Shown here piece after piece: positions 1-64,000 of a stretch of 64,000 bases of DNA. Source of the DNA: Actinotalea soli (GTDB lineage: Bacteria; Actinomycetota; Actinomycetes; Actinomycetales; Cellulomonadaceae); assembly GCF_017565425.1 (NCBI RefSeq), contig NZ_JAGEMK010000010.1:1-64000 (forward strand), written 5' to 3'. Made by a program: the position numbers and the translations under genes. Positions within the stretch are counted from its first letter, which is position 1. Each line of letters starts with the position of its first letter. The notes under the pieces were generated by a model. It made no database searches, was not told the DNA's origin, and worked only from the letters and a program-made list of their open reading frames with translations.

Positions 1-22
1 CCAACCAGCGTGACTCCTCTCC

Positions 23-52
23 GTGCGGCGGCAGGTGGCACTGCCGCCGCAC
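23..52. terminator. Terminator-like hairpin at the window edge
   Basis: A perfect 12-bp stem (GTGCGGCGGCAG paired with CTGCCGCCGCAC) with a 6-nt loop. There is no T-run, as is common for actinobacterial terminators. It probably ends a gene lying upstream of the window. The stretch from 53 to 144 shows nothing else recognisable. Confidence 0.45.
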
Positions 53-144
53 GCACCGGGTCATACCAGGACGGACCACGTCACGTCCGGAACCCCTCGG
101 GTGCGTACCTGCGCGGCTCCCGCGCGGCCCGTGGCATGGCTGGC

Positions 145-150
145 TAGGGT
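145..150 (+). promoter_or_regulatory. -10 element TAGGGT of a leaderless transcript
   Basis: TAGGGT lies six bases before the ATG at 157. This is the usual geometry of actinobacterial leaderless promoters, where transcription starts at or next to the start codon. No clear -35 box is visible. It would drive the 15-codon leader ORF and the glycosyltransferase operon. The same arrangement recurs elsewhere in the window (for example 10601, 28592, 29396, 50727). Confidence 0.4.
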
Positions 151-156
151 CTTCGC

Positions 157-204
157 ATGAGCCGGCGGAGAAGAAGCAGCGAGCTCGCCGGGGCGCGGGC
201 CTGA
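157..204 (+). CDS. 15-codon leader ORF ahead of the glycosyltransferase
   Basis: ATG at 157 follows the TAGGGT element by six bases. The ORF encodes an Arg/Ser/Ala-rich 15-residue peptide and stops with a TGA whose A is the first base of the glycosyltransferase ATG (TGATG at 202-206). The glycosyltransferase has no good Shine-Dalgarno sequence of its own, so termination-reinitiation from this leader would explain how it is translated. The peptide resembles nothing I recognise. It could simply be a translational-coupling device, or the transcript could start elsewhere and the ORF be fortuitous. Confidence 0.35.
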   Translation: MSRRRRSSELAGARA

Positions 205-2177
205 TGGGTCGCCAGCTCCTGCTCCGCGTGATCGTGGTGGTCACCGCGATCCTGGGCGTCAACTACGTGACCTGGCGCTGGCTCGAGTCGGTCAACTGGT
301 CGGCCTGGTGGATCGCGATCCCGCTGGTGATCGCCGAGACGTACAGCCTGATCGACGTCCTGCTCTTCGGCACCACCATGTGGAAGGCCAAGACCCGCCC
401 CGCGCCCCCGCCGCCGCCGCCCGGGGCCACGGTCGACGTCTTCATCACGACCTACAACGAGCCCGTCGAGCTGGTCACCCGGACGGTCGAGGCCGCCCTC
501 GCCATCCACCACCCGCACCACACCTGGGTCCTGGACGACGGGTCGAGGCCTGAGATGCGCGCGGCCGCGGAGGCCCTCGGGGCCGGGTACATCGAACGAA
601 CCATCGACTGGGCAGACCGCCCACGGCACGCCAAGGCCGGGAACCTCAACAACGCGCTGTTCCAGACCGAGGGCGAGTTCTTCCTGGTGCTCGACGCCGA
701 CCAGGTGCCCGAGCCGGAGATCCTCGACAACACCCTGGGGTACTTCGTTGACCCCGAGGTCGCCCTCGTGCAGACCCCGCAGTACTTCACCAACGTCTCC
801 AAGGCCGACCCCCTGGGCAGCCAGGCCCCCCTCTTCTACGGGCCCATCCAGCAGGGCAAGGACGGCTGGAACGCCGCCTTCTTCTGCGGGTCCAACGCGG
901 TGCTCCGGCGCGACGCCCTCATGCAGCTGGGCCTGGTGGGCTACGTCCGCGAGACCGAGCGCGCGGTGCGCGAGGCCCTGACGACGGGCCGGTCCCTGCT
1001 GCACCGGGCGAGCAAGCAGGCCGAGGACCCGCGCGAGGCCATGGCCCTGCGCCAGGTCCGCAAGGCCGTCGACGACGCCCTCGAGCGCATCGCGGCGGGG
1101 GAGCCGGTGGCCGCGGTGACCTACGACTTCCAGCGTCGCCTCGACGAGGTCTCCGCGGGCATGGTGCATGCCGACCTCGCGGCGATCCGCGCGGACCTCG
1201 CCGCCCTGGACCTGGGCGGTGAGGTCGGGCCCCTGCCGATCGCGACCGACCAGGAGCTGGGGGCCACGCTGGTCGACGAGACCGCCCTCGCCCGGCTCGC
1301 CACCCGGGAGCTGTCCCCGCTCCATGCCATGGCCGAGGTGCAGGCCCTGGTGGGTGCGGTCGACGTCGGGCGCTCGGAGGAGGCCCTGCCGGTCAACCCC
1401 GTGGCAACGGTGTCGGTCACCGAGGACATGGCCACCGCCATGCGGCTGCACGCCCTGGGATGGCGGACCGTCTACCACCACGAGCGCCTCGCCTACGGCC
1501 TGGCCCCCGAGGACATGGCCACGATGATGACCCAGCGCCTGCGCTGGGCCCAGGGCACCCTCCAGGTGATGCTCAAGGAGAACCCCCTGGTGCAGAAGGG
1601 CCTGAGCCTGGGTCAGCGGCTCATGTACTTCTCGACGATGTGGAGCTACCTCTCGGGGTTCGCGGCCGTGGTGTACCTGGCGGCGCCGGTGATCTTCCTG
1701 TGCTTCGGGGTGCTGCCGGTGACGGCCTGGACGGTCGACTTCTTCATCCGGTTTATCCCCTTCTTCCTCGCGAGCCAGGTGCTGTTCCTGGTCGCCGCGC
1801 AGGGCGTCCAGACCTGGCGCGGGCAGCAGTACTCGTTGGCCCTGTTCCCGGTGTGGATCAAGGCCGTGACGACGGCGGCAGCCAACGTGTGGTGGGGGCG
1901 TCCGCTCGGCTTCGCCGTGACCCCCAAGGTCCGGCAGGACGGCACCGGCGCCTGGCGCCTGGTCCTGCCCCAGCTCACCGCGATGGTCGTGCTGGTCGTC
2001 GCCGCCGTGGTCGGCATCGTCCGCGCGAGCCTCGGGTACTCGCTGTGGGTCGGTACCGTCGTGAACCTCGCGTGGGTCGCCTACGACCTGCTCGTGCTGA
2101 GCGTGATCGTGCAGGGGCTGCGGTACCGCGGCTACATCGAGTCCGAGGAGACCACCACACATGAATCTCGAGCGTGA
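204..2177 (+). CDS. BcsA-like family 2 glycosyltransferase (processive beta-glycan synthase type)
   Basis: A 657-residue membrane glycosyltransferase related to cellulose synthase BcsA. Two N-terminal transmembrane helices (about 5-20 and 32-55) precede the GT-A domain. Visible motifs are DDG (111-113), DxD as DAD (164-166), FFCGSNA (about 227-232), TED (406-408) and QRLRW (444-448). These are the UDP-sugar and acceptor-binding residues of this family. Several further helices follow to the C terminus, and there is no PilZ domain. An insertion of about 160 charged, helical residues (about 240-403) separates GSNA from TED, where BcsA proteins have only a short link. The product (cellulose, mixed-linkage glucan or another polysaccharide) cannot be told from the motifs. 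Its stop overlaps the next gene by 17 bases, tying it to an STAS protein and a GHKL ATPase. No BcsB-like partner is present. Confidence 0.8.
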   Translation: MGRQLLLRVIVVVTAILGVNYVTWRWLESVNWSAWWIAIPLVIAETYSLIDVLLFGTTMWKAKTRPAPPPPPPGATVDVFITTYNEPVELVTRTVEAALAIHHPHHTWVLDDGSRPEMRAAAEALGAGYIERTIDWADRPRHAKAGNLNNALFQTEGEFFLVLDADQVPEPEILDNTLGYFVDPEVALVQTPQYFTNVSKADPLGSQAPLFYGPIQQGKDGWNAAFFCGSNAVLRRDALMQLGLVGYVRETERAVREALTTGRSLLHRASKQAEDPREAMALRQVRKAVDDALERIAAGEPVAAVTYDFQRRLDEVSAGMVHADLAAIRADLAALDLGGEVGPLPIATDQELGATLVDETALARLATRELSPLHAMAEVQALVGAVDVGRSEEALPVNPVATVSVTEDMATAMRLHALGWRTVYHHERLAYGLAPEDMATMMTQRLRWAQGTLQVMLKENPLVQKGLSLGQRLMYFSTMWSYLSGFAAVVYLAAPVIFLCFGVLPVTAWTVDFFIRFIPFFLASQVLFLVAAQGVQTWRGQQYSLALFPVWIKAVTTAAANVWWGRPLGFAVTPKVRQDGTGAWRLVLPQLTAMVVLVVAAVVGIVRASLGYSLWVGTVVNLAWVAYDLLVLSVIVQGLRYRGYIESEETTTHESRA

Positions 2178-2496
2178 GCTGCCCAGCCCGACGACGGCGG
2201 TGCTCCGGCCCCGCGGTCGTCTCACCATGGGCGCGGCCACGACCCTCAAGACGGCGATCGACGGGACGGTCGCGGACGGGCACCACCTCCTGGTCATCGA
2301 CCTCGGGGAGACCGAGTTCCTCGACTCCTCGGGGCTCGGCGCTCTGGTCGGCGGGCTGCGGGTGGCCCGAGCCGCGGGCGGGGACCTGCGGCTCGCCCGG
2401 GTCGGCACCCAGGTGCGCACCGTGCTGGAGCTGACGACCATGGACCGGGTCCTGACCCCGTACGTGACGGTGGACGATGCCTTCGCCGCGGGGTGA
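2161..2496 (+). CDS. STAS-domain anti-sigma-factor antagonist-like protein
   Basis: A 111-residue single STAS domain. It contains the signature FLDSSGLGAL around residues 57-66, whose serine is the usual phosphorylation site in SpoIIAA/RsbV-type antagonists. It starts 17 bases inside the end of the glycosyltransferase gene and its own end overlaps the next ORF by 20 bases, so all three are probably translated as one unit. In the family, such proteins bind a cognate GHKL kinase when unphosphorylated, and the downstream gene encodes such a kinase. The coupling to a glycan synthase rather than a sigma factor suggests control of polysaccharide production, but that is inference. Confidence 0.85.
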   Translation: MNLERELPSPTTAVLRPRGRLTMGAATTLKTAIDGTVADGHHLLVIDLGETEFLDSSGLGALVGGLRVARAAGGDLRLARVGTQVRTVLELTTMDRVLTPYVTVDDAFAAG

Positions 2497-2896
2497 CACC
2501 CCCGGGGTGCTGCGCATCGAGGGCTGCGTGGCCCCTGAGTGCCTCGACCACGTGCAGGACGCGATCGTCCGGTTGTGGGAGGGCGCCCCGCAGGCCACCG
2601 ACGAGGCGCGCATGATGTTCGAGATCGCGGTCGTCGAGGTGGTGGGCAACGTCGTCGAGCACGCTCCGAAGGGGCGCGGCTTCGAGGCGACGGTCCGGCT
2701 CGGCGTCGAAGGAGACGCGGCCTGGGCCGAGATCCTCGACACGGGCCCGGCCCTGGACATCGACCTCGACGCGGGGCTTCCCGAGGACCTCGCCGAGTCC
2801 GGCCGTGGCCTGGCCCTCGCGCGACGGGCGGCTCACGAGCTCACCCTGGACCGGGTGGGCGACCACAACCTCTGGACCGTGCTGCGCCGCTGGTGA
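2477..2896 (+). CDS. GHKL ATPase, RsbW/anti-sigma kinase-like
   Basis: A 139-residue HATPase_c domain protein. The N box is visible as EIAVVEVVGNVVEHA (residues about 50-64), followed by a G1-like DTGPALD and a GRGLALARR ATP-lid motif (about 112-120). Size and layout fit serine-protein kinases that switch STAS antagonists. The ATG at 2477 sits inside the preceding STAS gene, so translation is likely coupled. No sigma factor lies in this operon, so its partner may be the STAS protein alone or the glycosyltransferase's large cytoplasmic insert; the second idea is speculation. Confidence 0.8.
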   Translation: MPSPRGDTPGVLRIEGCVAPECLDHVQDAIVRLWEGAPQATDEARMMFEIAVVEVVGNVVEHAPKGRGFEATVRLGVEGDAAWAEILDTGPALDIDLDAGLPEDLAESGRGLALARRAAHELTLDRVGDHNLWTVLRRW

Positions 2897-2955
2897 GAGG
2901 GCGGGCGGACCCTCGTCCTGTCCTCGGCCCGGACCGACCCACCAGGATGGGGCCC

Positions 2956-4227
2956 ATGGTGAGCGCACGTGATGAGGACGCCCTCGAGCCCGTCAGCCTG
3001 ATCCGGCAGTCCGGGACGGTGCTGCGGATGGGCCGCGCGATGCTGTCCTCCGGCACCGGCAGCTACCGGGTCAAGACGGCGATGCAGCAGGTGGCCCGCG
3101 CCGTCGGGCTCGACCGGCACCAGGCCCACGTGACGCTGACCGAGATCACCGCGACCTCCCACCGTGGGCCGATCTTCCGCACCGAGGTCGCCGAGGTCCG
3201 CCAGATCGGCGTGAACTCCCACCGCCTGCAGGAGCTCACCGACCTGTGCAACGGACTGCGGCCGGGGGTCGCCGTCGAGCACATCAACAGCGAGCTCGAC
3301 CGCATCGAGAGCCTGCCGCCCCTGTACCCGGCCGTGGCGAACGCGCTGTTCGCCGCCATGGCCTGCGGAGCCTTCGCGTACCTCAACGACGGCGGGGTCA
3401 TCGAGGTCACCGGGGTGTTCCTCGCCGCGGGGCTCGGGCAGTTCGTGCGGCGGTTCTTCCTGCACCGGCGGGTCAACCAGTTCGGGGTGACGATGATCGC
3501 CGCGGCGGTCGCCTGTCTGGTGTACCTCGGCTACGTGCTGACCCTCGACGCCGTGGCCGGGGGAGCGGGCTCGAGCCACGAGGCCGGGTACATCTCGGCG
3601 GTACTGTTCCTGGTGCCCGGGTTCCCCCTGGTCACCGGGGCCCTGGACCTCGCCAAGCTCGACTTCTCCGCCGGGGTGGCCCGGACGGTCTACGCGCTGA
3701 TGATCCTGACCTCGGCCGCGCTCGCGGTGTGGGGGGTCTCCTGGGTGGCCGGGCTCGACCCCTCCCCGGCCCCCGCCGCCGAGCTGCCCGTGCTGGTGGG
3801 GATCGCGCTACGGATGCTCGCGAGCTTCCTCGGGGTGCTGGGCTTCGCGTTGATGTTCAACTCGCCCCTGCGGATGGCGTTGGCGGCCGCAGGCATCGGG
3901 ATGGTCGCGAACGTGCTGCGCCTGGAGGTCGCGGACCTGGGTGTCGCGATCCAGGCGGCGACCATGATGGCGACGGTCGTCGTGGGGCTGCTGGCCGCGT
4001 GGGTGGCCCCGCTGATCAAGGTGCCGCGCATCACCATCTCGGTGCCCGCCGTCGTGATCATGGTGCCCGGGGCTGCGGCCTACCGGGCGGTGGTCGGCCT
4101 CAACAACGGTGACGCCGAGGTCGCGGTGACCTCGGGGGTCCAGGCGATCTTCGTCGTCATCTCGATCGCCGTGGGCCTCGCGGCTGCCCGCATGCTCACC
4201 GACCGCGCCTGGGCCTACGACCGCTGA
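2956..4227 (+). CDS. ThrE-type threonine/serine exporter
   Basis: A 423-residue protein with the ThrE layout. A soluble N-terminal half has the conserved 'SSGTGSYRVKTAMQQVA' and 'GVNSHRLQEL' regions, and is followed by about ten hydrophobic helices forming the ThrE/DUF1212 and ThrE_2 membrane modules. Family members export L-threonine and L-serine driven by proton motive force. I chose the ATG at 2956 because AGGATGGGG lies just upstream; an in-frame ATG at 2947 overlaps that Shine-Dalgarno sequence. It is about 60 bases downstream of the STAS/ATPase operon on the same strand and may be separately transcribed. The stop is followed after six bases by a 50-bp repeat doublet. Confidence 0.85.
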   Translation: MVSARDEDALEPVSLIRQSGTVLRMGRAMLSSGTGSYRVKTAMQQVARAVGLDRHQAHVTLTEITATSHRGPIFRTEVAEVRQIGVNSHRLQELTDLCNGLRPGVAVEHINSELDRIESLPPLYPAVANALFAAMACGAFAYLNDGGVIEVTGVFLAAGLGQFVRRFFLHRRVNQFGVTMIAAAVACLVYLGYVLTLDAVAGGAGSSHEAGYISAVLFLVPGFPLVTGALDLAKLDFSAGVARTVYALMILTSAALAVWGVSWVAGLDPSPAPAAELPVLVGIALRMLASFLGVLGFALMFNSPLRMALAAAGIGMVANVLRLEVADLGVAIQAATMMATVVVGLLAAWVAPLIKVPRITISVPAVVIMVPGAAAYRAVVGLNNGDAEVAVTSGVQAIFVVISIAVGLAAARMLTDRAWAYDR

Positions 4228-4233
4228 CCCCAC

Positions 4234-4344
4234 CTCGTGTCAGAAGCTCAGATACCCCTGGCACCCCGTGCTTCTGACACCAGATCAGCCCCGTCTCGTG
4301 TCAGAGGCTGGGGTGCCTCTGGGTATCCCAGGTTCTGACACGAG
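4234..4344 (+). repeat. Palindromic 50-bp repeat doublet, type A, plus orientation
   Basis: Two 50-bp units (4234-4283 and 4295-4344) are separated by exactly 11 bases (ATCAGCCCCGT). Each unit has arms CTCGTGTCAGA and TCTGACACGAG; the right arm of the first unit has one substitution (CCAG for CGAG). The doublet begins six bases (CCCCAC) after the thrE-like stop codon. It is the inverted counterpart of the doublet at 31332-31442, which has nearly the same spacer. It could act as a strong transcription-ending hairpin, but the exact unit length and period point to a REP/REPIN-like dispersed element. Confidence 0.9.
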
Positions 4345-4406
4345 GGGAGGGGCGGGGTGGGGTTTTGCTCGCGGGTCGGGACGGAAGGTACCCTGATCCG
4401 CACACT

Positions 4407-4496
4407 GGAGACGTCGCATAGTCAGGTCTAGTGCGCGGCCCTGCTAAGGCCGTGAAGGTGTCAAGCCTTCCGTGGGTTCAAATCCCACCGTCTCCG
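4407..4496 (+). tRNA. tRNA-Ser (GCT)
   Basis: A 90-nt class II tRNA with acceptor stem GGAGACG/CGTCTCC and discriminator G. The anticodon loop CTGCTAA gives anticodon GCT (4443-4445). A long variable arm (GTGAAGGTGTCAAGCCTTC region) follows, then the T-loop GGTTCAAATCC. No CCA is encoded. A TACCCT box at about 4389-4394 may be its -10 element. Confidence 0.95.
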
Positions 4497-4570
4497 CGTC
4501 GCGCGGGCCGCCCCCCAGGGGGTGGTCCCGCGCACAGGTCAGGACCAGCGCCCGACGGGTGCTGGGCCGA

Positions 4571-4600
4571 TTGGTTGCTGAGCGTCGCGCCATGTATTCT
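4571..4600 (+). promoter_or_regulatory. Promoter of tRNA-Arg
   Basis: TTGGTT (4571-4576) and TATTCT (4595-4600) are separated by 18 bases, and the tRNA begins 23 bases further on. This is one of the few places in the window with both a -35 and a -10 box. Confidence 0.5.
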
Positions 4601-4622
4601 CATGCGCGGTCCAGATGACCAC

Positions 4623-4695
4623 GCGCCCGTAGCTCAACGGATAGAGCATCTGACTACGGATCAGAAGGTTGGGGGTTCGAATCCCTCCGGGCGCA
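4623..4695 (+). tRNA. tRNA-Arg (ACG)
   Basis: A 73-nt cloverleaf with acceptor GCGCCCG/CGGGCGC and discriminator A. It has D-arm GTAGCTCAACGGATAGAGC, anticodon loop CTACGGA with anticodon ACG (4656-4658), and T-loop GGTTCGAATCC. The A34 is presumably converted to inosine, as in other bacteria. No CCA is encoded. A perfect terminator follows ten bases downstream. Confidence 0.97.
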
Positions 4696-4704
4696 CAGAG
4701 AGAG

Positions 4705-4740
4705 AACGGCCCCAGGATCAGCGTCCTGGGGCCGTTTTCT
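4705..4740 (+). terminator. Intrinsic terminator after tRNA-Arg
   Basis: A perfect 13-bp stem (4705-4717 with 4724-4736, core CGGCCCCAGGA) with a 6-nt loop ends in TTTTCT. It is the most classical rho-independent terminator in the window. Confidence 0.9.
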
Positions 4741-4796
4741 CGTCCAGGAGGGCCCGCGGGGCCCGCCCGTGCTGCCGCGCACCGTCAGGGGGTCAT

Positions 4797-5078
4797 GTGC
4801 GTCACGTCGACCGCCCCGAGCGGGCCGGCGACCCGGCTCGAAGATCTCGCCGGTCACGCGGCCTGAGGTTCACCGAAGGCTTCCTGCTGCCCTTCACCGG
4901 TCCGGCAGACCTCGGGGACCTGCGCCGGGGCAGCGAGGTCAGCCCCGCGCAGCGGGACAGGGCCGACCGTCTCACCGGGGAGCTGCGCCGTGTCACCGGA
5001 CCCGACGGCCGTTCCTACGTCGTCACGGCCGAGCCCGCCGAGCCCCCCGCCGGAGCGCCGGAGCCTTCGGCGGGCTGA
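4797..5078 (+). CDS. Doubtful small protein, possibly frameshifted at its 5' end
   Basis: A GTG-initiated frame (93 residues) after the tRNA genes. Its second half (from about 4868, beginning RFTEGFLLPF) has ordinary actinobacterial codon bias and reads like a real protein. Its first 20 codons do not: a run such as GCT CGA AGA TCT has poor GC3. In the +1-shifted frame an ATG at 4795 opens a well-biased stretch (MCVTSTAPSGPATRLEDLAGH) that stops at 4866. The two halves together would make a more natural protein, so there may be a frameshift, real or sequencing-derived, near 4855-4866. No family recognised. Confidence 0.3.
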   Translation: MRHVDRPERAGDPARRSRRSRGLRFTEGFLLPFTGPADLGDLRRGSEVSPAQRDRADRLTGELRRVTGPDGRSYVVTAEPAEPPAGAPEPSAG

Positions 5079-5095
5079 CCGCGCCGGGCCGGCTG

Positions 5096-6634
5096 TCAGT
5101 GCGCGGCGGGCAGGCCCGGCTCGGTCGGCGCCGGGCGAGCAGCCCGCACCGCGAAGGCGATCGGGATGGTCAGCAGCATGATTCCCGCGCCGACCAGGAA
5201 CGCCGCGTGGGTCCCGCCGGCCGTCGCCTCGACCTGGGTCGCCCCGGTCGAGGTGAGCGCGGCGGCCTGGATGGTCATGACGGTCACGAACAGCGCCGTC
5301 CCGGCCGCCCCCGAGACCTGCTGGACGGTGCCGATGGTGGCGCTGCCGTGCGGGTACAGGTGGGGTGGCAGCGAGCCGAGAGCCGAGGTGAACAGCGGCG
5401 TGAACATCAGTGCCAGGCCGCCGCTGAGCACCACGTGGCAGACGACGAGCATCCACGCCGGGCTGGTCGCGCTCAGCATCGCGAAGCCCCAGGCGGCGGC
5501 GCTCACGAGCACCGTGCCGGGTACGACGAGCACCCGCGCGCCGAACCGGTCGAAGGCCCGTCCGACGAAGGGGGCCGCGAGGCCCATGAGCAGACCGCCG
5601 GGGAGCAGGATCAGGCCCGCCTGGAGCGGGGCCAGGCCCAGGACGTCTTGGGCGTAGAGAGGCAGCAGGATGATCGTGCCGAACAGGGCGCCCATGCTGA
5701 CGGCCATGAGCAGGATCGCCACCGAGAAGGTGCGCGTGGCGAAGGTCCGCAGGTCCAGCAGGGCGGCGTCGCGCCGCTGCAGGCGCAGCTGCCGCCACAC
5801 GAAGAGGCCGAGGGCCACGAGCCCGACGACCACGGGCAGCAGGGCCATCGCGGTACCGCCGGCCCCGCCCCCACCGTGGGCGGCGGACTCGCCCAGCTCG
5901 GTGAGCCCGTAGACCAGTCCGCCGAAGGCGAGGGCCGAGACGAGGATGGACAGCAGGTCCACCCGGGCGGCCCGGGGGCTGGTCAGGGCCGGCAGTCGCA
6001 GGGCGCCCAGGGTGAGGGCGAGGGCCGCGATCGGCAGCATGATGACGAACAGGCCACGCCAGGGCAGCACGCTGAGGACGAAGCCCGAGAAGGTGGGCCC
6101 CAGGGCGGGGGCGACCGCGATGACCACGGAGATGTTGCCCATCGTCTTGCCCCGAGCCGTGGGCGGGGTGACCGCCATGACCGTCGTCATGAGCAGCGGC
6201 ATCATCACGGCTGTCCCGCTCGCCTGGATCACGCGCCCGCCGAGCAGCACGGGGAACACCGGGGCCAGGGCGCACACGAGGGTTCCGAGGGTGAACAGGC
6301 TCATCGCCGTGAGGAAGGTCGCCCGGGTGCCGAGCCGCTGCATCACGAATCCGCTGATGGGGATGACCACGGCCATGGTGAGCAGGAACACCGTGGTGAC
6401 CCACTGGGCGGTGCTCGCGGGGATGCCGAAGTCGGCCATGACGTTGGGCAGGGCCACCCCCATGGTCGTCTCGTTGAGGATGACGACGAAGGCCGAGGCG
6501 AGCAGCAGCCCGACGGCGAGGCGTTCGCGGGGCCCCATGGTGGTGGGGGGCGACGGCGGTGCCAGGGGCTCCCCGGTCGGTGGGTCGAGGAGGTCCGCGC
6601 CGGTGCGGGGTGCGGGTCGGGCAGCGTCGGTCAC
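5096..6634 (-). CDS. MFS drug-exporter-like transporter, DHA2 (EmrB/QacA) family
   Basis: A 512-residue, 14-helix major facilitator. The N-terminal half begins with FVVILNETTMGVALPNVMADFG, the helix-1 motif of DHA2 proteins. It is followed by QWVTTVFLLTMAVVIPISGF, a degenerate motif A (QRLGTRATF), and motif C-like GPTFSGFVL after helix 5. Family members use the proton gradient to export lipophilic or cationic compounds. The GTG at 6634 was chosen because GGAG lies five bases upstream; longer in-frame starts would add a low-complexity tail. It is divergent from the MFS gene at 6928, with a 16-bp palindrome in the 293-bp gap. No regulator gene is adjacent, and the substrate is unknown. Confidence 0.85.
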   Translation of the reverse strand: MTDAARPAPRTGADLLDPPTGEPLAPPSPPTTMGPRERLAVGLLLASAFVVILNETTMGVALPNVMADFGIPASTAQWVTTVFLLTMAVVIPISGFVMQRLGTRATFLTAMSLFTLGTLVCALAPVFPVLLGGRVIQASGTAVMMPLLMTTVMAVTPPTARGKTMGNISVVIAVAPALGPTFSGFVLSVLPWRGLFVIMLPIAALALTLGALRLPALTSPRAARVDLLSILVSALAFGGLVYGLTELGESAAHGGGGAGGTAMALLPVVVGLVALGLFVWRQLRLQRRDAALLDLRTFATRTFSVAILLMAVSMGALFGTIILLPLYAQDVLGLAPLQAGLILLPGGLLMGLAAPFVGRAFDRFGARVLVVPGTVLVSAAAWGFAMLSATSPAWMLVVCHVVLSGGLALMFTPLFTSALGSLPPHLYPHGSATIGTVQQVSGAAGTALFVTVMTIQAAALTSTGATQVEATAGGTHAAFLVGAGIMLLTIPIAFAVRAARPAPTEPGLPAAH

Positions 6635-6867
6635 AGGTGCTCCGGTCGAGAGGGTCGTCGTCGGTGGCGCGGGGGTGCGGCGGTGTCGTCGGCACTCCTG
6701 AGCCATGACGCCAACGCGCGCAGCGGTGCCGGTGTTCCCGAGGAGCGGCTCAGGTCTGGCCGCCACGTGCCGGCCGAGGTCGCCGCGGATGCCGCCCACG
6801 GGCGCCGCGCGCACGGGGTACCGTCGTGCCATCCCGGTGATGGTCGACGGCGCTCCTCCCGGGTCCC

Positions 6868-6883
6868 CTCGAATCGATTCGAG
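6868..6883. promoter_or_regulatory. 16-bp perfect palindrome, candidate operator
   Basis: CTCGAATCGATTCGAG is a perfect inverted repeat with a central CG, the symmetry typical of LacI-family operators. It lies 44 bases before the MFS gene at 6928 and 233 bases before the divergent MFS start. No LacI-type gene occurs in the window, so a regulator would act in trans. The remainder of the 6635-6927 gap shows no other clear element. Confidence 0.45.
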
Positions 6884-6927
6884 CCGCGGTCCGTCAAGAC
6901 CCGGCCCGAGCAGGACGGAGCGCCTCG

Positions 6928-8169
6928 ATGCCCGACGCCGATCTGCGCGCGCCCACGCAGGCCACCGCCCCTCGTGCCCGGCTCGCCCTCGGCGCCCTGG
7001 CCCTGGGCGGCTTCGGCATCGGGACGGCCGAGTTCGCGGCCATGGGCCTGCTGCCCGGCATCGCCGCTGACCTCGGCGTCTCCATCCCCGCCGCAGGCCA
7101 CGTGATCACGGCCTACGCGGTCGGCGTCGTGCTCGGGGCCCCGGCCCTGACCGCCCTCGCGGCCCGCTGGGACCGGCGCACGCTGCTCGTGGCGCTGATG
7201 GTCACCTTCACGATCGGCAACCTGCTCTCAGCCCTGGCCCCCACCCTCGAGTGGCTCGTGGTCGGGCGGTTCTTCGCCGGGTTGCCGCACGGGGCGTTCT
7301 TCGGCGTCGGCGCCGTCACCGGAACCGCCGTCGTCGGGCCGTCCCGCCGGGGCATGGCGGTCGCGACGATGATGGTCGGCCTGACCGTGGCGAACGTCGT
7401 CGGCGTGCCGCTGTCGACAGCCCTCGGGCAGCGGATGGGCTGGCAGGCGGCCTTCGTCGTCGTCGGGGTGCTGGGGCTGGCGACCCTGCTCGCTCTCGTG
7501 CGGTGGATCCCGACGGTGCCCTCGGCGAGCGACGCGAGCATCCGTCGGGAGTTCAGCGCCCTCGCGAACGGACGGCTGTGGACGGCCTTCGCCGCGGGCT
7601 CGATCGGGTTCGGCGGGATGTTCGCCGTGTACTCCTACGTCGCCCCGCTGACGACCGAGGTCACCGGCCTCGCCGAACGGAGCGTGCCGTGGGTGCTGGC
7701 CCTGTTCGGGATCGGCATGACGGTGGGCACGCTCGTGGGTGGCCGCGTGGTGGACCGCTCGGTCGTGCTGGCCGTGCGGCTCGGCTTCGTCGGGACGATC
7801 CTCGCCCTGCTGCTGGTCGCGACCACGAGCGCCACCGTCGCCGGAGCCCTGGTCTCCCTGGTCGGGCTCGGGGTGTCCTCGCAGGTGCTCGGCATCGCCC
7901 TCCAGGCCCGCCTGATGGACCTCGCCCCCGCGGCCCCCTCGATCGGGGCGGCGCTGTGCCACTCGGCCCTCAACGCGGGCAACGCGGCCGGGGCCTTCCT
8001 CGGCGGGGCCGTGATCGCTGCGGGGCTCGGGTTCCTCGCCCCGGCGTGGGTCGGGCTCGGGCTGACCGTGGTCGGCCTGGCCATCGTGCTGGTGAGCGGG
8101 CGGCTCGAGCTCCGGACCGGCCCGGCGGTCCCGGTGGACGCGGCGCGGCGCGTGGGCGCCACGCCCTAG
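6928..8169 (+). CDS. MFS transporter, DHA1 family (AraJ/arabinose-efflux-like)
   Basis: A 413-residue, 12-helix transporter. The start of helix 1 (GGFGIGTAEFAAMGLLPGIAADLG) and the 'AGHVITAYAVGVVLGAP' second helix are characteristic of the AraJ/YdhP/CmlA-type DHA1 group. These are efflux permeases for sugars, amphenicols or other small molecules. The ATG at 6928 has GGAG nine bases upstream. It is divergent from a DHA2 exporter and is followed 76 bases later by an alpha-galactosidase gene. A sugar-efflux role is possible from context, but the family is too broad to name a substrate. Confidence 0.85.
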   Translation: MPDADLRAPTQATAPRARLALGALALGGFGIGTAEFAAMGLLPGIAADLGVSIPAAGHVITAYAVGVVLGAPALTALAARWDRRTLLVALMVTFTIGNLLSALAPTLEWLVVGRFFAGLPHGAFFGVGAVTGTAVVGPSRRGMAVATMMVGLTVANVVGVPLSTALGQRMGWQAAFVVVGVLGLATLLALVRWIPTVPSASDASIRREFSALANGRLWTAFAAGSIGFGGMFAVYSYVAPLTTEVTGLAERSVPWVLALFGIGMTVGTLVGGRVVDRSVVLAVRLGFVGTILALLLVATTSATVAGALVSLVGLGVSSQVLGIALQARLMDLAPAAPSIGAALCHSALNAGNAAGAFLGGAVIAAGLGFLAPAWVGLGLTVVGLAIVLVSGRLELRTGPAVPVDAARRVGATP

Positions 8170-8245
8170 GCTCGGACGGCCGCTCGAAGGACGGCCTGAT
8201 CACGACTGCATCACCGACCTGCCCGCACGACCGAGGAGCCCCTGG

Positions 8246-10465
8246 GTGCCTGCCGACCCCACCGTCACCGTCCCGGCCGCCCACAGCGCCCCGTCGGGCC
8301 CTGCGTCGACAGGCGGGTCGCCGTCGGGCCTGAGCCACCTGCGCGCCGGGGGCGTGAGCCTGGTGCTCGACTGGTCAGACGGTCGTCTGCCGCAGGTCCA
8401 CCACTGGGGCGCGGACCTCGGTGAGCTCGGCGAGGGCGAGCTGCGCGACCTCGCCCGGGCCAGCGTGCTCCCCATCGTCACCGGCCAGCTCGACGCCGTC
8501 GTGCCCCTGTCCCTCGTGCCCGAGCAGTCCGCCGGGTGGATGGGCACCCCGGGGCTCACGGGGCACCGCGCCGGTGCTGACTTCACCACGGCCTTCACCG
8601 TGCGCAGCGCTCAGCACGAGCAGCCGACCGGAGACCCCGTCGTCGTGCACCGTCTGCGCATCGAGGCCGCCGACGACGACGCCGAGCTCACCCTGGTCCT
8701 GCACGTCGAGATGCTCGTCTCGGGCCTGGTGCGGATGCGCGGGGAGGTCACCAACACGGGGGCGGGGGTCTTCGACCTCGCGGGGCTCGACCTCGCCCTG
8801 CCGGTCCCGACCGAGGCCGACGAGATCCTCGACCTGACCGGACGCCACCTGCGCGAGCGGGCCCAGCAGCGCCACGCCTTCACCCTCGGCACGCACCTGC
8901 GCGAGAGCCGCCGGGGGCGCGGCCACGACGCGAGCCTGGTCGTCGCGGCCGGGGCCCAGGGCTTCGGGTGGCGCAGCGGCGAGGTGCGCGCGGTCCATCT
9001 GGCGTGGTCGGGCAACACCCGCACCTACGCCGAGCGCACCAACCACGGCGCCTCGATGCTCGCTGCCGGGGAGCTGCTGCTCGCGGGGGAGGTGCGCCTC
9101 GCGCAGGGCGAGAGGTACGAGGGGCCCTGGGTCTACGGCTCGGTCGGCGACGGGCTCGACGCGATGGCGGCCCGCTTCCACACCTACCTGCGCGCGCGCC
9201 CCGAGCACCCGCGCTCGGCCCGGCCGGTGCTCATCAACGTGTGGGAGGCCGTGTACTTCGACCACGACCTGGCCCGGCTCACCGAGCTGGCCGACCGCGC
9301 GGCGGCCCTCGGCGTCGAAAGGTACGTGCTCGACGACGGCTGGTTCGGCTCGCGCCGCGACGCCACCTCGGGGCTGGGAGACTGGGAGGTCTCGACCGAG
9401 GTGTGGCCCGAGGGGCTCGGCCCGATCGTGGACCACGTGCACGGCCTGGGCATGCAGTTCGGCCTGTGGTTCGAGCCCGAGATGATCAACCCGGACTCCG
9501 ACCTCGCCCGCGCCCACCCGGACTGGATCCTCGCCCCGCCGAGCCGGCTGCCCATCCCCGCGCGGGACCAGCAGGTGCTCGACCTCACCCACCCCGGCGC
9601 GTACGCCCACGTGCGGGACCAGATGCTCGCGGTGCTCGCCGCGCACCGGATCGACTACATCAAGTGGGACCACAACCGTGACCTCGTCGAGGCCGCGCAC
9701 CAGCCCACCGGCCAGGCCCGCGTGCACGAGCAGACCCTCGCCGCGTACCGGCTGATGGACGAGATCCGCGCCGCGCACCCCGACCTGGAGATCGAGTCCT
9801 GCGCCGGGGGAGGGGGCCGGGTGGACCTGGGCGTCGTCGCCCGCACGGACAGGGTGTGGACCTCGGACTGCATCGACCCACTCGAGCGCCAGCTCATCGA
9901 GGCAGGCGCCCACCTGCTGCTGCCCCCCGAGCTGCTCGGCTCGCACATCGCCTCGCCGATCAGCCACACCACGGGCCGCGCGCACAGCCTCGACTACCGG
10001 GCCGGCACCGCGTTCTTCTCCCACCTGGGCATCGAGTGGGACATCACCCGCGCCGAGGAGCAGGACCTCGCCCGCCTGGCCACCTGGGTCGCGGCTCACC
10101 AGGAGCACCGGGCGCTGCTGCACTCCGGGGTCGTGGTGCACTCCGACCAGCCCGACCCCGCGCTGTGGCTCCACGGCGTGGTCGCCCAGGACGCGTCCGC
10201 CGCGATCTTCACCTTCACCACCCTCGCGACCCCCGTCGCCGCCCCGCCCGGACGCCTCCGGCTGCCTGGCCTGGACCCCGAGGCTCGCTACCACGTGCGC
10301 CCCCTGCCCCCCGGGGACGTCACCGGCGGTCGAACCTCTCAGGGCGCCGTGGCCTGGTGGGCCGACGGCGTGACCCTCCCGGGGAGGGTGCTGGCCGAGG
10401 TCGGCCTGCAGATGCCTGCCCTCAACCCCGAGCAGATGGTGCTGGTGCACGCCGCCCGGGTGTGA
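8246..10465 (+). CDS. Alpha-galactosidase, glycoside hydrolase family 36
   Basis: A 739-residue GH36 enzyme, the usual length for intracellular bacterial members. An N-terminal beta-supersandwich (about 20-290) precedes a TIM barrel that opens with INVWEAVYFDHD and LDDGWFGSRRD. The catalytic nucleophile is Asp475 in IDYIKWDHN; the acid/base is Asp541 in VWTSDCIDP. A C-terminal beta domain follows. There is no signal peptide, so it should act in the cytoplasm on imported galactosides such as melibiose or raffinose. The GTG at 8246 has GAGGAG eight bases upstream. No sugar ABC transporter or LacI regulator lies nearby; the neighbouring MFS gene is of an efflux-type family. Confidence 0.92.
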   Translation: MPADPTVTVPAAHSAPSGPASTGGSPSGLSHLRAGGVSLVLDWSDGRLPQVHHWGADLGELGEGELRDLARASVLPIVTGQLDAVVPLSLVPEQSAGWMGTPGLTGHRAGADFTTAFTVRSAQHEQPTGDPVVVHRLRIEAADDDAELTLVLHVEMLVSGLVRMRGEVTNTGAGVFDLAGLDLALPVPTEADEILDLTGRHLRERAQQRHAFTLGTHLRESRRGRGHDASLVVAAGAQGFGWRSGEVRAVHLAWSGNTRTYAERTNHGASMLAAGELLLAGEVRLAQGERYEGPWVYGSVGDGLDAMAARFHTYLRARPEHPRSARPVLINVWEAVYFDHDLARLTELADRAAALGVERYVLDDGWFGSRRDATSGLGDWEVSTEVWPEGLGPIVDHVHGLGMQFGLWFEPEMINPDSDLARAHPDWILAPPSRLPIPARDQQVLDLTHPGAYAHVRDQMLAVLAAHRIDYIKWDHNRDLVEAAHQPTGQARVHEQTLAAYRLMDEIRAAHPDLEIESCAGGGGRVDLGVVARTDRVWTSDCIDPLERQLIEAGAHLLLPPELLGSHIASPISHTTGRAHSLDYRAGTAFFSHLGIEWDITRAEEQDLARLATWVAAHQEHRALLHSGVVVHSDQPDPALWLHGVVAQDASAAIFTFTTLATPVAAPPGRLRLPGLDPEARYHVRPLPPGDVTGGRTSQGAVAWWADGVTLPGRVLAEVGLQMPALNPEQMVLVHAARV

Positions 10466-10600
10466 CCGAGGTGACCCCTCTGCCGAGCCGACGAGGGTGG
10501 CTCCGGCGCGGTAGCTCAGGGTGTGCTTCTCGATCGCTTGATGGCGTACCGGTGAGTCCTGCGCCTCATCCACGCAGGGCTCGCCGATCTGCGCGAGCAC

Positions 10601-10606
10601 TAGCCT
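10601..10606 (+). promoter_or_regulatory. -10 element TAGCCT, leaderless geometry
   Basis: TAGCCT lies six bases before the ATG at 10613. The rest of 10466-10600 includes GCGCGGTAGCTCAGGG at about 10507, which resembles a tRNA D-arm but lacks an anticodon or T-arm. Confidence 0.35.
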
Positions 10607-10612
10607 CGAAGC

Positions 10613-10801
10613 ATGAGGACCGCAACCATGGCCCAGCAGTGGGAGTGCCACGCCGTGGGCCTGGTCGCGACGTTCAAGATCGATCTTGAGGGATGGCGGG
10701 CCAGCAAGCCGAACTGGCGCCAGACGGAGATCTTCAAGGCGCTCGGCACTGCCATCCGCAAGGGTGACCCCAGGGCGGTGTCGGTGGCATGCAACTGGTA
10801 G
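10613..10801 (+). CDS. Small hypothetical protein (62 aa)
   Basis: A 62-residue protein of no family I recognise. It has no signal peptide or membrane segment and contains several Trp and Lys residues, unusual against the Ala/Arg-rich neighbours. Codon use and G+C are visibly lower than in flanking genes. The ATG at 10613 is in leaderless position after TAGCCT; an internal ATG at 10628 is an alternative. Its last codons overlap the next gene by 13 bases, and that coupling is the best argument that it is real. With the following membrane protein it forms a two-gene unit between two glycosidase genes that may have been acquired. Confidence 0.5.
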   Translation: MRTATMAQQWECHAVGLVATFKIDLEGWRASKPNWRQTEIFKALGTAIRKGDPRAVSVACNW

Positions 10802-11208
10802 GTCGCCTCCGCCGTGCGGCCCCACCAGTGATCGCCTGGGCTATCACGGCCGCCGTCGTCGTCGTGGTCGATCCCGTCCTCGCAGACGCTGCATGGTGGG
10901 ACTACGACGGCAGCGGCCTCCTGGGGGCACTGGCCTTTCCGCTGGGCTTGTGGATCGTTCTCTCGGCGGGATTGGGCTTCCTCAGCTCTCTGACGGACGC
11001 CAGAACCGCCCACGTGCTCCTCGCCCTGGCCGTGGTTGCCTCTTCCGCGATCGTCACGGTCACATGGACGCTTCTCCTCAGCGATGCGTTCCCCAGCTCG
11101 CAGGCTGCCCCGCTCGGCCTGCCGATAGCAGCGGGCGCTGTCGTGCTGTTCGCCGCAACGGCAGCCGTCTCGGCCGTCCGGAATCGTCGTAGGGCTAGCC
11201 GCGCCTAG
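10789..11208 (+). CDS. Small integral membrane protein (139 aa), unknown function
   Basis: A 139-residue protein with about four hydrophobic helices (near 13-32, 43-66, 75-97 and 106-126) and an Arg-rich C terminus. The positive ends suggest a cytoplasmic C terminus. No domain recognised. Its ATG lies inside the end of the preceding 62-residue ORF, so the pair is likely co-translated. Lower third-position G+C than its neighbours hints at horizontal origin. Confidence 0.6.
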   Translation: MQLVGRLRRAAPPVIAWAITAAVVVVVDPVLADAAWWDYDGSGLLGALAFPLGLWIVLSAGLGFLSSLTDARTAHVLLALAVVASSAIVTVTWTLLLSDAFPSSQAAPLGLPIAAGAVVLFAATAAVSAVRNRRRASRA

Positions 11209-11247
11209 GCGCGGACGCGCGAGCCCCGTGCCTGACCCCGGCCCGCC

Positions 11248-13494
11248 TCAGCCCCTGACCTGGGCGGCCCAGCCCTCGAGCTCGGCCTCGTCCAGCGGGA
11301 AGCCCGGGAAGCGGCTCATCCGGATCACCGGGATCGCCCGCATCATCTCGCCGTGGGTCGGGTCGTCGAGCATCGCCTCGAAGGGGCCGGTGCCCAGGTG
11401 CTCGCGGAGCCGCGGGCCGACCTCGGGGTGGTCGAGCCAGGTGCCGACCGGGCTGAGCAGGTCGAGGGCCGGGGCTGTCCGGTCCCCCGGCAGCTCGATG
11501 CTCGCGGTCGCCCGCACGTCCCGCGAGGAGGCCCCGACGCGCACCTCGAAGGCCCCACCCTCGACCACCCAGCGCTGCTCGCGGGTGCTCCACCACGCGA
11601 AGGCCCGTGCGTCGAGGGGCACCGTGACCCGCTGGCTCTCCCCGGGCGCGAGGGGCACCCGCGCGAAGCCCTTGAGCTCCTGCTCGGGGCGGTACACGCT
11701 GCTGGCGGGGTCCGAGACGTAGACCTGCACCGTCTCGACCCCCGCACGTGGCCCGGTGTTCGTGACCGTCAGGCTCACCTGCACCTGGGCGGCCCCGGCG
11801 TCGACCGCGGTGACCTCGAGGTCGGTGTGCTCGAAGCGTGTGTACGTCAGGCCGTGGCCGAACGGGTACGCGACCTCCATCTGCCGCGCGTCGTACCAGC
11901 GGTAGCCGATGAGCAGCCCTTCGCCGTAGCGCACCACCCCCTCCTCGCCGGGGAAGGCCCCGACCGCGGGGGTGTCCGCGAGGCGCAGCGGGATGGTCTC
12001 GGCCAGGCGGCCCGACGGCGAGACCCGCCCCAGCAGCAGGTCCGCGAGGGCCGAGCCCCCGGCCTGCCCGAGCAGCCACCCCTCGAGCACGGCGCGCACC
12101 CGCCCGCGCCACGGCATCGACACCGCCGACCCGTTCGCGAGGACGACCACGACGTCCCGGCTCACCTCGGCCACGGCCTCGAGCAGGGCCACCTGCTGGG
12201 CCGGGAGGTCGAGGTGCGTGCGGTCGTAGCCCTCGGACTCGGCGGCCGCCGGCAGCCCGAGGAAGAGCAGGACGACCGAGGCCCCGCGGGCGGACTGGAC
12301 CGCCTCGTCGACCAGGCGCGGGTCGGCCTCCTCGGCCTCGGTGACGTACCCCTGGGCGAAGCTGACCTCGCGTCGGCCCGCGAGCTGCTCCTGCAGGGCC
12401 GTGAGCGCGTCGTCCAGCTGCGTGGGCACCACCTGCGAGCTCCCGGCCCCCTGGTAGCGCGGGGTCCGGGCCATCTCGCCGATCACGGCGACCCGGCCGC
12501 CCGAGCTCGGGTCCAGCGGCAGCAGGTCGCCCTCGTTCTCGAGGAGCACGGCGCTGGCAGCGGCGGCCTCGCGGGCCAGGGCGTGGTGCGCCTCGACGTC
12601 GAGGCTCTCGGTGGCCTCGAGGACCGGACGGGCCTTGTCCACCAGGGCGAGCACCCGGCTCGCCGCGAGGTCGACCTCGGCCTCGGTCAGGGTCCCCGCG
12701 GCCACGGCCTCGAGCACCGCACGCGTCCCCGCCCCGCTCGAGGAGGGCATCTCGAGGTCGAGGCCGGCGGCCACCGCGGCAGGACGCTCGTTGACCGCGC
12801 CCCAGTCCGAGACCACGAGGCCCTCGAAGCCCCACTGGTCGCGCAGCACCTCGGTGAGCAGCCACGGGTCCTCCGAGGCGTAGACCCCGTTGATCCGGTT
12901 GTAGGAGCACATCACCGTCCAGGGCTGGGCGGTGCGGACCACGTGCTCGAAGGCCGGCAGGTAGATCTCCCGCAGGGTCCGCTCGTCGACCTCGGCCGAG
13001 GCGGTCATCCGCTCGGTCTCCTGGTTGTTGGCCGCGAAGTGCTTGAGCGAGGTGCCCACACCCCGGGACTGCACCCCCTGCACCATCGCCGCGGCCAAGC
13101 GGCCGGCCAGGAACGGGTCCTCGGAGAAGTACTCGAAGTTCCGCCCGCACAGCGGGGTGCGCTTCATGTTGACGCCCGGGCCCAGCAGCACCGAGACGTT
13201 CTCCGCGCGGCACTCGTCCCCGAGCGCCACCCCGACCCGGCGCAGCAGGTCCACGTCCCAGCTCGAGGCCAGTCCGGCTGCGGGCGGGAAGCAGGTCGCA
13301 GGGATGCTGCCGCCCACGCCCAGGTGGTCACCCTCCTGGGGCTGCTTGCGCAGGCCGTGCGGGCCGTCGGTCACCATGATCGACGGCACGCCGTGGTCGT
13401 CCAGGCCCTGGGTGTGCCAGAAGTCCGCGCCGTCGAGCAGCGAGACCTTCTCCTCGAGGGTCATGGCGGCCAGGGCGGGGTGCAGGTCGGTCAT
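11248..13494 (-). CDS. Beta-glucosidase-like glycoside hydrolase family 3
   Basis: A 748-residue GH3 enzyme with the full three-part layout. A TIM-barrel domain (about 12-300) includes LLGPGVNMKRTPLCGRNFEYFSEDP at about 103-127 and substrate-binding KHF (151-153). Its nucleophile is Asp230 in GLVVSDWGAV. An alpha/beta sandwich domain and a fibronectin III-like C-terminal domain (about 590-690) follow. There is no signal peptide, so it is probably intracellular and acts on imported beta-glucosides such as cellobiose. The ATG at 13494 has GGAG five bases upstream. It is divergent from the GAF-type regulator, and no sugar transporter adjoins it. Other GH3 specificities (beta-xylosidase) cannot be excluded. 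Confidence 0.9.
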   Translation of the reverse strand: MTDLHPALAAMTLEEKVSLLDGADFWHTQGLDDHGVPSIMVTDGPHGLRKQPQEGDHLGVGGSIPATCFPPAAGLASSWDVDLLRRVGVALGDECRAENVSVLLGPGVNMKRTPLCGRNFEYFSEDPFLAGRLAAAMVQGVQSRGVGTSLKHFAANNQETERMTASAEVDERTLREIYLPAFEHVVRTAQPWTVMCSYNRINGVYASEDPWLLTEVLRDQWGFEGLVVSDWGAVNERPAAVAAGLDLEMPSSSGAGTRAVLEAVAAGTLTEAEVDLAASRVLALVDKARPVLEATESLDVEAHHALAREAAAASAVLLENEGDLLPLDPSSGGRVAVIGEMARTPRYQGAGSSQVVPTQLDDALTALQEQLAGRREVSFAQGYVTEAEEADPRLVDEAVQSARGASVVLLFLGLPAAAESEGYDRTHLDLPAQQVALLEAVAEVSRDVVVVLANGSAVSMPWRGRVRAVLEGWLLGQAGGSALADLLLGRVSPSGRLAETIPLRLADTPAVGAFPGEEGVVRYGEGLLIGYRWYDARQMEVAYPFGHGLTYTRFEHTDLEVTAVDAGAAQVQVSLTVTNTGPRAGVETVQVYVSDPASSVYRPEQELKGFARVPLAPGESQRVTVPLDARAFAWWSTREQRWVVEGGAFEVRVGASSRDVRATASIELPGDRTAPALDLLSPVGTWLDHPEVGPRLREHLGTGPFEAMLDDPTHGEMMRAIPVIRMSRFPGFPLDEAELEGWAAQVRG

Positions 13495-13598
13495 GGTGCT
13501 CCGTCGGTGTGGGGTGCGGTGCGGTCGGCCGGAGTGCTGCCAGGGACCATCGTGCCCCGCCTGTTCCCTGCTCCGCCACGGCGACGTACGCTGCGCCC

Positions 13599-13616
13599 AA
13601 CGCCTGATCGGGCGTT
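13599..13616. promoter_or_regulatory. Imperfect palindrome between GH3 and regulator genes
   Basis: AACGCC and GGCGTT form perfect 6-bp arms around a 6-base centre, in the 151-bp gap between the divergent GH3 and GAF-regulator genes. It could be an operator for either gene. No other element is evident in the gap. Confidence 0.3.
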
Positions 13617-13645
13617 CCCACCGACAACGTCGTCGAAGGGGGAGC

Positions 13646-14896
13646 ATGACTGTCGACCCGTGGCTGGCCTGGCCGGCCGGAGCGGACCCGCACGAGCTCG
13701 CCGTCCGGACCCGCCGCGCCCACGAGGCCTTCCTCGGCGGGCGGGCGGGGGCGCCGGTGCGCCAGGTGGTCCTGGACTCGTGGCGGCGCAGCCGACGCAG
13801 CGGGGTCGATCCCGAGCACCCCCGGGTCGAGGTCGACCTGACGGGCCGCGGGCTGGTGGACCACCGTGACCAGCACCCCCTCGCCGCCGCCCTCCCGGTG
13901 GTGCGGCGCGCCCTGCTCGAGGGCCCGGGGACCGACGGCGTGGTCGTCGCCCTCGGTGACGCGGCCGGACGTCTGCTCTGGGTCGAGGGGGACCGTGGCG
14001 TACGACGGCGGCTCGACGGCGCGGGGTTCGTCGAGGGGTCGTGCTGGCTCGAGGGGGCGGTCGGGACGAGTGCCCCCGGCATCGCGCTCGCGACCGACCA
14101 CGAGGTGCAGGTCTTCGCCGCCGAGCACTTCAGCCTCGCCGTCCAGCCGTGGAGCTGCTCGGCGGCCCCCGTCCACGACCCCACGACCGGGGCGGTGCTC
14201 GGGGTGCTCGACCTCACGGGTGGGGACCAGGCCGCGGCCCCGCACATGATGGCCCTGGTCCGGGCCACGGTGATGGCCGTCGAGGCTCAGCTCGCCCTCG
14301 CCGCCCTGCGTGCACCCGCACCACCCGGCAGGCCAGGTCTGACCGTGCTCGGGCGCACGACAGGCAGGGTCGGTGGCGTCGACCTGACCCTGCGCCACGC
14401 CGAGATCCTGCTGCTGCTCAGCCGCCACCCCGAGGGGCTCGGCGCCGAGGAGCTCGCGGTGCTGCTGCACCCCGGGGAGGTCTCGGTGGTGACGGTGCGC
14501 GCGGAGATCTCGCGGTTGCGTCGCGCCGTCGGGCCGCTGCTCGGTGGGTCGCGGCCCTACCGGCTGGCCGGCGAGCTGACCACCGACCTCGACCTGGTGC
14601 GTGCCCGGCTCGACCGGGGGGACGCCGCCGGGGCGGTCGCCGCCTACGCGGGGCCCGTCCTGCCGCGCTCGCAGGCCCCCGGGGTGGTGGCCCTGCGCGA
14701 GGAGCTCGCCGCCGAGATGGCCGCCGCCCTCGAGGCCACCGATGACGCCGCGGCCCTCGGGCGGTGGACGCGGTCCCCCGCAGGGTCCGAGCACTGGAGC
14801 GCGTGGCGCCGGCTGGCGGACCTCGAGCCACCCGGCTCGTGCGCCGCGGTACGGGCCGAGGCCCGGCGCTCGCTGCTCGACCGTCGCCTGGCCTGA
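13646..14896 (+). CDS. GAF-domain transcriptional regulator linked to aldehyde dehydrogenase
   Basis: A 416-residue protein. The N terminus has a region typical of AcoR-like regulators ([16 protein letters not shown], about 51-66), then a GAF domain (about 85-220) with [22 protein letters not shown]. The C-terminal part (about 245-310) reads as a winged-helix or HTH module ([28 protein letters not shown]). There is no AAA+ sigma-54 module. Proteins of this build commonly sit beside acetaldehyde/aldehyde dehydrogenase genes in actinobacteria, and here the dehydrogenase starts 130 bases downstream. It probably senses a small molecule through GAF and controls that operon. The ATG at 13646 follows GGGGGAG closely. 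Confidence 0.75.
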
Positions 14897-14911
14897 GCTG
14901 CTTTGGCCCGG

Positions 14912-14947
14912 CCTGCAACGGTCCTGCAACCCTCGCGGACCTAGCGT
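14912..14947 (+). promoter_or_regulatory. Aldehyde dehydrogenase promoter with tandem CCTGCAAC repeats
   Basis: CCTGCAAC occurs at 14912-14919 and 14923-14930, an 11-base period that places both on one DNA face. A TAGCGT -10 candidate follows at 14942-14947. The repeats cover the -35 zone and are good candidates for binding by the upstream GAF regulator. The remaining leader to 15026 holds only the Shine-Dalgarno sequence GGAGG. Confidence 0.4.
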
Positions 14948-15026
14948 CGCGCTCGTGGCGCGCCGCAACGGTGCGGCGCCCCTGGGCGCACGACCTGCGC
15001 CCAGCCCACCCGCATGGAGGTCACCG

Positions 15027-16550
<1,524 letters not shown>

Positions 16551-16584
16551 GCCGCCCGTCCGGTCCGCCGACCCTGGAGGTGCT

Positions 16585-16998
16585 GTGACCACCGCGATCC
16601 CCGAGCGGGTCGCGCTGACCGGAGCTGCCGCGGCCATGCTGCGGCAGCTCCGGGACCAGCACGGCGCGCTCATGATCCACCAGTCCGGAGGGTGCTGCGA
16701 CGGCTCCTCCCCGATGTGCTACCCCGACGGCGACCTCATCCTCGGCGACGCCGACGTCCACCTCGGTGACCTGCGCGTCGAGGCCGAGGGGGAGGCCGAC
16801 GGCGAGGGCTTCGTCGTGCCGATGTGGATGAGCAGGGCCCAGTTCGAGTACTGGCGCCACACCCACCTGACGGTCGACCTGGTGCCGGGCCGGGGGGCCG
16901 GGTTCTCCCTCGAGGCCCCCGAGGGGGTGCGCTTCCTGCTGCGCTCGCGGCTGCTCAGCGACGAGGAGGACGCGGCGCTGAACCCGGTCGGGGGGTGA
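16585..16998 (+). CDS. DUF779 protein, aldehyde dehydrogenase partner
   Basis: A 137-residue cytoplasmic protein of the DUF779 family, recognised by HQSGGCCDGSSPMCYPDGD (about 32-50) and by WMSRAQFEYWRHTHLTVDLVPGRG. The Cys-Cys and third Cys could bind metal. Genes of this family very often follow acetaldehyde dehydrogenase genes, as here (34-base gap, same operon), but no activity is known. GTG start with GGAGG directly upstream. Confidence 0.85.
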   Translation: MTTAIPERVALTGAAAAMLRQLRDQHGALMIHQSGGCCDGSSPMCYPDGDLILGDADVHLGDLRVEAEGEADGEGFVVPMWMSRAQFEYWRHTHLTVDLVPGRGAGFSLEAPEGVRFLLRSRLLSDEEDAALNPVGG

Positions 16999-17025
16999 GG
17001 CCTGGGCTCAGGCCGTCCGCACCGC

Positions 17026-17781
17026 TCAGCCCGTGCGGACGGCGACGACGTCGCGCACGGTGTGGCCCAGGTCGATGCCGCGCTGCTCGAACTTGGTCAC
17101 CGGTCGGTGGTCCGGCCGCGGGGCGTAGCCGCCGTGCGGGTTGGTCAGGCCGGGGTCCGCCTCGACGACGGCGAGCATCTGCTCGGCGTAGTGCTCCCAG
17201 TCGGTCGCGCAGTGCAGGGTGCCGCCCGGCCGCAGCCGTGCGCGCAGGAGCTCGACGTGCCGGGTCTGGACGATCCGGCGCTTGTGGTGGCGGTTCTTGG
17301 GCCACGGGTCGGGGAAGTAGATGTGGACCGCGTCGAGGGACCCCTCGGGGATGCGGGCGCGGACCAGGGCCAGGGCGTCGCCGTGGGCGATGCGGACGTT
17401 GGTGAGCCCCGCCTCGGTGATGCGCTGCACGGCCCCCGCGATCCCCGGGACGTGGGCCTCGACGGCGAGGTAGTCGCGGTCGGGGTCGGCCGCGGCCATC
17501 TGGGCGACCCCCTCGCCCATCCCCGAGCCGATCTCCAGGACCAGCGGTGCGGCACGTCCGTACAGGGTGACGGTGTCCAGGTGCCCCTCGGGAGTCACCG
17601 GCGGAGTGCCGTTGTCGGGGTTGTGCACCGAGAACCCCACGGCCGGCCAGTGGTCGGTCAGCGCCTCGCGCTGGGCGCGGCTCAGGGGCACGCGGCGCGG
17701 GTGGAAGGTGCGGATGTCCTGGTGAGCGCGGCCGGGCAGCTGGTCGAAGGAGTCGGGCAGCTGGTCGTCGGCGGGGGTCAC
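17026..17781 (-). CDS. trmB: tRNA (guanine-N7-)-methyltransferase
   Basis: A 251-residue SAM-dependent enzyme that makes m7G46 in the tRNA variable loop. The SAM site is LEIGSGMGEGVAQMA (about 82-96). The TrmB signature is HIYFPDPWPKNRHHKRR (about 152-168), and the C-terminal PVTKFEQRG motif is intact. An extended N terminus with RTFHPRR is typical of actinobacterial members. GTG start at 17781. It is convergent with the DUF779 gene and divergent from the lipoprotein gene at 17906. Confidence 0.95.
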   Translation of the reverse strand: MTPADDQLPDSFDQLPGRAHQDIRTFHPRRVPLSRAQREALTDHWPAVGFSVHNPDNGTPPVTPEGHLDTVTLYGRAAPLVLEIGSGMGEGVAQMAAADPDRDYLAVEAHVPGIAGAVQRITEAGLTNVRIAHGDALALVRARIPEGSLDAVHIYFPDPWPKNRHHKRRIVQTRHVELLRARLRPGGTLHCATDWEHYAEQMLAVVEADPGLTNPHGGYAPRPDHRPVTKFEQRGIDLGHTVRDVVAVRTG

Positions 17782-17905
17782 GAGGTGAATTCTCGCGCAT
17801 CCGGTGGACCACGGGTGCCGTGGCGATGATCATTCCGATAGCGTTCCTCGGCTGGCGGCGCATCGGAGCCCGCGGCCCCTCCCGCCCTGCTATCGAAGGA
17901 CACCC

Positions 17906-18340
17906 ATGCGCACGTTCACCCGCCCGGCCGCCGTCGCCTCGGCCGCCCTCCTGCTCGTCGGCCTCTCGGGCTGCAGCGAGAGCGTGTTCGACCTCGAGGT
18001 GGGCGACTGCATGAACTCGCCCGACGTGGCAGACGAGGAGCTCTCGTCGGTCTCGACCGTGCCCTGCGACGAGCCCCACGACGCCGAGGCCTACGCCGCC
18101 ATGATGTTCGAGGACGGGGACTTCCCCGGTCTGCAGGGGGTGGTGTCCGCCTCGGAGGCCTACTGCCTGGACGAGTTCGAGACCTTCATCGGCCTGCCCT
18201 ACGACGCCTCCGAGCTCGGCGTCACGTCGATCTACCCGACCCAGGACAGCTGGGACCGCCTCGACGACCGCGAGGTCCTCTGTCTCGTCATCGACGAGCA
18301 GGGCGACGTCACCGGCTCCCTCGAGGGCGCCCAGCGCTGA
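17906..18340 (+). CDS. Lipoprotein with septum-formation-like domain
   Basis: A 144-residue lipoprotein. The signal peptide ends in the lipobox LSGC (Cys about residue 24). The mature part has VGDCMN, VPCDEPHDAEAYA, AYCLDEF and VLCLV, with spaced cysteines. This is the pattern of the Septum_form domain that recurs in actinobacterial surface proteins of unknown function. The same signature occurs in the gene at 26454-27047. GAAGGA lies upstream of the ATG. A perfect 12-bp hairpin follows the stop. Confidence 0.8.
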   Translation: MRTFTRPAAVASAALLLVGLSGCSESVFDLEVGDCMNSPDVADEELSSVSTVPCDEPHDAEAYAAMMFEDGDFPGLQGVVSASEAYCLDEFETFIGLPYDASELGVTSIYPTQDSWDRLDDREVLCLVIDEQGDVTGSLEGAQR

Positions 18341-18371
18341 CCCTGCACCGGTCCGACCGGCCTGCTCGACC

Positions 18372-18404
18372 ACGGCGCCCCGGCCCCCGTCGCCGGGGCG
18401 CCGT
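18372..18404. terminator. Bidirectional terminator hairpin
   Basis: ACGGCGCCCCGG (18372-18383) pairs perfectly with CCGGGGCGCCGT (18393-18404). It lies between convergent genes ending at 18340 and 18407 and could serve both. Confidence 0.7.
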
Positions 18405-18406
18405 CG

Positions 18407-19417
18407 TCATGCCGGCAGTCGTCGCGCGAGCCACTCCGTGACGGCGTCGGCGTAGGCCTGACGGGCCGGCTCGGCGGAGAGGATCAGGTCGTGCACCCCG
18501 TCGGGCACCTGCACCACGGTGACGTCGGGGCCCAGGCCGGGGGCCCGCGCGAGGATCTGGTCGACGTCGAGCACGCTGTCGGTGCTGTCCAGGGCGTCGT
18601 GCCACCGGTCGTGCGGGCCGCTCGCGCTCGAGGTGCACACGAGCACCGGCACGTCGATCGCGAGCCCGCGGGCCACGGCGCGGTGCCCACGCCGGATCGA
18701 GCGCATCCACCCGGCCCGGACCCCGAACCCGTCGTGCGGCTTCCAGGCCAGGTCGTACTCCCACGAGCCGCCGCTGTCGACGTGCAGGTGGGTGCCGTAG
18801 TGCGGGGCGAGCTGCCCGACCACCAGGCGCGGGGCGAGGCCGCCGACCACCTCGAGGGCGGCCGTCGTGACGACCCGGTCGAACCATGACCGGTTGAGGT
18901 CGAACCACGGGCTGTTGAGGACCAGGGCGTCGACGACGGGGCCCTGCGGCCGGTCCCGGCGGGCGTGGGCCCACAGGCTCAGCACCAGGCCTCCTGTCGA
19001 GTGCCCGTGCCCGACGACGACCTCGTGCCCCTCGGCCCGCACCACGGCCACCGCACGGTCGAGCTCCTCGGCGTGCAGGGCGATGTCGGTCACCGCGTTG
19101 GGCTGCTGGTGCTCCAGCATCGAGCGACCGTGGTTGCGCAGGTCGAGGGCGTAGAAGTCGAACCCGGCGTCCTCCCAGACCTCGGCGAGGTGCCGCTGGA
19201 AGAAGTAGTCGACGTACCCGTGCACGTACAGCACGGCGCGACGACGTCCCGGGTCGCCGTCGGTGCGCACCCGGCGGACGAGGGTCGTGACCGCCTCGCC
19301 CTGGTCGTCGGCGAGCAGCGGGACGGTGAGGGCCTCCCAGTCCTCGCCGAGGACGTCGGGTCGCCAGTCGGCGGCCGGCTCGCTCGGCGCCCCGGCTGCC
19401 ACCCCGCCCTGACTCAC
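18407..19417 (-). CDS. Alpha/beta-hydrolase, serine aminopeptidase/lysophospholipase-like
   Basis: A 336-residue cytoplasmic hydrolase. The oxyanion-hole region reads VLYVHGYVDYFFQ, and LDLRNHGRS follows as in monoacylglycerol-lipase-like enzymes. The nucleophile elbow is VVVGHGHSTGGLVLSLWA, with Ser in GHSTG. A C-terminal PDGVHDLIL supplies the likely catalytic His. The natural substrate is unknown; lipids or short esters are plausible for this Hydrolase_4-like group. Its GTG start overlaps the TGA of the upstream lipoprotein gene by four bases (GTGA at 19417-19414), so the two are co-translated. Confidence 0.8.
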   Translation of the reverse strand: MSQGGVAAGAPSEPAADWRPDVLGEDWEALTVPLLADDQGEAVTTLVRRVRTDGDPGRRRAVLYVHGYVDYFFQRHLAEVWEDAGFDFYALDLRNHGRSMLEHQQPNAVTDIALHAEELDRAVAVVRAEGHEVVVGHGHSTGGLVLSLWAHARRDRPQGPVVDALVLNSPWFDLNRSWFDRVVTTAALEVVGGLAPRLVVGQLAPHYGTHLHVDSGGSWEYDLAWKPHDGFGVRAGWMRSIRRGHRAVARGLAIDVPVLVCTSSASGPHDRWHDALDSTDSVLDVDQILARAPGLGPDVTVVQVPDGVHDLILSAEPARQAYADAVTEWLARRLPA

Positions 19418-20235
19418 CGCAGCTCGCCCGGCCCGTCGTCGACCGGGCCGTAGGAGGTCGCCTGGTCGTTGGCGATGCCCTCCGCCTCGGTCCGGTCCGC
19501 GGCCTGGCGTCGGCGTCGGCGCGCACTCAGCACGAGGACCAGGACCAGGCCGATCACGAGCAGCAGGGCGAGGCCGATCGCGGGGACCAGCAGCCACCAG
19601 GCCAGGCCGCTGCCCTCGCCGTCGCCCTGCCCGGTCACGTCCTCGATCAGCTCCCCGACCTGACCGGCGAGGCTCTCGTCGGCGAGGGCGGACCCGCGGG
19701 CGTTGAGCTCGGTGCGCTCCCCGGGGGTCGGGGTCCACACCACGGTGGTGCCCTCGAGCTCGCCGTCGTGCTCGGTGACCTCGCCGGGGAAGGTCACGGC
19801 CATGCGGACCTGGGGCTCGAGGTCGAGGCCGGGCAGCTCCTCGGCGCCGGTGTCGGTCAGGTCCAGCACCCCGGTGACGACGAACTCGTCGCCCTCGCGG
19901 GTGATCTGCAGGTCCTCGTCGTCGGCGAACTCGCCCAGGCTCTCGCCCTCGAAGGCCAGCGTCGAGCCGACGAACTCCCCGTCGTCGTAGGGCTCGCTGG
20001 TCGCACCCTCGGGAGCGTCCTCACCGAGCAGCTCCTCCTGGACCCCCTCGGAGAGGGTCTCGCCGTCCTGGCCCAGCGTCTCGGCCAGGTCCGAGGAGAC
20101 GGCGAAGACGAGGGAGCCGTCGATGGTGTCGTCCGGCTGGAGCTGCAGGTCGAGGTCGACCTTGACGCATCCGGTCAGGGTGGCGGCGAGCAGCAGGGTC
20201 ACGGTCGTGGCGCCCAGCAGGCGACGGGTTCGCAT
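19414..20235 (-). CDS. LppM-like membrane-anchored lipoprotein
   Basis: A 273-residue protein. Its signal peptide ends in a LTGC lipobox, followed directly by VKVDLDLQLQPDDTIDGSLVFAVS. This opening is characteristic of the LppM/DUF3153 family of actinobacterial lipoproteins. A transmembrane helix near residues 210-236 and a cytoplasmic Arg-rich tail make it doubly anchored, as in LppM. In mycobacteria LppM affects surface glycolipids; a role here is unknown. Its start lies eight bases after a TACAGT -10 candidate (20249-20244), suggesting a leaderless message. It is co-translated with the hydrolase at 18407-19417. Confidence 0.75.
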   Translation of the reverse strand: MRTRRLLGATTVTLLLAATLTGCVKVDLDLQLQPDDTIDGSLVFAVSSDLAETLGQDGETLSEGVQEELLGEDAPEGATSEPYDDGEFVGSTLAFEGESLGEFADDEDLQITREGDEFVVTGVLDLTDTGAEELPGLDLEPQVRMAVTFPGEVTEHDGELEGTTVVWTPTPGERTELNARGSALADESLAGQVGELIEDVTGQGDGEGSGLAWWLLVPAIGLALLLVIGLVLVLVLSARRRRRQAADRTEAEGIANDQATSYGPVDDGPGELR

Positions 20236-20329
20236 GGCTCAGCACTGTAGGGCGCGACGGCGGGGCGCGGCACCTCCTCGCGTTCCAGGCCCGAGGGTGG
20301 GGTCGGGCAGACGAGCCGAACCTGCTCGT

Positions 20330-20358
20330 CAGAGTTGAGTGGAATAGACTCAACTCTG
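20330..20358. promoter_or_regulatory. HAIR element, HspR operator for clpB
   Basis: CAGAGTTGAGT and ACTCAACTCTG are perfect 11-bp inverted arms separated by seven bases. The core TTGAGT-N7-ACTCAA matches the HAIR consensus (CTTGAGT-N7-ACTCAAG) bound by the heat-shock repressor HspR. It lies 51 bases before the clpB start. No dnaK or hspR gene is in the window, so clpB belongs to a dispersed HspR regulon. Confidence 0.9.
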
Positions 20359-20409
20359 AGCTCGTTACCCGGTCAGACGACCGACACCCTGCACGGAGGC
20401 GCACGCACC

Positions 20410-23112
20410 ATGGACTCCAAGTTCACGACCAAGGCCCAGGAGGCTCTCGCCGGCGCGATCCAGTCCGCCTCGAGCAACCCGCAGATCGAGCCGATCCACC
20501 TGCTCGGCGCCCTGCTCCAGCAGGACGGCGGCGTCGCGGTCGGCCTGCTCGACGCCGTGGGGGCCGACCGTGCCGCCCTCACCCGGCGGGTCGAGGCCGT
20601 GCGGACCGCCCTGCCTGCGGTGAGCGGCGAGGCCGTCGGCCAACCCACCTCCTCCCGGTCCCTCAACGCGACCCTTGCGGCGGCCCAGACCGAGGCCCAG
20701 GCCCTCGGTGACGAGTACATCTCCGCCGAGCACCTGCTGCTGGGCCTGGCCGCGGGCAGCTCCGCCGCAGCGGACGCGCTCACCTCGGCCGGAGCCACCC
20801 GGCAGGCGCTCCTCGACGCCCTGCCGACCGTGCGCGGGACCGCCCGGGTCACCAGCCCGGACCCCGAGGGCACCTACAAGGCCCTCGAGAAGTACGGCGT
20901 CGACCTGACCGCCGCGGCCGCCGACGGTCGCCTCGACCCCGTGATCGGCCGCGACGGAGAGATCCGCCGCGTGGTCCAGGTGCTCTCGCGCCGCACCAAG
21001 AACAACCCGGTGCTCATCGGCGAGCCGGGCGTCGGCAAGACGGCCGTCGTCGAGGGCCTCGCCCAGCGCATCGTCGCCGGGGACGTCCCCGAGTCCTTGC
21101 GCGGCAAGCGCCTGATCTCCCTCGACCTCGCCTCGATGGTCGCGGGGGCCAAGTTCCGCGGCGAGTTCGAGGAGCGGCTCAAGGCCGTCCTCGACGAGAT
21201 CAAGTCCTCCGACGGCGAGGTCGTGACCTTCATCGACGAGCTCCACACCGTGGTCGGCGCCGGGGCTGCCGAGGGCAGCATGGACGCGGGCAACATGCTC
21301 AAGCCCATGCTGGCCCGCGGCGAGCTGCGGCTCATCGGGGCGACCACCCTCGACGAGTTCCGCGAGCGCATCGAGAAGGACCCTGCCCTCGAGCGCCGGT
21401 TCCAGCAGGTCTTCGTCGGCGAGCCCAGCGTCGAGGACACCGTCGCGATCCTGCGCGGTCTCAAGGAGCGCTACCAGGCCCACCACAAGGTCGGGATCTC
21501 CGACGCCGCCCTGGTCGCCGCGGCCACGCTGTCCGACCGCTACATCACCGCACGCCAGCTGCCTGACAAGGCCATCGACCTCATCGACGAGGCGGCCTCG
21601 CGGCTGCGCATGGAGCTCGACTCCTCCCCGGTCGAGATCGACGAGCTCCGTCGCGCCGTCGACCGTCTCTCGATGGAGGAGCTGCACCTCTCCGAGGCCG
21701 ACGACGACGCCTCGCGGGACCGCCTCGAGAGGCTGCGGGCCGAGCTCGCCGACCGTCGCGAGGACCTCGCCGCCCTCACCGCCCGGTGGGAGCGCGAGAA
21801 GGCCGGGCAGAACCACCTGGGTGACCTGCGCGTGCGGCTCGACGAGCTGCGGGTCGCGGCCGAGCGGCACCAGCGCGACGGCGACCTCGCGGGGGCCTCC
21901 CGGCTCCTCTACGGCGAGATCCCCGCCGTCGAGAAGGAGATCGCCGCGGCTGAGGCCGCGGAGCTCGACCACGGCGGGGCAGGTCACGGCGCCCAGCCGA
22001 CCGAGGGCGACGGTGCGGGGGACACCCTGCAGATCGAGGGTGGCGCCCCGCGGGCAGCGCGGCCCGAGGCACCGATGATCGCCGAGAAGGTCGGCCCGGA
22101 CGAGATCGCCGAGGTGGTCTCGGCCTGGACCGGCATCCCCACCGGGCGCCTGCTCGAGGGCGAGACGGCCAAGCTGCTGCGCATGGAGGAGGTGCTCGGC
22201 TCGCGGCTCATCGGCCAGCAGCAGGCCGTCACCGCGGTCAGCGACGCGGTGCGGCGCTCGCGGGCCGGGATCGCCGATCCCGACCGGCCCACCGGGTCCT
22301 TCCTCTTCCTCGGGCCCACCGGCGTGGGCAAGACCGAGCTCGCCAAGTCCCTCGCGGACTTCCTCTTCGACGACGAGCGGGCCATGGTCCGCATCGACAT
22401 GTCCGAGTACGGCGAGAAGCACTCGGTGGCCCGCCTGGTCGGTGCCCCTCCCGGGTACGTGGGGTACGAGGAGGGCGGCCAGCTGACCGAGGCCGTGCGC
22501 CGTCGCCCGTACTCGGTGGTGCTCCTCGACGAGGTCGAGAAGGCCCACCCCGAGGTGTTCGACGTGCTGCTGCAGGTGCTCGACGACGGTCGTCTGACCG
22601 ACGGCCAGGGCCGCACCGTGGACTTCCGCAACGCGATCCTGGTGCTCACCTCGAACCTCGGCTCGCAGTTCCTCGTGGACCCGACCCTCGCGGTCGAGGC
22701 CAAGCGTGAGGCCGTGATGACCGCGGTGCGGGGCGCTTTCAAGCCCGAGTTCCTCAACCGGCTCGACGACGTCGTGATCTTCGACGCCCTGACCCTGGCC
22801 GAGCTCGGCCAGATCGTGGACCTGCAGATCACCCGGCTCGCGGACCGGCTCGCCGACCGTCGGCTGCGCCTCGAGGTGACCACGGCGGCGCGGGAGTGGC
22901 TGGCCCTCGAGGGCTTCGACCCGGCCTACGGCGCCCGGCCGCTGCGACGGCTCGTGCAGCGCCAGATCGGCGACCAGCTGGCCCGGATGCTGCTCGCCGG
23001 GCAGGTGTCCGACGGCGGCGCGGTCCTGGTCGACCGCCCCGCGCCCGAGGCCGTGGACGCGCCGGGTGGCGCGCGGGCCGAGGGGCTGGTCCTCACGGCG
23101 GTCACCGCCTGA
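20410..23112 (+). CDS. clpB: ATP-dependent disaggregase ClpB
   Basis: A 900-residue Hsp100 chaperone that, with DnaK, pulls aggregated proteins apart. An N-terminal repeat domain (about 1-150) precedes NBD1 with Walker A GEPGVGKT and Walker [13 protein letters not shown]. The coiled-coil middle domain (about 400-530) follows, then NBD2 with Walker [13 protein letters not shown] and Walker [17 protein letters not shown] Gly/Ala-rich linker of about 35 residues just before NBD2 makes it longer than the usual 860-870. The start is the ATG at 20410, [13 protein letters not shown] being the normal ClpB N terminus. Control by HspR is indicated by the HAIR element upstream. Confidence 0.97.
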
Positions 23113-23185
23113 GCTCGGCACGGCGCCCAGACCTCACCCGGCGCGGTTCGCCAACCACGGGGGTTCACGCACTAGCGTCGACTCC

Positions 23186-23902
23186 ATGAACTGGGACGAG
23201 TACGACGCCGCACTCTTCGACCTCGACGGCGTCCTGACCCCGACCGCGGACGTCCACATGCACGCGTGGCGCCAGATGTTCACCACCTTCTTCGAGGCCC
23301 ACGACGTCGAGCCCGCCTACACCGACGAGGACTACTTCCGGTACGTCGACGGCAAGCCCCGCTACGACGGCGTGCGCTCGGCCCTCGCCTCGCGCGGGCT
23401 CGTGCTGCCCGAGGGGGACCCGAGCGACGAGCCGGGGACCGAGACGGTCTGCGGGCTGGGCAACGCCAAGAACGCGGTCTTCTCCCGGATCCTCGCGACC
23501 GACGGGGTGGTGCCGTACCCGGGCTCGGTGCTGCTGCTCGACCTGCTGGCCACCCGCGGCACCGAGATCGCCGTGGTCTCGAGCTCGCGGAACGCGCCGG
23601 CCGTGCTGGCCGCCGCCGGCCTCGCGGACCGTTTCGAGGTCGTCGTCGACGGGGAGGTGGCCCGCGCGCGCGGGCTGGAGGGCAAGCCCTCGGGCGCGAC
23701 GTACCTCTACGCCGCCGAGGCCCTCGGGGTCCCGGCGGCCCGGGCCGTCGTGCTCGAGGACGCGGTCTCCGGGGTCCAGGCGGGGCGCCACGGGGACTTC
23801 GGGCTCGTCGTCGGGGTCGACCGCGGTGCGGGACCGCAGGTGCTGCGCGACGCCGGGGCCGACGTCGTGGTCGGGGACCTGGCCGAGCTGGTGGTCCGAT
23901 GA
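23186..23902 (+). CDS. HAD-superfamily beta-phosphoglucomutase-like enzyme
   Basis: A 238-residue HAD hydrolase. Motif I is ALFDLDGVLTPTADVH (residues 9-24), motif II VVSSSRNAP, and motif IV VVLEDAVSGVQAG. A helical cap lies between motifs I and II. Its stop overlaps the ATG of a GH65 phosphorylase gene (ATGA at 23899). That pairing is typical of beta-phosphoglucomutase, which converts the beta-glucose 1-phosphate released by GH65 enzymes to glucose 6-phosphate. A phosphatase role is the alternative. The motif TAGCGT lies seven bases before the start, consistent with a leaderless transcript. Confidence 0.85.
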   Translation: MNWDEYDAALFDLDGVLTPTADVHMHAWRQMFTTFFEAHDVEPAYTDEDYFRYVDGKPRYDGVRSALASRGLVLPEGDPSDEPGTETVCGLGNAKNAVFSRILATDGVVPYPGSVLLLDLLATRGTEIAVVSSSRNAPAVLAAAGLADRFEVVVDGEVARARGLEGKPSGATYLYAAEALGVPAARAVVLEDAVSGVQAGRHGDFGLVVGVDRGAGPQVLRDAGADVVVGDLAELVVR

Positions 23903-26427
23903 CCCAGCCCGCAGCCCACGAGACGGCGTCCCCCGAGCCCCAGACCTCCTTCGGGCCCCTGCCCGAGCACCTGGACCGGATCCGGTTCCCCGTCGACCCG
24001 TGGCGCCTGACCGAGACCTTCTACGAGCACGGCGACCTGGGGGTCACGGAGACGCTGTTCTCGGTCGGCAACGGCTACCTGGGGATGCGTGGCAACGTCG
24101 AGGAGGGGCGCGACAGCCACAGCCACGGCACGTTCATCAACGGCTTCCACGAGACCTGGCCGATCCGGCACGCGGAGGAGGCCTTCGGCTTCGCCCAGGT
24201 CGGCCAGACGATCGTCAACGCCCCCGACACCAAGATCATGCGGATCTACGTCGACGACGAGCCGCTGCTGCTCTCGGTCGCGGACCTGGTCGAGTACGAG
24301 CGCACCCTGGACATGCGCGACGGCGTGCTGCGGCGCGAGGTCGTCTGGCGCACCCCGGCCGGGAACCGCGTCCGCATCCGCTCCCAGCGCATGGTGTCCT
24401 TCCGGCAGAGGCACCTCGCGATCCTCACCTACGAGGTCACGGTCCTGGACCGTGACGTCCCCGTCGTCGTCTCCTCCCAGGTGCTCAACCGCCAGGACGG
24501 TCTCGACGAGTTCCGCGTCAAGCCCCAGCCCCTCGGCATGAACGACCCCCGTCGCGCGGAGCGTTTCGAGGAGCGGGTGCTCCAGCCGACCGAGCACTGG
24601 GGCGACGACGAGCGGATGATGCTCGGCTACCGCTGCACCAACTCGCGGATGAGCCTCGCGGTCGGCGCCGACCACACCATCGACACCGAGAACGAGTACA
24701 AGGTCTTCACCCAGGTCGAGGAGGACCACGCCAAGCACGTCTACCGGATCCGCGCCGAGGCGGGGTCGCCCATCACCATCACCAAGGCGATCGCGTACCA
24801 CACCTCGCGCAACGTCCCGGCCCGTGAGCTGACCAACCGGTGCCGGCGCACCCTGGACCGGGTCCGTGAAGAGGGGGTCGAGCAGCAGTTCGCGGACCAG
24901 CGTGCCTGGCTCGACGCCTACTGGGAGCGGTCCGACGTCGAGATCGAGGCCCAGCCCGAGGTGCAGCAGGCCGTGCGCTGGAACCTCTACCAGCTCGCGC
25001 AGGCCTCGGCCCGGGCCGAGGGCAACGGCATCCCCGCCAAGGGTCTGACCGGCTCGGGCTACAGCGGTCACTACTTCTGGGACACCGAGGTCTACGTGGT
25101 GCCCTACCTGACGTACACGACGCCGCTGTACGCCCGGAACGCCCTGCGCTTCCGGTACACGATGCTGCCTGCCGCGGTGCGCCGGGCCTCCGAGCTCACC
25201 CAGCACGGCGCCCTGTTCCCGTGGCGGACCATCAACGGCGAGGAGGCCTCGGCCTACTACGCGGCAGGCACCGCGCAGTACCACATCGACGCCGACGTCT
25301 CCTTCGCGATCAGCAAGTACGTCCAGGCGACCGGCGACGACGAGTTCATGGCCCGCGAGGGCATCGACATCCTCGTGCAGACCGCGCGCATGTGGGCGGA
25401 CCTGGGCTTCTGGCGGGGCAACGGCTCGGACTCCTTCCACATCCACGGGGTGACCGGCCCCGACGAGTACACGACGGTCGTCAACGACAACCTCTTCACC
25501 AACGTCATGGCCCGGTTCAACCTGCGCCGCGCGGCCGAGGCCGTGTGCCAGCTCGAGCGGGACTGGCCCCAGGAGCACGCCCGCATGGTGTCCCGGCTGC
25601 ACCTCGAGCGCGAGGAGATCGCCGAGTGGGAGCGGGCCGCCGACGCCATGGCGATCCCGTACGACGACAACCTGGGCATCCACCCGCAGGACTCGCACTT
25701 CCACGAGCGCGAGGTCTGGGACCTGCCCAACACCCCGGCGAGCAAGCGCCCCCTGCTGCTCCACTTCCACCCGCTGGTGATCTACCGGTTCCAGGTGCTC
25801 AAGCAGGCCGACGTCGTGCTGGCGCTCTTCCTCCAGGGGGAGCACTTCACGGCCGAGGAGAAGCGCGCCGACTTCGAGTACTACGACCCGATCACCACGG
25901 GGGACTCCTCGTTGTCCGGGGTCGTCCAGTCGATCATCGCGGCCGAGGTCGGCTACCACGAGCTCGCCCTGCGGTACTTCCACGACGCCCTCTTCGTCGA
26001 CCTGGGCGACCTGCACCACAACACCTCCGACGGCGTGCACGTCGCCTCGGCGGGTGGGGTGTGGGGAGCCCTGGTCCACGGCTTCGCCGGGATGCGCGAC
26101 TACGGCGGCAGGATCAGCTTCGACCCCCGCCTGCCCGAGACCTGGCCCTCCCTGACCTTCCGGCTCACGGTCCGGGGATCACGGGTCAAGGTCACCGTGC
26201 GGCACCAGGAGATCGAGCTCGAGAACGAGATCGGTGACGGCCTCGACGTCACGGTCCGTGGCGAGGCCGTGCGGGTGCCGGCCCGCGGACCCGTGACGGT
26301 GCCCCTCGACGGGCAGGGGCCGCGCATCCAGGGCGAGCCCGACGCCTCGGCGCTGCTGGGGACCACGCGGGCCGACGGCACGGTCATCACGGCCTCGGTG
26401 CCGCACCTCTCGGGTCTCAACGGCTGA
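23899..26427 (+). CDS. Glycoside hydrolase family 65 disaccharide phosphorylase
   Basis: An 842-residue GH65 protein. An N-terminal super-sandwich domain opens with VGNGYLGMRGNVEEG. The (alpha/alpha)6 barrel contains GLTGSGYSGHYFWDTEVYVVPYL, and the general acid Glu523 lies in GPDEYTTVVNDN. The phosphate-binding KQADVV region and a C-terminal beta domain follow. Family members split maltose, trehalose, kojibiose or nigerose with phosphate to beta-glucose 1-phosphate plus glucose. Which one applies here cannot be decided. The overlapping upstream HAD gene is the expected mutase, so the pair forms a cytoplasmic disaccharide-to-glycolysis route. It has no signal peptide and no linked transporter. 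Confidence 0.9.
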   Translation: MTQPAAHETASPEPQTSFGPLPEHLDRIRFPVDPWRLTETFYEHGDLGVTETLFSVGNGYLGMRGNVEEGRDSHSHGTFINGFHETWPIRHAEEAFGFAQVGQTIVNAPDTKIMRIYVDDEPLLLSVADLVEYERTLDMRDGVLRREVVWRTPAGNRVRIRSQRMVSFRQRHLAILTYEVTVLDRDVPVVVSSQVLNRQDGLDEFRVKPQPLGMNDPRRAERFEERVLQPTEHWGDDERMMLGYRCTNSRMSLAVGADHTIDTENEYKVFTQVEEDHAKHVYRIRAEAGSPITITKAIAYHTSRNVPARELTNRCRRTLDRVREEGVEQQFADQRAWLDAYWERSDVEIEAQPEVQQAVRWNLYQLAQASARAEGNGIPAKGLTGSGYSGHYFWDTEVYVVPYLTYTTPLYARNALRFRYTMLPAAVRRASELTQHGALFPWRTINGEEASAYYAAGTAQYHIDADVSFAISKYVQATGDDEFMAREGIDILVQTARMWADLGFWRGNGSDSFHIHGVTGPDEYTTVVNDNLFTNVMARFNLRRAAEAVCQLERDWPQEHARMVSRLHLEREEIAEWERAADAMAIPYDDNLGIHPQDSHFHEREVWDLPNTPASKRPLLLHFHPLVIYRFQVLKQADVVLALFLQGEHFTAEEKRADFEYYDPITTGDSSLSGVVQSIIAAEVGYHELALRYFHDALFVDLGDLHHNTSDGVHVASAGGVWGALVHGFAGMRDYGGRISFDPRLPETWPSLTFRLTVRGSRVKVTVRHQEIELENEIGDGLDVTVRGEAVRVPARGPVTVPLDGQGPRIQGEPDASALLGTTRADGTVITASVPHLSGLNG

Positions 26428-26438
26428 CCGTCGTCCCC

Positions 26439-26468
26439 CTCGAGGAGGGCTCGTCAGCCCTCCTCGAG
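26439..26468. terminator. Bidirectional terminator between GH65 and convergent gene
   Basis: A perfect 13-bp stem (CTCGAGGAGGGCT with AGCCCTCCTCGAG) and a 4-nt loop. Its right arm contains the last codons and stop of the minus-strand gene ending at 26454, so it serves both directions. Confidence 0.75.
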
Positions 26469-27047
26469 CGTGACGTCCCCCGAGGCCCAGGAGCCTCGCG
26501 CCTCGCCCTCGGGCAGGTGCGCGAGGCACAGCCCGGTCCGGTAGCCCTGGCCCCAGGCGGCCTCGCTCGGGGCCCAGACCACGGGCTCGAAGCCGAGCTC
26601 GCGCTGGGCCGTCTCCATCTCGCAGGTGGCCGCGGTGCTGCGGGCGGCCTCGGCCGACCCCGGCCACGGTCCGTCCGCCAGGGTGTGGGCCCCCACCACC
26701 TCGGCCACGTGGGGCTCGTCGCACGGCACCACGTCGACCTCGCCGACCGTCCCGTCGGCAGGCAGGGCAGGCAGGCAGTGGCCACGGTCGAGCTGCCGCG
26801 CATGGGCGGTGGTCGGGGAGTCGACCTCGCCCAGCGGGCGCACCGCGAGGGCGTACCGCGCGCCCAGCACCACAGCGACCAGCGTGATGACGCCGAGCAC
26901 GGCCGCCCCTGCGAGCAGGATCTGCCGGGTGCGGCGTCGTCGTCGGTCCTGCTCCTCGGGGGAGGGCTGGTGCGGGGCCTGCCACCCCGGGGCGTAGTAC
27001 GCCTCCTGCGGGTAGTAGCCGTCCTGTCGGGGGGCCTGCCCGCTCAC
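26454..27047 (-). CDS. Membrane-anchored protein with septum-formation-like domain
   Basis: A 197-residue protein. A Tyr/Gln/Pro-rich cytoplasmic N terminus precedes an Arg-rich stop and one transmembrane helix (about residues 44-66). An extracytoplasmic domain then has GHCLPALP, VVPCDEPHVAEV, ATCEME and TGLCLAHL. The VPCDEPH core matches the Septum_form family, as in the lipoprotein at 17906-18340. Function unknown. Its GTG overlaps the stop of the upstream DUF4190-like gene (GTGA), so they are co-translated. Confidence 0.75.
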   Translation of the reverse strand: MSGQAPRQDGYYPQEAYYAPGWQAPHQPSPEEQDRRRRRTRQILLAGAAVLGVITLVAVVLGARYALAVRPLGEVDSPTTAHARQLDRGHCLPALPADGTVGEVDVVPCDEPHVAEVVGAHTLADGPWPGSAEAARSTAATCEMETAQRELGFEPVVWAPSEAAWGQGYRTGLCLAHLPEGEARGSWASGDVTLEEG

Positions 27048-27604
27048 GAGAACCCGTTCAGGGCGCCGTCCGTGAGGACGGCGACCAGGAACACCCCGAA
27101 GAGCAGGAGCAGGAGGGTCGCGACCCCTCCGGTGACGAGCCCGGCGATCGCCAGCCCCTGGCCGCGCGTGCCGAGCCGCCGGATGCGGACCAGGGCGATG
27201 ATGCCCAGCACCACTGCGACGGGGCCGGTGATCTGGATGACCACCAGGCCGATGATCCCCAGCACGAGGGCGGCGACCGCGAGGCCCTCGGTCGGCGGCG
27301 GCGGGGTGGCCCAACCCTGGGCCAGGTACTGCTGGGGGTTGTGCTGTGCACCGCTGTACCCCGGGGCGCCGTACCCCTGGCCGGGATGGCCGGGCCCCGG
27401 GTAGCCCGAGCCGTAGCCCGCGGGCGGGGGACCGAAGCCCGGAGGGGGACCGAATCCTGGAGGGGCGCCGTACCCGGGCGGGGGAGACGACGCGTCGCCG
27501 GACCCCTCGGCCGGCGGGGCGTACGGGTTGGGCCCTGCAGACGGGTCGCTGCCCCCGGGGCGCGAGTGGGGGTCGAGGCCGTAGCTCCCCTGCGGCGTAC
27601 TCAT
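27044..27604 (-). CDS. DUF4190-like small membrane protein with Pro/Gly/Tyr-rich N terminus
   Basis: A 186-residue protein. The first 105 residues are a disordered Pro-Gly-Tyr-rich region with repeated GFGPPP and GYG units. Two hydrophobic segments follow, GLAVAALVLGIIGLVV...VVLGIIALVRI and GLAIAGLVTGGVATLLLLLFG, separated by RIRRLGTRGQ. That is the DUF4190 pattern. Family members are common in actinobacteria beside serine kinases or septum proteins, with no known function. The ATG at 27604 lies seven bases after TAGGTT on the minus strand, suggesting a leaderless transcript. First gene of a two-gene operon. Confidence 0.8.
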   Translation of the reverse strand: MSTPQGSYGLDPHSRPGGSDPSAGPNPYAPPAEGSGDASSPPPGYGAPPGFGPPPGFGPPPAGYGSGYPGPGHPGQGYGAPGYSGAQHNPQQYLAQGWATPPPPTEGLAVAALVLGIIGLVVIQITGPVAVVLGIIALVRIRRLGTRGQGLAIAGLVTGGVATLLLLLFGVFLVAVLTDGALNGFS

Positions 27605-27659
27605 GCGGGCCAACCTACTGGCCGGACCGTCCTCCTGGTGCGGTCGTCCCCCGTGCGGC

Positions 27660-28454
27660 TCAGTCCTCGAGGTCCACCACCACGGGCACGTGGTCCGAGG
27701 CGCCCTTGCCCTTGCGGGCCTCGCGGTCGATCGAGACCCCCGTGACGCGGTCGGTCAGGGCCGGGGAGGTGTAGGCGAAGTCGATCCGCAGGCCCTTGTT
27801 CTTGGGGAAGGCGAGCTGCTGGTAGTCCCAGTAGGTGTACCTGCCCTCCTCGGGGACGTGCACCCGGGAGACCTCCGTGAACCCGGCGTCGGCGAAGGCG
27901 AAGAAGGCGTCCCGCTCGGGCTGGGTCACGTGGGTGTGGCCCTCGAAGGCCGTGACGTCGTAGACGTCGGAGTCGTAGGGGATGACGTTCCAGTCGCCCA
28001 GCAGAGCGAGCTGCGCCGCCGGGTCAGCCTCGAGCCAGCCCTCCGCGTTGCGGCGCAGCTGCTCGAGCCAGGCCAGCTTGTAGGCGTAGTGCGGGTGATC
28101 CGGGGACCGGCCGTGCGGGACGTACAGGCTCCACACGCGCACCCCGCCGCAGGTCGCCCCCAGGGCGCGGGCCTCGACCACGGGTCCGTCCTCGCCGAAG
28201 CCCGGCTGGTCGGCGAAGGCCACCTCGACGTCCTCGATCCCGACGCGGGACACCACGGCGACGCCGTTCCACTGGCTTCGCCCGACGTGGGCGACCTCGT
28301 AGCCCGCAGCCTCGAAGACGGCGTGCGGGAACTGCTCGTCCTTGCACTTGGTCTCCTGCAGCGCCAGCACGTCGGTGCCGCTGCTCTCGAGCCAGGCCAC
28401 GGCCCGGTCGGCGCGAGCCCGGACCGAGTTGATGTTCCACGTCGCGATCCGCAT
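27660..28454 (-). CDS. xthA: Exodeoxyribonuclease III / AP endonuclease
   Basis: A 264-residue member of the exonuclease III family acting in base-excision repair. It cuts 5' to abasic sites and removes 3' blocks. Family motifs are all present: MRIATWNINSVRAR at the N terminus, LQETKCKDEQFP with metal-binding Glu, LYVPHGRS, LLGDWNVIP, RIDFAYTSP and the C-terminal GASDHVPV catalytic Asp-His pair. The ATG at 28454 lies seven bases after TAGCGT on the minus strand, again leaderless. Divergent from the SDR gene at 28604. Confidence 0.95.
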   Translation of the reverse strand: MRIATWNINSVRARADRAVAWLESSGTDVLALQETKCKDEQFPHAVFEAAGYEVAHVGRSQWNGVAVVSRVGIEDVEVAFADQPGFGEDGPVVEARALGATCGGVRVWSLYVPHGRSPDHPHYAYKLAWLEQLRRNAEGWLEADPAAQLALLGDWNVIPYDSDVYDVTAFEGHTHVTQPERDAFFAFADAGFTEVSRVHVPEEGRYTYWDYQQLAFPKNKGLRIDFAYTSPALTDRVTGVSIDREARKGKGASDHVPVVVDLED

Positions 28455-28591
28455 GGCGAGCACGCTACCGCCCGGGGGCGACGCTCTCGCGGCCCGGGGG
28501 GACGGACCCGGGGCGTCGGCGACGGTGCACCTCCTCGACACCTTCACCCCCCGATCCGCTCGACCTGACCCACCCGCACGGGGCCACTGCG

Positions 28592-28597
28592 TAGGGT
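28592..28597 (+). promoter_or_regulatory. -10 element TAGGGT, leaderless promoter of the SDR gene
   Basis: TAGGGT ends six bases before the ATG at 28604, and no Shine-Dalgarno sequence fits in between. Upstream, the 28455-28591 gap also holds the divergent xthA -10 (TAGCGT on the minus strand, 28467-28462). Confidence 0.5.
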
Positions 28598-28603
28598 GGC
28601 TGC

Positions 28604-29398
28604 ATGGCTACCGTCCTGATCACCGGTGCGAGCGCTGGCCTGGGCCTGGAGTTCGCCTGGCAGCTCGCCACCGCCCGGCACGACGTCGTGCTGGTCGCCC
28701 GGAACGAAGACCGTCTGGAGCGGCTGGCGAGCCAGCTGCGCGCTGCCGCGGGGGTGCACGCCGAGGTGCTCCCGGCCGATCTCGCCGACCGCGAGCAGGT
28801 CGCCCGCGTCGCCGAGCGGCTGCGCAGCACCGAGGACCCGGTGAGCCTGCTGGTCAACAACGCAGGACTGTCCGTGGGCTCCCGCTTCGTCGGCGGGGAC
28901 CTCGACGCGCACCTGGACGCCCACGAGGTGATGGTCCGCGCCGTCATGGTGCTCTCGCACGCCGCGGCCGGGGCCATGGTCGAGCGCGGCCGCGGGGCCG
29001 TCGTCAACGTCTCCTCGATCGCGGCCCTCACCGCGATGGGCACCTACTCGGCGGACAAGGCCTGGGTGCGGGTGTTCACCGAGGCCCTCGCCGTCGAGCT
29101 GCGCGGCACGGGCGTCACGGCCACGGCCCTGTGCCCGGGGCTGGTGCACACCGAGTTCCACGAGCGGGCCGGCATCGACCAGGAGGTCTACCCCGAGCTC
29201 GCGTGGCTCAACGCCGACGCCGTGGTCGCTGCCGCCCTGGCCGACGTCCGCCGCGGTGCGGTGATCTCGACGCCGAGCCTGCGCTACGGGATCGTCTCGG
29301 AGGTCACCCGGCTCCTGCCGCGCGCGGCGATCCGGGCGATCTCGGGGGACCGGCGCCTGCGCCGGCACGTCGCCCAGGAGGGCACCGAGGACCGCTAG
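28604..29398 (+). CDS. Short-chain dehydrogenase/reductase
   Basis: A 264-residue classical SDR. The cofactor-binding TGASAGLG lies at residues 6-13, with an Arg after beta-2 (VLVARNEDRL) that favours NADP(H). LVNNAGLSVG follows, then the catalytic Ser in NVSSIAAL and the YxxxK pair in YSADK. The CPGLVHTEF motif follows. The closest general group is DltE/YqjQ-like SDRs of broad or unknown substrate. The stop TAG is also the start of the -10 element (TAGCCT) of pyrE. Confidence 0.85.
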   Translation: MATVLITGASAGLGLEFAWQLATARHDVVLVARNEDRLERLASQLRAAAGVHAEVLPADLADREQVARVAERLRSTEDPVSLLVNNAGLSVGSRFVGGDLDAHLDAHEVMVRAVMVLSHAAAGAMVERGRGAVVNVSSIAALTAMGTYSADKAWVRVFTEALAVELRGTGVTATALCPGLVHTEFHERAGIDQEVYPELAWLNADAVVAAALADVRRGAVISTPSLRYGIVSEVTRLLPRAAIRAISGDRRLRRHVAQEGTEDR

Positions 29399-29407
29399 CC
29401 TGACCGC

Positions 29408-29983
29408 GTGAACGACGCCTTCGGACCCACGCCCCGCGAGCAGCTCCGCGCGCTCATCACCGAGCTCGCCGTCGTGCACGGCCGGGTGACCCTGTCCTCG
29501 GGGCGGGAGGCCGACTACTACGTCGACCTGCGCCGCGTGACCCTGCACCACCGTGCCGGGCCGCTGGTGGGGCACCTGCTGCTCGACCGCCTCGAGGAGG
29601 TCGGGCTGGGCACGCAGGAGGTCGACGCCGTCGGAGGCCTGACCCTCGGGGCGGACCCGGTCGCCACGGCTCTGATGCACGCCGCGGCCTCGCGAGGGCA
29701 GGACCTGGACTCCTTCGTCGTCCGCAAGGAGGGCAAGGCCCACGGCCTGCAGCGGCGCATCGAGGGCCCCGACGTCGTCGGACGCCGCGTGGTCGCCGTC
29801 GAGGACACCTCCACCACGGGCGGGTCGGTCCTCACCGCCGTCGAGGCCCTGCGCGAGGCCGGGGCCGAGGTCGCGGGTGTCGCCGTGATCGTCGACCGCG
29901 GGACCGGGGCCCGGGAGCGCATCGAGGCCGAGGGCCTGAGCTACCACTACCTCTTCGACCTGGCCGACCTCGGCCTGGCCTGA
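29408..29983 (+). CDS. pyrE: Orotate phosphoribosyltransferase
   Basis: A 191-residue enzyme that joins orotate and PRPP to give OMP in pyrimidine synthesis. The substrate region SSGREADYYVDLRRVTLHH and VGGLTLGADPVATA are typical. The flexible-loop Lys-rich VVRKEGKAHGLQRRIEG is present, and the PRPP-binding motif VVAVEDTSTTGGSVLTAVEAL is intact. The GTG at 29408 is six bases after TAGCCT (29396-29401), giving a leaderless start that overlaps the end of the SDR gene. No other pyr genes are linked. Confidence 0.95.
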   Translation: MNDAFGPTPREQLRALITELAVVHGRVTLSSGREADYYVDLRRVTLHHRAGPLVGHLLLDRLEEVGLGTQEVDAVGGLTLGADPVATALMHAAASRGQDLDSFVVRKEGKAHGLQRRIEGPDVVGRRVVAVEDTSTTGGSVLTAVEALREAGAEVAGVAVIVDRGTGARERIEAEGLSYHYLFDLADLGLA

Positions 29984-30022
29984 GCCCGCCCCCGTGACCT
30001 GCGCCCGGGAGGGGAGACGCTG

Positions 30023-30724
30023 ATGGTCGACGTGGTGTTCGGCGTCCTGTCCTTCCTCGTGCCGCTCGCCATGGTGCTGATCGTCCCGGCGGTCCTGCTC
30101 GGGGGCCTGTGGTGGCACTTCCGGGGCATCAAGAAGACCAAGGAGTGGGCGGCCCAGGTCGGCTGGCAGTACGTGGGCTCGGACCCGTCGCTGGTCTCCC
30201 GGTGGCGCGGGCAGCCCTTCGGCCAGGGCAGCGGGCGGCAGGCCACCCGGGTCGTGACGGGGACGTACCAGGGCCGCCAGGCGGTCTCCTTCGCCTACCG
30301 GTACACCACGGGCTCGGGCAAGAACCGGAGCACGACGACCTTCCACGTGCTGGCCCTGCACCTGCCGGCCTACCTGCCGACCCTCGAGCTGACCCCCGAG
30401 GGGGTGGGGGCCCGGCTGGCGAAGGTCTTCGGCGCGCAGGACATCCAGTTCGAGTCCGAGGCCTTCAACCGCGCGTGGCGGATCGCGGCCCCCGACGAGC
30501 GCTTCGCGCACGACGTGCTGAGCCCCCGGCTCATGGAGCGCCTCCTCCGGCCGGACGCCCTGGGCCTGGCCCTACGGATCGAGGGCCAGGACGTGCTGTG
30601 CTGGTCGCTGGGGGCGCCCCAGCACCACCTCGTGGCCCGACGCCTGGGGGTCATGAGCGCGATCGTCGAGGCCGTGCCCCGCTTCGTGTGGCAGGACCAC
30701 GGCTACGATCCCCTCAACCGATGA
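30023..30724 (+). CDS. Membrane protein of unknown function preceding lemA
   Basis: A 233-residue protein. One N-terminal transmembrane segment (about residues 4-30) is followed by a soluble domain. That domain has WAAQVGWQYVGSDPSLVSRW, GRQAVSFAYRYTTGSGKNRSTTTFHVLALHLP and FESEAFNRAWRIAAPDERFAHDVLSPRLMERLL. The last stretch resembles DUF3137-type proteins, often found beside LemA, but I am not certain of the assignment. GGAGGGGAGA lies upstream of the ATG. Its stop overlaps the lemA start by ATGA, so the two are translationally coupled. Confidence 0.7.
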   Translation: MVDVVFGVLSFLVPLAMVLIVPAVLLGGLWWHFRGIKKTKEWAAQVGWQYVGSDPSLVSRWRGQPFGQGSGRQATRVVTGTYQGRQAVSFAYRYTTGSGKNRSTTTFHVLALHLPAYLPTLELTPEGVGARLAKVFGAQDIQFESEAFNRAWRIAAPDERFAHDVLSPRLMERLLRPDALGLALRIEGQDVLCWSLGAPQHHLVARRLGVMSAIVEAVPRFVWQDHGYDPLNR

Positions 30725-31323
30725 TGGAGGCTCTGGTGGACACGATCGGCATCGTCCTGCTCGTCCTGCTCGCGATCGCTCTGATCGTGCTGCTGTGGGG
30801 GGTGGCGACGTACAACGGCTTCGTCCGGCTACGGAACCTCGTGCAGGAGGCCTGGCGCCAGATCGACGTCGAGCTGCACCGGCGCCACGACCTCATCCCC
30901 AACCTGGTCGAGGCGGTGAAGGGCTACGCGGCCCACGAGCGCGGCGTCTTCGACGAGGTGACCCGGGCCCGCGCGGCTGCTGCGACCCCGGGGTCGGGCC
31001 CGGCCGAGCAGGCCGTCCAGGAGGACATGCTCAGCCAGGCGATGGGCCGGCTGTTCGCCGTCGCCGAGGCCTACCCGCAGCTGCGGGCGAGCGAGAACTT
31101 CATGCAGCTCCAGGCCGAGCTCACCAACACCGAGGACCGCATCGCGGCGGGCCGGCGGTTCTACAACGCCAACGTCCGGGCCATGAACACCAAGGTCGAG
31201 ACCTTCCCGGCGAACATCGTCGCGGGCATGTTCCACTTCACCCGGGCCGAGTACTTCGAGGCCCAGGACCCTGCCGTCCGCGCCGTCCCCCGCGTCGACT
31301 TCGGCACCACCCCCACCCCCTGA
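30721..31323 (+). CDS. lemA: LemA family protein
   Basis: A 200-residue LemA protein. An N-terminal transmembrane helix (about 7-29) precedes a helical bundle. The family signature is clear: YNGFVRLRNLVQEAWRQIDVELHRRHDLIPNLVEAVKGYAAHE (about 31-73), then LRASENFMQLQAELTNTEDRI, RRFYNANVRAMNT and FPANIVA. Family members are anchored with the bundle outside the cytoplasm; function is unsettled. The ATG at 30721 overlaps the upstream gene. A repeat doublet starts eight bases after the stop. Confidence 0.95.
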   Translation: MMEALVDTIGIVLLVLLAIALIVLLWGVATYNGFVRLRNLVQEAWRQIDVELHRRHDLIPNLVEAVKGYAAHERGVFDEVTRARAAAATPGSGPAEQAVQEDMLSQAMGRLFAVAEAYPQLRASENFMQLQAELTNTEDRIAAGRRFYNANVRAMNTKVETFPANIVAGMFHFTRAEYFEAQDPAVRAVPRVDFGTTPTP

Positions 31324-31331
31324 CCACCGAT

Positions 31332-31442
31332 CTCGTGTCAGAACCTGAGGGTGCCAGGGGCACCCCAGGTTCTGACACGAGACGGGGCTGAGCTCGTGTC
31401 AGAAGGTGGGGGTGCTGGAGGTATCCCAGGTTCTGACACGAG
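31332..31442 (-). repeat. Palindromic 50-bp repeat doublet, type A, minus orientation
   Basis: Units 31332-31381 and 31393-31442 are separated by 11 bases (ACGGGGCTGAG). Read on the minus strand, the spacer is CTCAGCCCCGT, differing in two positions from the 4284-4294 spacer, and the two units match the order of the 4234 doublet. Its minus-strand left end follows the stop of the HAD gene by exactly CCCCAC, as at 4228-4233 after thrE. It fills the gap between the convergent lemA and HAD genes. Confidence 0.9.
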
Positions 31443-31448
31443 GTGGGG

Positions 31449-32240
31449 TCAGATCAGGGGGGTGAGGTCCTGGATCGAGGGGACGACGGCGCCGGGGCGG
31501 AAGGGGAAGGTCTCGACCTGGTGCTCCTGGGTCGAGCCGGTGAGGACCAGGAAGGTCTGCAGCCCGGCCTCGATCCCCGCCACGACGTCGGTGTCCATGC
31601 GGTCCCCGACCATCGCCGTGGTCTCGGAGTGGGCGTCGATCCGGTTGAGGGCTGAGCGGAACATCATCGGGTTGGGCTTGCCGACGAAGTAGGGGCTCCG
31701 CCCGGTCGCCGCCGTGATCATCGCGGCCACCGCCCCCGTCGCGGGCAGGTCACCCTGGGCGCTGGGCCCGGTCACGTCCGGGTTGGTCGCGATGAACCGC
31801 GCCCCGCCCTGGATGAGCCGGACGGCCCGGGTGATCGCCTCGAAGGAGTACGTGCGGGTCTCGCCCAGCACCACGTAGTCCGGGTCGGTCTCGGTGAGGG
31901 TGTACCCCGCCTCGTACAGCGCCGTGGTCAGCCCGGCCTCGCCGATCGCGTAGGCGCTGCCCCCGGGGACCTGGTCGGCGAGGAACTGCGCCGTGGCGAG
32001 GGCCGAGGTCCAGATCGCCCCCTCGGGGACGTCGATCCCCGCGGCGCGCAGCCGGGCGCGCAGGTCCCGCTCGGTGTAGATCGAGTTGTTGGTCAGGATG
32101 AGGAACGGCCGACCGGCCTCGCGCAGGGTCCGGACGAAGTCCGCGGCGCCGGGCAGCGCCTTGCCCTCGTGGACCAGCACCCCGTCCATGTCCGTCAGCC
32201 AGCTGTGGATCTCGCGCGGGGCGGTGTGGTCGCGGGTCAC
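31449..32240 (-). CDS. HAD-IIA family phosphatase (NagD-like)
   Basis: A 263-residue HAD hydrolase with the C2B-type cap. Motif I is SWLTDMDGVLVHEGKALPGA (about 13-32), motif II FLILTNNSIYTERD, motif III VGKPNP and motif IV MVGDRMDTDVVAG. The order and spacing are those of NagD/4-nitrophenylphosphatase-like enzymes, which dephosphorylate nucleotides or sugar phosphates. The substrate is unknown. The GTG at 32240 lies six bases after TAGGCT on the minus strand (32252-32247), which also contains the stop of the upstream DMT gene. Confidence 0.88.
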   Translation of the reverse strand: MTRDHTAPREIHSWLTDMDGVLVHEGKALPGAADFVRTLREAGRPFLILTNNSIYTERDLRARLRAAGIDVPEGAIWTSALATAQFLADQVPGGSAYAIGEAGLTTALYEAGYTLTETDPDYVVLGETRTYSFEAITRAVRLIQGGARFIATNPDVTGPSAQGDLPATGAVAAMITAATGRSPYFVGKPNPMMFRSALNRIDAHSETTAMVGDRMDTDVVAGIEAGLQTFLVLTGSTQEHQVETFPFRPGAVVPSIQDLTPLI

Positions 32241-32249
32241 GTGCCGAGC

Positions 32250-33257
32250 CTACGACGCAGGCTGTCGCTCGGCCTGGGCCGGATCCCTCGTCCCGCCCTG
32301 CCCGTCGGCCGTCGCCCCTGCCCCCGCCCTGGGCGGCGCCTGCTGCGCGGTGTCGGTCTCCGCCTGCTCGTGGGTCAGCACGAGGGCGACCGCCACGCCG
32401 CTGAGCAGCAGGCCCGCCGCAGTCCCGAGGGTGAACGGCTCGCCGAAGAGCAGGGCGCCCGCGACCGCGGTGGTCGGGGCGACGAGGAACAGCAGGGCGT
32501 TGAGCCGCGTGACGCCGATGCGGGTGAGCAGCGCCCAGTAGAGCCCGTAGCCCCCGAGGCTCGGCACGACGGCGAGGAAGAGCGCGACGCCCCAGAACGA
32601 GGCCTGGGCCGGTGGTGCCGCCGTGCCCGTGGCGAGCGCGATCCCGCCGATGACAACCACCCCGACGGCGCCGTGGAGGGTCAGCGCGGTCAGGGGGCTG
32701 GTCGTCGTCGGACGACGGCGCGCGACGAAGGTCGCGGCGACCAGGCTCGCCATCGCCGCGAGCGGCAGGGTGTAGGCCCAGGCGGGGGCCGAGGCCGTGG
32801 CGAGGTCGGCCCCGACCACGAGCACCACGCCGACGGCGCCGGTCACGAGGCCGAGCCACTGCATGGCGACCACCCGGAGCCCGAGCAGCGGGCCGACCAG
32901 CGTCGCCACGACCAGGGGCTGCACGGCGTCGATGAGGGCGGTGGTGCCCGAGGCGACCCCCGCACCGATCGCGAGGTAGACCGGCAGCACGTAGCCCACC
33001 TGGGAGAGCAGCCCGACGAGCAGGTGGGTCGTGACCTCACCGGGCTCGAGCCGGTGACCGGGCCGGCGTCGGCGCAGGGCTCCGAGGGCGAGCAGCAGCA
33101 GGAGCAGCGGCACGAACCGCCACACGAGCAGGGTCACGGGGTGGGCGTCGTGGCTGCCGAGCTTGGCGCCGAGGAACCCCGAGCTCCAGCACAGGACGAA
33201 GGCGACCGAGGCGAGGGGCACGACGACGCGGGCAGGTATACCGATCGGTGTACTCAT
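32250..33257 (-). CDS. DMT-superfamily EamA-type transporter
   Basis: A 335-residue, ten-helix drug/metabolite transporter with two EamA repeats. The first contains FVLCWSSGFLGAKLGS and LVGLLSQVGYVLPVYLAIGAGVASGTTALIDAVQPLVVA. The second contains LFLAVVPSLGGYGLYWALLTRIGVTRLNALLFLVAPTTAVAGALLFGEPFT. The tail after about 295 is disordered. Exporters of amino acids or metabolites are typical of this family. It is divergent from a TetR gene and shares an operator-like palindrome with it, so TetR probably represses it. The ATG at 33257 is eight bases after a TATAGT -10 element on the minus strand. Confidence 0.9.
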   Translation of the reverse strand: MSTPIGIPARVVVPLASVAFVLCWSSGFLGAKLGSHDAHPVTLLVWRFVPLLLLLLALGALRRRRPGHRLEPGEVTTHLLVGLLSQVGYVLPVYLAIGAGVASGTTALIDAVQPLVVATLVGPLLGLRVVAMQWLGLVTGAVGVVLVVGADLATASAPAWAYTLPLAAMASLVAATFVARRRPTTTSPLTALTLHGAVGVVVIGGIALATGTAAPPAQASFWGVALFLAVVPSLGGYGLYWALLTRIGVTRLNALLFLVAPTTAVAGALLFGEPFTLGTAAGLLLSGVAVALVLTHEQAETDTAQQAPPRAGAGATADGQGGTRDPAQAERQPAS

Positions 33258-33286
33258 GCGGCGAGACTATACCGATCTGTATAGTC
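33236..33286. promoter_or_regulatory. Twin TetR operators overlapping divergent -10 elements
   Basis: Two palindromes share the core TATACCGATC. One (33236-33253) covers the first codons of the DMT gene. The other (33265-33286) has perfect 8-bp arms GACTATAC/GTATAGTC. The arms of the second contain TATAGT in both directions, each 6-8 bases from a start codon, so bound repressor would cover both -10 boxes. Centres are 31 bases apart, about three helical turns. Confidence 0.8.
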
Positions 33287-33291
33287 GAGCC

Positions 33292-33879
33292 ATGGCGACG
33301 CCCGATCCCCTCCCGGCGATGACCCCTGGCGCGCGTCGCGTCCTCACGGCGGCCTCGGCCCTCTTCTACGCCCGCGGCATCCACGCGGTCGGTGTCGACG
33401 CGATCGCGGAGGCGGCGGGGGTGACCAAGAAGACCCTCTACGACCGCTTCGGCTCCAAGGACGCCCTCGTGCTGACCTACCTGCAGGAGCGTGACCTCCG
33501 ATGGCGCGAGCACCTCGAGGGCGTCCTCGACGCGGTCGCCGCCGGGGGGACCGCCCGCGTCCTGGCCGTCTTCGACGCGGCCGCCGCCTGGTCCGAGGCG
33601 AACAGCCCGCGGGGGTGCAGCGCGGTCAACGCCCGCGCCGAGACCGACGACCCCGACCACCCCGTCTCCCGCGAGAGCCTCCGGCAGAAGCGGTGGCTCC
33701 TCGGGCTCTTCGAGCGCCTGCTCACCGAGGCTGAGGTCAGCGACCCCGGGGCCCTGTCCCAGACCCTGATGCTGCTCTACGAGGGCGCGATCGTCACGGT
33801 CGGGATGGGCACCCTCGAGGCCCCGTTCGCCCGGGCCCGCGACGCGGCGGCCGACCTGCTGGACCGCGCGTCCTCCTGA
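33292..33879 (+). CDS. TetR/AcrR family repressor
   Basis: A 195-residue regulator. The N-terminal HTH domain reads RRVLTAASALFYARGIHAVGVDAIAEAAGVTKKTLYDRFGSKDALV (about 12-57), with recognition helix VTKKTLYDRFG. The C-terminal ligand domain contains GCSAVNARAE, seen in a YcdC/AefR-like subgroup. The ATG at 33292 is in leaderless position after TATAGT (33280-33285), which is itself part of the operator, so autoregulation is likely. It probably controls the divergent DMT exporter in response to an exported compound that is not identifiable. Confidence 0.9.
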   Translation: MATPDPLPAMTPGARRVLTAASALFYARGIHAVGVDAIAEAAGVTKKTLYDRFGSKDALVLTYLQERDLRWREHLEGVLDAVAAGGTARVLAVFDAAAAWSEANSPRGCSAVNARAETDDPDHPVSRESLRQKRWLLGLFERLLTEAEVSDPGALSQTLMLLYEGAIVTVGMGTLEAPFARARDAAADLLDRASS

Positions 33880-33977
33880 CCCGCCTCGGGGTGCCTCCCG
33901 GGCAGGCCTGAGCCCGGCACGCCCGGACCGCCGTCCGCGGCTAGGGTCGGCTGCACGAACCATCAGGAGGGCGCGCC

Positions 33978-34937
33978 GTGCCAGAAGAGCTCACGCTCAG
34001 CGGGGTCACCCGCACCTTCGGAGACCGGACAGCCCTCGAGGACGTGAGCTTCACCGTCCGCCCCGGGCGGATGACCGGCTTCGTGGGGGCCAACGGGGCC
34101 GGCAAGACCACGGCGATGCGGATCATCATGGGGGTGCTCTCCCCGGACTCCGGCCGGGTCGAGCTGGGCGGCACCGAGCTCGACCTGGGGATGCGACGCC
34201 GCTTCGGCTACATGCCCGAGGAGCGCGGCCTCTACCCCAAGATGAAGGTCGCCGAGCAGCTGGTGTACCTGGGCCGGGTGCACGGCCTGGGCGGCGCCAC
34301 CGCCCGGCAGCGCGCCGGCGCCCTGCTCGAGCTCCTCGGCCTCGAGGACCGCAGCGAGGACCTGCTGCAGACCCTCTCCCTGGGCAACCAGCAGCGCGTG
34401 CAGGTCGCCGCCGCCCTCGTCCACGAGCCGACCCTCCTGGTCCTGGACGAGCCCTTCTCGGGCCTCGACCCGATCGCCGTGGACGCGATGGCCGAGATCC
34501 TGCGCTTGCGGGCCGCGGCCGGGGTCCCGGTGCTCTTCTCCTCCCACCAGCTCGAGCTCGTCGAACGGCTCTGCGACGACGTCGTGATCATCGACCACGG
34601 CCGGGTGGTCGCCGCGGGGGAGGCTGACGGCCTGCGGACCGAGCGCGCCGGACGCCGGCTCCGGCTCCGGGTGGACCCCTTCCCCGAGGACCCGGCCACC
34701 GGCCCGGCGAGCGACCCCGCAGCCCTGGCCGAGGCGCCGTCGGGGGTCGCGGCCTTCCTCGACCAGGTGCCCGGGGTGAGCCTGCACGCGCACGACGGGA
34801 CGGTCGTCGTCGTGGACCTCGCGGAGGACGCCGACGACCAGGCCCTGCTCGCCGAGGCCCAACGGCACGGCCTCGTCCGCGAGATGAGCCCGGTCCTCCC
34901 GACCCTCGCCGAGATCTTCCGGGAGGCCGTGCGATGA
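33978..34937 (+). CDS. ABC exporter ATP-binding subunit (DrrA/NatA-like)
   Basis: A 319-residue ATPase. Walker A is GANGAGKTT (about 38-46), the signature LSLGNQQRVQVAAAL (about 133-147) and Walker B LLVLDEPFSGLDP. A switch-His region SSHQLELVERL follows, then a C-terminal DUF4162-type domain. The signature has LSLGNQQR rather than LSGGQ, as in NatA-like ABC-2 exporters. The GTG at 33978 has AGGAGG seven bases upstream. It overlaps the permease gene (ATGA) and with it forms an ABC-2 exporter of unknown substrate; NatAB-type sodium export is a family precedent. Confidence 0.92.
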   Translation: MPEELTLSGVTRTFGDRTALEDVSFTVRPGRMTGFVGANGAGKTTAMRIIMGVLSPDSGRVELGGTELDLGMRRRFGYMPEERGLYPKMKVAEQLVYLGRVHGLGGATARQRAGALLELLGLEDRSEDLLQTLSLGNQQRVQVAAALVHEPTLLVLDEPFSGLDPIAVDAMAEILRLRAAAGVPVLFSSHQLELVERLCDDVVIIDHGRVVAAGEADGLRTERAGRRLRLRVDPFPEDPATGPASDPAALAEAPSGVAAFLDQVPGVSLHAHDGTVVVVDLAEDADDQALLAEAQRHGLVREMSPVLPTLAEIFREAVR

Positions 34938-36181
34938 GCGGCTGGACGACCGTCCGCGTGGTGGCAGCACGGGAGATCACCGTCAAGCTCCGGGACAAGG
35001 CCTTCCTCGGGTCGACCCTGTTCCTGCTGCTGCTCGTGATCGCCGCGACCGTGATCCCGGTGCTGATCTCGAACCAGACCCCGAGCATCAGGGTCGCGGT
35101 GCAGGGGCAGGCCGCGGCCGAGGTGGTCGAGCGCGCCGCGGAGCTCGGCGCCGAGGCGCAGCAGCCCGACGCCGACCTGCCACCGGCCCTGCTGATGCTC
35201 GGCGCCCCCGGTCTGCCCGCGGCGGACGTCACGGCCGTCGAGGTCGAGCCCGAGGGGGACGCCGCGGCCCTCGTGGAGTCGGGGGACGTCGCCGCAGCCC
35301 TGCTCGGGGAGCGGATCACCGACCTGCGTCTGGTCGGCTCCGAGGCGGTGCCGGTCGAGCTCGAGGCCCTGGTCCGGGCGGCGGCCAACGAGGTCCAGGT
35401 CGCGGGCGCGGCGGCCGAGGCGGGCCTGAGCGCGGCCGAGGTGCGGTCCCTGACCACCCCGGCGACCCCCGAGGTCGTGCTCCTCGACGCGCAGCCGGCG
35501 AGCGTCGTGCCCCCGCAGCTGCTCGTGCTGCTCTTCGCCTTCCTCTTCTACCTCTCGGTGCTGACCTTCGGCATGTCGATCGCGCAGAGCGTGGTCGAGG
35601 AGAAGCAGTCCCGGGTGGTCGAGCTGCTGGTCGCGGCGGTCCCGGTGCGATGGCTGCTGGCCGGCAAGGTGCTGGGCAACACCCTGATGGCCGTGGGGCA
35701 GATCGTGGTGATCCTGGGGGCCGGTCTGCTCGCCGCGACCCTCGCGGGGCAGGGCCGGCTGGTCGAGGTGGTGCTCGGGGCCTCGGGCTGGTTCGTCCTG
35801 TTCTTCCTGCTCGGCTTCACCATGCTCGCCTGCCTGTGGGCGGCGGCGGGGGCCCTGGCCTCGAGGGTCGAGGACCTCAACTCCACCACGATCTTCATGC
35901 AGGTCCTGGTGATCGCCCCGTTCTTCGCGGCCATCTTCGCGATCGACCCGGGCCCGACGCAGCGGGTGCTCTCCTACGTGCCGTTCACCGCCCCGCTGCT
36001 CATGCCCGCGCGCGTGGTGCTCGACAACGCCGAGCCCTGGGAGCCCGTGGTCGCGGCGCTGGTCGTGCTGGGCACGGCCGGGCTCTTCGTCGTCCTCGGG
36101 ACGCGGCTCTACGAGCGGTCCGTGCTGCACACCGCCTCCCGCCTCACGGCCCGGGACGCCTGGCGTCGAGGCCTCCGGTGA
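34934..36181 (+). CDS. ABC-2 type exporter permease (NatB-like)
   Basis: A 415-residue membrane protein. One N-terminal helix (about 29-49) precedes a large extracytoplasmic loop (about 50-190). Five further helices follow, with VEEKQSRVVELLVAAVPVRWLLAGKVLG between the second and third, the ABC-2/NatB hallmark. Start and stop overlap both neighbours (ATGA with the ATPase, GTGA with the methyltransferase), so three genes form one transcript. Substrate unknown. Confidence 0.9.
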   Translation: MSGWTTVRVVAAREITVKLRDKAFLGSTLFLLLLVIAATVIPVLISNQTPSIRVAVQGQAAAEVVERAAELGAEAQQPDADLPPALLMLGAPGLPAADVTAVEVEPEGDAAALVESGDVAAALLGERITDLRLVGSEAVPVELEALVRAAANEVQVAGAAAEAGLSAAEVRSLTTPATPEVVLLDAQPASVVPPQLLVLLFAFLFYLSVLTFGMSIAQSVVEEKQSRVVELLVAAVPVRWLLAGKVLGNTLMAVGQIVVILGAGLLAATLAGQGRLVEVVLGASGWFVLFFLLGFTMLACLWAAAGALASRVEDLNSTTIFMQVLVIAPFFAAIFAIDPGPTQRVLSYVPFTAPLLMPARVVLDNAEPWEPVVAALVVLGTAGLFVVLGTRLYERSVLHTASRLTARDAWRRGLR

Positions 36182-36834
36182 CGGGTTCCGTGGAGGGGCC
36201 CGCGGCGGTCAAGGACGAGGAGGTCGGGGTCGGCCCCTGGCCGGGCGGTCCTGAGGCGTGGCCGGCGCTCGAGGTCGACGGCGCCCTGCGCTACGACGTC
36301 GAGCTCCTCGAGCACGGGGACCGCCGCAACGTGGTCGACGAGTACCGCTACTGGACGGTCGAGGCGATCGTCCACGACCTCGACACCCGACGGCACCCCT
36401 TCCACGTCGCGATCGAGAACTGGGCGCACGACCTCAACATCGGCTCGGTGGTCCGCACCGCGAACGCCTTCGCCGCGGCCGAGGTGCACGTGGTGGGCCG
36501 ACGCCGGTGGAACCGCCGCGGGGCCATGGTCACCGATCGCTACCAGCACCTGCGGCACCACCCCGAGATCGCCGACCTGACGGCCTGGGCCGAGGAGGCG
36601 GGGCTGCCCGTGCTCGGCATCGACAACCTGCCGGGATCGGTGGCCCTCGAGGGGTACGCGCTGCCGCGGGCCTGCGTCCTCCTCCTGGGCCAGGAGGGTA
36701 CGGGGTTGTCGGAGGCCGCGCGGGCCGCGTGCCAGGACGTCCTGCACATCCGCCAGTTCGGCTCGACCCGGTCGATCAACGCCGGGGCTGCGGCGGCGAT
36801 CGCGATGCACACCTGGGTGGTCCAGCACGCCTGA
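36178..36834 (+). CDS. SpoU/TrmH-family RNA ribose methyltransferase
   Basis: A 218-residue SPOUT enzyme. Motif 1 is IENWAHDLNIGSVVRTANAFAAAEVHVVG (about 79-107). Motif 2 is CVLLLGQEGTGLSEAARAAC, and motif 3 is HIRQFGSTRSINAGAAAAIAMHTW, the knotted SAM site. The N-terminal 60 residues are acidic and not part of the catalytic fold. Members 2'-O-methylate tRNA or rRNA; the target cannot be told. The GTG at 36178 overlaps the exporter permease stop. Genes like this commonly sit just upstream of fructose-bisphosphate aldolase in Micrococcales, as here. Confidence 0.88.
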   Translation: MTGSVEGPAAVKDEEVGVGPWPGGPEAWPALEVDGALRYDVELLEHGDRRNVVDEYRYWTVEAIVHDLDTRRHPFHVAIENWAHDLNIGSVVRTANAFAAAEVHVVGRRRWNRRGAMVTDRYQHLRHHPEIADLTAWAEEAGLPVLGIDNLPGSVALEGYALPRACVLLLGQEGTGLSEAARAACQDVLHIRQFGSTRSINAGAAAAIAMHTWVVQHA

Positions 36835-36962
36835 ACCGGCGGTCTGCCGCGGTTCCGCCGGCCTCGCGGCCCGCGCGCCACCGGGCGGGAGGTCCCGACG
36901 CGACGGGGTCGATCCGTGCCACCATGGGACCGAAAACCACCCCACTCACCGCAGGAGACCCC

Positions 36963-37985
<1,023 letters not shown>

Positions 37986-38002
37986 GTCCTCCGCCTGACG
38001 CG

Positions 38003-38042
38003 CGAACGGCGCCGTCGCACCTCGGTGCGGCGGCGCCGTTCG
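38003..38042 (+). terminator. Strong hairpin terminator after fbaA
   Basis: CGAACGGCGCCG pairs with CGGCGCCGTTCG around an inner CGCAC/GTGCG stem, giving about 17 pairs. It lies 17 bases after the aldolase stop and ahead of the convergent STAS gene. Confidence 0.75.
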
Positions 38043-38090
38043 TCGTCCGGGGCAGCCTCTCGCCTCAGGCCGAGCTGCCGGTGGGGTGCC

Positions 38091-38576
38091 TCAGGCGACG
38101 TCGTCCGGCCCGACGGGCGACTGCCGTCCGCCGGGGCCGATGGTGGGCAGGCCGTGGTCCGGGGCGGTGACCGGGGCCGCGTCCTCCTGGCCCTCGGGCA
38201 CCACGTCGAGGAGCTCTCCGATGCGCGTGACCTCGAGCAGGAAGAGCACGGTCTCGGGGGCGTGGATGATCCGCACCCGGTCGGTGACCCGGGTCGCGAG
38301 CCGCGCCAGGAAGGCGATGCCCGAGGAGTCCATGAAGGTGACGTGCTGGGCGTCGACCTCGATCGGCAGACCGGTGGACTCGGCGTCGGCCGTGGCCTCG
38401 GCGAGGTCGGGCCCCAGGTCGGCGTCCACCTCGCCCGAGAGCACGATGCGGGTGCGGTCCGAGTGCACGATGACGTGGACCGAGCCCGGCTCTGAGCCGC
38501 CGGTCCCTGAGCCTGAGGTCGAGGCGTGTCCCGCCTCGGTGGGCCGAGCCCCCGAGCGGCTGTTAACGTCGCGCAC
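38091..38576 (-). CDS. STAS-domain anti-sigma antagonist with extended ends
   Basis: A 161-residue protein. A Ser/Gly-rich N-terminal tail (about 1-30) precedes an STAS domain. That domain contains RIVLSGEVDADLGPDLAEA and VTFMDSSGIAFLARL, with the phosphorylatable Ser in DSSGIAFL. A Pro/Gly/Asp-rich tail follows. The GTG at 38576 has GGAG upstream. It is divergent from the PP2C phosphatase gene, its probable dephosphorylating partner, and is one of three STAS genes in the window (2161, 38091, 40910). Confidence 0.88.
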   Translation of the reverse strand: MRDVNSRSGARPTEAGHASTSGSGTGGSEPGSVHVIVHSDRTRIVLSGEVDADLGPDLAEATADAESTGLPIEVDAQHVTFMDSSGIAFLARLATRVTDRVRIIHAPETVLFLLEVTRIGELLDVVPEGQEDAAPVTAPDHGLPTIGPGGRQSPVGPDDVA

Positions 38577-38687
38577 GTCGTTCTCCTCGGTCTCTGACCC
38601 GTGCCGCCCCGGTGGGCTGCCGCGGACCGTGGGGTCTATCGGTCCCACGACGGGTCTGGTCCGAACGCTAGACGATCGGAGGGTGTG

Positions 38688-40832
38688 GTGGTCAACTCCG
38701 TCCCGCCTGGTCACGGCGTGTTTCCGCCGGACGCCGTCCTGGACGACCTCGCGGAGGTCCGGGACCGGGCCCTGCACGCGACCGACGTGGCCGTCATGAT
38801 GACCGACGCGCGGGCCGTCGGGAGCCCGATCGTCTGGGTCAACGAGGCCTTCTGCCGCATCACCGGCTACTCGGCCGAGGAGGTGCTCGGACGCGACCCG
38901 AGCCTGCTGCACGGCCCGGGCACCGACCGCGACGCCGCGCGCACCCTGGGCCTGGCCGTCCAGGAGGGGCGGCACGCCACGGCGACGGTCCTCAACTACC
39001 GCAAGGACGGCACCACCTTCTGGAACCAGGTCTCGGTCTCCCCGGTGCCTGACGCCGACGGTGAGATCAGCCACTGGGTCGGCATCCAGGTGGACGTGAC
39101 CGCGCAGGTGCAGCACGCCGACGCCCAGCAGAGCTCGATCGAGGCCGAGCGCCGGACCCGGTCCGGGCTGGCGATCGTGGCGCAGGTCTCGGACCTGCTC
39201 GTCGACCTCGAGGCGCCCGCCATGCTCCGCGAGATCACGGTGCTCCTGCGCCGCGTGGTCGCCTGGTCCGGCTTCTTCCTCGACGACGGCGGGCTGCGGC
39301 CGGCGCTGGGCATCGACGTCGGTGCCCTCGACACGGCCCCCGCGACCCGTGGGCGGCGTGGTCGTGGCGGCCAGGTCGGGGCCGGCACCGCCCCTCGGGA
39401 CGAGGTCCAGGACCTCCTGGACGGGCTCGCGGAGGGCCCGCTCCGGCTCGACCTCGACGCCGACGATCCCGGTCCGACCACCGCATGGCTCGTCGAGCAC
39501 CTCCGCTCGGGCCCCGCGGGGCTGCCCGAGCCGCCGCGCCACGTCGTCGTGCACGTGGTGCCGGGGCGTCGGCGCAACCCCGGTCTGCTGGTCTCTGTCC
39601 CGCAGACCTCGGACCTCGACGAGACCGCGCACGCGGTGCTCGGCCTCGTGGCGCGGCGCGTGGGGATGGCGGTCGAGAACGTCCGCCTCTACGCCCGCGA
39701 GCACGGCCTGGCGGAGGCCCTGCAGCGCGCGATGCTGCCCGAGCAGGACGACGTCAAGGACCTGGACGTCTGGACCTACTACGCCCCGAGCTCGGCCCAC
39801 GCACAGGTCGGCGGCGACTGGTACGACGTGCTGCAGGTCGCCGAGGACCAGGTCGCCGTGGTCATCGGGGACGTCGTGGGCCACGACGTCGAAGCTGCCG
39901 CGGCGATGGGTCAGCTGCGTTCGGTGGTCCGCTCCTACGCCCACGAGATGGCCGAGCCCGGGGTGGTGCTCGACCGGGTCGACAAGCTCGTGGCGGGCAT
40001 GCGGATCCCTCGCTCGGCGAGCCTGGTCCTGGCCACCCTCGTGCGGGACGAGGAGGGGTGGCTGCTGCGGTACTCGCGTGCCGGGCACCTGCCGCCCCTC
40101 GTCGTCCGCCAGGACGAGGTGACCAGGCTCGACGGCGCGGGCGGTGCCCTGGTGGGCTTCGGCAGCCGCGCGCGCGAGACCTCCGCCTACCGGTTGCGGC
40201 CGGGGGACGTCCTCCTGCTCTACACCGACGGGTTGATCGAGCGTCGTGACCGCGGTCAGCGCGAGGGGCTCGCAGCCCTGGAGGAGGTCTCGACCGGCCT
40301 GCACGGGCATGACGCCGCCGGGGCCGGTGAGGTGCTGCTCTCCCGCCTGGCCGACAGCCCCGAGGACGACGTCGCGGTCGTGGTCGTGCGCGTGCCGGAC
40401 CCCGAGAGCGAGGCGGCCCCGGCGGCCGGGACCCCGCGACGTCGCCGCTGGTCCCTGCCGAGCGAGGCGAGCTCGATCGCCCGCGCCCGGCAGGCCGTGC
40501 TGCGCTCGTGCCAGGCCTGGGACATCCCTGGTGGGCCGAGTGCTGAGCTGGTGGTCTCGGAGATGGTCGCCAACGCCGTCCTGCACGGGTGGGGGCACGT
40601 GGTGCTGCGCCTGTACGACACGGGCCAGGGCCTGCGCATCGAGGTCGAGGACTCCAACCCCGCCCCGCCCGTGGCCACGGACGGGCACCCGGGTCGCGTC
40701 GGGGGCTACGGAATGCGCATCGTCGAGCGGCTCGCCGACTGGGGCTGGCGGCCGAGCGGCTCGGGGAAGCTCGTCTGGGCGCGGGTGCACCCGGTGCCGA
40801 TCAGCAGCGCACGCGGGCGGCGCGAGGGCTGA
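38688..40832 (+). CDS. PAS(LOV-like)-GAF-PP2C phosphatase with C-terminal GHKL ATPase
   Basis: A 714-residue signalling protein with both halves of an anti-sigma switch. A PAS domain (about 25-140) has strong LOV-type features (VNEAFCRITGYSAEEVLGR, LNYRKDGTTFWNQ, GIQVDVT), but the LOV cysteine position is Pro71 (GRDPSLL). A divergent GAF-like region (about 160-335) follows. The SpoIIE/PP2C phosphatase (about 343-565) carries VGGDWYDV, GDVVGHD and a terminal EDDVAVVVV metal Asp pair. The GHKL ATPase (about 590-705) has N box SEMVANAVLHG. It probably dephosphorylates one or both flanking STAS proteins and may rephosphorylate them. The GTG at 38688 has GGAGG five bases upstream; the GTG at 38685 is an alternative. 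Confidence 0.9.
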   Translation: MVNSVPPGHGVFPPDAVLDDLAEVRDRALHATDVAVMMTDARAVGSPIVWVNEAFCRITGYSAEEVLGRDPSLLHGPGTDRDAARTLGLAVQEGRHATATVLNYRKDGTTFWNQVSVSPVPDADGEISHWVGIQVDVTAQVQHADAQQSSIEAERRTRSGLAIVAQVSDLLVDLEAPAMLREITVLLRRVVAWSGFFLDDGGLRPALGIDVGALDTAPATRGRRGRGGQVGAGTAPRDEVQDLLDGLAEGPLRLDLDADDPGPTTAWLVEHLRSGPAGLPEPPRHVVVHVVPGRRRNPGLLVSVPQTSDLDETAHAVLGLVARRVGMAVENVRLYAREHGLAEALQRAMLPEQDDVKDLDVWTYYAPSSAHAQVGGDWYDVLQVAEDQVAVVIGDVVGHDVEAAAAMGQLRSVVRSYAHEMAEPGVVLDRVDKLVAGMRIPRSASLVLATLVRDEEGWLLRYSRAGHLPPLVVRQDEVTRLDGAGGALVGFGSRARETSAYRLRPGDVLLLYTDGLIERRDRGQREGLAALEEVSTGLHGHDAAGAGEVLLSRLADSPEDDVAVVVVRVPDPESEAAPAAGTPRRRRWSLPSEASSIARARQAVLRSCQAWDIPGGPSAELVVSEMVANAVLHGWGHVVLRLYDTGQGLRIEVEDSNPAPPVATDGHPGRVGGYGMRIVERLADWGWRPSGSGKLVWARVHPVPISSARGRREG

Positions 40833-40909
40833 GGCGGTTCGTCGGGCCTGCGGAGGCCCTGCGTGCGGGGCCCCCGTGCGGCGGCCCTGCGTGCGGGGCC
40901 CTGGGGGGC

Positions 40910-41251
40910 CTAGGTGCTGGCGACGACGGTCTCGGGCGGGCAGACGTGCTCGTCGTCGATCCGGAACAGGTCGAGGGCGCCGCACACCTCGAGGACGAAG
41001 AGGTCGCGGTCGTCGCAGCCGCGCAGCACGGTGGCCCCGCCCCGCTTGCGGCCCGCGTCGGCGAGGGAGATGAGGAAGGCCGCGCCGGTCGAGTCCATGA
41101 AGGTCACGCCGCACATGTCGATCACCAGGAGCTGGCGGCGCAGCCCGGTGACCCGCGCGGTGATCTCGGGGAACTGCGTGCGCTCGCTCAGGTCGAGGTC
41201 TCCCGAGACGACGATCGTCGTGGTCGCGGCGGACATCGAGATCTCGATCAT
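40910..41251 (-). CDS. STAS-domain anti-sigma antagonist
   Basis: A 113-residue STAS protein. TTIVVSGDLDLSERTQF is the first strand pair, and VTFMDSTGAAFL carries Thr after Ser (DSTG), a common variant of the phosphorylation loop. It faces the end of the PP2C phosphatase gene (convergent) and likely belongs to the same partner-switching module. ATG 41251 is used; ATG 41236 (MSAATTT) is possible. The 40833-40909 gap has short GCGTGCGGGGCCC direct repeats but no clear signal. Confidence 0.85.
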   Translation of the reverse strand: MIEISMSAATTTIVVSGDLDLSERTQFPEITARVTGLRRQLLVIDMCGVTFMDSTGAAFLISLADAGRKRGGATVLRGCDDRDLFVLEVCGALDLFRIDDEHVCPPETVVAST

Positions 41252-41360
41252 GGGGGGAGCGGCTCTCTCGAGGGGTGGCCCCGTTCAGGGGCCGTCGTCG
41301 ACCCTACCCACGGGGTGCCTGTGGTGCACCTCCACCCCGAGGGGGTCCAGGATGGGGGGC

Positions 41361-41795
41361 ATGGAGAACCTGCTCGGCGGTCCGCCGCCCACCCTGCTGC
41401 CGACCGACCACCCCGACGTCGCCGCTCGGGAGTCCCTCGCGGCAGGGGCGACGGTCCGTGAGGTCGTCCCGCAGCAGCCGGCCTCCTCGTTGCTCTGGGC
41501 GCTGCTGGCCGAGGAGGCCCTGGCTGCTGAGGGCTCGGACCTCGACGGTGCCGTCGCGGCCTACGCCTACGCGCGCACCGGCTACCACCGGGGCCTGGAC
41601 GCCCTGCGCCGCGCGGGCTGGCGCGGGACCGGCCCGGTGCCGGTCGACCACGAGCCCAACCAGGGGTTCCTGCGGGCCCTGCTGGCTCTGGCCGAGGCCG
41701 CAGGGCGGATCGGCGAGGCGCCCGAGGCCGAGCGGTGCCAGGCCCTGCTCGCCGACTGCGGCACCTCGGTCGACGAGGTCACCGCCCTGCGCTGA
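41361..41795 (+). CDS. DUF3151 family protein
   Basis: A 144-residue cytoplasmic protein of the actinobacterial DUF3151 family. It is recognised by NLLGGPPPTLLP at the N terminus, EVVPQQPASSLLWALLAEEAL, AYAYARTGYHRGLDALRRAGWRG and VPVDHEPNQGFLRALLALAEAA. Function unknown; the all-helical, TPR-like sequence suggests a binding role. In actinobacteria it commonly neighbours purA and the aldolase gene, as here. ATG 41361 has AGGATGGGGGG upstream; ATG 41352 is a weaker option. Confidence 0.88.
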   Translation: MENLLGGPPPTLLPTDHPDVAARESLAAGATVREVVPQQPASSLLWALLAEEALAAEGSDLDGAVAAYAYARTGYHRGLDALRRAGWRGTGPVPVDHEPNQGFLRALLALAEAAGRIGEAPEAERCQALLADCGTSVDEVTALR

Positions 41796-41812
41796 CCGCT
41801 GCGTGCCGGTGA

Positions 41813-43213
<1,401 letters not shown>

Positions 43214-43216
43214 GCC

Positions 43217-44557
43217 GTGCGGATCCTCGTCATCGGCTCGGGCGCCCGTGAGCACGCCATCATCCGGTCGCTGGCCAGCGGCGCCGTCCCCGGCCCGACC
43301 GAGGTCACCCCGGCCGTGATCGGCGAGAACGACCCCGAGGTGCTCGACGGCCACGTGGCGAGCGGGCACGAGCTGCACGCGGCCCCGGGGAACCCCGGGA
43401 TCGCGTCGCTCGCGACCCTGCATGAGGTCGATCCGCTCGACGGCGCCGCGGTCGCCGGCCTCGCGGTCGAGCTCGGGGCGGACCTCGTCGTCGTCGGGCC
43501 CGAGGCGCCGTTGGTCGCCGGGGTGGCCGACGCGGTGCGCGAGGCGGGGGTGCCCTGCTTCGGCCCGAGCGCCGCGGCCGCCGCCCTCGAGGGGTCCAAG
43601 GCCTTCGCCAAGGAGGTCATGGCCGCCGCCGAGGTCCCGACGGCCATGGCCCACGTGTGCACCGACCTCGGGCAGGTGGGCGAGGCCCTCGACGCCTTCG
43701 GCCCGCCCTACGTGGTCAAGGACGACGGGCTCGCCGCGGGCAAGGGCGTGGTCGTCACCGAGGACCGTGACGAGGCCCTCAGCCACGCCGAGCGCTGCCT
43801 CGCGCGGGGTGCCGGTGCGGCCGTGGTCATCGAGGAGTTCCTCGACGGGCCCGAGATCTCCCTGTTCTGCCTCAGCGACGGGCGGACCGTGGTGCCCCTG
43901 GCCCCCGCGCAGGACTTCAAGCGGGCCCTGGACGGGGACGAGGGCCCCAACACGGGCGGCATGGGCGCGTACTCCCCGTTGCCCTGGGCCCCGGAGGACC
44001 TGGTCGAGGAGGTCGTGGCGCGGGTCGCCCAGCCGACGGTCGACGAGATGTTCCGGCGGGGGACCCCCTTCGCCGGGGTGCTGTACTGCGGGCTCGCGCT
44101 CACCTCGCGCGGGCTGCGGGTCATCGAGTTCAACGCCCGGTTCGGGGACCCCGAGACCCAGGTGGTGCTCGCGCGTCTCGCCTCGCCGCTGTGCGAGGAG
44201 CTGCTCGCGGCCGCGACCGGTCGACTCGACGAGCAGCCCCCGCTGCGCTGGTCCGAGGACGCTGCCGTGACCGTCGTGGTCGCTGCCCACGGCTACCCGG
44301 GCGCGGTCCGGGCGGGGGACGAGATCGAGGGCGTGGCCGCGGCTGAGGCCCTGCCCGGGGTGCACGTGCTGCACGCCGGGACCGCTCAGGCCGAGGACGG
44401 CCCGCTCGTCTCGGCCGGGGGCCGCGTGCTCTCCGTGGTCGGCACCGGCCCCGACCTCGCGGCCGCCCGCGAGTCGGCCTACACGGGGATCGACCAGATC
44501 TCCCTGCGCGGCTCGCACCACCGCACCGACATCGCCACCCACCTGCCCACCCCCTGA
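43217..44557 (+). CDS. purD: Phosphoribosylamine-glycine ligase
   Basis: A 446-residue ATP-grasp enzyme forming glycinamide ribonucleotide in purine synthesis. It opens with RILVIGSGAREHAI. VVVGPEAPLVAGVAD, FGPSAAAAALEGSKAFAK, VVKDDGLAAGKGVVV, TGGMGAYSPLP and VIEFNARFGDPETQ mark the expected domains. An extra segment (TEVTPAVIGENDPEVLDGHVASG, about residues 27-49) is inserted near the N terminus between the first strand and the NPGI region; it is unusual but in frame. GTG start three bases after purA. The stop is followed by C-rich TGACCCCAC repeats and a repeat doublet. Confidence 0.95.
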   Translation: MRILVIGSGAREHAIIRSLASGAVPGPTEVTPAVIGENDPEVLDGHVASGHELHAAPGNPGIASLATLHEVDPLDGAAVAGLAVELGADLVVVGPEAPLVAGVADAVREAGVPCFGPSAAAAALEGSKAFAKEVMAAAEVPTAMAHVCTDLGQVGEALDAFGPPYVVKDDGLAAGKGVVVTEDRDEALSHAERCLARGAGAAVVIEEFLDGPEISLFCLSDGRTVVPLAPAQDFKRALDGDEGPNTGGMGAYSPLPWAPEDLVEEVVARVAQPTVDEMFRRGTPFAGVLYCGLALTSRGLRVIEFNARFGDPETQVVLARLASPLCEELLAAATGRLDEQPPLRWSEDAAVTVVVAAHGYPGAVRAGDEIEGVAAAEALPGVHVLHAGTAQAEDGPLVSAGGRVLSVVGTGPDLAAARESAYTGIDQISLRGSHHRTDIATHLPTP

Positions 44558-44582
44558 CCCCACCCCCTGACCCCACCCCCAT

Positions 44583-44693
44583 CTCGTGTCAGACGCTGGG
44601 ATACCCAGGGCATCCCCACGTTCTGACACGAGCGCCCACCGATCTCGTGTCAGACGCTGGGATACCCAGGGCATCCCCACGTTCTGACACGAG
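44583..44693 (+). repeat. Palindromic 50-bp repeat doublet, type B, identical units
   Basis: Units 44583-44632 and 44644-44693 are identical over all 50 bases and separated by 11 bases (CGCCCACCGAT). Each contains arms CTCGTGTCAGA/TCTGACACGAG and an inner CTGGGATACCCAG palindrome. It sits between purD and purC, in the same polarity as the doublet at 57419 upstream of purS. Confidence 0.92.
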
Positions 44694-44756
44694 GGTGGGT
44701 CTTCAGGGGGTGACACGGTGGCGGGGGAGGCGGGCGGCGGTGGGAGACTGGCGCGC

Positions 44757-45689
44757 ATGACGACGGCACCTGAGCTGGCTGGTTGGCTGCACACCTACTC
44801 GGGCAAGGTCCGTGACCTGTACGTCCCCGAGCCCGGCAGCCCTGCGGCCCTCGCTCACGGCGACGTCGTCCTGGTGGTCGCGAGCGACCGGATCAGCGCC
44901 TACGACCACGTGCTCTCGACCCCCGTGCCCGGCAAGGGCGTGGTGCTCACCCAGCTGAGCCTGTGGTGGTTCGGCCAGCTCGCGGACCTGGTGCCCAACC
45001 ACGTGGTGACGGCCGAGGTGGCGCCCGACGGCGTGCCGCCCGAGGTCGCGGGCCGCGCCATGGTCTGCCGCCGGCTCACGATGTTCCCCGTCGAGTGCGT
45101 GGCCCGTGGCTACCTCACCGGCTCGGGGCTCGTCGAGTACCGCGCGACCGGCGAGGTCACCGGCATCCCGCTGCCGGCGGGACTGGTCGACGGCTCGCGC
45201 CTGCCCGAGCCGATCTTCACCCCGGCGACCAAGGCCGAGGTCGGCGAGCACGACGAGAACGTCAGCATCGACGTGGTCGCCGCGCAGCTGGGCTGGGCCG
45301 AGGCGGAGGAGCTGCGCACGCTGACCCTCGCCGTCTACGGCCGGGCCGAGGCCGTGGCGCGTGAGCGGGGGGTGATCCTGGCGGACACCAAGCTCGAGTT
45401 CGGGCGGGAGAGCCAGGGGCCCGACGCCGGGACCGTGGTGCTCGGTGACGAGGTGCTGACCCCGGACTCCTCCCGGTTCTGGCCCGCGGACGGGTGGGAG
45501 CCCGGGCGGGCGCAGCCGAGCTTCGACAAGCAGTTCGTCCGCGACTGGCTGACCTCACCGGCCTCGGGCTGGGACCGCGCCTCGGACACCGCGCCGCCGC
45601 CGCTGCCCGCGGAGGTGGTCGAGCGGACCCGCGACCGGTACCTCGACGCGTACCGCCGTCTGACCGGCGCAGACCTCGTCCTGCCCTGA
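44757..45689 (+). CDS. purC: Phosphoribosylaminoimidazole-succinocarboxamide synthase
   Basis: A 310-residue SAICAR synthetase. Motifs are TYSGKVRDLY near the N terminus, LVVASDRISAYDHVL, CRRLTMFPVECVARGYLTGSGL, ADTKLEFG and a C-terminal PSFDKQFVRDWL. The 300-residue length is the actinobacterial/yeast-like form rather than the 237-residue E. coli type. ATG 44757 with GGGAG upstream. Separated from purD by a repeat doublet, and from purS-purQ by about 12 kb of unrelated genes. Confidence 0.97.
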   Translation: MTTAPELAGWLHTYSGKVRDLYVPEPGSPAALAHGDVVLVVASDRISAYDHVLSTPVPGKGVVLTQLSLWWFGQLADLVPNHVVTAEVAPDGVPPEVAGRAMVCRRLTMFPVECVARGYLTGSGLVEYRATGEVTGIPLPAGLVDGSRLPEPIFTPATKAEVGEHDENVSIDVVAAQLGWAEAEELRTLTLAVYGRAEAVARERGVILADTKLEFGRESQGPDAGTVVLGDEVLTPDSSRFWPADGWEPGRAQPSFDKQFVRDWLTSPASGWDRASDTAPPPLPAEVVERTRDRYLDAYRRLTGADLVLP

Positions 45690-45748
45690 CCCATCGGCGA
45701 GCGTGTGACCCAGGTCACCGGCCCCCGATGAGATGAGGGGTACCTTCC

Positions 45749-45767
45749 TTAGGTTTGCCTATGCTCT
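45749..45767. promoter_or_regulatory. IdeR/DtxR-type iron box
   Basis: TTAGGTTTGCCTATGCTCT matches about 14 of 19 positions of the TTAGGTTAGSCTAACCTAA consensus. It overlaps TATGCT (45760-45765), a likely -10 box of the siderophore-interacting protein gene starting at 45807. Iron-loaded IdeR/DtxR would repress the gene. Confidence 0.75.
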
Positions 45768-45806
45768 ACTGGCAGGGCCCGAGCACGTGCCGTCCTGAGG
45801 AGCCGT

Positions 45807-46817
45807 ATGTCCGTCGTCGCCGCCGCCGACCCGCAGCGCAGGGTCCAGCCGGCGTCCCGCGGGTTCCAGGTCCAGGTCGCGCGCACCCGCCGCCTGAGCC
45901 CCAGCTTCCTGCGGATGACCTTCACCGGCCCGGACCTCGACGAGTTCGGCACCGAGGGCCTGGACCAGCGGATCAAGCTCGTGCTCCCCAACGCCTGCGG
46001 CGACCAGGTCGACGTCGCGGCCTTCACCGGCGCCGACTGGTACGCGGCCTGGCGCGAGCTCCCCGACGACCAGCGCAACCCGCTGCGGACCTACACCGTG
46101 CGCGCGGTGCGCCCCCTCGAGCGCGAGGTCGACGTCGACGTCGTGCTGCACGGGGTGGACCCCGGCGCGGTCACCACGCGGGGCTGCGGGCTGGCCCAGC
46201 TCATCGGCTGCGCGTGCAAGGCCCAGGTCGGCCCCGCCGTGAAGTGGTGCGCGGCCGCCCGCCCCGGCGACTCCCTGGTGCTCATCGGCCCGAACGCCCT
46301 GCACGAGGGCCCCAGCGCGGGCATCGAGTGGCGCCCCCCGGCTGACGCGACCTGCATGCTCCTCGCCGGGGACGAGACGGCCGCCCCGGCGATCTGCTCG
46401 ATCCTCGAGCGGCTGCCCGCGGGCACCCGAGCCCACGCCTACGTCGAGGTCCCCACCGAGCACGACGAGCTCGACGTGCACCTGCCCGAGGGCGTCGAGC
46501 TGCGGTGGCTGCCCCGCCGCACCAGCGAGGGCGTCGCGCCGCACGGCAGCCTCATGACCGAGGCCGTCCAGACCACCGCGGCCCGCCTGGCTCGGGCCCG
46601 GCACGCCGGGGTCGAGCCCGAGGACGTCGACGTCGACAACGCGATCCTCTGGGACACCACCCGCGCCACGAGCGCCCCCGACGGCGTGTACACCTGGATC
46701 GCGGGGGAGGCGGCCGTGGTCAAGGGGATCCGCCGCTACCTGGTGCGCGACCTCGGGATCGACCGCCGTGCCGTGGCGTTCATGGGCTACTGGCGCGAGG
46801 GCCGCGCGGAGAGCTGA
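45807..46817 (+). CDS. Siderophore-interacting protein, FAD-dependent ferric reductase
   Basis: A 336-residue SIP (ViuB/YqjH-like) protein that reduces ferric siderophores in the cytoplasm to release iron. The FAD-binding barrel has RLSPSFLRMTFTGPDLDEF and the flavin motif NPLRTYTVRAVRP. The NAD(P)H domain has LLAGDETAAPAICSILE and the C-terminal YTWIAGEAAVVKGIRRYLVRDLGIDRRAVAFMGYWREG, both family hallmarks. ATG 45807 with TGAGGAG upstream. Iron control is indicated by the box at 45749. Its 3' end overlaps the convergent acyltransferase gene by 38 bases. Confidence 0.92.
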   Translation: MSVVAAADPQRRVQPASRGFQVQVARTRRLSPSFLRMTFTGPDLDEFGTEGLDQRIKLVLPNACGDQVDVAAFTGADWYAAWRELPDDQRNPLRTYTVRAVRPLEREVDVDVVLHGVDPGAVTTRGCGLAQLIGCACKAQVGPAVKWCAAARPGDSLVLIGPNALHEGPSAGIEWRPPADATCMLLAGDETAAPAICSILERLPAGTRAHAYVEVPTEHDELDVHLPEGVELRWLPRRTSEGVAPHGSLMTEAVQTTAARLARARHAGVEPEDVDVDNAILWDTTRATSAPDGVYTWIAGEAAVVKGIRRYLVRDLGIDRRAVAFMGYWREGRAES

Positions 46818-47895
46818 CCGACCCCGCCCGTCGACCTCGCGGTCCGTGCTCCGTCGGACCGAAGAGACCTCCCAGCCCGACGGCGAGCAGCCGTCCGTGC
46901 ACCAGGAGGCACAGCCACACCAGCAGGGCTGTGAGCAGGAGCGGCTCCACGACCGCGAGCACCGTCCCGAGCGGACCGTTCGTCGGGATGCCCCCGCCGA
47001 GGGCGCCCGCTCCTCGGTCGAGGAGGGCCAGCAGGGGGAGGTGGAGCACGTAGACGGGGAGGGTGCGGGTCCCCAGCCACGCCAGGCCGCGTGCCCCGCG
47101 CGGCATCCGACGCGCGACCACGACGGCCAGCAGGACGCCGAAGAGGACCGCGGTCACCGACACGGCCGGCCAGACGCCGTAGACCTGCCGTGCCCCGAGC
47201 AGGCCCATCGCCGCCGAGGCCCCTGCGTAGAGGACGAGGGCCAGCGCGGTCCGTGGCACGGTCGCGCGGTCGGCGAAGCGCCGCACCGGGACGCGGAGGC
47301 GGAGCGCCCCGAGGAAGAAGACCAGGTTCTGGGTGACCTGCCACCGGTTCCCGCCGTCCGGGAGGAGGTCGGCGGAGGCCGCCGCGGACACCAGGAACGC
47401 CAGGGGCAGCAGCCAGACGGTCGGCACGCGCGCCGTGACCTTCGCCAGGAGGAAGTACAGCGCGAGGGCGTAGAGGTACCAGAGGTTCGTCGGGCTGAGG
47501 AGCAGGTGCTCGACGAGCTCGGTGAGGGAGCGTGCACGAGCGGTGTCGACGCCGGGCGTGAGGGAGAAGAGGGCTGTGTGGATCAGCAGCCAGAGCGCGT
47601 ACAGCCCGGCGAACCGCCAGACCCGCCGCCGGAGCAGGTCCCGCCAGGGCGCGGACACCGCGGAGGCGGCGAACAACCCCGAGACGGCGAAGAACAGCGG
47701 CATCCGCATCGGGGCCAGCTGCGCGGTGGAGAACGACCAGGCGGCCGGGACGAGACCGGCCTCCCACCCGACGTCGCGGTAGTGCTTGGTGACGACGTGC
47801 CACAGCACGACCAGGACGATGCAGAGTCCCTTCGCGACGTCGGGCCACAGCTCTCGGCCACGGGCCCCGGTGCTCGCCGTCACGTCGTCGGCCAT
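46780..47895 (-). CDS. Acyltransferase-3 family membrane protein, candidate VanT membrane-domain equivalent
   Basis: A 371-residue integral membrane protein with about ten helices. The N-terminal ELWPDVAKGLCIVLVVLWHVV (about 15-35) holds the His of Acyl_transf_3 proteins. MPLFFAVSGLFAASAV and the late LGTRTLPVYVLHLPLL helix also fit that family. It is the last of four overlapping genes; its ATG lies 16 bases inside the end of the ligase gene. VanT serine racemases carry an acyltransferase-3-like membrane domain fused to the racemase, and the VanL type encodes the two parts separately. By position this gene could be that part, supplying L-serine. A true acyltransferase modifying cell-envelope sugars is the alternative. 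The relationship to VanT is family-level only. Confidence 0.7.
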   Translation of the reverse strand: MADDVTASTGARGRELWPDVAKGLCIVLVVLWHVVTKHYRDVGWEAGLVPAAWSFSTAQLAPMRMPLFFAVSGLFAASAVSAPWRDLLRRRVWRFAGLYALWLLIHTALFSLTPGVDTARARSLTELVEHLLLSPTNLWYLYALALYFLLAKVTARVPTVWLLPLAFLVSAAASADLLPDGGNRWQVTQNLVFFLGALRLRVPVRRFADRATVPRTALALVLYAGASAAMGLLGARQVYGVWPAVSVTAVLFGVLLAVVVARRMPRGARGLAWLGTRTLPVYVLHLPLLALLDRGAGALGGGIPTNGPLGTVLAVVEPLLLTALLVWLCLLVHGRLLAVGLGGLFGPTEHGPRGRRAGSVSSPRGPRASSP

Positions 47896-48848
47896 CGCGC
47901 GCCCTCGACGAGCCGGCCCACCAGGTCCTCGTACGCGAGCCCCGCGGCGCGGAACATCCGCGGCACCTGCGATGCCGCCGTGAGACCGGGCATGGTGTTC
48001 ACCTCGTTGAAGACGACGCCCTCGTCGGTGAGGAAGAAGTCCATCCGGGCGACGCCGCCGCAGCCGAACGCGTCGAAGAGGGTGAGCGCAGCACGGGTCA
48101 GGGCGTCGGCCTCCTCGGGAGCGAGCAACGCCGGGACGGTGAACCGTGCGGAGCCGTCGTACTTGGTGCGCGTGTCGAAGAGACCGTCCGTGTGGATCTC
48201 CAGGGCGGGGGCGGCCCACCGAGAGCCGTCCGGTTCGCGCAGGACGGCGACGTCGATCTCGCGACCACGGATCGGCTGCTCGACCAGCACCCTGCCGTCG
48301 CCCGAGACCCGGCCCGCCGCCCTGATGGCCGCCATGAGCTCGGACGCGTCCCGGGCGAGCGAGACGCCGTGGCTCGAGCCCGAGGCCACCGGCTTCACGA
48401 CGACCTCCCGGGAGAACGCCACGGCCTCGGCCTCGACCGCCGGCACCACGACGCCGGGGGCGACCCGCACGCCTGCGTCCTGCGCGACGAGCTTGGCCAG
48501 GTGCTTGTCCATCCCCACGGCGCCGGTGGTGACCCCCGACCCGACGACCCGCACCTGCGCGAGCGAGCACAGGGCCGCGAGGACCCCGTCCTCACCGCGA
48601 GGCCCGTGCACGCAGGGGAAGACGACGTCCGAAGCCGCCAGGAACGACGTCGCCGCGACGAGGCTCTCCCCGGCGGTCGCCCCGAGCGCGTCGCCCTCCG
48701 CCCGCCAGACGCCGTCCGTCCCGATCTCGAGCAGGAGGACCGAGTGCCCCGAGCTCCACAGGGCATCGGCCACCGCGACCGCCGAGGCGGCCGAGACGTG
48801 GTGCTCGACGTTCTGCCCGCCCCCGATGACTGCCACGCGCTCACTCAT
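47880..48848 (-). CDS. D-alanine:D-alanine/D-serine ligase-like enzyme (Van-type ATP-grasp)
   Basis: A 322-residue ATP-grasp ligase of the Ddl/Van family. The N-terminal Glu is in GGGQNVEHHVSAAS (residues 9-22). The ATP site has VVVKPVASGSSHGVS (149-163) and GREIDVAVL (195-203), and metal ligands lie in ARMDFFL and VFNEVNTMPGLT (279-290). The omega loop reads GLFDTRTKY (222-230). Lys-Tyr is kept as in D-Ala-D-Ala and D-Ala-D-Ser ligases, whereas D-lactate ligases replace this Tyr environment. The preceding Phe (instead of Tyr) recalls VanC/VanG-type FFDF-EKY loops. Placed between a racemase and a membrane protein and behind vanRS/vanY-like genes, it is most simply a D-Ala-D-Ser ligase; a second Ddl is the alternative. 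The start overlaps the racemase stop (ATGA). Confidence 0.8.
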   Translation of the reverse strand: MSERVAVIGGGQNVEHHVSAASAVAVADALWSSGHSVLLLEIGTDGVWRAEGDALGATAGESLVAATSFLAASDVVFPCVHGPRGEDGVLAALCSLAQVRVVGSGVTTGAVGMDKHLAKLVAQDAGVRVAPGVVVPAVEAEAVAFSREVVVKPVASGSSHGVSLARDASELMAAIRAAGRVSGDGRVLVEQPIRGREIDVAVLREPDGSRWAAPALEIHTDGLFDTRTKYDGSARFTVPALLAPEEADALTRAALTLFDAFGCGGVARMDFFLTDEGVVFNEVNTMPGLTAASQVPRMFRAAGLAYEDLVGRLVEGARWPTT

Positions 48849-50029
48849 GGTGCCTGCCTCGGCACCCGCGGACCGATGCCCGTGACGATCGCGTGAGGGA
48901 TGGTCCCCGCCCACCCGGCCCACTCCTTGATCGTCGGGGCGCTCGTCCCCCGCGGGCCGAAGACGGTGGCGGTCGTCCCCTGCGGGAACGCGCGGGCTCC
49001 CGTGTCGACCACGACCTGGTCCATCGAGACGCGCCCCACGACGCGGTACCGGCGCCCGTCGATCCCCACCGACGCCTCGGCGGCGAGCTCCCGCGGGATG
49101 CCGTCGCCGTACCCGACACCCAGGACGCTCAGGTGGGTCGGGGCGGTCGTCACGTGGGCGCCGCCGTACCCCACCGGGGTGCCCGCGGGGACCTCGGTGG
49201 TGTGCACGACGGGGGCGGTCAACGTGGCGGCGCCGCGCAACGACGTCGTGCCTGACGGGTCGATCCCCACCAGGCCCGCACCGATCCGCACCATCTCGAA
49301 GTGCGTCGCCGGGTCGGTCAGGGTCGCGGCCGTCGTGCCCAGGTGCGACAGCAGAGGCCACAGGCCCGCAGCCACAGCGGCCTGCAGGCCAGCCGCGTAG
49401 GCCCCGATCCCGGTGCGGTTGCGAGCGGGGTCCCCGTGGTCGGCGTCGGGCAGGTGTCCCATCAGGCCCACGACGCGGATGCGGCCCCGCTCCTGCGCCT
49501 GCTGCGCGACCCGGAGCGCCACCGGCCAGTCCGCCCGGGGGAGCCCTCCGCGGGCCATCCCGGTGTCGAGGTGCAGGTGCACCCGCACCACCGACGGGGC
49601 GGCCGCCACCACGTGCTGCAGGTCCTCGACCGAACCGACCGCCACGTCGGTGCCGGTGCGGGCGGCCAGGTCGACGTCGATGCCTCCGGGATGCAGCCAG
49701 CTGAGCACGGGCTGGGTGATGCCTGCGCGTCGGAGCAGCGCGGCGTCGGCCACGTCGGTGACACCCAGCCACGAGGCGCCCGCCGCCACCGCCGCACGGG
49801 CGACCGTGAGCATGCCGTGCCCGAACCCGTCGGCCTTGACCACGGCCATCACCTGGGCGTCGGTGCGCGAGCGGATGGTGCGGACGTTGGCCTCGATCGC
49901 TGCCGCGTCGACATGGAGGGCCGGACCGGACGGGCCCGTGGTCGTGGGCTCTGCCCGCTCGACGGGCAGCTGAGCGTCGCGCGGTGGTGGGGGCCCTGGC
50001 ACCGCGGTCGTGGCCGCGCGGGAGCTCAC
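48845..50029 (-). CDS. PLP-dependent alanine/serine racemase, VanT racemase-domain type
   Basis: A 394-residue fold III racemase with a disordered N-terminal extension (about 1-35) and no membrane domain. The PLP lysine is Lys65 in VMAVVKADGFGHG, and the second catalytic base is Tyr307 in GVGYGDGIPRE. Substrate-side motifs are VSMDQVVVD and RVPR at the end. The conserved Tyr of alanine racemases in the C-terminal TINYE motif (Tyr354 of the Geobacillus enzyme) is His379 here (GTIPHAI). VanT serine racemases also lack that Tyr (Asn), and a Tyr-to-Asn change is known to raise serine racemisation. GYGDGIPR also recalls VanT. The GTG at 50029 overlaps the carboxypeptidase stop (GTGA). A housekeeping alr is presumably elsewhere. 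Confidence 0.82.
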   Translation of the reverse strand: MSSRAATTAVPGPPPPRDAQLPVERAEPTTTGPSGPALHVDAAAIEANVRTIRSRTDAQVMAVVKADGFGHGMLTVARAAVAAGASWLGVTDVADAALLRRAGITQPVLSWLHPGGIDVDLAARTGTDVAVGSVEDLQHVVAAAPSVVRVHLHLDTGMARGGLPRADWPVALRVAQQAQERGRIRVVGLMGHLPDADHGDPARNRTGIGAYAAGLQAAVAAGLWPLLSHLGTTAATLTDPATHFEMVRIGAGLVGIDPSGTTSLRGAATLTAPVVHTTEVPAGTPVGYGGAHVTTAPTHLSVLGVGYGDGIPRELAAEASVGIDGRRYRVVGRVSMDQVVVDTGARAFPQGTTATVFGPRGTSAPTIKEWAGWAGTIPHAIVTGIGPRVPRQAP

Positions 50030-50652
50030 TCGCCCGCCCCCGGGGCCGCGGACGCGTCCGGGATCAGCTCTGGGCACCCGTCCTCGGGGGCCTCGGGCCG
50101 CAGCTCGATGTGCCACACCTCGTTCGCGTAGACCTGGCACAACCCGAACGGGGCACCGTGGCGACTGAGCCACTCGGCCGTCGCATACGGTCCGACGTCG
50201 ACGGCGTCCCCCGTCACGTGGGCCGAGGTCTCGGCGGAGGCGACCCAGCGGGCCGCCTCCTCGGCGGAACCGTAGGTGCGCAGGGCGTCCTCCTGCAGCC
50301 ACTGCTGGTAGGCCGCGGACCGCCAGCCGCTCGTGACGTGCAGCGGTCGCCCGTCGGCCTCGACGACGCTCGCCGCCTCACGCAGGGCGGCGAGGAGGGC
50401 GGGGTCCAGACGCGAGACCGAGGGGACGGAGTCGTCGAACGGCGAGACGGTCTCGCCGTCGGGGATGCGACCGTCGGCGGCCGTGGGCTCGGTCGGCCCT
50501 CCCGTGAGGGTCGCGCCGAGGAAGGACGCGAGGCCGAGGCCGAGGGCCAGGAGCGCCGCGACGGTCGCGGCCGTGCGACGACGAGCTCTTCGGGGGGTAC
50601 CCGGGCGAGGCTCGGTCCTCTGCTGGGGGGCGGGGTCGGTGCGTACGGGCAT
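50026..50652 (-). CDS. Membrane-anchored M15 D,D-carboxypeptidase (VanY/VanXY-like)
   Basis: A 208-residue protein. An Arg-rich cytoplasmic N terminus (about 1-27) and one signal-anchor helix (about 28-49) precede an extracytoplasmic M15B peptidase domain. It contains VTSGWRSAAYQQWLQ (substrate Arg111) and SAHVTGDAVDVG with zinc ligands His145 and Asp152. NEVWHIEL carries the catalytic Glu178 and zinc ligand His181. All catalytic residues are intact. In van operons such enzymes remove the terminal D-Ala so that only the modified precursor stays. As a membrane-bound enzyme it looks like VanY rather than a cytosolic VanXY. It is the first gene of the four-gene minus-strand unit, divergent from vanR. 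ATG 50652 was chosen for the anchor topology; no strong Shine-Dalgarno is visible. Confidence 0.82.
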   Translation of the reverse strand: MPVRTDPAPQQRTEPRPGTPRRARRRTAATVAALLALGLGLASFLGATLTGGPTEPTAADGRIPDGETVSPFDDSVPSVSRLDPALLAALREAASVVEADGRPLHVTSGWRSAAYQQWLQEDALRTYGSAEEAARWVASAETSAHVTGDAVDVGPYATAEWLSRHGAPFGLCQVYANEVWHIELRPEAPEDGCPELIPDASAAPGAGE

Positions 50653-50684
50653 GGGTCGAGCCAACGGGGCAGGGTGTTGCCGCT

Positions 50685-50732
50685 GCGTATCGGCTCTCGC
50701 ATACGCCGGCGATACACCCCCGCGCATAAGGT
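50685..50732. promoter_or_regulatory. Divergent control region of the van-like cluster
   Basis: Only 86 bases separate the two divergent operons. GCGTAT (50685-50690) and ATACGC (50701-50706) form a perfect inverted repeat with a 10-base centre. GTATCGGC (50687-50694) and GGCGATAC (50708-50715) form an overlapping one with one mismatch. CGCATA recurs at 50698 and 50723. TAAGGT (50727-50732) lies six bases before the vanR-like GTG, a leaderless -10. These repeats are likely binding sites of the adjacent response regulator. Confidence 0.5.
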
Positions 50733-50738
50733 CGCCCT

Positions 50739-51434
50739 GTGCGCGTGCTGATCGTCGAGGACGAGCCGGACCTTGCCGCGGCCGTCCGCGACGGGCTCCG
50801 GCTCGAGGCGATCGCTGCGGACGTCGCGCACGACGGCGACAGCGCCCTCGAGCTGCTGAGCATCAACTCCTACGCCGTGGCGGTGCTCGACCGCGACGTC
50901 CCTGGCCCCTCGGGTGACGACGTCGCGCGCTGGATCGTCGACTCCGGGTCGCGCACGCCGATCCTCATGCTGACGGCTGCCGACCGTCTGGACGACAAGG
51001 CCAGCGGCTTCGAGCTGGGTGCCGACGACTACCTGACCAAGCCCTTCGCGATGCGTGAGCTCGTGCTGCGGGTCCGCGCCCTCGGCCGCCGGGCCGCCCC
51101 GCACACCCCGCCGACCCTCGAGCTCGCCGACCTCCGGCTCGACCCGTTCCGGCGCGAGGTCTTCCGGGGCGGCAGGTACGTCGCGGTCACGCGCAAGCAG
51201 TTCGCCGTGCTCGAGGTGCTCATGGCGGCCGGTGGTGGTGTGGTCAGCGCCGAGCAGCTGCTCGCGCAGGCGTGGGACGAGAACGCCGACCCCTTCACCA
51301 ACGCGGTGCGGATCACGATCTCGCAGCTGCGCAAGCGCCTGGGCGAACCCTGGCTCATCGGCACCGTCCCGGGGGCGGGGTACCGCATCGAGACCGGGGA
51401 GCCCGCCCGGTCCGCGGAGGTGGAGGGTGGGTAG
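50739..51434 (+). CDS. OmpR-family response regulator, VanR-like
   Basis: A 231-residue two-domain regulator. The receiver has the acidic pocket VEDEPD (7-11), phospho-acceptor Asp51 in AVAVLDRDVPGPSGDDV, switch Thr in ILMLTAADR and Lys in YLTKPF. The winged-helix output domain (about 130-225) contains FRGGRYVAVTRKQFAVLEVLM and NAVRITISQLRKRLG. The LDRDVPG motif is shared with VanR and related actinobacterial regulators. GTG start is leaderless after TAAGGT. It overlaps the sensor kinase gene by eight bases and faces away from the four cell-wall genes, which it most likely controls. Confidence 0.85.
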   Translation: MRVLIVEDEPDLAAAVRDGLRLEAIAADVAHDGDSALELLSINSYAVAVLDRDVPGPSGDDVARWIVDSGSRTPILMLTAADRLDDKASGFELGADDYLTKPFAMRELVLRVRALGRRAAPHTPPTLELADLRLDPFRREVFRGGRYVAVTRKQFAVLEVLMAAGGGVVSAEQLLAQAWDENADPFTNAVRITISQLRKRLGEPWLIGTVPGAGYRIETGEPARSAEVEGG

Positions 51435-52530
51435 GCGGGGCCTGTCCGCGCGGTTGCGGCTCACCCTCAGCTACGCGGCGCTCGTCGCCGTCGTGAGTGC
51501 GCTGCTGCTGGCGGTCGTCCTGCTCTTCCTCCTGCGCTACGTGCCCGAGGGCAACATCGTCCTCCTGGGACCTGGTCAGTCGGCGACCTTCGTGCCCGAC
51601 CGGTCCGACCTCCTGCGCGCCTTCGTGCCGGCGGCGGCCGTCAGCATCCTGCTGTCCTTCGCCCTCGGGATGCTCGGGGGGTGGTGGCTCGCCGGCCGGG
51701 TGCTGCGGCCGCTCGCCGCCCTCGGCGACGCGGCACGGCGAGCCGCGGCGGGGTCGCTGGCGCACCGGATCGGACCGCGCGGACCGCAGGACGAGTTCCG
51801 TGAGGTCGCCGAGGCCTTCGACGCGATGCTGGCACGGATCGAGCGGAGCGTCGACGAGCACCGACGCTTCGCGGCCGACGCCTCGCACGAGCTCCGCACC
51901 CCGCTGGCCACCACGAGGGCGGTCCTCGACGTCGCCGCGGCCGACCCGGAGGTGGACACGCAGCAGGTCCTCGCGCGGCTCCGCGCCGCGAACGATCGGG
52001 CCGTCGCCGTCACCGAGTCCCTGCTGCTCATCGCGCGGACGGACGCCGTCCCGCCCGAGCGGGTCGAGGTCGACCTGGCCCTCGTCCTGGAGGACGCGGT
52101 CGAGACCCTCGCGCACCTCGCCGAGTCACGGGGGGTCGAGCTGCGGGTCGACGCGCGGCCCGCCGTCGTCCGCGGGGACGAGGCCCTGCTCCAGCGGCTC
52201 GCCGTCAACCTGGTCCAGAACGCCGTCGTGCACAATGTGGCCACCGGCGGGTGGGTCCAGGTGGGCGCCCACAGCTCGGGCGGCGAGGCCCGCCTCACGG
52301 TCGAGAACACCGGCGGCGTCCTGACGCCGGAGGAGGTGGTGCGGCTGACAGCCCCGTTCCACCGTGGTGCGGGGCGGGCGCGCACGAGCGATCACGGCGG
52401 CGCAGGCCTCGGCCTGGCCATCGTGACGTCGATCCTCGACGCGCACGGCGGCACCCTCGTGCTCACGCCGCGGGACGAGGGCGGCCTGGTCGCGACCGCA
52501 GCCTTCGCCGCCGTCGCGGGGCGCCCGTGA
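51427..52530 (+). CDS. Sensor histidine kinase, VanS-like
   Basis: A 367-residue membrane kinase with two transmembrane helices (about 13-37 and 66-90) around a short extracytoplasmic loop of about 30 residues. A HAMP domain (about 91-145) follows. The H box FAADASHELRTPL has phospho-acceptor His154. N box NLVQNAVVHN and G boxes GGAGLGLAIV follow. The small outer loop resembles intramembrane-type sensing, or VanS types with little periplasmic domain, so the trigger (glycopeptide or envelope stress) cannot be read from it. The GTG at 51427 overlaps the regulator gene. It ends 68 bases before the PaiB-like gene. Confidence 0.85.
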   Translation: MGRRGLSARLRLTLSYAALVAVVSALLLAVVLLFLLRYVPEGNIVLLGPGQSATFVPDRSDLLRAFVPAAAVSILLSFALGMLGGWWLAGRVLRPLAALGDAARRAAAGSLAHRIGPRGPQDEFREVAEAFDAMLARIERSVDEHRRFAADASHELRTPLATTRAVLDVAAADPEVDTQQVLARLRAANDRAVAVTESLLLIARTDAVPPERVEVDLALVLEDAVETLAHLAESRGVELRVDARPAVVRGDEALLQRLAVNLVQNAVVHNVATGGWVQVGAHSSGGEARLTVENTGGVLTPEEVVRLTAPFHRGAGRARTSDHGGAGLGLAIVTSILDAHGGTLVLTPRDEGGLVATAAFAAVAGRP

Positions 52531-52597
52531 GCCTGGGGCGGCGTGATCGTGGCACAGTCGGCCCTGACCGCGAGACGCCCAACCCGAAGGGCCGCCG

Positions 52598-53245
52598 ATG
52601 ATCGACACCCCCGACTACGCCCTGACCGACGAGGCGCGCGTGCGGGAGCTCATCACCGAGCACGGCTGGGCCACGCTGGTCAGCCACACCGCCGAGGGCC
52701 TGGTCGCCTCCCACGTGCCCGTGCTGCTCGAGGACGGCCCCGAGCTCACCGTGGTCAGCCACGTGGGCCGGCCCGACGACGCCCTGCACGGCCTCGGGTC
52801 CGGCGAGGTGCTGCTGGTCGTCGAGGGCCCCTACGGCTACGTCTCGCCCGGCTGGTACGGCACCAGCCCCGCGGTCCCCACCTGGAACTACCTGGCCGTG
52901 CATCTGCACGGCACCCCCGAGCTGCTCGACGCCGAGGACACCTACCGCGTGCTCTCGGACACCACCGACCGCTACGAGGCCCCCATGCCCCACCCGATCG
53001 GCCTGCCCGACGTCGCCGAGTACGCCCACCGGATCGCCCCCGGGGCCGCCGGCTTCCGGCTGCGGGTGACCCGCTGGCAGGGCAAGGCGAAGCTCAGCCA
53101 GGACAAGCCCCGCGAGGTCGCCGAGCGCGTCGTCGCCCACCTCGAGCAGCCGGCGGGGCAGGCGGACCACCCGTACTCGAACCCGGCGCTGGCCCGGGAG
53201 ATGCGGGCCGAGATGGCACGGCAGGACGCCGAGGAGCTGCGGTGA
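52598..53245 (+). CDS. PaiB-like FMN-binding protein
   Basis: A 215-residue protein of the FMN_bind_2 (PaiB) family. It begins with a DEARVRELITEHGWATLVSHTAEGLVASHVPVLLE strand pair. The flavin-fold core GYVSPGWYGTSPAVPTWNYLAVHLHG is highly typical, as is the C-terminal KLSQDKPREVAERVV. Bacillus PaiB was described as a negative regulator of sporulation and protease genes, but most homologues are uncharacterised flavin proteins. The ATG at 52598 has GAAGGG upstream. Its stop overlaps the next gene (GTGA), placing it in an operon with an amidohydrolase rather than with the kinase. Confidence 0.9.
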   Translation: MIDTPDYALTDEARVRELITEHGWATLVSHTAEGLVASHVPVLLEDGPELTVVSHVGRPDDALHGLGSGEVLLVVEGPYGYVSPGWYGTSPAVPTWNYLAVHLHGTPELLDAEDTYRVLSDTTDRYEAPMPHPIGLPDVAEYAHRIAPGAAGFRLRVTRWQGKAKLSQDKPREVAERVVAHLEQPAGQADHPYSNPALAREMRAEMARQDAEELR

Positions 53246-54759
53246 GCGCGGCGGGCGCGTCGATGCTCCTGCGCGGTGCTCGGCTGGTGCCGATCGGCCA
53301 CGAGCCCGCAGGCGCACCGGCGAGCGTGACCGGCACCCCGGTGGACGTGCGCCTGGTCGACGGGCGGATCGCCGAGGTCGGGCCCACGCTCGCGGCGGTG
53401 GCGGGGGAGGAGGTCGTCGACCTCGCCGGGCGGTGGCTGATGCCCGGGCTCTGGGACGCCCACACCCACATGGACCAGTGGGCCCTGGCCCGCCAGCGGC
53501 TCGACGTCTCCCAGGCCCGCAGCGCCGCCGAGGCCGCGGGGATGGTGTGCCGGCGCCTCGCCGAGCAGCCCGTGCCCGACGGGGCGATGCTCGTGGCCTT
53601 CGGCTTCCGCGACGGGCTGTGGCCCGACGCCCCGACCGCCGCGCTGCTCGACGAGGCGATCGCGGCTGCCGGACTGCCTCCCACCGCCGTCACCGCGGTC
53701 TCGGGGGATCTGCACTGCGGGTGGCTGAGCTCCCCGGCCCTGGCGCAGCTCGGGGTGGCCGACCACCCGACGGGGCTGATGCGCGAGGCCGAGTGGATGC
53801 CGCTCACGGCCCTGCTCGACGCCGTCCCGGTCGAGGTGCTCGACGCGTGGGTGGGCGAGGCGACCCGTGCGGCGGCGGCCCGCGGCGTCGTCGGCGTGGT
53901 GGACCTCGAGATCGCCGACAACCTCGTCACCTGGCCGCGCCGGGCCGAGGCCGGGCCCCTCGCGCTGCGCGTCGAGGCGGGGGTGTGGCCCGAGCACCTC
54001 GACGGCGTCGCAGGTCGCCCCAGCGGCACCCCGCTCACCCCCGACGGGCTCGTCACGGTCGGCCCGTTCAAGGTGGTGACCGACGGCTCCCTCAACACCC
54101 GGACCGCCTTCTGCCACGACCCCTACCCGGGGCTCACCGGCCCGCTGGCCCGCGGGGTGCTCTCGGTGCCCCCCGAGGTGCTCGTCCCGCTGATGGGCCG
54201 GGCCCACGCGGGCGGGCTGCGCTGCGCGATCCACGCCATCGGCGACCTCGCGAACACCCTCGTCCTGGACGCCTTCGAGAGCACCGGCGCGCGGGGCAGC
54301 GTCGAGCACGCCCAGCTGCTGCGCCCCGAGGACGCCCCGCGCATGGCCGCCCTGGGGCTGGTCGCGAGCATCCAGCCCGAGCACGCCATGGACGACCGCG
54401 ACGTGGCGGACCGGCACTGGGCCGGGCGCACCGGGCACGCCTTCGCCTTCGCGACCCTCGCACAGGCGGGCGTGACCCTGGCCCTCGGCTCGGACGCCCC
54501 GGTCGCCGTCCTCGACCCCTGGGCCGCGATCGACGCCGCGGTGCGTCGCTCGCGCGACGGGCGCGACGTGTGGCACCCCGAGCAGCGCCTCGACCTCGCG
54601 ACGGCGGTCGCCGCCTCGGTGCGAGGTCGGGTCGCGGTCGGGGAGGCCGCGGACCTCGTGGTGCTCGACGCCGACCCCACCGACCCCGCGACGGACCTGC
54701 GGGCGATGCCGGTGGCCGGGACCCTGCTGGCGGGGCGCTGGACCCACCGGGCCCTCTGA
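53242..54759 (+). CDS. YtcJ-like amidohydrolase (amidohydrolase 3 family)
   Basis: A 505-residue metal-dependent hydrolase. The N-terminal beta sandwich leads to LMPGLWDAHTHMDQW with the HxH metal site. FKVVTDGSLNTRTA, CAIHAIGDLAN, SVEHAQLL and LALGSDAPVAVLDPW supply the later ligands and the catalytic Asp. C-terminal GEAADLVVLDADPTD is the family's closing sandwich. Members hydrolyse amides or cyclic amides; the substrate is unknown. There is no signal peptide, so it is cytoplasmic. GTG start overlaps the PaiB-like gene. Two zinc alcohol dehydrogenase genes follow on the same strand after 61 bases, suggesting a catabolic set. Confidence 0.85.
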   Translation: MSAAGASMLLRGARLVPIGHEPAGAPASVTGTPVDVRLVDGRIAEVGPTLAAVAGEEVVDLAGRWLMPGLWDAHTHMDQWALARQRLDVSQARSAAEAAGMVCRRLAEQPVPDGAMLVAFGFRDGLWPDAPTAALLDEAIAAAGLPPTAVTAVSGDLHCGWLSSPALAQLGVADHPTGLMREAEWMPLTALLDAVPVEVLDAWVGEATRAAAARGVVGVVDLEIADNLVTWPRRAEAGPLALRVEAGVWPEHLDGVAGRPSGTPLTPDGLVTVGPFKVVTDGSLNTRTAFCHDPYPGLTGPLARGVLSVPPEVLVPLMGRAHAGGLRCAIHAIGDLANTLVLDAFESTGARGSVEHAQLLRPEDAPRMAALGLVASIQPEHAMDDRDVADRHWAGRTGHAFAFATLAQAGVTLALGSDAPVAVLDPWAAIDAAVRRSRDGRDVWHPEQRLDLATAVAASVRGRVAVGEAADLVVLDADPTDPATDLRAMPVAGTLLAGRWTHRAL

Positions 54760-54820
54760 CCGCCCGGGCCCTCGGAAAGCCGGGCCCTCGCAAGCCCGGG
54801 CCGGTGCGAGGATGGCGGGC

Positions 54821-55855
54821 ATGAGAGCTGTGCTGATCCATGGTGGCCGCGACGTCCGCGTCGAGGAGGTGCCCGACCCGACCCTGCTCGAGCCGACCGA
54901 CGCGATCGTCCAGGTGCTCGTCTCCTGCATCTGCGGGAGCGACCTGTGGCCCTACCGCCGCGAGGGGCAGCGCGAGGCGCGACGCATCGGGCACGAGTTC
55001 CTCGGCGTGGTGGCCGAGGTCGGCGCCGAGGTCACCACGGTGCGCCCGGGCGACGTCGTCATCGCGCCGTTCATGTGGAGCGACGGCACCTGCGCGCACT
55101 GCCGGGCGGGGCTGCAGACCTCCTGCCTGCACGGCGGCGGCTGGGGCGAGGACCGGGTCGACGGCGGTCAGGGCGAGGCCGTGCGCGTCCCGCAGGCCGA
55201 CGGCACCCTCGTCGTGGCGCCGGTCGCCGCGGACGACGAGCGGCTGGCCGCGCTGCTGACCCTCTCCGACGTCATGGGCACCGGGCACCACGCGGCGCGG
55301 GCCGCCGGGGTCGAGGCCGGGTCGCACGTGGCCGTGGTCGGGGACGGCGCCGTCGGGCTGTGCGGGGTGCTCGCCGCCCGCCGGCTCGGGGCCGAGCGGA
55401 TCATGCTGCTGGGGCGCCACCCGGACCGGATCGCCGTCGGGCGGACCTTCGGGGCCACCGACGTCATCTCGGAGCGAGGCGAGGGGGCCGTCGCCCAGGC
55501 GATGGAGATGACCGACGGGCTGGGCTTCGCGCACGTGCTCGAGTGCGTGGGCATGCAGTCCTCCTGGGAGACCGCGATCGGCATCGCCCGCCCGGGCGGG
55601 ACCGTCGGCTACGTCGGGGTGCCCGCGGGCCTGACCGACGGCCTGCCGCTCGGCCAGATGTTCCGGCACAACGTGGCCGTGCGCGGCGGGGTCGCCCCCG
55701 TCCGCGCCTACCTGCCCGAGCTGCTCGCCGACGTGCTCGACGGGACCATCGACCCCGGGCCGGTCTTCGACGTCGAGCTCGGGCTCGACCAGGCCCCCGA
55801 GGGGTACGCCGCCATGGACGAGCGGCGCTCGATCAAGGTGCTGCTGCGGCCGTGA
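54821..55855 (+). CDS. Zinc-dependent alcohol dehydrogenase family protein
   Basis: A 344-residue medium-chain dehydrogenase. [12 protein letters not shown] holds the catalytic zinc Cys, [12 protein letters not shown] the His-Glu pair, and [14 protein letters not shown] part of the structural-zinc lobe. NAD(P) binding is at [25 protein letters not shown]. The first two structural cysteines seem partly replaced (WSDGTCAHC), which is common in this YjjN/TDH-like subgroup. The substrate is unknown; many such proteins act on short aldehydes or alcohols. ATG 54821 was chosen over ATG 54812 because GAGGA is well placed. The stop overlaps the next dehydrogenase gene (GTGA). Confidence 0.88.
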
Positions 55856-56970
55856 GCGGCGTGGAGCAGGCGACCGGCCCGGGTGCCGCGGCGAGTGGCC
55901 AGCGCGACGCGACCATGCGCGCCGTCGTCCTCGACGCCTTCGGTGGACCCCTCGAGGTGCGCGAGGTGCCCGCCCCCGCGTGCCCGCCCCACGGCGTCGT
56001 CCTGCGGGTCGAGGCCACCGGGGTGTGCCGCAGCGACTGGCACGGCTGGCAGGGCCACGACGCCGACATCACCGTGCCGCACGTCCCCGGGCACGAGCTC
56101 GCCGGGACGGTCCTCGAGGTCGGGCCCGAGGTGCGGCTCTGGCGCGTCGGGGACCGGGTGACCGTGCCCTTCGTGTCCGCCTGCGGGGAGTGCGACGCGT
56201 GCCTGGCGGGGGAGCAGCAGGTGTGCGAGCGGCAGACCCAGCCCGGGTTCACCCACTGGGGTTCCTTCGCCGAGCAGGTCGCCCTGCACCACGCCGACGT
56301 GAACCTCGTCGCCCTGCCGGACGCCCTGACCGCCGCGACGGCAGCCTCCCTCGGGTGCCGGTTCGCGACCGCCTACCGTGCGCTGACCGTGCACGGGCGG
56401 GTGCGCGCGGGGGACTGGGTGGCGGTGCACGGGTGCGGCGGCGTCGGGCTCTCGGCCGTGATGATCGCCGCGGCCGGTGGGGCGCGGGTGCTCGCGGTCG
56501 ACGTCTCCGAGGCCGCCCTCGAGGCCGCGCGGGCAGCCGGGGCCGAGGTGCTCCTCGACGCCTCGACCCTCGACGGTCCCGAGGCGGTGGCGGCCCGGAT
56601 CGCCGAGCTGACCGACGGCGGGGCCCACGTCTCCCTCGACGCCCTCGGCAGCCCCACGACGGCGGTCGCGTCGATGCTGGGGCTGCGCCGCCGCGGGCGG
56701 CACGTCCAGGTGGGGCTCCTCGTCGCGGACCACGCGCGCACCGCCCTGCCGATGGACCGCGTGGTCGGGTGGGAGCTCGAGATCTACGGCAGCCACGGGA
56801 TGGCCGCCCACGAGTACCCCGCGATGCTCGAGCAGGTCGCGGCCGGTGTGCTGCGCCCCGACCGCCTGGTCACCCGCGAGATCCCCCTCGACGACGCCCC
56901 CGCGGCCCTCGCTGCCATGGGCGCCCCTGCCGTCGGTGCCGGCATGACCGTCGTCCTCCCCCGGCCCTAG
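55852..56970 (+). CDS. Zinc-dependent alcohol dehydrogenase, second paralogue
   Basis: A medium-chain dehydrogenase distinct from its neighbour. Catalytic zinc motif [14 protein letters not shown] and [10 protein letters not shown] are followed by a full structural zinc site [16 protein letters not shown]. Cofactor site is [18 protein letters not shown]. Counting from GTG 55852 (which overlaps the previous stop) it has 372 residues. The ATG at 55915 gives [12 protein letters not shown], the usual family N terminus, and 352 residues, and may be the true start. The set of PaiB-like protein, amidohydrolase and two dehydrogenases looks like one transcript. A 50-bp repeat follows ten bases after the stop. 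Confidence 0.88.
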
Positions 56971-56980
56971 CCCCCTCCTC

Positions 56981-57030
56981 CTCGTGTCAGACGCTCGGAT
57001 ACCTCGGGGTACCTGGGGCTCTGACACGAG
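56981..57030. repeat. Single 50-bp palindromic repeat unit
   Basis: One unit with perfect arms CTCGTGTCAGA and TCTGACACGAG and a variant interior (CGCTCGGATACC). It starts ten bases after the dehydrogenase stop. It has no partner unit at +61, in contrast to the four doublets. Confidence 0.88.
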
Positions 57031-57084
57031 ATCTGGGGTTGTCCGAGCAGGGCCGGCGGGGTTGAGTGGGGCGGGGGAGGTGCC

Positions 57085-57408
57085 ATGGGTGCGCGGATCG
57101 GACGGATGGCGGCGCTCGCTGCTGCCGTCCTCGTGCTCGCCGCCTGCGCGCCGGGGGCCAACGAGCTGGTCGGGACGGCGATCCCCGGGACCACGAGCCC
57201 GGCCGGGTTCTGGCGCGGCCTGTGGCACGGCGTCATCGCCCCGGTGACCTTCGTCGTCTCCCTCTTCTCCGACGGGGTCGGCATCTACGAGGTCCACAAC
57301 AACGGCGGTTGGTACGACGCCGGCTTCCTGCTGGGCTTGTCCGCCGTCTTCGGCGGGGGCGCAGGCTCGAGCCAGGCCACGCGCACCGCGCGCCGCCGCC
57401 GCACCTGA
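57085..57408 (+). CDS. Small conserved membrane lipoprotein of unknown function
   Basis: A 107-residue protein. A signal sequence ends in a LAAC lipobox (Cys about residue 21). The middle contains GFWRGLWHGVIAPVTFVVSLFSDGVGIYEVHNNGGWYDAGFLLG, a highly conserved block that I recognise from uncharacterised small membrane proteins in many bacteria. The C terminus is Arg-rich, so a second hydrophobic segment (about 73-90) may cross the membrane. It lies alone between two repeat elements. A GGGGGAGG Shine-Dalgarno precedes the ATG. Confidence 0.75.
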   Translation: MGARIGRMAALAAAVLVLAACAPGANELVGTAIPGTTSPAGFWRGLWHGVIAPVTFVVSLFSDGVGIYEVHNNGGWYDAGFLLGLSAVFGGGAGSSQATRTARRRRT

Positions 57409-57418
57409 CCACCCCCAC

Positions 57419-57529
57419 CTCGTGTCAGAACCTGGGATACCTGGAGGTACCTGACGTTCTGACACGAGCCTGCGCCGATCTCGTGTCAGAAGCTGGGATA
57501 CCCAGGGGTACCCCACGTTCTGACACGAG
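57419..57529 (+). repeat. Palindromic 50-bp repeat doublet, type B
   Basis: Units 57419-57468 and 57480-57529 are separated by 11 bases (CCTGCGCCGAT), resembling the 44633-44643 spacer. The flank downstream, TCAGGGGGTGACACGG at 57549-57564, also recurs after the 44583 doublet (44703-44718), so the two intergenic regions are related beyond the repeat. Confidence 0.92.
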
Positions 57530-57589
57530 GGTGGGGCCGGGGGTGGGGTCAGGGGGTGACACGGGGCGGGGGCTGGTGGGGGGCGCGGG

Positions 57590-57595
57590 TAGGCT
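57590..57595 (+). promoter_or_regulatory. Candidate -10 element TAGGCT for purS-purQ
   Basis: TAGGCT lies 72 bases before the purS GTG, within a GC-rich leader. No -35 box is clear. No purine riboswitch-like fold was recognised in 57596-57666. Confidence 0.3.
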
Positions 57596-57666
57596 GGCGG
57601 CGGCCGCGCACGACGTCGTGCACCCAGCCACCGCCGCTGCCGCCAGACCAGCACCAGGAGCCTGAC

Positions 57667-57978
57667 GTGGGACGTGTCGTCGTCGATGTGATGCCGAAGC
57701 CCGAGATCCTCGACCCCCAGGGCAAGGCCGTCGCCGCGGCCCTGCCCCGCCTGGGCTTCGAGGGCTTCACCGGGGTGCGGCAGGGCAAGCGCTTCGAGCT
57801 CGAGGTCGACGGCGAGGTCACCGAGGCGGTGCTCGAGACCGTGCGCCAGGCCGCGGCCACGCTGCTGTCCAACCCCGTGATCGAGGACGTCGTCCGCGTC
57901 GCCGCTGCCGAGGAGCACGACGCCACGCAGGCCGGCGCCGTCCCGGGCGGTGCCTCGACCGCAGGGCCCCACGCGTGA
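57667..57978 (+). CDS. purS: Phosphoribosylformylglycinamidine synthase subunit PurS
   Basis: A 103-residue PurS. It has the expected [43 protein letters not shown] (about 3-45) and a helix ending in [14 protein letters not shown] short disordered tail follows. PurS bridges PurL and PurQ in the FGAM synthase complex of Gram-positive bacteria. GTG start at 57667. Its stop overlaps purQ (GTGA). purL is not in the window. Confidence 0.95.
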
Positions 57979-58715
57979 CCGCCGTCGCCCCCGAGGCCAC
58001 CGGCAGCACGACCCTGCAGGGCGCCCGCGTCGGTGTCATCACCTTCCCGGGCACCCTCGACGACCGTGACGCGGCCCGCGCGGTGCGCCTCGCCGGCGGC
58101 ACCGCCGTCCCCCTGTGGCACGCCGACGCCGACCTGCACGAGGTCGACGCCGTGGTGCTGCCCGGCGGCTTCTCCTACGGGGACTACCTGCGTGCCGGGG
58201 CCATCTCGCGCTTCGCCCCCGTCATGGGCGAGCTCGTCGAGGCGGCCCAGGGCGGCCTCCCCGTGCTGGGCATCTGCAACGGCTTCCAGGTGCTCACCGA
58301 GGCCCACCTGCTGCCCGGGTCGATGATCAAGAACGACCACCGCACCTTCCTGTGCCGCGAGCAGGTCCTCGTCGTCGAGAACGCCGAGACCGCCTGGACC
58401 CGCGACTACAACCAGGGCGAGCGCATCACGATCCCGCTCAAGAACCAGGACGGCCAGTACGTCGCCGACGAGCACACCCTCGACGAGCTCGAGGGCGAGG
58501 GCCGCGTCGTCTTCCGCTACGAGGGCTGGAACCCCAACGGCTCGCGCCGCGACATCGCCGGGATCACCAACGCCGCCGGGAACGTCGTCGGCCTCATGCC
58601 CCACCCGGAGCACGCCGTCGAGGTCGGGTTCGGGCCCGACGGCGAGGCCGGCCCCCGCACCGGGACGGACGGCCTGCGCTTCTTCAGCTCGGTCCTGACC
58701 ACCCTGCTCGGCTGA
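57975..58715 (+). CDS. purQ: Phosphoribosylformylglycinamidine synthase glutaminase subunit PurQ
   Basis: A 246-residue class I glutamine amidotransferase supplying ammonia for FGAM formation. It has [36 protein letters not shown] and the nucleophile Cys in [11 protein letters not shown]. His and Glu are in [14 protein letters not shown] start overlaps purS. The two acetyltransferase genes follow 19 bases later and may be co-transcribed. Confidence 0.96.
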
Positions 58716-58734
58716 GCACCCGGAGCCCGCGCGC

Positions 58735-59220
58735 ATGAGCACCCAGGAGACCGCGCCCGCCGCCACGCCCGTCGCGTGGGACCACCCCGCCGTGCAGGAG
58801 CTGTGCACCGAGCAGCAGGCCGAGCTCCGTGGCAGGTACGACGACGACGGAGGCGCCGAGCCGAACCTTCCCGCGGAGGAGATGCTCGTGACCCTCCTCG
58901 TCCACGTCGACGGCCAGCCCGTCGCGACCGGCTCGCTGCGCGACGCCTCGACGTACGGCACCGGCTCGGGGGAGATCAAGCGGATGTACGTCCGGGCCCC
59001 CTACCGCGGTCGCGGGCTCTCGCGGCTCGTGCTCACCGCGCTCGAGGCGGCGGCCACCGCGCGCGGGATGCGTCGGCTGATCCTCGAGACCGGCGTGCTC
59101 CAGCCCGAGGCGATCGGCCTGTACCGGTCGGCGGGCTACACCCCGATTCCCAGATACGGCCCCTACGTCCACGAGGCCGACTCCCTGTGCTTCGAGCGCG
59201 CGCTCCTCACCGTTCCCTGA
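58735..59220 (+). CDS. GNAT family N-acetyltransferase
   Basis: A 161-residue single-domain GNAT. The acetyl-CoA-binding motif A is IKRMYVRAPYRGRGLSRLVLTALEAAATARG (about 80-110), with RGRGLS as the Q/RxxGxG/A loop. RLILETGVLQPEAIGLYRSAGYTPIPRYGPYV is typical of a PhnO/amino-group acetylating subgroup. Substrate unknown. It ends one base before the next acetyltransferase gene, so the pair is likely co-translated downstream of purQ. Confidence 0.85.
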   Translation: MSTQETAPAATPVAWDHPAVQELCTEQQAELRGRYDDDGGAEPNLPAEEMLVTLLVHVDGQPVATGSLRDASTYGTGSGEIKRMYVRAPYRGRGLSRLVLTALEAAATARGMRRLILETGVLQPEAIGLYRSAGYTPIPRYGPYVHEADSLCFERALLTVP

Positions 59221-59221
59221 C

Positions 59222-59806
59222 GTGCACCACGACCTGACCCTCCACGCCGCCGACCTGCGGCTCGCGCCCCTCGCCGAGGACCACGCACCGGCCCTGCTCG
59301 ACCTCGTCGACGACGAGCTCTGGGCCGGCATGACGAGCCCCACCCCGCGCACCGTCCAGGAGATGACCACCTGGGTGCACGCCGCGCGCACCACCCCGCA
59401 GCGCTACGCCTTCGCCGTGCTCGGGCCGGACGGCACGACGCGCGGCTCGACCTCCTTCTACGAGGTCGACGAGCGGGTCGCGCGCTGCGAGATCGGCCAC
59501 ACCTTCTACGGCCGGGCGTGGTGGGGCGGGTCGACCAACCCCGCGGCCAAGCTCGCCCTGCTCACCCACGCCTTCGACGTCTGGGGCATGCACCGCGTGG
59601 CGCTGCGGGCCGACGCCAGGAACTCCCGCAGCATCGCGGCGATGCGCCGCCTGGGGGCCACGGCCGAGGGGGTGCTGCGTGGGCACCGGATCGCCGCCGA
59701 CGGCACGCGCGGCGACACCGCCTACTTCTCGGTCCTGGCCGAGGAGTGGCCCGGGGTGCGCGAAGGGCTCCTCGAGCGTCTCGGGTCGGCGCCCGCTCCG
59801 GGCTGA
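59222..59806 (+). CDS. GNAT N-acetyltransferase, RimJ/RimL-like
   Basis: A 194-residue acetyltransferase of the Acetyltransf_3 (RimJ/RimL) type. [17 protein letters not shown] opens the domain, and [69 protein letters not shown] is the family core. Family members acetylate ribosomal protein or peptide N termini or antibiotics; the target is unknown. GTG start one base after the previous stop, with no Shine-Dalgarno, so it depends on coupling. Confidence 0.85.
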
Positions 59807-59888
59807 GAGCACCCGGCGATCGCCACCCCGGACGGCCGGGGATCGGCCGACCAGGGACCAAGGTCCCGTCCAGGCACCTTTCACCCGC

Positions 59889-59910
59889 CGGAAGGATCAT
59901 GATCTTTCCG
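59889..59910. promoter_or_regulatory. 22-bp near-palindrome upstream of the chemoreceptor gene
   Basis: CGGAAGGATCATGATCTTTCCG is symmetric except for one G-T position. It lies 90 bases before the ATG of the chemoreceptor. It could be a regulator site or an RNA hairpin in a leader. The rest of 59807-60000 shows a GGGACC..GGTCCC stem near 59856-59868 and the Shine-Dalgarno sequence GAGGAG. Confidence 0.35.
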
Positions 59911-60000
59911 CGACGGTCGATGACGTGGGGCAGACAGACCCCAGTGCCGGGTGCAGCGGCGGGGGCACGCGGCACCCGGCTCCTACTCGAGGAGCACATC

Positions 60001-62160
60001 ATGACCGCCGCGAACGGCCCACGCCCGCACCCCACCTCGGACTCGGCCCCGCGGCGCGGGTCGAGCCTGCGGCGTCCCGGGTTGCGAGCCCAGCTGGCCC
60101 TGACCGGCGTCGGCGCGGTGGTCCTCACCGCCCTGCTGCTCACGGTGGTCAGCGGCTGGCAGAGCCGTGAGCTCACCGCGACCGCGACCGCCGACGTCCA
60201 GACCCTGACCGACGCCTCCCTCGCGAGCACCGTCGGGCAGGCCGAGGCCCTCGTCGCGACCCAGGTCGCGACGGTGACCGAGCGGCTCGAGTCCGACCTC
60301 GGCGTCGCGCAGCAGGTCATGGCCGGGGCCGGCCAGGTCACCTTCGAGGGCACCACCTCGTGGCAGGCACGGGACCAGACCACCCAGGAGGTCTCGACCG
60401 TGACCCTCCCGCGCATGCTCGTCGGCGGGGACTGGCTGGGCCAGAACCAGAGCCTGGACACCACGACCCCCGTGGTCGACGAGATCGCGGACCTCCTCGG
60501 TCATGCGGTCACCGTCTTCCAGCGCATGAACGACGACGGCGACATGCTGCGGGTCGCCACCACGGTCGTCACCCAGGACGGCGACCGGGCCATCGGCACC
60601 TACATCGCGGCCACCGGCGCGGACGGCACCCCCAACGCCGTCGTCGGCTCCCTGCTCCGCGGCGAGGCGTTCTTCGGGACCGCGCAGGTGGTGGGTCAGA
60701 CGTACGTGACGGGCTACGCGCCCATCACCCAGGGCGAAGAGGTCGTCGGAGCGCTCTTCGTGGGCATCCCGCAGGCCGAGGTCGACGCACCGCTGCGCGA
60801 GACCCTCAGCCAGGTCACGGTCGGCGAGCAGGGCTTCCTCACCGTGCAGGACGCCGCGGGTGGCTGGGTCGTCCCGCCCCCCGGGGCCGGTGCTGAGGAG
60901 TCCGCCCTCGACGCGGTCGACGCGCAGGGCGAGCCCTACGCCCAGGGGCTCCTGGACGCCGCCGTCGAGCTCGAGGAGGGCCAGACCGTGCGCACCGACG
61001 TCGATCTCGCGAGCACGGGCCCGGCCTCGGTCGAGCTCGCCCGCTTCCCCGCCTGGGGCTGGACCATGGCCGCGTGGGGGGTCGACGCCGAGCTCGGTGC
61101 CGTCGCCGCCGGCCTCGAGGAGGGCTCCTCGGCCCTCCAGCGCAACCTTCTCGTGGCCGGGGTGCTCGTCGCTGCGGTCATCGCCGGCCTGGTGCTGTGG
61201 TCCTCCGGGCGCATCGTCGCGCGGCTCGGACGCCTGACGGCGACCCTGCGTCGCGTCGCCGACCGTGACCTCTCGGTCGAGGTGACCCCGGAGGGCCACG
61301 ACGAGATCGGCGCCATGGGCCACGCCCTGCGCGAGGCCGTCGAGGCGATGCGGGCAGCCCTGCTGCGGATGCAGAGCGGGGCCGAGCAGCTGCGCTCGAC
61401 GGCCTCCTCCCTCGACGGGTCGAGCGGCACCCTCGAGGGCATCGCCGGGGAGACCGACGCGCGGGCCTCGGAGGCCTCGGTCGCCGCGGTCACCGTCTCG
61501 GAGGAGGTCCAGGCCGTGACGGCCGCGATGACCGAGATGCGCACCTCGATCGACTCGGTCAGCGCCGACGTGCAGCAGGCCACCACCCAGGCCGGGCAGG
61601 CCGTGAGCCTGACCCAGGACGCCGGGGCCTCGGCCGGACGGCTCAGCACCTCCTCGGCGGAGATCGCCAGCGTGCTGCGCTCGGTCACGGCCATCGCCGA
61701 GCAGACCAACCTGCTGGCCCTCAACGCGACCATCGAGGCCGCCCGCGCGGGGGAGGCGGGCAAGGGCTTCGCCGTCGTCGCCGGGGAGGTCAAGGAGCTC
61801 GCGAGCCAGACGGCCGCAGCGATCGAGGCGATCACCCCGGTGCTCACGGCCGTGACGACCGACGCCGAGGACGTGCGCAGCGCGATCGAGCGGATCACCT
61901 CGGTCATCGAGGAGGTCAGCGAGCGGCAGGGGTCGATCGCCGCCGTCGTCGAGGAGCAGAGCGCGACCACCACCGAGATGGAGCGGAACCTGGTGCGGGC
62001 CGCCGGGGGGACCACCGAGATCGCCGACCACGTGACCCTGGTGGCCCGCGCCGCCCAGGGCACCTCGGGTCAGGTCGGCGAGGTGCGGGACGCCGTCACG
62101 GACCTCTCCTCGGTCGCCGCCGAGCTCGGCGAGGGCTCCCGCGAGTTCACCCTGGCGTGA
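60001..62160 (+). CDS. Methyl-accepting chemotaxis protein
   Basis: A 719-residue chemoreceptor. A cytoplasmic N terminus, a first membrane helix (about 31-50) and a long extracytoplasmic double-Cache-like sensor (about 50-375) precede a second helix (about 381-402). The sensor includes [20 protein letters not shown] and [22 protein letters not shown], as in Cache_3-Cache_2 proteins. HAMP (about 404-456) and the signalling hairpin complete it. The tip [35 protein letters not shown] lies at about 566-600. It implies a motile organism, yet no che or flagellar genes are nearby, so it is an orphan receptor. Ligand unknown; small organic acids are common for this Cache type. ATG 60001 with GAGGAG upstream. 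Confidence 0.93.
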
Positions 62161-62180
62161 CCCCTCACCCCTGCTGAAGT

Positions 62181-62230
62181 CTCGTGTCAGACGCTGGGAT
62201 ACCCAGGGCGACCCCAGCGTCTGACACGAG
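62181..62230. repeat. Single 50-bp palindromic repeat unit
   Basis: One unit with arms CTCGTGTCAGA and an interior CGCTGGGATACCCAGG matching the type B units. It lies between the convergent chemoreceptor and pentapeptide genes, 20 bases after one stop and six bases after the other. Confidence 0.9.
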
Positions 62231-62236
62231 CTTCGG

Positions 62237-62845
62237 TCAGGTGACGGCGATCCGCAGGTGGTCGGCCATCGCGGGGGCGAGCTCGAGCAGCTGCTGCTCG
62301 CTGATGGTCGCCCCCGCGAGCCCGTCGACGCCCTCGATCCCCGAGAGGTCCGCGCCGCGCAGGTCGACCTCGGTCAGGGTCGAGCGGTGCAGGGCCAGGC
62401 GGCCGATCCGGCTGCCGGTGATGGTCAGGCGCTTGACCGTCGCGTCGCCGAGGTCGAGATCCCCCAGGACGACGCCGTCGATCCGCAGGTCGGTGATCCT
62501 CGCGCCGCGCAGGTTGAGGTAGTCGGTCTTGCCGCCGCGCAGGGTGACCCGGGTCCAGGTGCTGCCGTAGGCCTGGACCGCGCCGAGCCGGCAGTCGAGG
62601 AGCTCGACCCCCTGCCAGGCCGCGTCCGGGGTGTGCAGCTCTCCGGCCGTCACCTGCTCGAGGACGGTGTCGACCAGCCGCGCGTGGCTCATCCGCACCC
62701 CGTCGAGACGGCAGCGGACCAGCGCGCAGTCGACCAGGGTCGCCCCGGTGGCGTCCTGCCCGGTGAGGTCGAGGTCCTCGAGAGAGGCGAGGTCGACGTC
62801 GGCCCCGGGCTCGAGGGGACCGGTGAAGGGTTCGCGGTGCGGCAC
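62237..62845 (-). CDS. Pentapeptide-repeat protein
   Basis: A 202-residue protein made largely of A(D/N)LXX-type repeats. Examples are LEDLDLTGQDATGATLVDCALVRCRLDGVRMSHARLVDT (about 20-58) and a second block LRGARITDLRIDGVVLGDLDLGDATVKRLTITGSRIGRLALHRSTLTEVDLRGADLSG (about 113-170). The fold is a right-handed quadrilateral beta helix. Some relatives (Qnr, MfpA) bind DNA gyrase, but most have unknown roles and sequence alone cannot place this one. The GTG at 62845 is the first start giving the full repeat domain. Convergent with the chemoreceptor, divergent from the lipoprotein. Confidence 0.85.
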   Translation of the reverse strand: MPHREPFTGPLEPGADVDLASLEDLDLTGQDATGATLVDCALVRCRLDGVRMSHARLVDTVLEQVTAGELHTPDAAWQGVELLDCRLGAVQAYGSTWTRVTLRGGKTDYLNLRGARITDLRIDGVVLGDLDLGDATVKRLTITGSRIGRLALHRSTLTEVDLRGADLSGIEGVDGLAGATISEQQLLELAPAMADHLRIAVT

Positions 62846-63001
62846 GGCCCTACTCTGCCCGCCGGCACCGACGGGCCGCACCGACGAGCGGCACCGACGA
62901 GCGCGCACCGGTCTGCCGCAAGGCGCGCCGCCGTCGCCACACAGACCAGGCAGCGGGCGAGGCACGCTGCCGCGCCGGCGTCGACACCGAGGAGGGCGAG
63001 C

Positions 63002-63943
63002 ATGCGCACGACACGAGGAACCGGACGAGCGGCGTGGCGCAACGCGGTCCTCGGCGTGCTGATGATCGGGCTCGCCGGGTGCATGACCCCCGCGGGCGAC
63101 GGCGCCACGCCCGCCGAGCCCGGTGGGGCGGACGAACCGACCGAGGAGGCGGCAGTGACCGGTCTTCCCCTGCTCCAGGTCCGGCAGAGCGGAGGGTTCG
63201 TGCTGGCCGGGACGGACTTCCGCACGGTGCCGGAGGTGACCGTGTACGCGGACGGCCAGGTGATCAGCCACGGGCCCCAGCTCCTGGTCTACCCGCCCCC
63301 GGCCCTGCCGAACCTGCTGACGCACGAGCTCACGGCCGAGGACGTCGCCGCGGTCGTCGCCGCGGCCCGCGAGGCCGGTCTCCTCGAGGAGGCCCCGGAC
63401 TACGGGCAGCCTCCGATCGCTGACGTCCCGGCCACCGTGGTCGAGCTGCACGTGGACGGCGAGACCGTCCGCCACGAGGTGCAGGCCCTCGGCGTCGAGG
63501 AGGGTCCTGACGGGACGGCTCCAGGGGCAGACCCTGACGCCGCAGGGGGCGCCTCGGGTGACCTCGGGCTGACCCAGGAGCAGGTGACCGCGCGCGCGCG
63601 GCTGTCGGAGTTCCTCACCACGGCCCGCGAGATCACGGGTGTCGGCGAGGCCGGCGAGGAGACCTCGTACGAGATCACCGCCTTCGCCGTGATGGCCAGG
63701 CCGGCGGTCCCCGCCCCTGCCGAGGACGGTCTCGAGCCGGGGGTGTTCCCCTGGCCCTTGACCGAGCTCGCGCTCGCGGAGCTCGAGGAGTGCACGTCGG
63801 TGACGGGAGACCAGGCCGTGACCCTCAGGGAGGCCCTGACCGACGCCGCCACCACCTCCCTCGTCGAGCAGGACGGCGCGCTGTACGAGCTATGGCCGCG
63901 CCCCCTGCTGCCCCACGAGGAGGGCTGCGAGGACCTGCTCTGA
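63002..63943 (+). CDS. Lipoprotein of unknown function
   Basis: A 313-residue exported protein. The signal peptide ends in a LAGC lipobox (Cys about residue 27), followed by an acidic Pro/Gly/Glu-rich linker. The folded part contains LLQVRQSGGFVLAGTDFRTVPEVTVYADGQVIS, with a later LTHELTAEDVAAVVAAAREAGLLEEAPDYG and VVELHVDGETVRHEVQALG. This pattern recurs in uncharacterised actinobacterial lipoproteins. No enzyme motif is visible. GAGGAGGG precedes the ATG. The gap 62846-63001 and the final bases 63944-64000 show nothing recognisable. Confidence 0.75.
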   Translation: MRTTRGTGRAAWRNAVLGVLMIGLAGCMTPAGDGATPAEPGGADEPTEEAAVTGLPLLQVRQSGGFVLAGTDFRTVPEVTVYADGQVISHGPQLLVYPPPALPNLLTHELTAEDVAAVVAAAREAGLLEEAPDYGQPPIADVPATVVELHVDGETVRHEVQALGVEEGPDGTAPGADPDAAGGASGDLGLTQEQVTARARLSEFLTTAREITGVGEAGEETSYEITAFAVMARPAVPAPAEDGLEPGVFPWPLTELALAELEECTSVTGDQAVTLREALTDAATTSLVEQDGALYELWPRPLLPHEEGCEDLL

Positions 63944-64000
63944 CCGCGGGAGGGATCAGCTCGACGGGCTGACCCCGCCCGTCAGGTGCGTGCGTCCGCT

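Follow-up and report, generated by a model that had tools for sequence, protein, structure and literature searches.

A putative inducible peptidoglycan-precursor switch of separate actinobacterial descent in Actinotalea soli

The DNA analysed here is a stretch of 64,000 nucleotides from Actinotalea soli (the window), in which a VanR/VanS pair is divergent from the genes for a VanY-like peptidase, a fold-III racemase, an ATP-grasp ligase and an acyltransferase-3 (AT3) membrane protein (six genes in total). With a probability of roughly 60%, this cassette is a glycopeptide-inducible D-Ala-D-X peptidoglycan-precursor switch of separate actinobacterial descent, in which X is most likely D-Ser. Specifically, the VanS-O-like kinase would sense a glycopeptide (or its effect) and phosphorylate VanR, which would then bind a direct-repeat operator and activate its own operon as well as the divergent one. 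Existing precursors would lose their terminal D-Ala to the membrane-anchored VanY-like peptidase, and the racemase, with His at its Tyr354-type substrate gate, would provide, instead of or in addition to D-Ala, a different D-amino acid, most probably D-Ser. The ligase would join that D-amino acid to D-Ala, giving new precursors a D-Ala-D-X terminus with weak binding of vancomycin, and resistance is the presumed outcome; the acyltransferase would have an accessory role.

The six-gene van-like cluster had been proposed earlier from the sequence, and every gene is indeed found where it had been placed, with families assigned by Pfam (Table 1). The overlaps of 4 bases (peptidase/racemase), 4 bases (racemase/ligase) and 16 bases (ligase/AT3) match that proposal, and the reading of the four minus-strand genes as one unit is supported. 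None of the six genes is a vanH.

Table 1. Features of the cassette in the window and the evidence for each (bit scores are followed by model cut-offs where two numbers are given)
Feature	Positions	Strand	Evidence
Acyltransferase-3 (AT3) membrane protein, accessory	46780..47895	-	Pfam Acyl_transf_3 91.2 bits
ATP-grasp D-Ala-D-X ligase (predicted)	47880..48848	-	Pfam Dala_Dala_lig_N/C, own clade, residues
Fold-III PLP racemase, H379 at Tyr354-type substrate gate	48845..50029	-	TIGR00492 226 bits, Pfam Ala_racemase_N/C, residue counts, tree
Membrane-anchored VanY-like M15 D,D-carboxypeptidase	50026..50652	-	Pfam VanY 39.7 bits; NCBIfam vanY_far 65.5/250 bits
Putative operator CGTAT-N10-ATAYRY-NNN-CGATAY	50686..50715	+	genome motif search, co-distribution
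VanR-O-like response regulator	50739..51434	+	NF033118 374.6/505 bits
VanS-O-like sensor kinase	51427..52530	+	NF033094 282/720 bits
Accessory block	46818..52567	.	absent at corresponding place in two same-genus genomes

The accessory block has sharp edges against the two genomes of the same genus, since blastn homology of L198/L199 (G376) and L197 (G066) ends at 46817/46818 and at 52568. The VanRS-VanY-racemase-ligase set is found again in Actinomadura, Microbacterium and Kocuria records and in MAGs; because the set recurs in other genera and the edges of the block are sharp, the cluster represents more than a chance association. The comparisons below cover 32 type I rows and 57 other cluster rows, that is, 89 rows with 87 distinct sequences, two Oerskovia loci being counted twice. 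Microbacterium resistens is known for a vancomycin-resistant, teicoplanin-susceptible phenotype, and a literature search on this species or Aureobacterium with vancomycin and teicoplanin returned nothing; one on D-Ala-D-Ser and vancomycin in Microbacterium gave a single paper, about beach sand.

The cluster ligase and racemase are not the sole enzymes of their kind in the genome, which also has a housekeeping ddl on C11, a housekeeping alr on C28 and a second, VanX-type cluster. In the ligase and racemase trees the cluster enzymes fall in clades other than those of ordinary housekeeping Ddl and Alr. More specifically, the cluster ligases form a group outside the VanA/B/I-like/G-like ligases and the housekeeping Ddl (two VanG-like sequences were included in this tree, and VanC, E, L and N were compared by profile only), which speaks both against an ordinary actinobacterial Ddl and against the expected grouping with VanC/G/L. 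None of the NCBIfam Van ligase models reaches its cut-off with the window ligase: the VanG model gives 200 bits (cut-off 495), and in a comparison with the housekeeping Ddl 182 bits against 291 for the latter, and scores also fall short for VanC (143/650), VanL (143/750), VanE (132/700), VanN (131/700) and the D_ala_D_ser model (176/520). The best generic Ddl models likewise fall short (254/262 and 239/246 bits). Membership of the ligase in the Van families is rejected by the profiles and the tree together.

This lineage is set apart by residues at acceptor-site positions. The key residues of the window ligase (in the numbering of P0001, which has 2 extra N-terminal residues) are L218, F226, Y232 and Q296. 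The last of these occupies the position of VanG R324 and E. coli DdlB L282, where Gln is present in all 89 cluster rows (87 distinct). Of the 14 sequences grouped as housekeeping, 13 have Met here, and the lone exception (L024) is a type III cluster ligase misplaced in that group; one (L178) of 13 readable further order-level ligases has Ala instead of Gln. L218, at the position of VanG D243, is Leu in 29/29 type I/II and 3/3 type III ligases tested, and the same position is G/I/V in 16 Ddl-type sequences. Indeed, Q296 and L218 are among just 7 columns that are fixed in the 29 type I/II ligases and foreign to the 16 Ddl-type sequences. When aligned on DdlB, Y232 corresponds to Tyr216 (unchanged) and F226 to Tyr210. 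The latter (VanG F252) is Phe in 89/89 rows but was dropped as a diagnostic residue, because Phe also occurs in a Ddl from Nonomuraea whose gene setting resembles a housekeeping one. VanG D243, F252 and R324 are presumably the residues with a role for D-Ser, and the window ligase shares one of the three (the Phe), which is not exclusive to Van ligases. The omega-loop residues K231/Y232 are retained, as in VanG-like ligases and Ddl; this differs from the VanA/B-type D-Lac ligases, with E and V/N/D/E at these positions in the VanA-type. Since K231/Y232 are kept and vanH is absent, the acceptor is more likely to be a D-amino acid than D-lactate.

The racemase passes the alr model (cut-off 168 bits) and remains below the cut-offs of vanT-G-Cterm (163/460 bits) and vanT-CELN (97/900 bits). 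A gate changed from Tyr is a trait of VanC/E/G/L/N racemases and is found in the window as His; among the 87 cluster racemases the residue is His in 83, Asn in 3 and a gap or unreadable in 1, and all 26 housekeeping Alr have Tyr. Asn is the gate residue in the VanT of L131 (and presumably in VanTG, as Asn696), and type III clusters combine this VanT-like Asn with the ligase Gln. According to the literature, an Alr with Gln at the gate has 28% relative activity on L-Ser (far lower in the Tyr mutant), a racemase with His has a broader substrate range, and His also occurs in a catabolic alanine racemase (PMC4517790). The residue changes in both enzymes are thus suggestive of the altered acceptor specificity that had been predicted, but the acceptor may differ from D-Ser, as Q296 and L218 are neither Ddl nor VanG residues. 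In that case the switch would be the same, but the Q296/L218 site would recognise some other side chain, and X would be a D-amino acid different from D-Ser or more than one of them. This is a fairly improbable alternative, for which the fixed non-Ddl, non-Van states of all 29 type I/II ligases and the prevalence of His over the Asn of VanT can be cited, and against which stand the pairing in type III clusters and the published admission of L-Ser by a Gln gate and breadth of a His gate (PMC4517790).

The predicted Van-type two-component system is supported, as VanR-O and VanS-O are the top NCBIfam models for the regulators (the next models score 176.9 and 171.8 bits, respectively), though both under their cut-offs; the window VanR is 75% identical to its G017 orthologue. 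The putative operator consists of two boxes 11 bp apart, is unique in the 3.63 Mb genome when up to 2 mismatches are allowed, and has a core found in 31/32 type I rows versus 0/57 others. An alternative, longer start of the peptidase at 50727 would cross it. In the peptidase itself, the motifs S-x-H-x2-G-x-A-x-D and E-x-W-H and a hydrophobic stretch near the N-terminus were identified by eye; the protein has no relative among PDB sequences at E<=0.01 and scores 22/250 bits on the vanXY model; it is a single VanY-like peptidase rather than a VanXY, and type I clusters are without a cytoplasmic VanX/VanXY for removal of the D-Ala-D-Ala dipeptide, a point against the proposed switch. The acyltransferase was correctly predicted in the window but does not belong to the core: it is accessory, recognised by profile in 12/32 type I rows (some of which end at contig ends). 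It carries a K-X10-H motif (counted by eye), where AT3 proteins have R-X10-H (PMC9833829), and matches none of the NCBIfam VanT models at E<=0.001. The idea that AT3 and racemase are a split VanT, with AT3 as its detached membrane half, is weakened by the 20/32 type I rows in which AT3 is unrecognised.

A cell-wall stress supply is an improbable explanation, in which the cassette would make more ordinary D-Ala-D-Ala, VanY would trim pentapeptides to tetrapeptides, and any resistance would come from VanY alone. Ligase-free VanRSY triads do occur in many actinobacterial orders (PMC8698665) and NCBIfam labels the racemase as alr, but the acceptor positions are fixed with non-Ddl residues, and in the sister clusters VanX partners the same ligase/racemase pair throughout the clade (50/57 other rows), a neighbourhood that would make no sense for a pair producing D-Ala-D-Ala. 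Alr and Ddl are the two targets of D-cycloserine, and the cassette duplicates precisely these, both with altered active-site residues, so that an inducible second Alr and Ddl could serve as cycloserine-tolerant spares replacing both targets; this is improbable too, as it leaves the VanY/VanX peptidases and the VanRS-O-like regulators without a role, and PDB alanine racemase 1vfh, presumably from Streptomyces lavendulae, which produces cycloserine, retains Tyr at the gate.

Among known systems, the VanC/E/G/L/N operons (e.g. the VanG-like operon of L131) share with the cassette the FD-x3-KY omega loop, an altered racemase gate, a nearby AT3 domain and a peptidase, and operons of this kind in general also VanRS. 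They differ from it in the ligase lineage and its residues (R324 and D243 of VanG against Q and L), in the gate (Asn in VanT, His in the window), in the fusion of AT3 to the racemase in VanT (two separate genes in the window, AT3 being optional) and in the use of cytoplasmic VanXY, or VanX plus VanY, instead of a membrane-anchored VanY. VanC/E/G/L/N-type enzymes, as originally proposed, are therefore not borne out by the ligase tree, the ligase profiles or the racemase score on the VanT-G model, and a true cluster of this type from Firmicutes is very improbable in spite of similar gene content and the omega-loop K and Y kept as in VanG-like ligases, since the ligase tree and all model scores contradict it and the sole VanT in the racemase tree sits on a long branch. 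The Rhodococcus VanO operon and the remaining D-Ala-D-Lac operons of the vanHAX kind resemble the cassette in that VanR-O and VanS-O are its best regulator models, but they have vanH and a VanA-type ligase loop. For Micrococcales, mainly vanHAX-type sets are listed in the available parts of PMC8698665.

Whether the arrangement had already been catalogued was left open by the original prediction, and it has been in part: Andreo-Vidal et al. 2021 (PMC8698665) describe a small number of genomes in which genes for a racemase and a Ddl lie next to vanRSY, and themselves raise D-Ala-D-Ser for these loci. Judging from the text of that paper, the same arrangement is present in Allonocardiopsis opalescens, Murinocardiopsis flavida and, rarely, Geodermatophilales. 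The residue analysis, the operator, the ligase lineage and the VanX/NarL-type sister cluster were not found in the available parts of that paper, and the ligase/racemase residue terms have no match in PMC12004154. The pdx operon of Micromonosporales (PALP dehydratase-like protein, Ddl, VanX, VanRS; PMC8698665) is, by its description, likewise an actinobacterial ligase set with a suggested D-Ala-D-Ser-like route, with the PALP-like enzyme in the place of the fold-III racemase.

More broadly, it is about an even chance that such cassettes are a third, separately evolved, actinobacterial family of terminus switches beside the VanA-type (D-Lac) and the VanC/G-type (D-Ser). This family would be marked by the L218/Q296 ligase code and a His/Asn racemase, would occur under two or more kinds of regulation (VanRS together with VanY; NarL-type together with VanX), would be spread among actinobacterial genera as a compact cassette, and would have arrived at D-Ala-D-Ser by convergence or at an undescribed terminus. 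The operator would offer an easy genome marker for the type I cassette. If this view is true, common actinobacteria would be a reservoir of glycopeptide-resistance-type cassettes, missed by the NCBIfam Van models, none of which reaches its cut-off for the window cassette, and the ligases and racemases would form a natural test of the repeated evolution of specificity at the same sites.

The six genes and the overlaps named in the original prediction were borne out, with minus-strand overlaps of 4, 4 and 16 bases and a divergent VanR/VanS pair. A domain search of the window genes returned the Pfam domains Acyl_transf_3, Dala_Dala_lig_N/C, Ala_racemase_N/C, VanY, response regulator and kinase. 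The top NCBIfam regulator models are VanR-O for the window VanR (374.6 bits, runner-up 176.9) and VanS-O for the window VanS (282 bits, runner-up 171.8), both below cut-off. The racemase lies above the NCBIfam alr cut-off; the ligase is scored highest by generic Ddl models, yet short of their cut-offs (254/262 and 239/246 bits). For the peptidase, a start at 50652 is more likely than one at 50727, because the frame from 50727 would run across the operator. PMC9833829 describes an R-X10-H motif with a conserved His in acyltransferase-3 (AT3) proteins; the window AT3 retains this His, with Lys in place of the Arg, which is retained in the VanT of a VanG-like operon (L131) and in the AT3 of a second cluster on contig C29.

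The source genome (3.63 Mb, 32 contigs, completeness listed as 100%) holds four ligase homologues, in the window and on contigs C29 (53%), C11 (46%) and C22 (31%), and three fold-III racemases, in the window and on C29 and C28. The original prediction had called for a search for a second housekeeping ddl and alr; these are present on C11 and C28, respectively, and are taken as the housekeeping pair. As read from translations rather than from model searches, the C11 ligase adjoins gpsA-, plsC-, murA- and leuD-like genes, the C28 racemase tsaD/tsaB/tsaE-like genes and the C22 homologue trx and par genes. The C28 Alr has a relative at E<=1e-60 in 25/25 other genomes searched from the family (Cellulomonadaceae). 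The C29 cluster has the ligase and racemase residues of the window cassette; its regulators differ and the operator core of type I clusters (defined below) is absent from it.

Separately, 4/8 same-genus genomes searched (G008, G050, G089 and G099; loci L201, L202, L203 and L204) lack any near counterpart of the C11 housekeeping Ddl (strongest hits E 1e-26 to 1e-33). Where this gene normally lies, among gpsA- and thiL-like genes as read from translations, they carry two divergent, convergently oriented Ddl-like ATP-grasp genes, adjoining a ~514-residue protein, MurF-like or of another kind, with a membrane start.

Coordinates of the features discussed, with brief descriptions
Feature	Coordinates	Description
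Second cluster of the source genome	L012 5128-10921 = G000:C29 ~131127-136920	M15 D-Ala-D-Ala dipeptidase (PF01427), racemase, ligase, AT3, HisKA_3 kinase, LuxR-type regulator
Divergent Ddl-like ATP-grasp gene	L013 5913-6854 (G000:C22)	31% to window ligase; adjoins aminotransferase-like and trx-, par-like genes
vanHAX-like set of a family genome	L042 6531-9155 (G068:C98)	ligase groups with Van ligases in the tree; other two genes named from translations
Predicted operator	window 50686-50715	
Region 5′ of vanR	window 50630-50738	vanR seemingly leaderless on visual inspection; -10-like element a few bases 5′ of the start in several type I loci
Left cassette edge	window 46817/46818	stop of a siderophore-type reductase gene
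Right cassette edge	window 52568	shortly before the next gene

One genome per species was scanned and 89 rows were typed, namely the best 80 of 549 confirmed relatives plus nine more (the window, C29 and seven family loci). These amount to 87 distinct rows, as two Oerskovia loci are doubles by ligase sequence (L036 = L101, L037 = L099; both among the 57 rows outside type I), and many rows are close kin, so that row counts are not counts of independent events. Within this set, 32/89 rows are type I, defined by VanY and/or VanRS-O-like regulators, with recognised VanY in 30/32, VanRS in 28/32 and AT3 in 12/32; they come from 30 named records (18 Microbacterium, 8 Actinomadura, 1 Kocuria and 3 other MAGs), G017 and the window. 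The remaining 57/89 rows (Nocardioides, Jiangella, Lentzea, Oerskovia, Frankia and others) have VanX in 50, a NarL-type regulator in 39 and neither in 2 (L075, L108), and VanY occurs together with VanX in 0/89 at the thresholds used. Type III, found in three family genomes (L039, L040, L041), combines VanX, a PGA_cap-domain protein, a weakly AT3-like protein with no Pfam match and a racemase, its ligase and AT3 being divergent. Across the order (Actinomycetales), a clade ligase (E<=1e-65) is present in 17/297 genomes and 9/94 genera, and only the source genome among these 297 has two.

The original prediction had expected the ligase to cluster with VanC/G/L, which a tree of 55 ligases (including 32/89 cluster rows and two VanG-like references) contradicts by setting the cluster ligases apart from the Van group. 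More specifically, (i) 29 type I/II ligases form one group (100/99), within which type I is one group (100/99), and type III is separate (100/100); (ii) VanA, VanB, a VanI-like, the two VanG-like and the family vanHAX-like ligases fall together (95/93; 99/95 with Macrococcoides Ddl); and (iii) 13 housekeeping-type Ddl, C11 included, form another group (100/99). The VanG profile scores C11 at 291 bits, C29 at 195 and the window at 182. A racemase tree (31/87 cluster rows, 14/26 housekeeping Alr and one VanT), whose bootstrap had not settled, groups type I (100/100), types I and II (100/100) and types I-III (97/87), with the housekeeping Alr set apart (97/96); the place of VanT in it is unsure because its branch is very long.

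Residue numbers at the acceptor site follow the window ligase sequence P0001 (the ATG-started protein + 2), and VanG numbers were counted on the 4fu0 alignment. Window Q296 aligns with DdlB L282 and VanG R324, F226 with DdlB Y210 and VanG F252, Y232 with DdlB Y216, and L218 with VanG D243. VanG D243/F252/R324 and VanC2 F250/R322 take part in D-Ser selection. Position 296 is Q and position 226 is F in 89/89 cluster rows (best 80 of 549 plus nine), the search patterns of the scan spanning ligase columns 111-118 and 281-288, so that G111 lies inside them and 218, 226 and 296 outside. Among sequences set as housekeeping, 13/14 have M at 296 and Y at 226, the exception (L024) being the type III ligase of G087, a cluster ligase rather than a housekeeping one. 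In 15 further order-level loci, 13 of them readable by the pattern used, Q occurs in 12 and A in one (L178). In an unbiased column scan, columns 11, 111, 124, 152, 201, 218 and 296 are invariant across 29 clade sequences, with a residue that none of 16 Ddl-type sequences has there; 2/7 are VanG D-Ser positions. A Nonomuraea Ddl in a gpsA-ddl-thiL setting (read from translations) also has F at 226, which counts against F226 as a marker. Ligases making only D-Ala-D-Ala keep Tyr216 and Ser150, according to PMC7691350. The window ligase retains both equivalents, like VanG-like ligases, and they are therefore no argument for changed specificity.

At the racemase gate, the Tyr354 position of Geobacillus Alr, His is found in 83/87 cluster rows and Asn in the three of type III, with the cut locus L051 unreadable. 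Tyr stands there in 26/26 housekeeping Alr and in the PDB alanine racemases 1vfh and 5fac, and the L131 VanT shares Asn with the type III racemases. PMC4517790 reports 28% relative activity on L-Ser for an Alr with Gln at the gate, a strong cut in L-Ser activity with Tyr there, and wider specificity for a racemase with His.

CGATAT/ATATCG words lie 5′ of vanR in 27/28 loci, against no more than 16 for the commonest word of 30 shuffled sets, a recurrence owed partly to descent because the 28 loci are kin. The pattern CGTAT-N10-ATAYRY-NNN-CGATAY, allowing <=2 mismatches, has a single match in the whole genome, the predicted operator at window 50686-50715, and its reversed control has none. The core ATAYRYNNNCGATAY is present in 31/32 type I rows and 0/57 others (best 80 of 549 plus nine), and its reversed control in none of the 89. 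The type I row without it is L048 (Actinomadura terrae), which has a ligase and a VanY-like piece with no racemase or VanRS recognised, and is possibly a decayed cluster. In seven Actinomadura loci whose regulators are not divergent (L044, L045, L047, L052, L053, L055, L056) the core is present twice, on the minus strand 5′ of the peptidase-racemase-ligase side and directly before the regulators. In L056 the first site is 1.8 kb ahead of the recognised VanY piece, in L047 VanY is not recognised, in L055 VanR is not recognised and the second site precedes vanS, and in L053 vanR is 5.5 kb away from the ligase. There is strong evidence that one regulator controls the type I unit; PhoB/OmpR-like spacing and co-distribution point to VanR as the regulator acting at the predicted operator. 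By eye, an AGTCAA/TTGACT-like word also recurs on the vanY side of type I loci.

Homology to two same-genus genomes, G376 (~95% identical DNA) and G066 (75-77%), reaches the left cassette edge and resumes at the right one, and the 5.75 kb between has no match in either at this place. In G066 both flanks are on a single contig with one other gene in between. In G376 (660 contigs) they are on two contigs, each abutting unrelated sequence, one piece of which is transposase-fragment-like; absence is therefore documented there only one side at a time, and this may be a variable site. In 7 other same-genus genomes the best ligase match (E 4e-47) is below clade level. Among 8 further ones, a clade ligase (E<=1e-60) was found in G377 (53% identity) and in none of the other 7, G376 included.

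In PMC8698665, vanRSY with a racemase and ddl is called rare, being present in few genomes, and a D-Ala-D-Ser-like route is suggested there. The arrangement is partly known; for the residue code, operator, separate ligase lineage and VanX/NarL-type sister cluster, no description was found in the open-licence literature searched. The weakest point of the favoured reading, an inducible precursor switch making D-Ala-D-X, is the identity of X, the acceptor. The switch itself is favoured because of the altered acceptor and gate residues, the D-Ala-D-Ala-degrading or trimming peptidases as usual partners and, in type I, the Van-type regulators.
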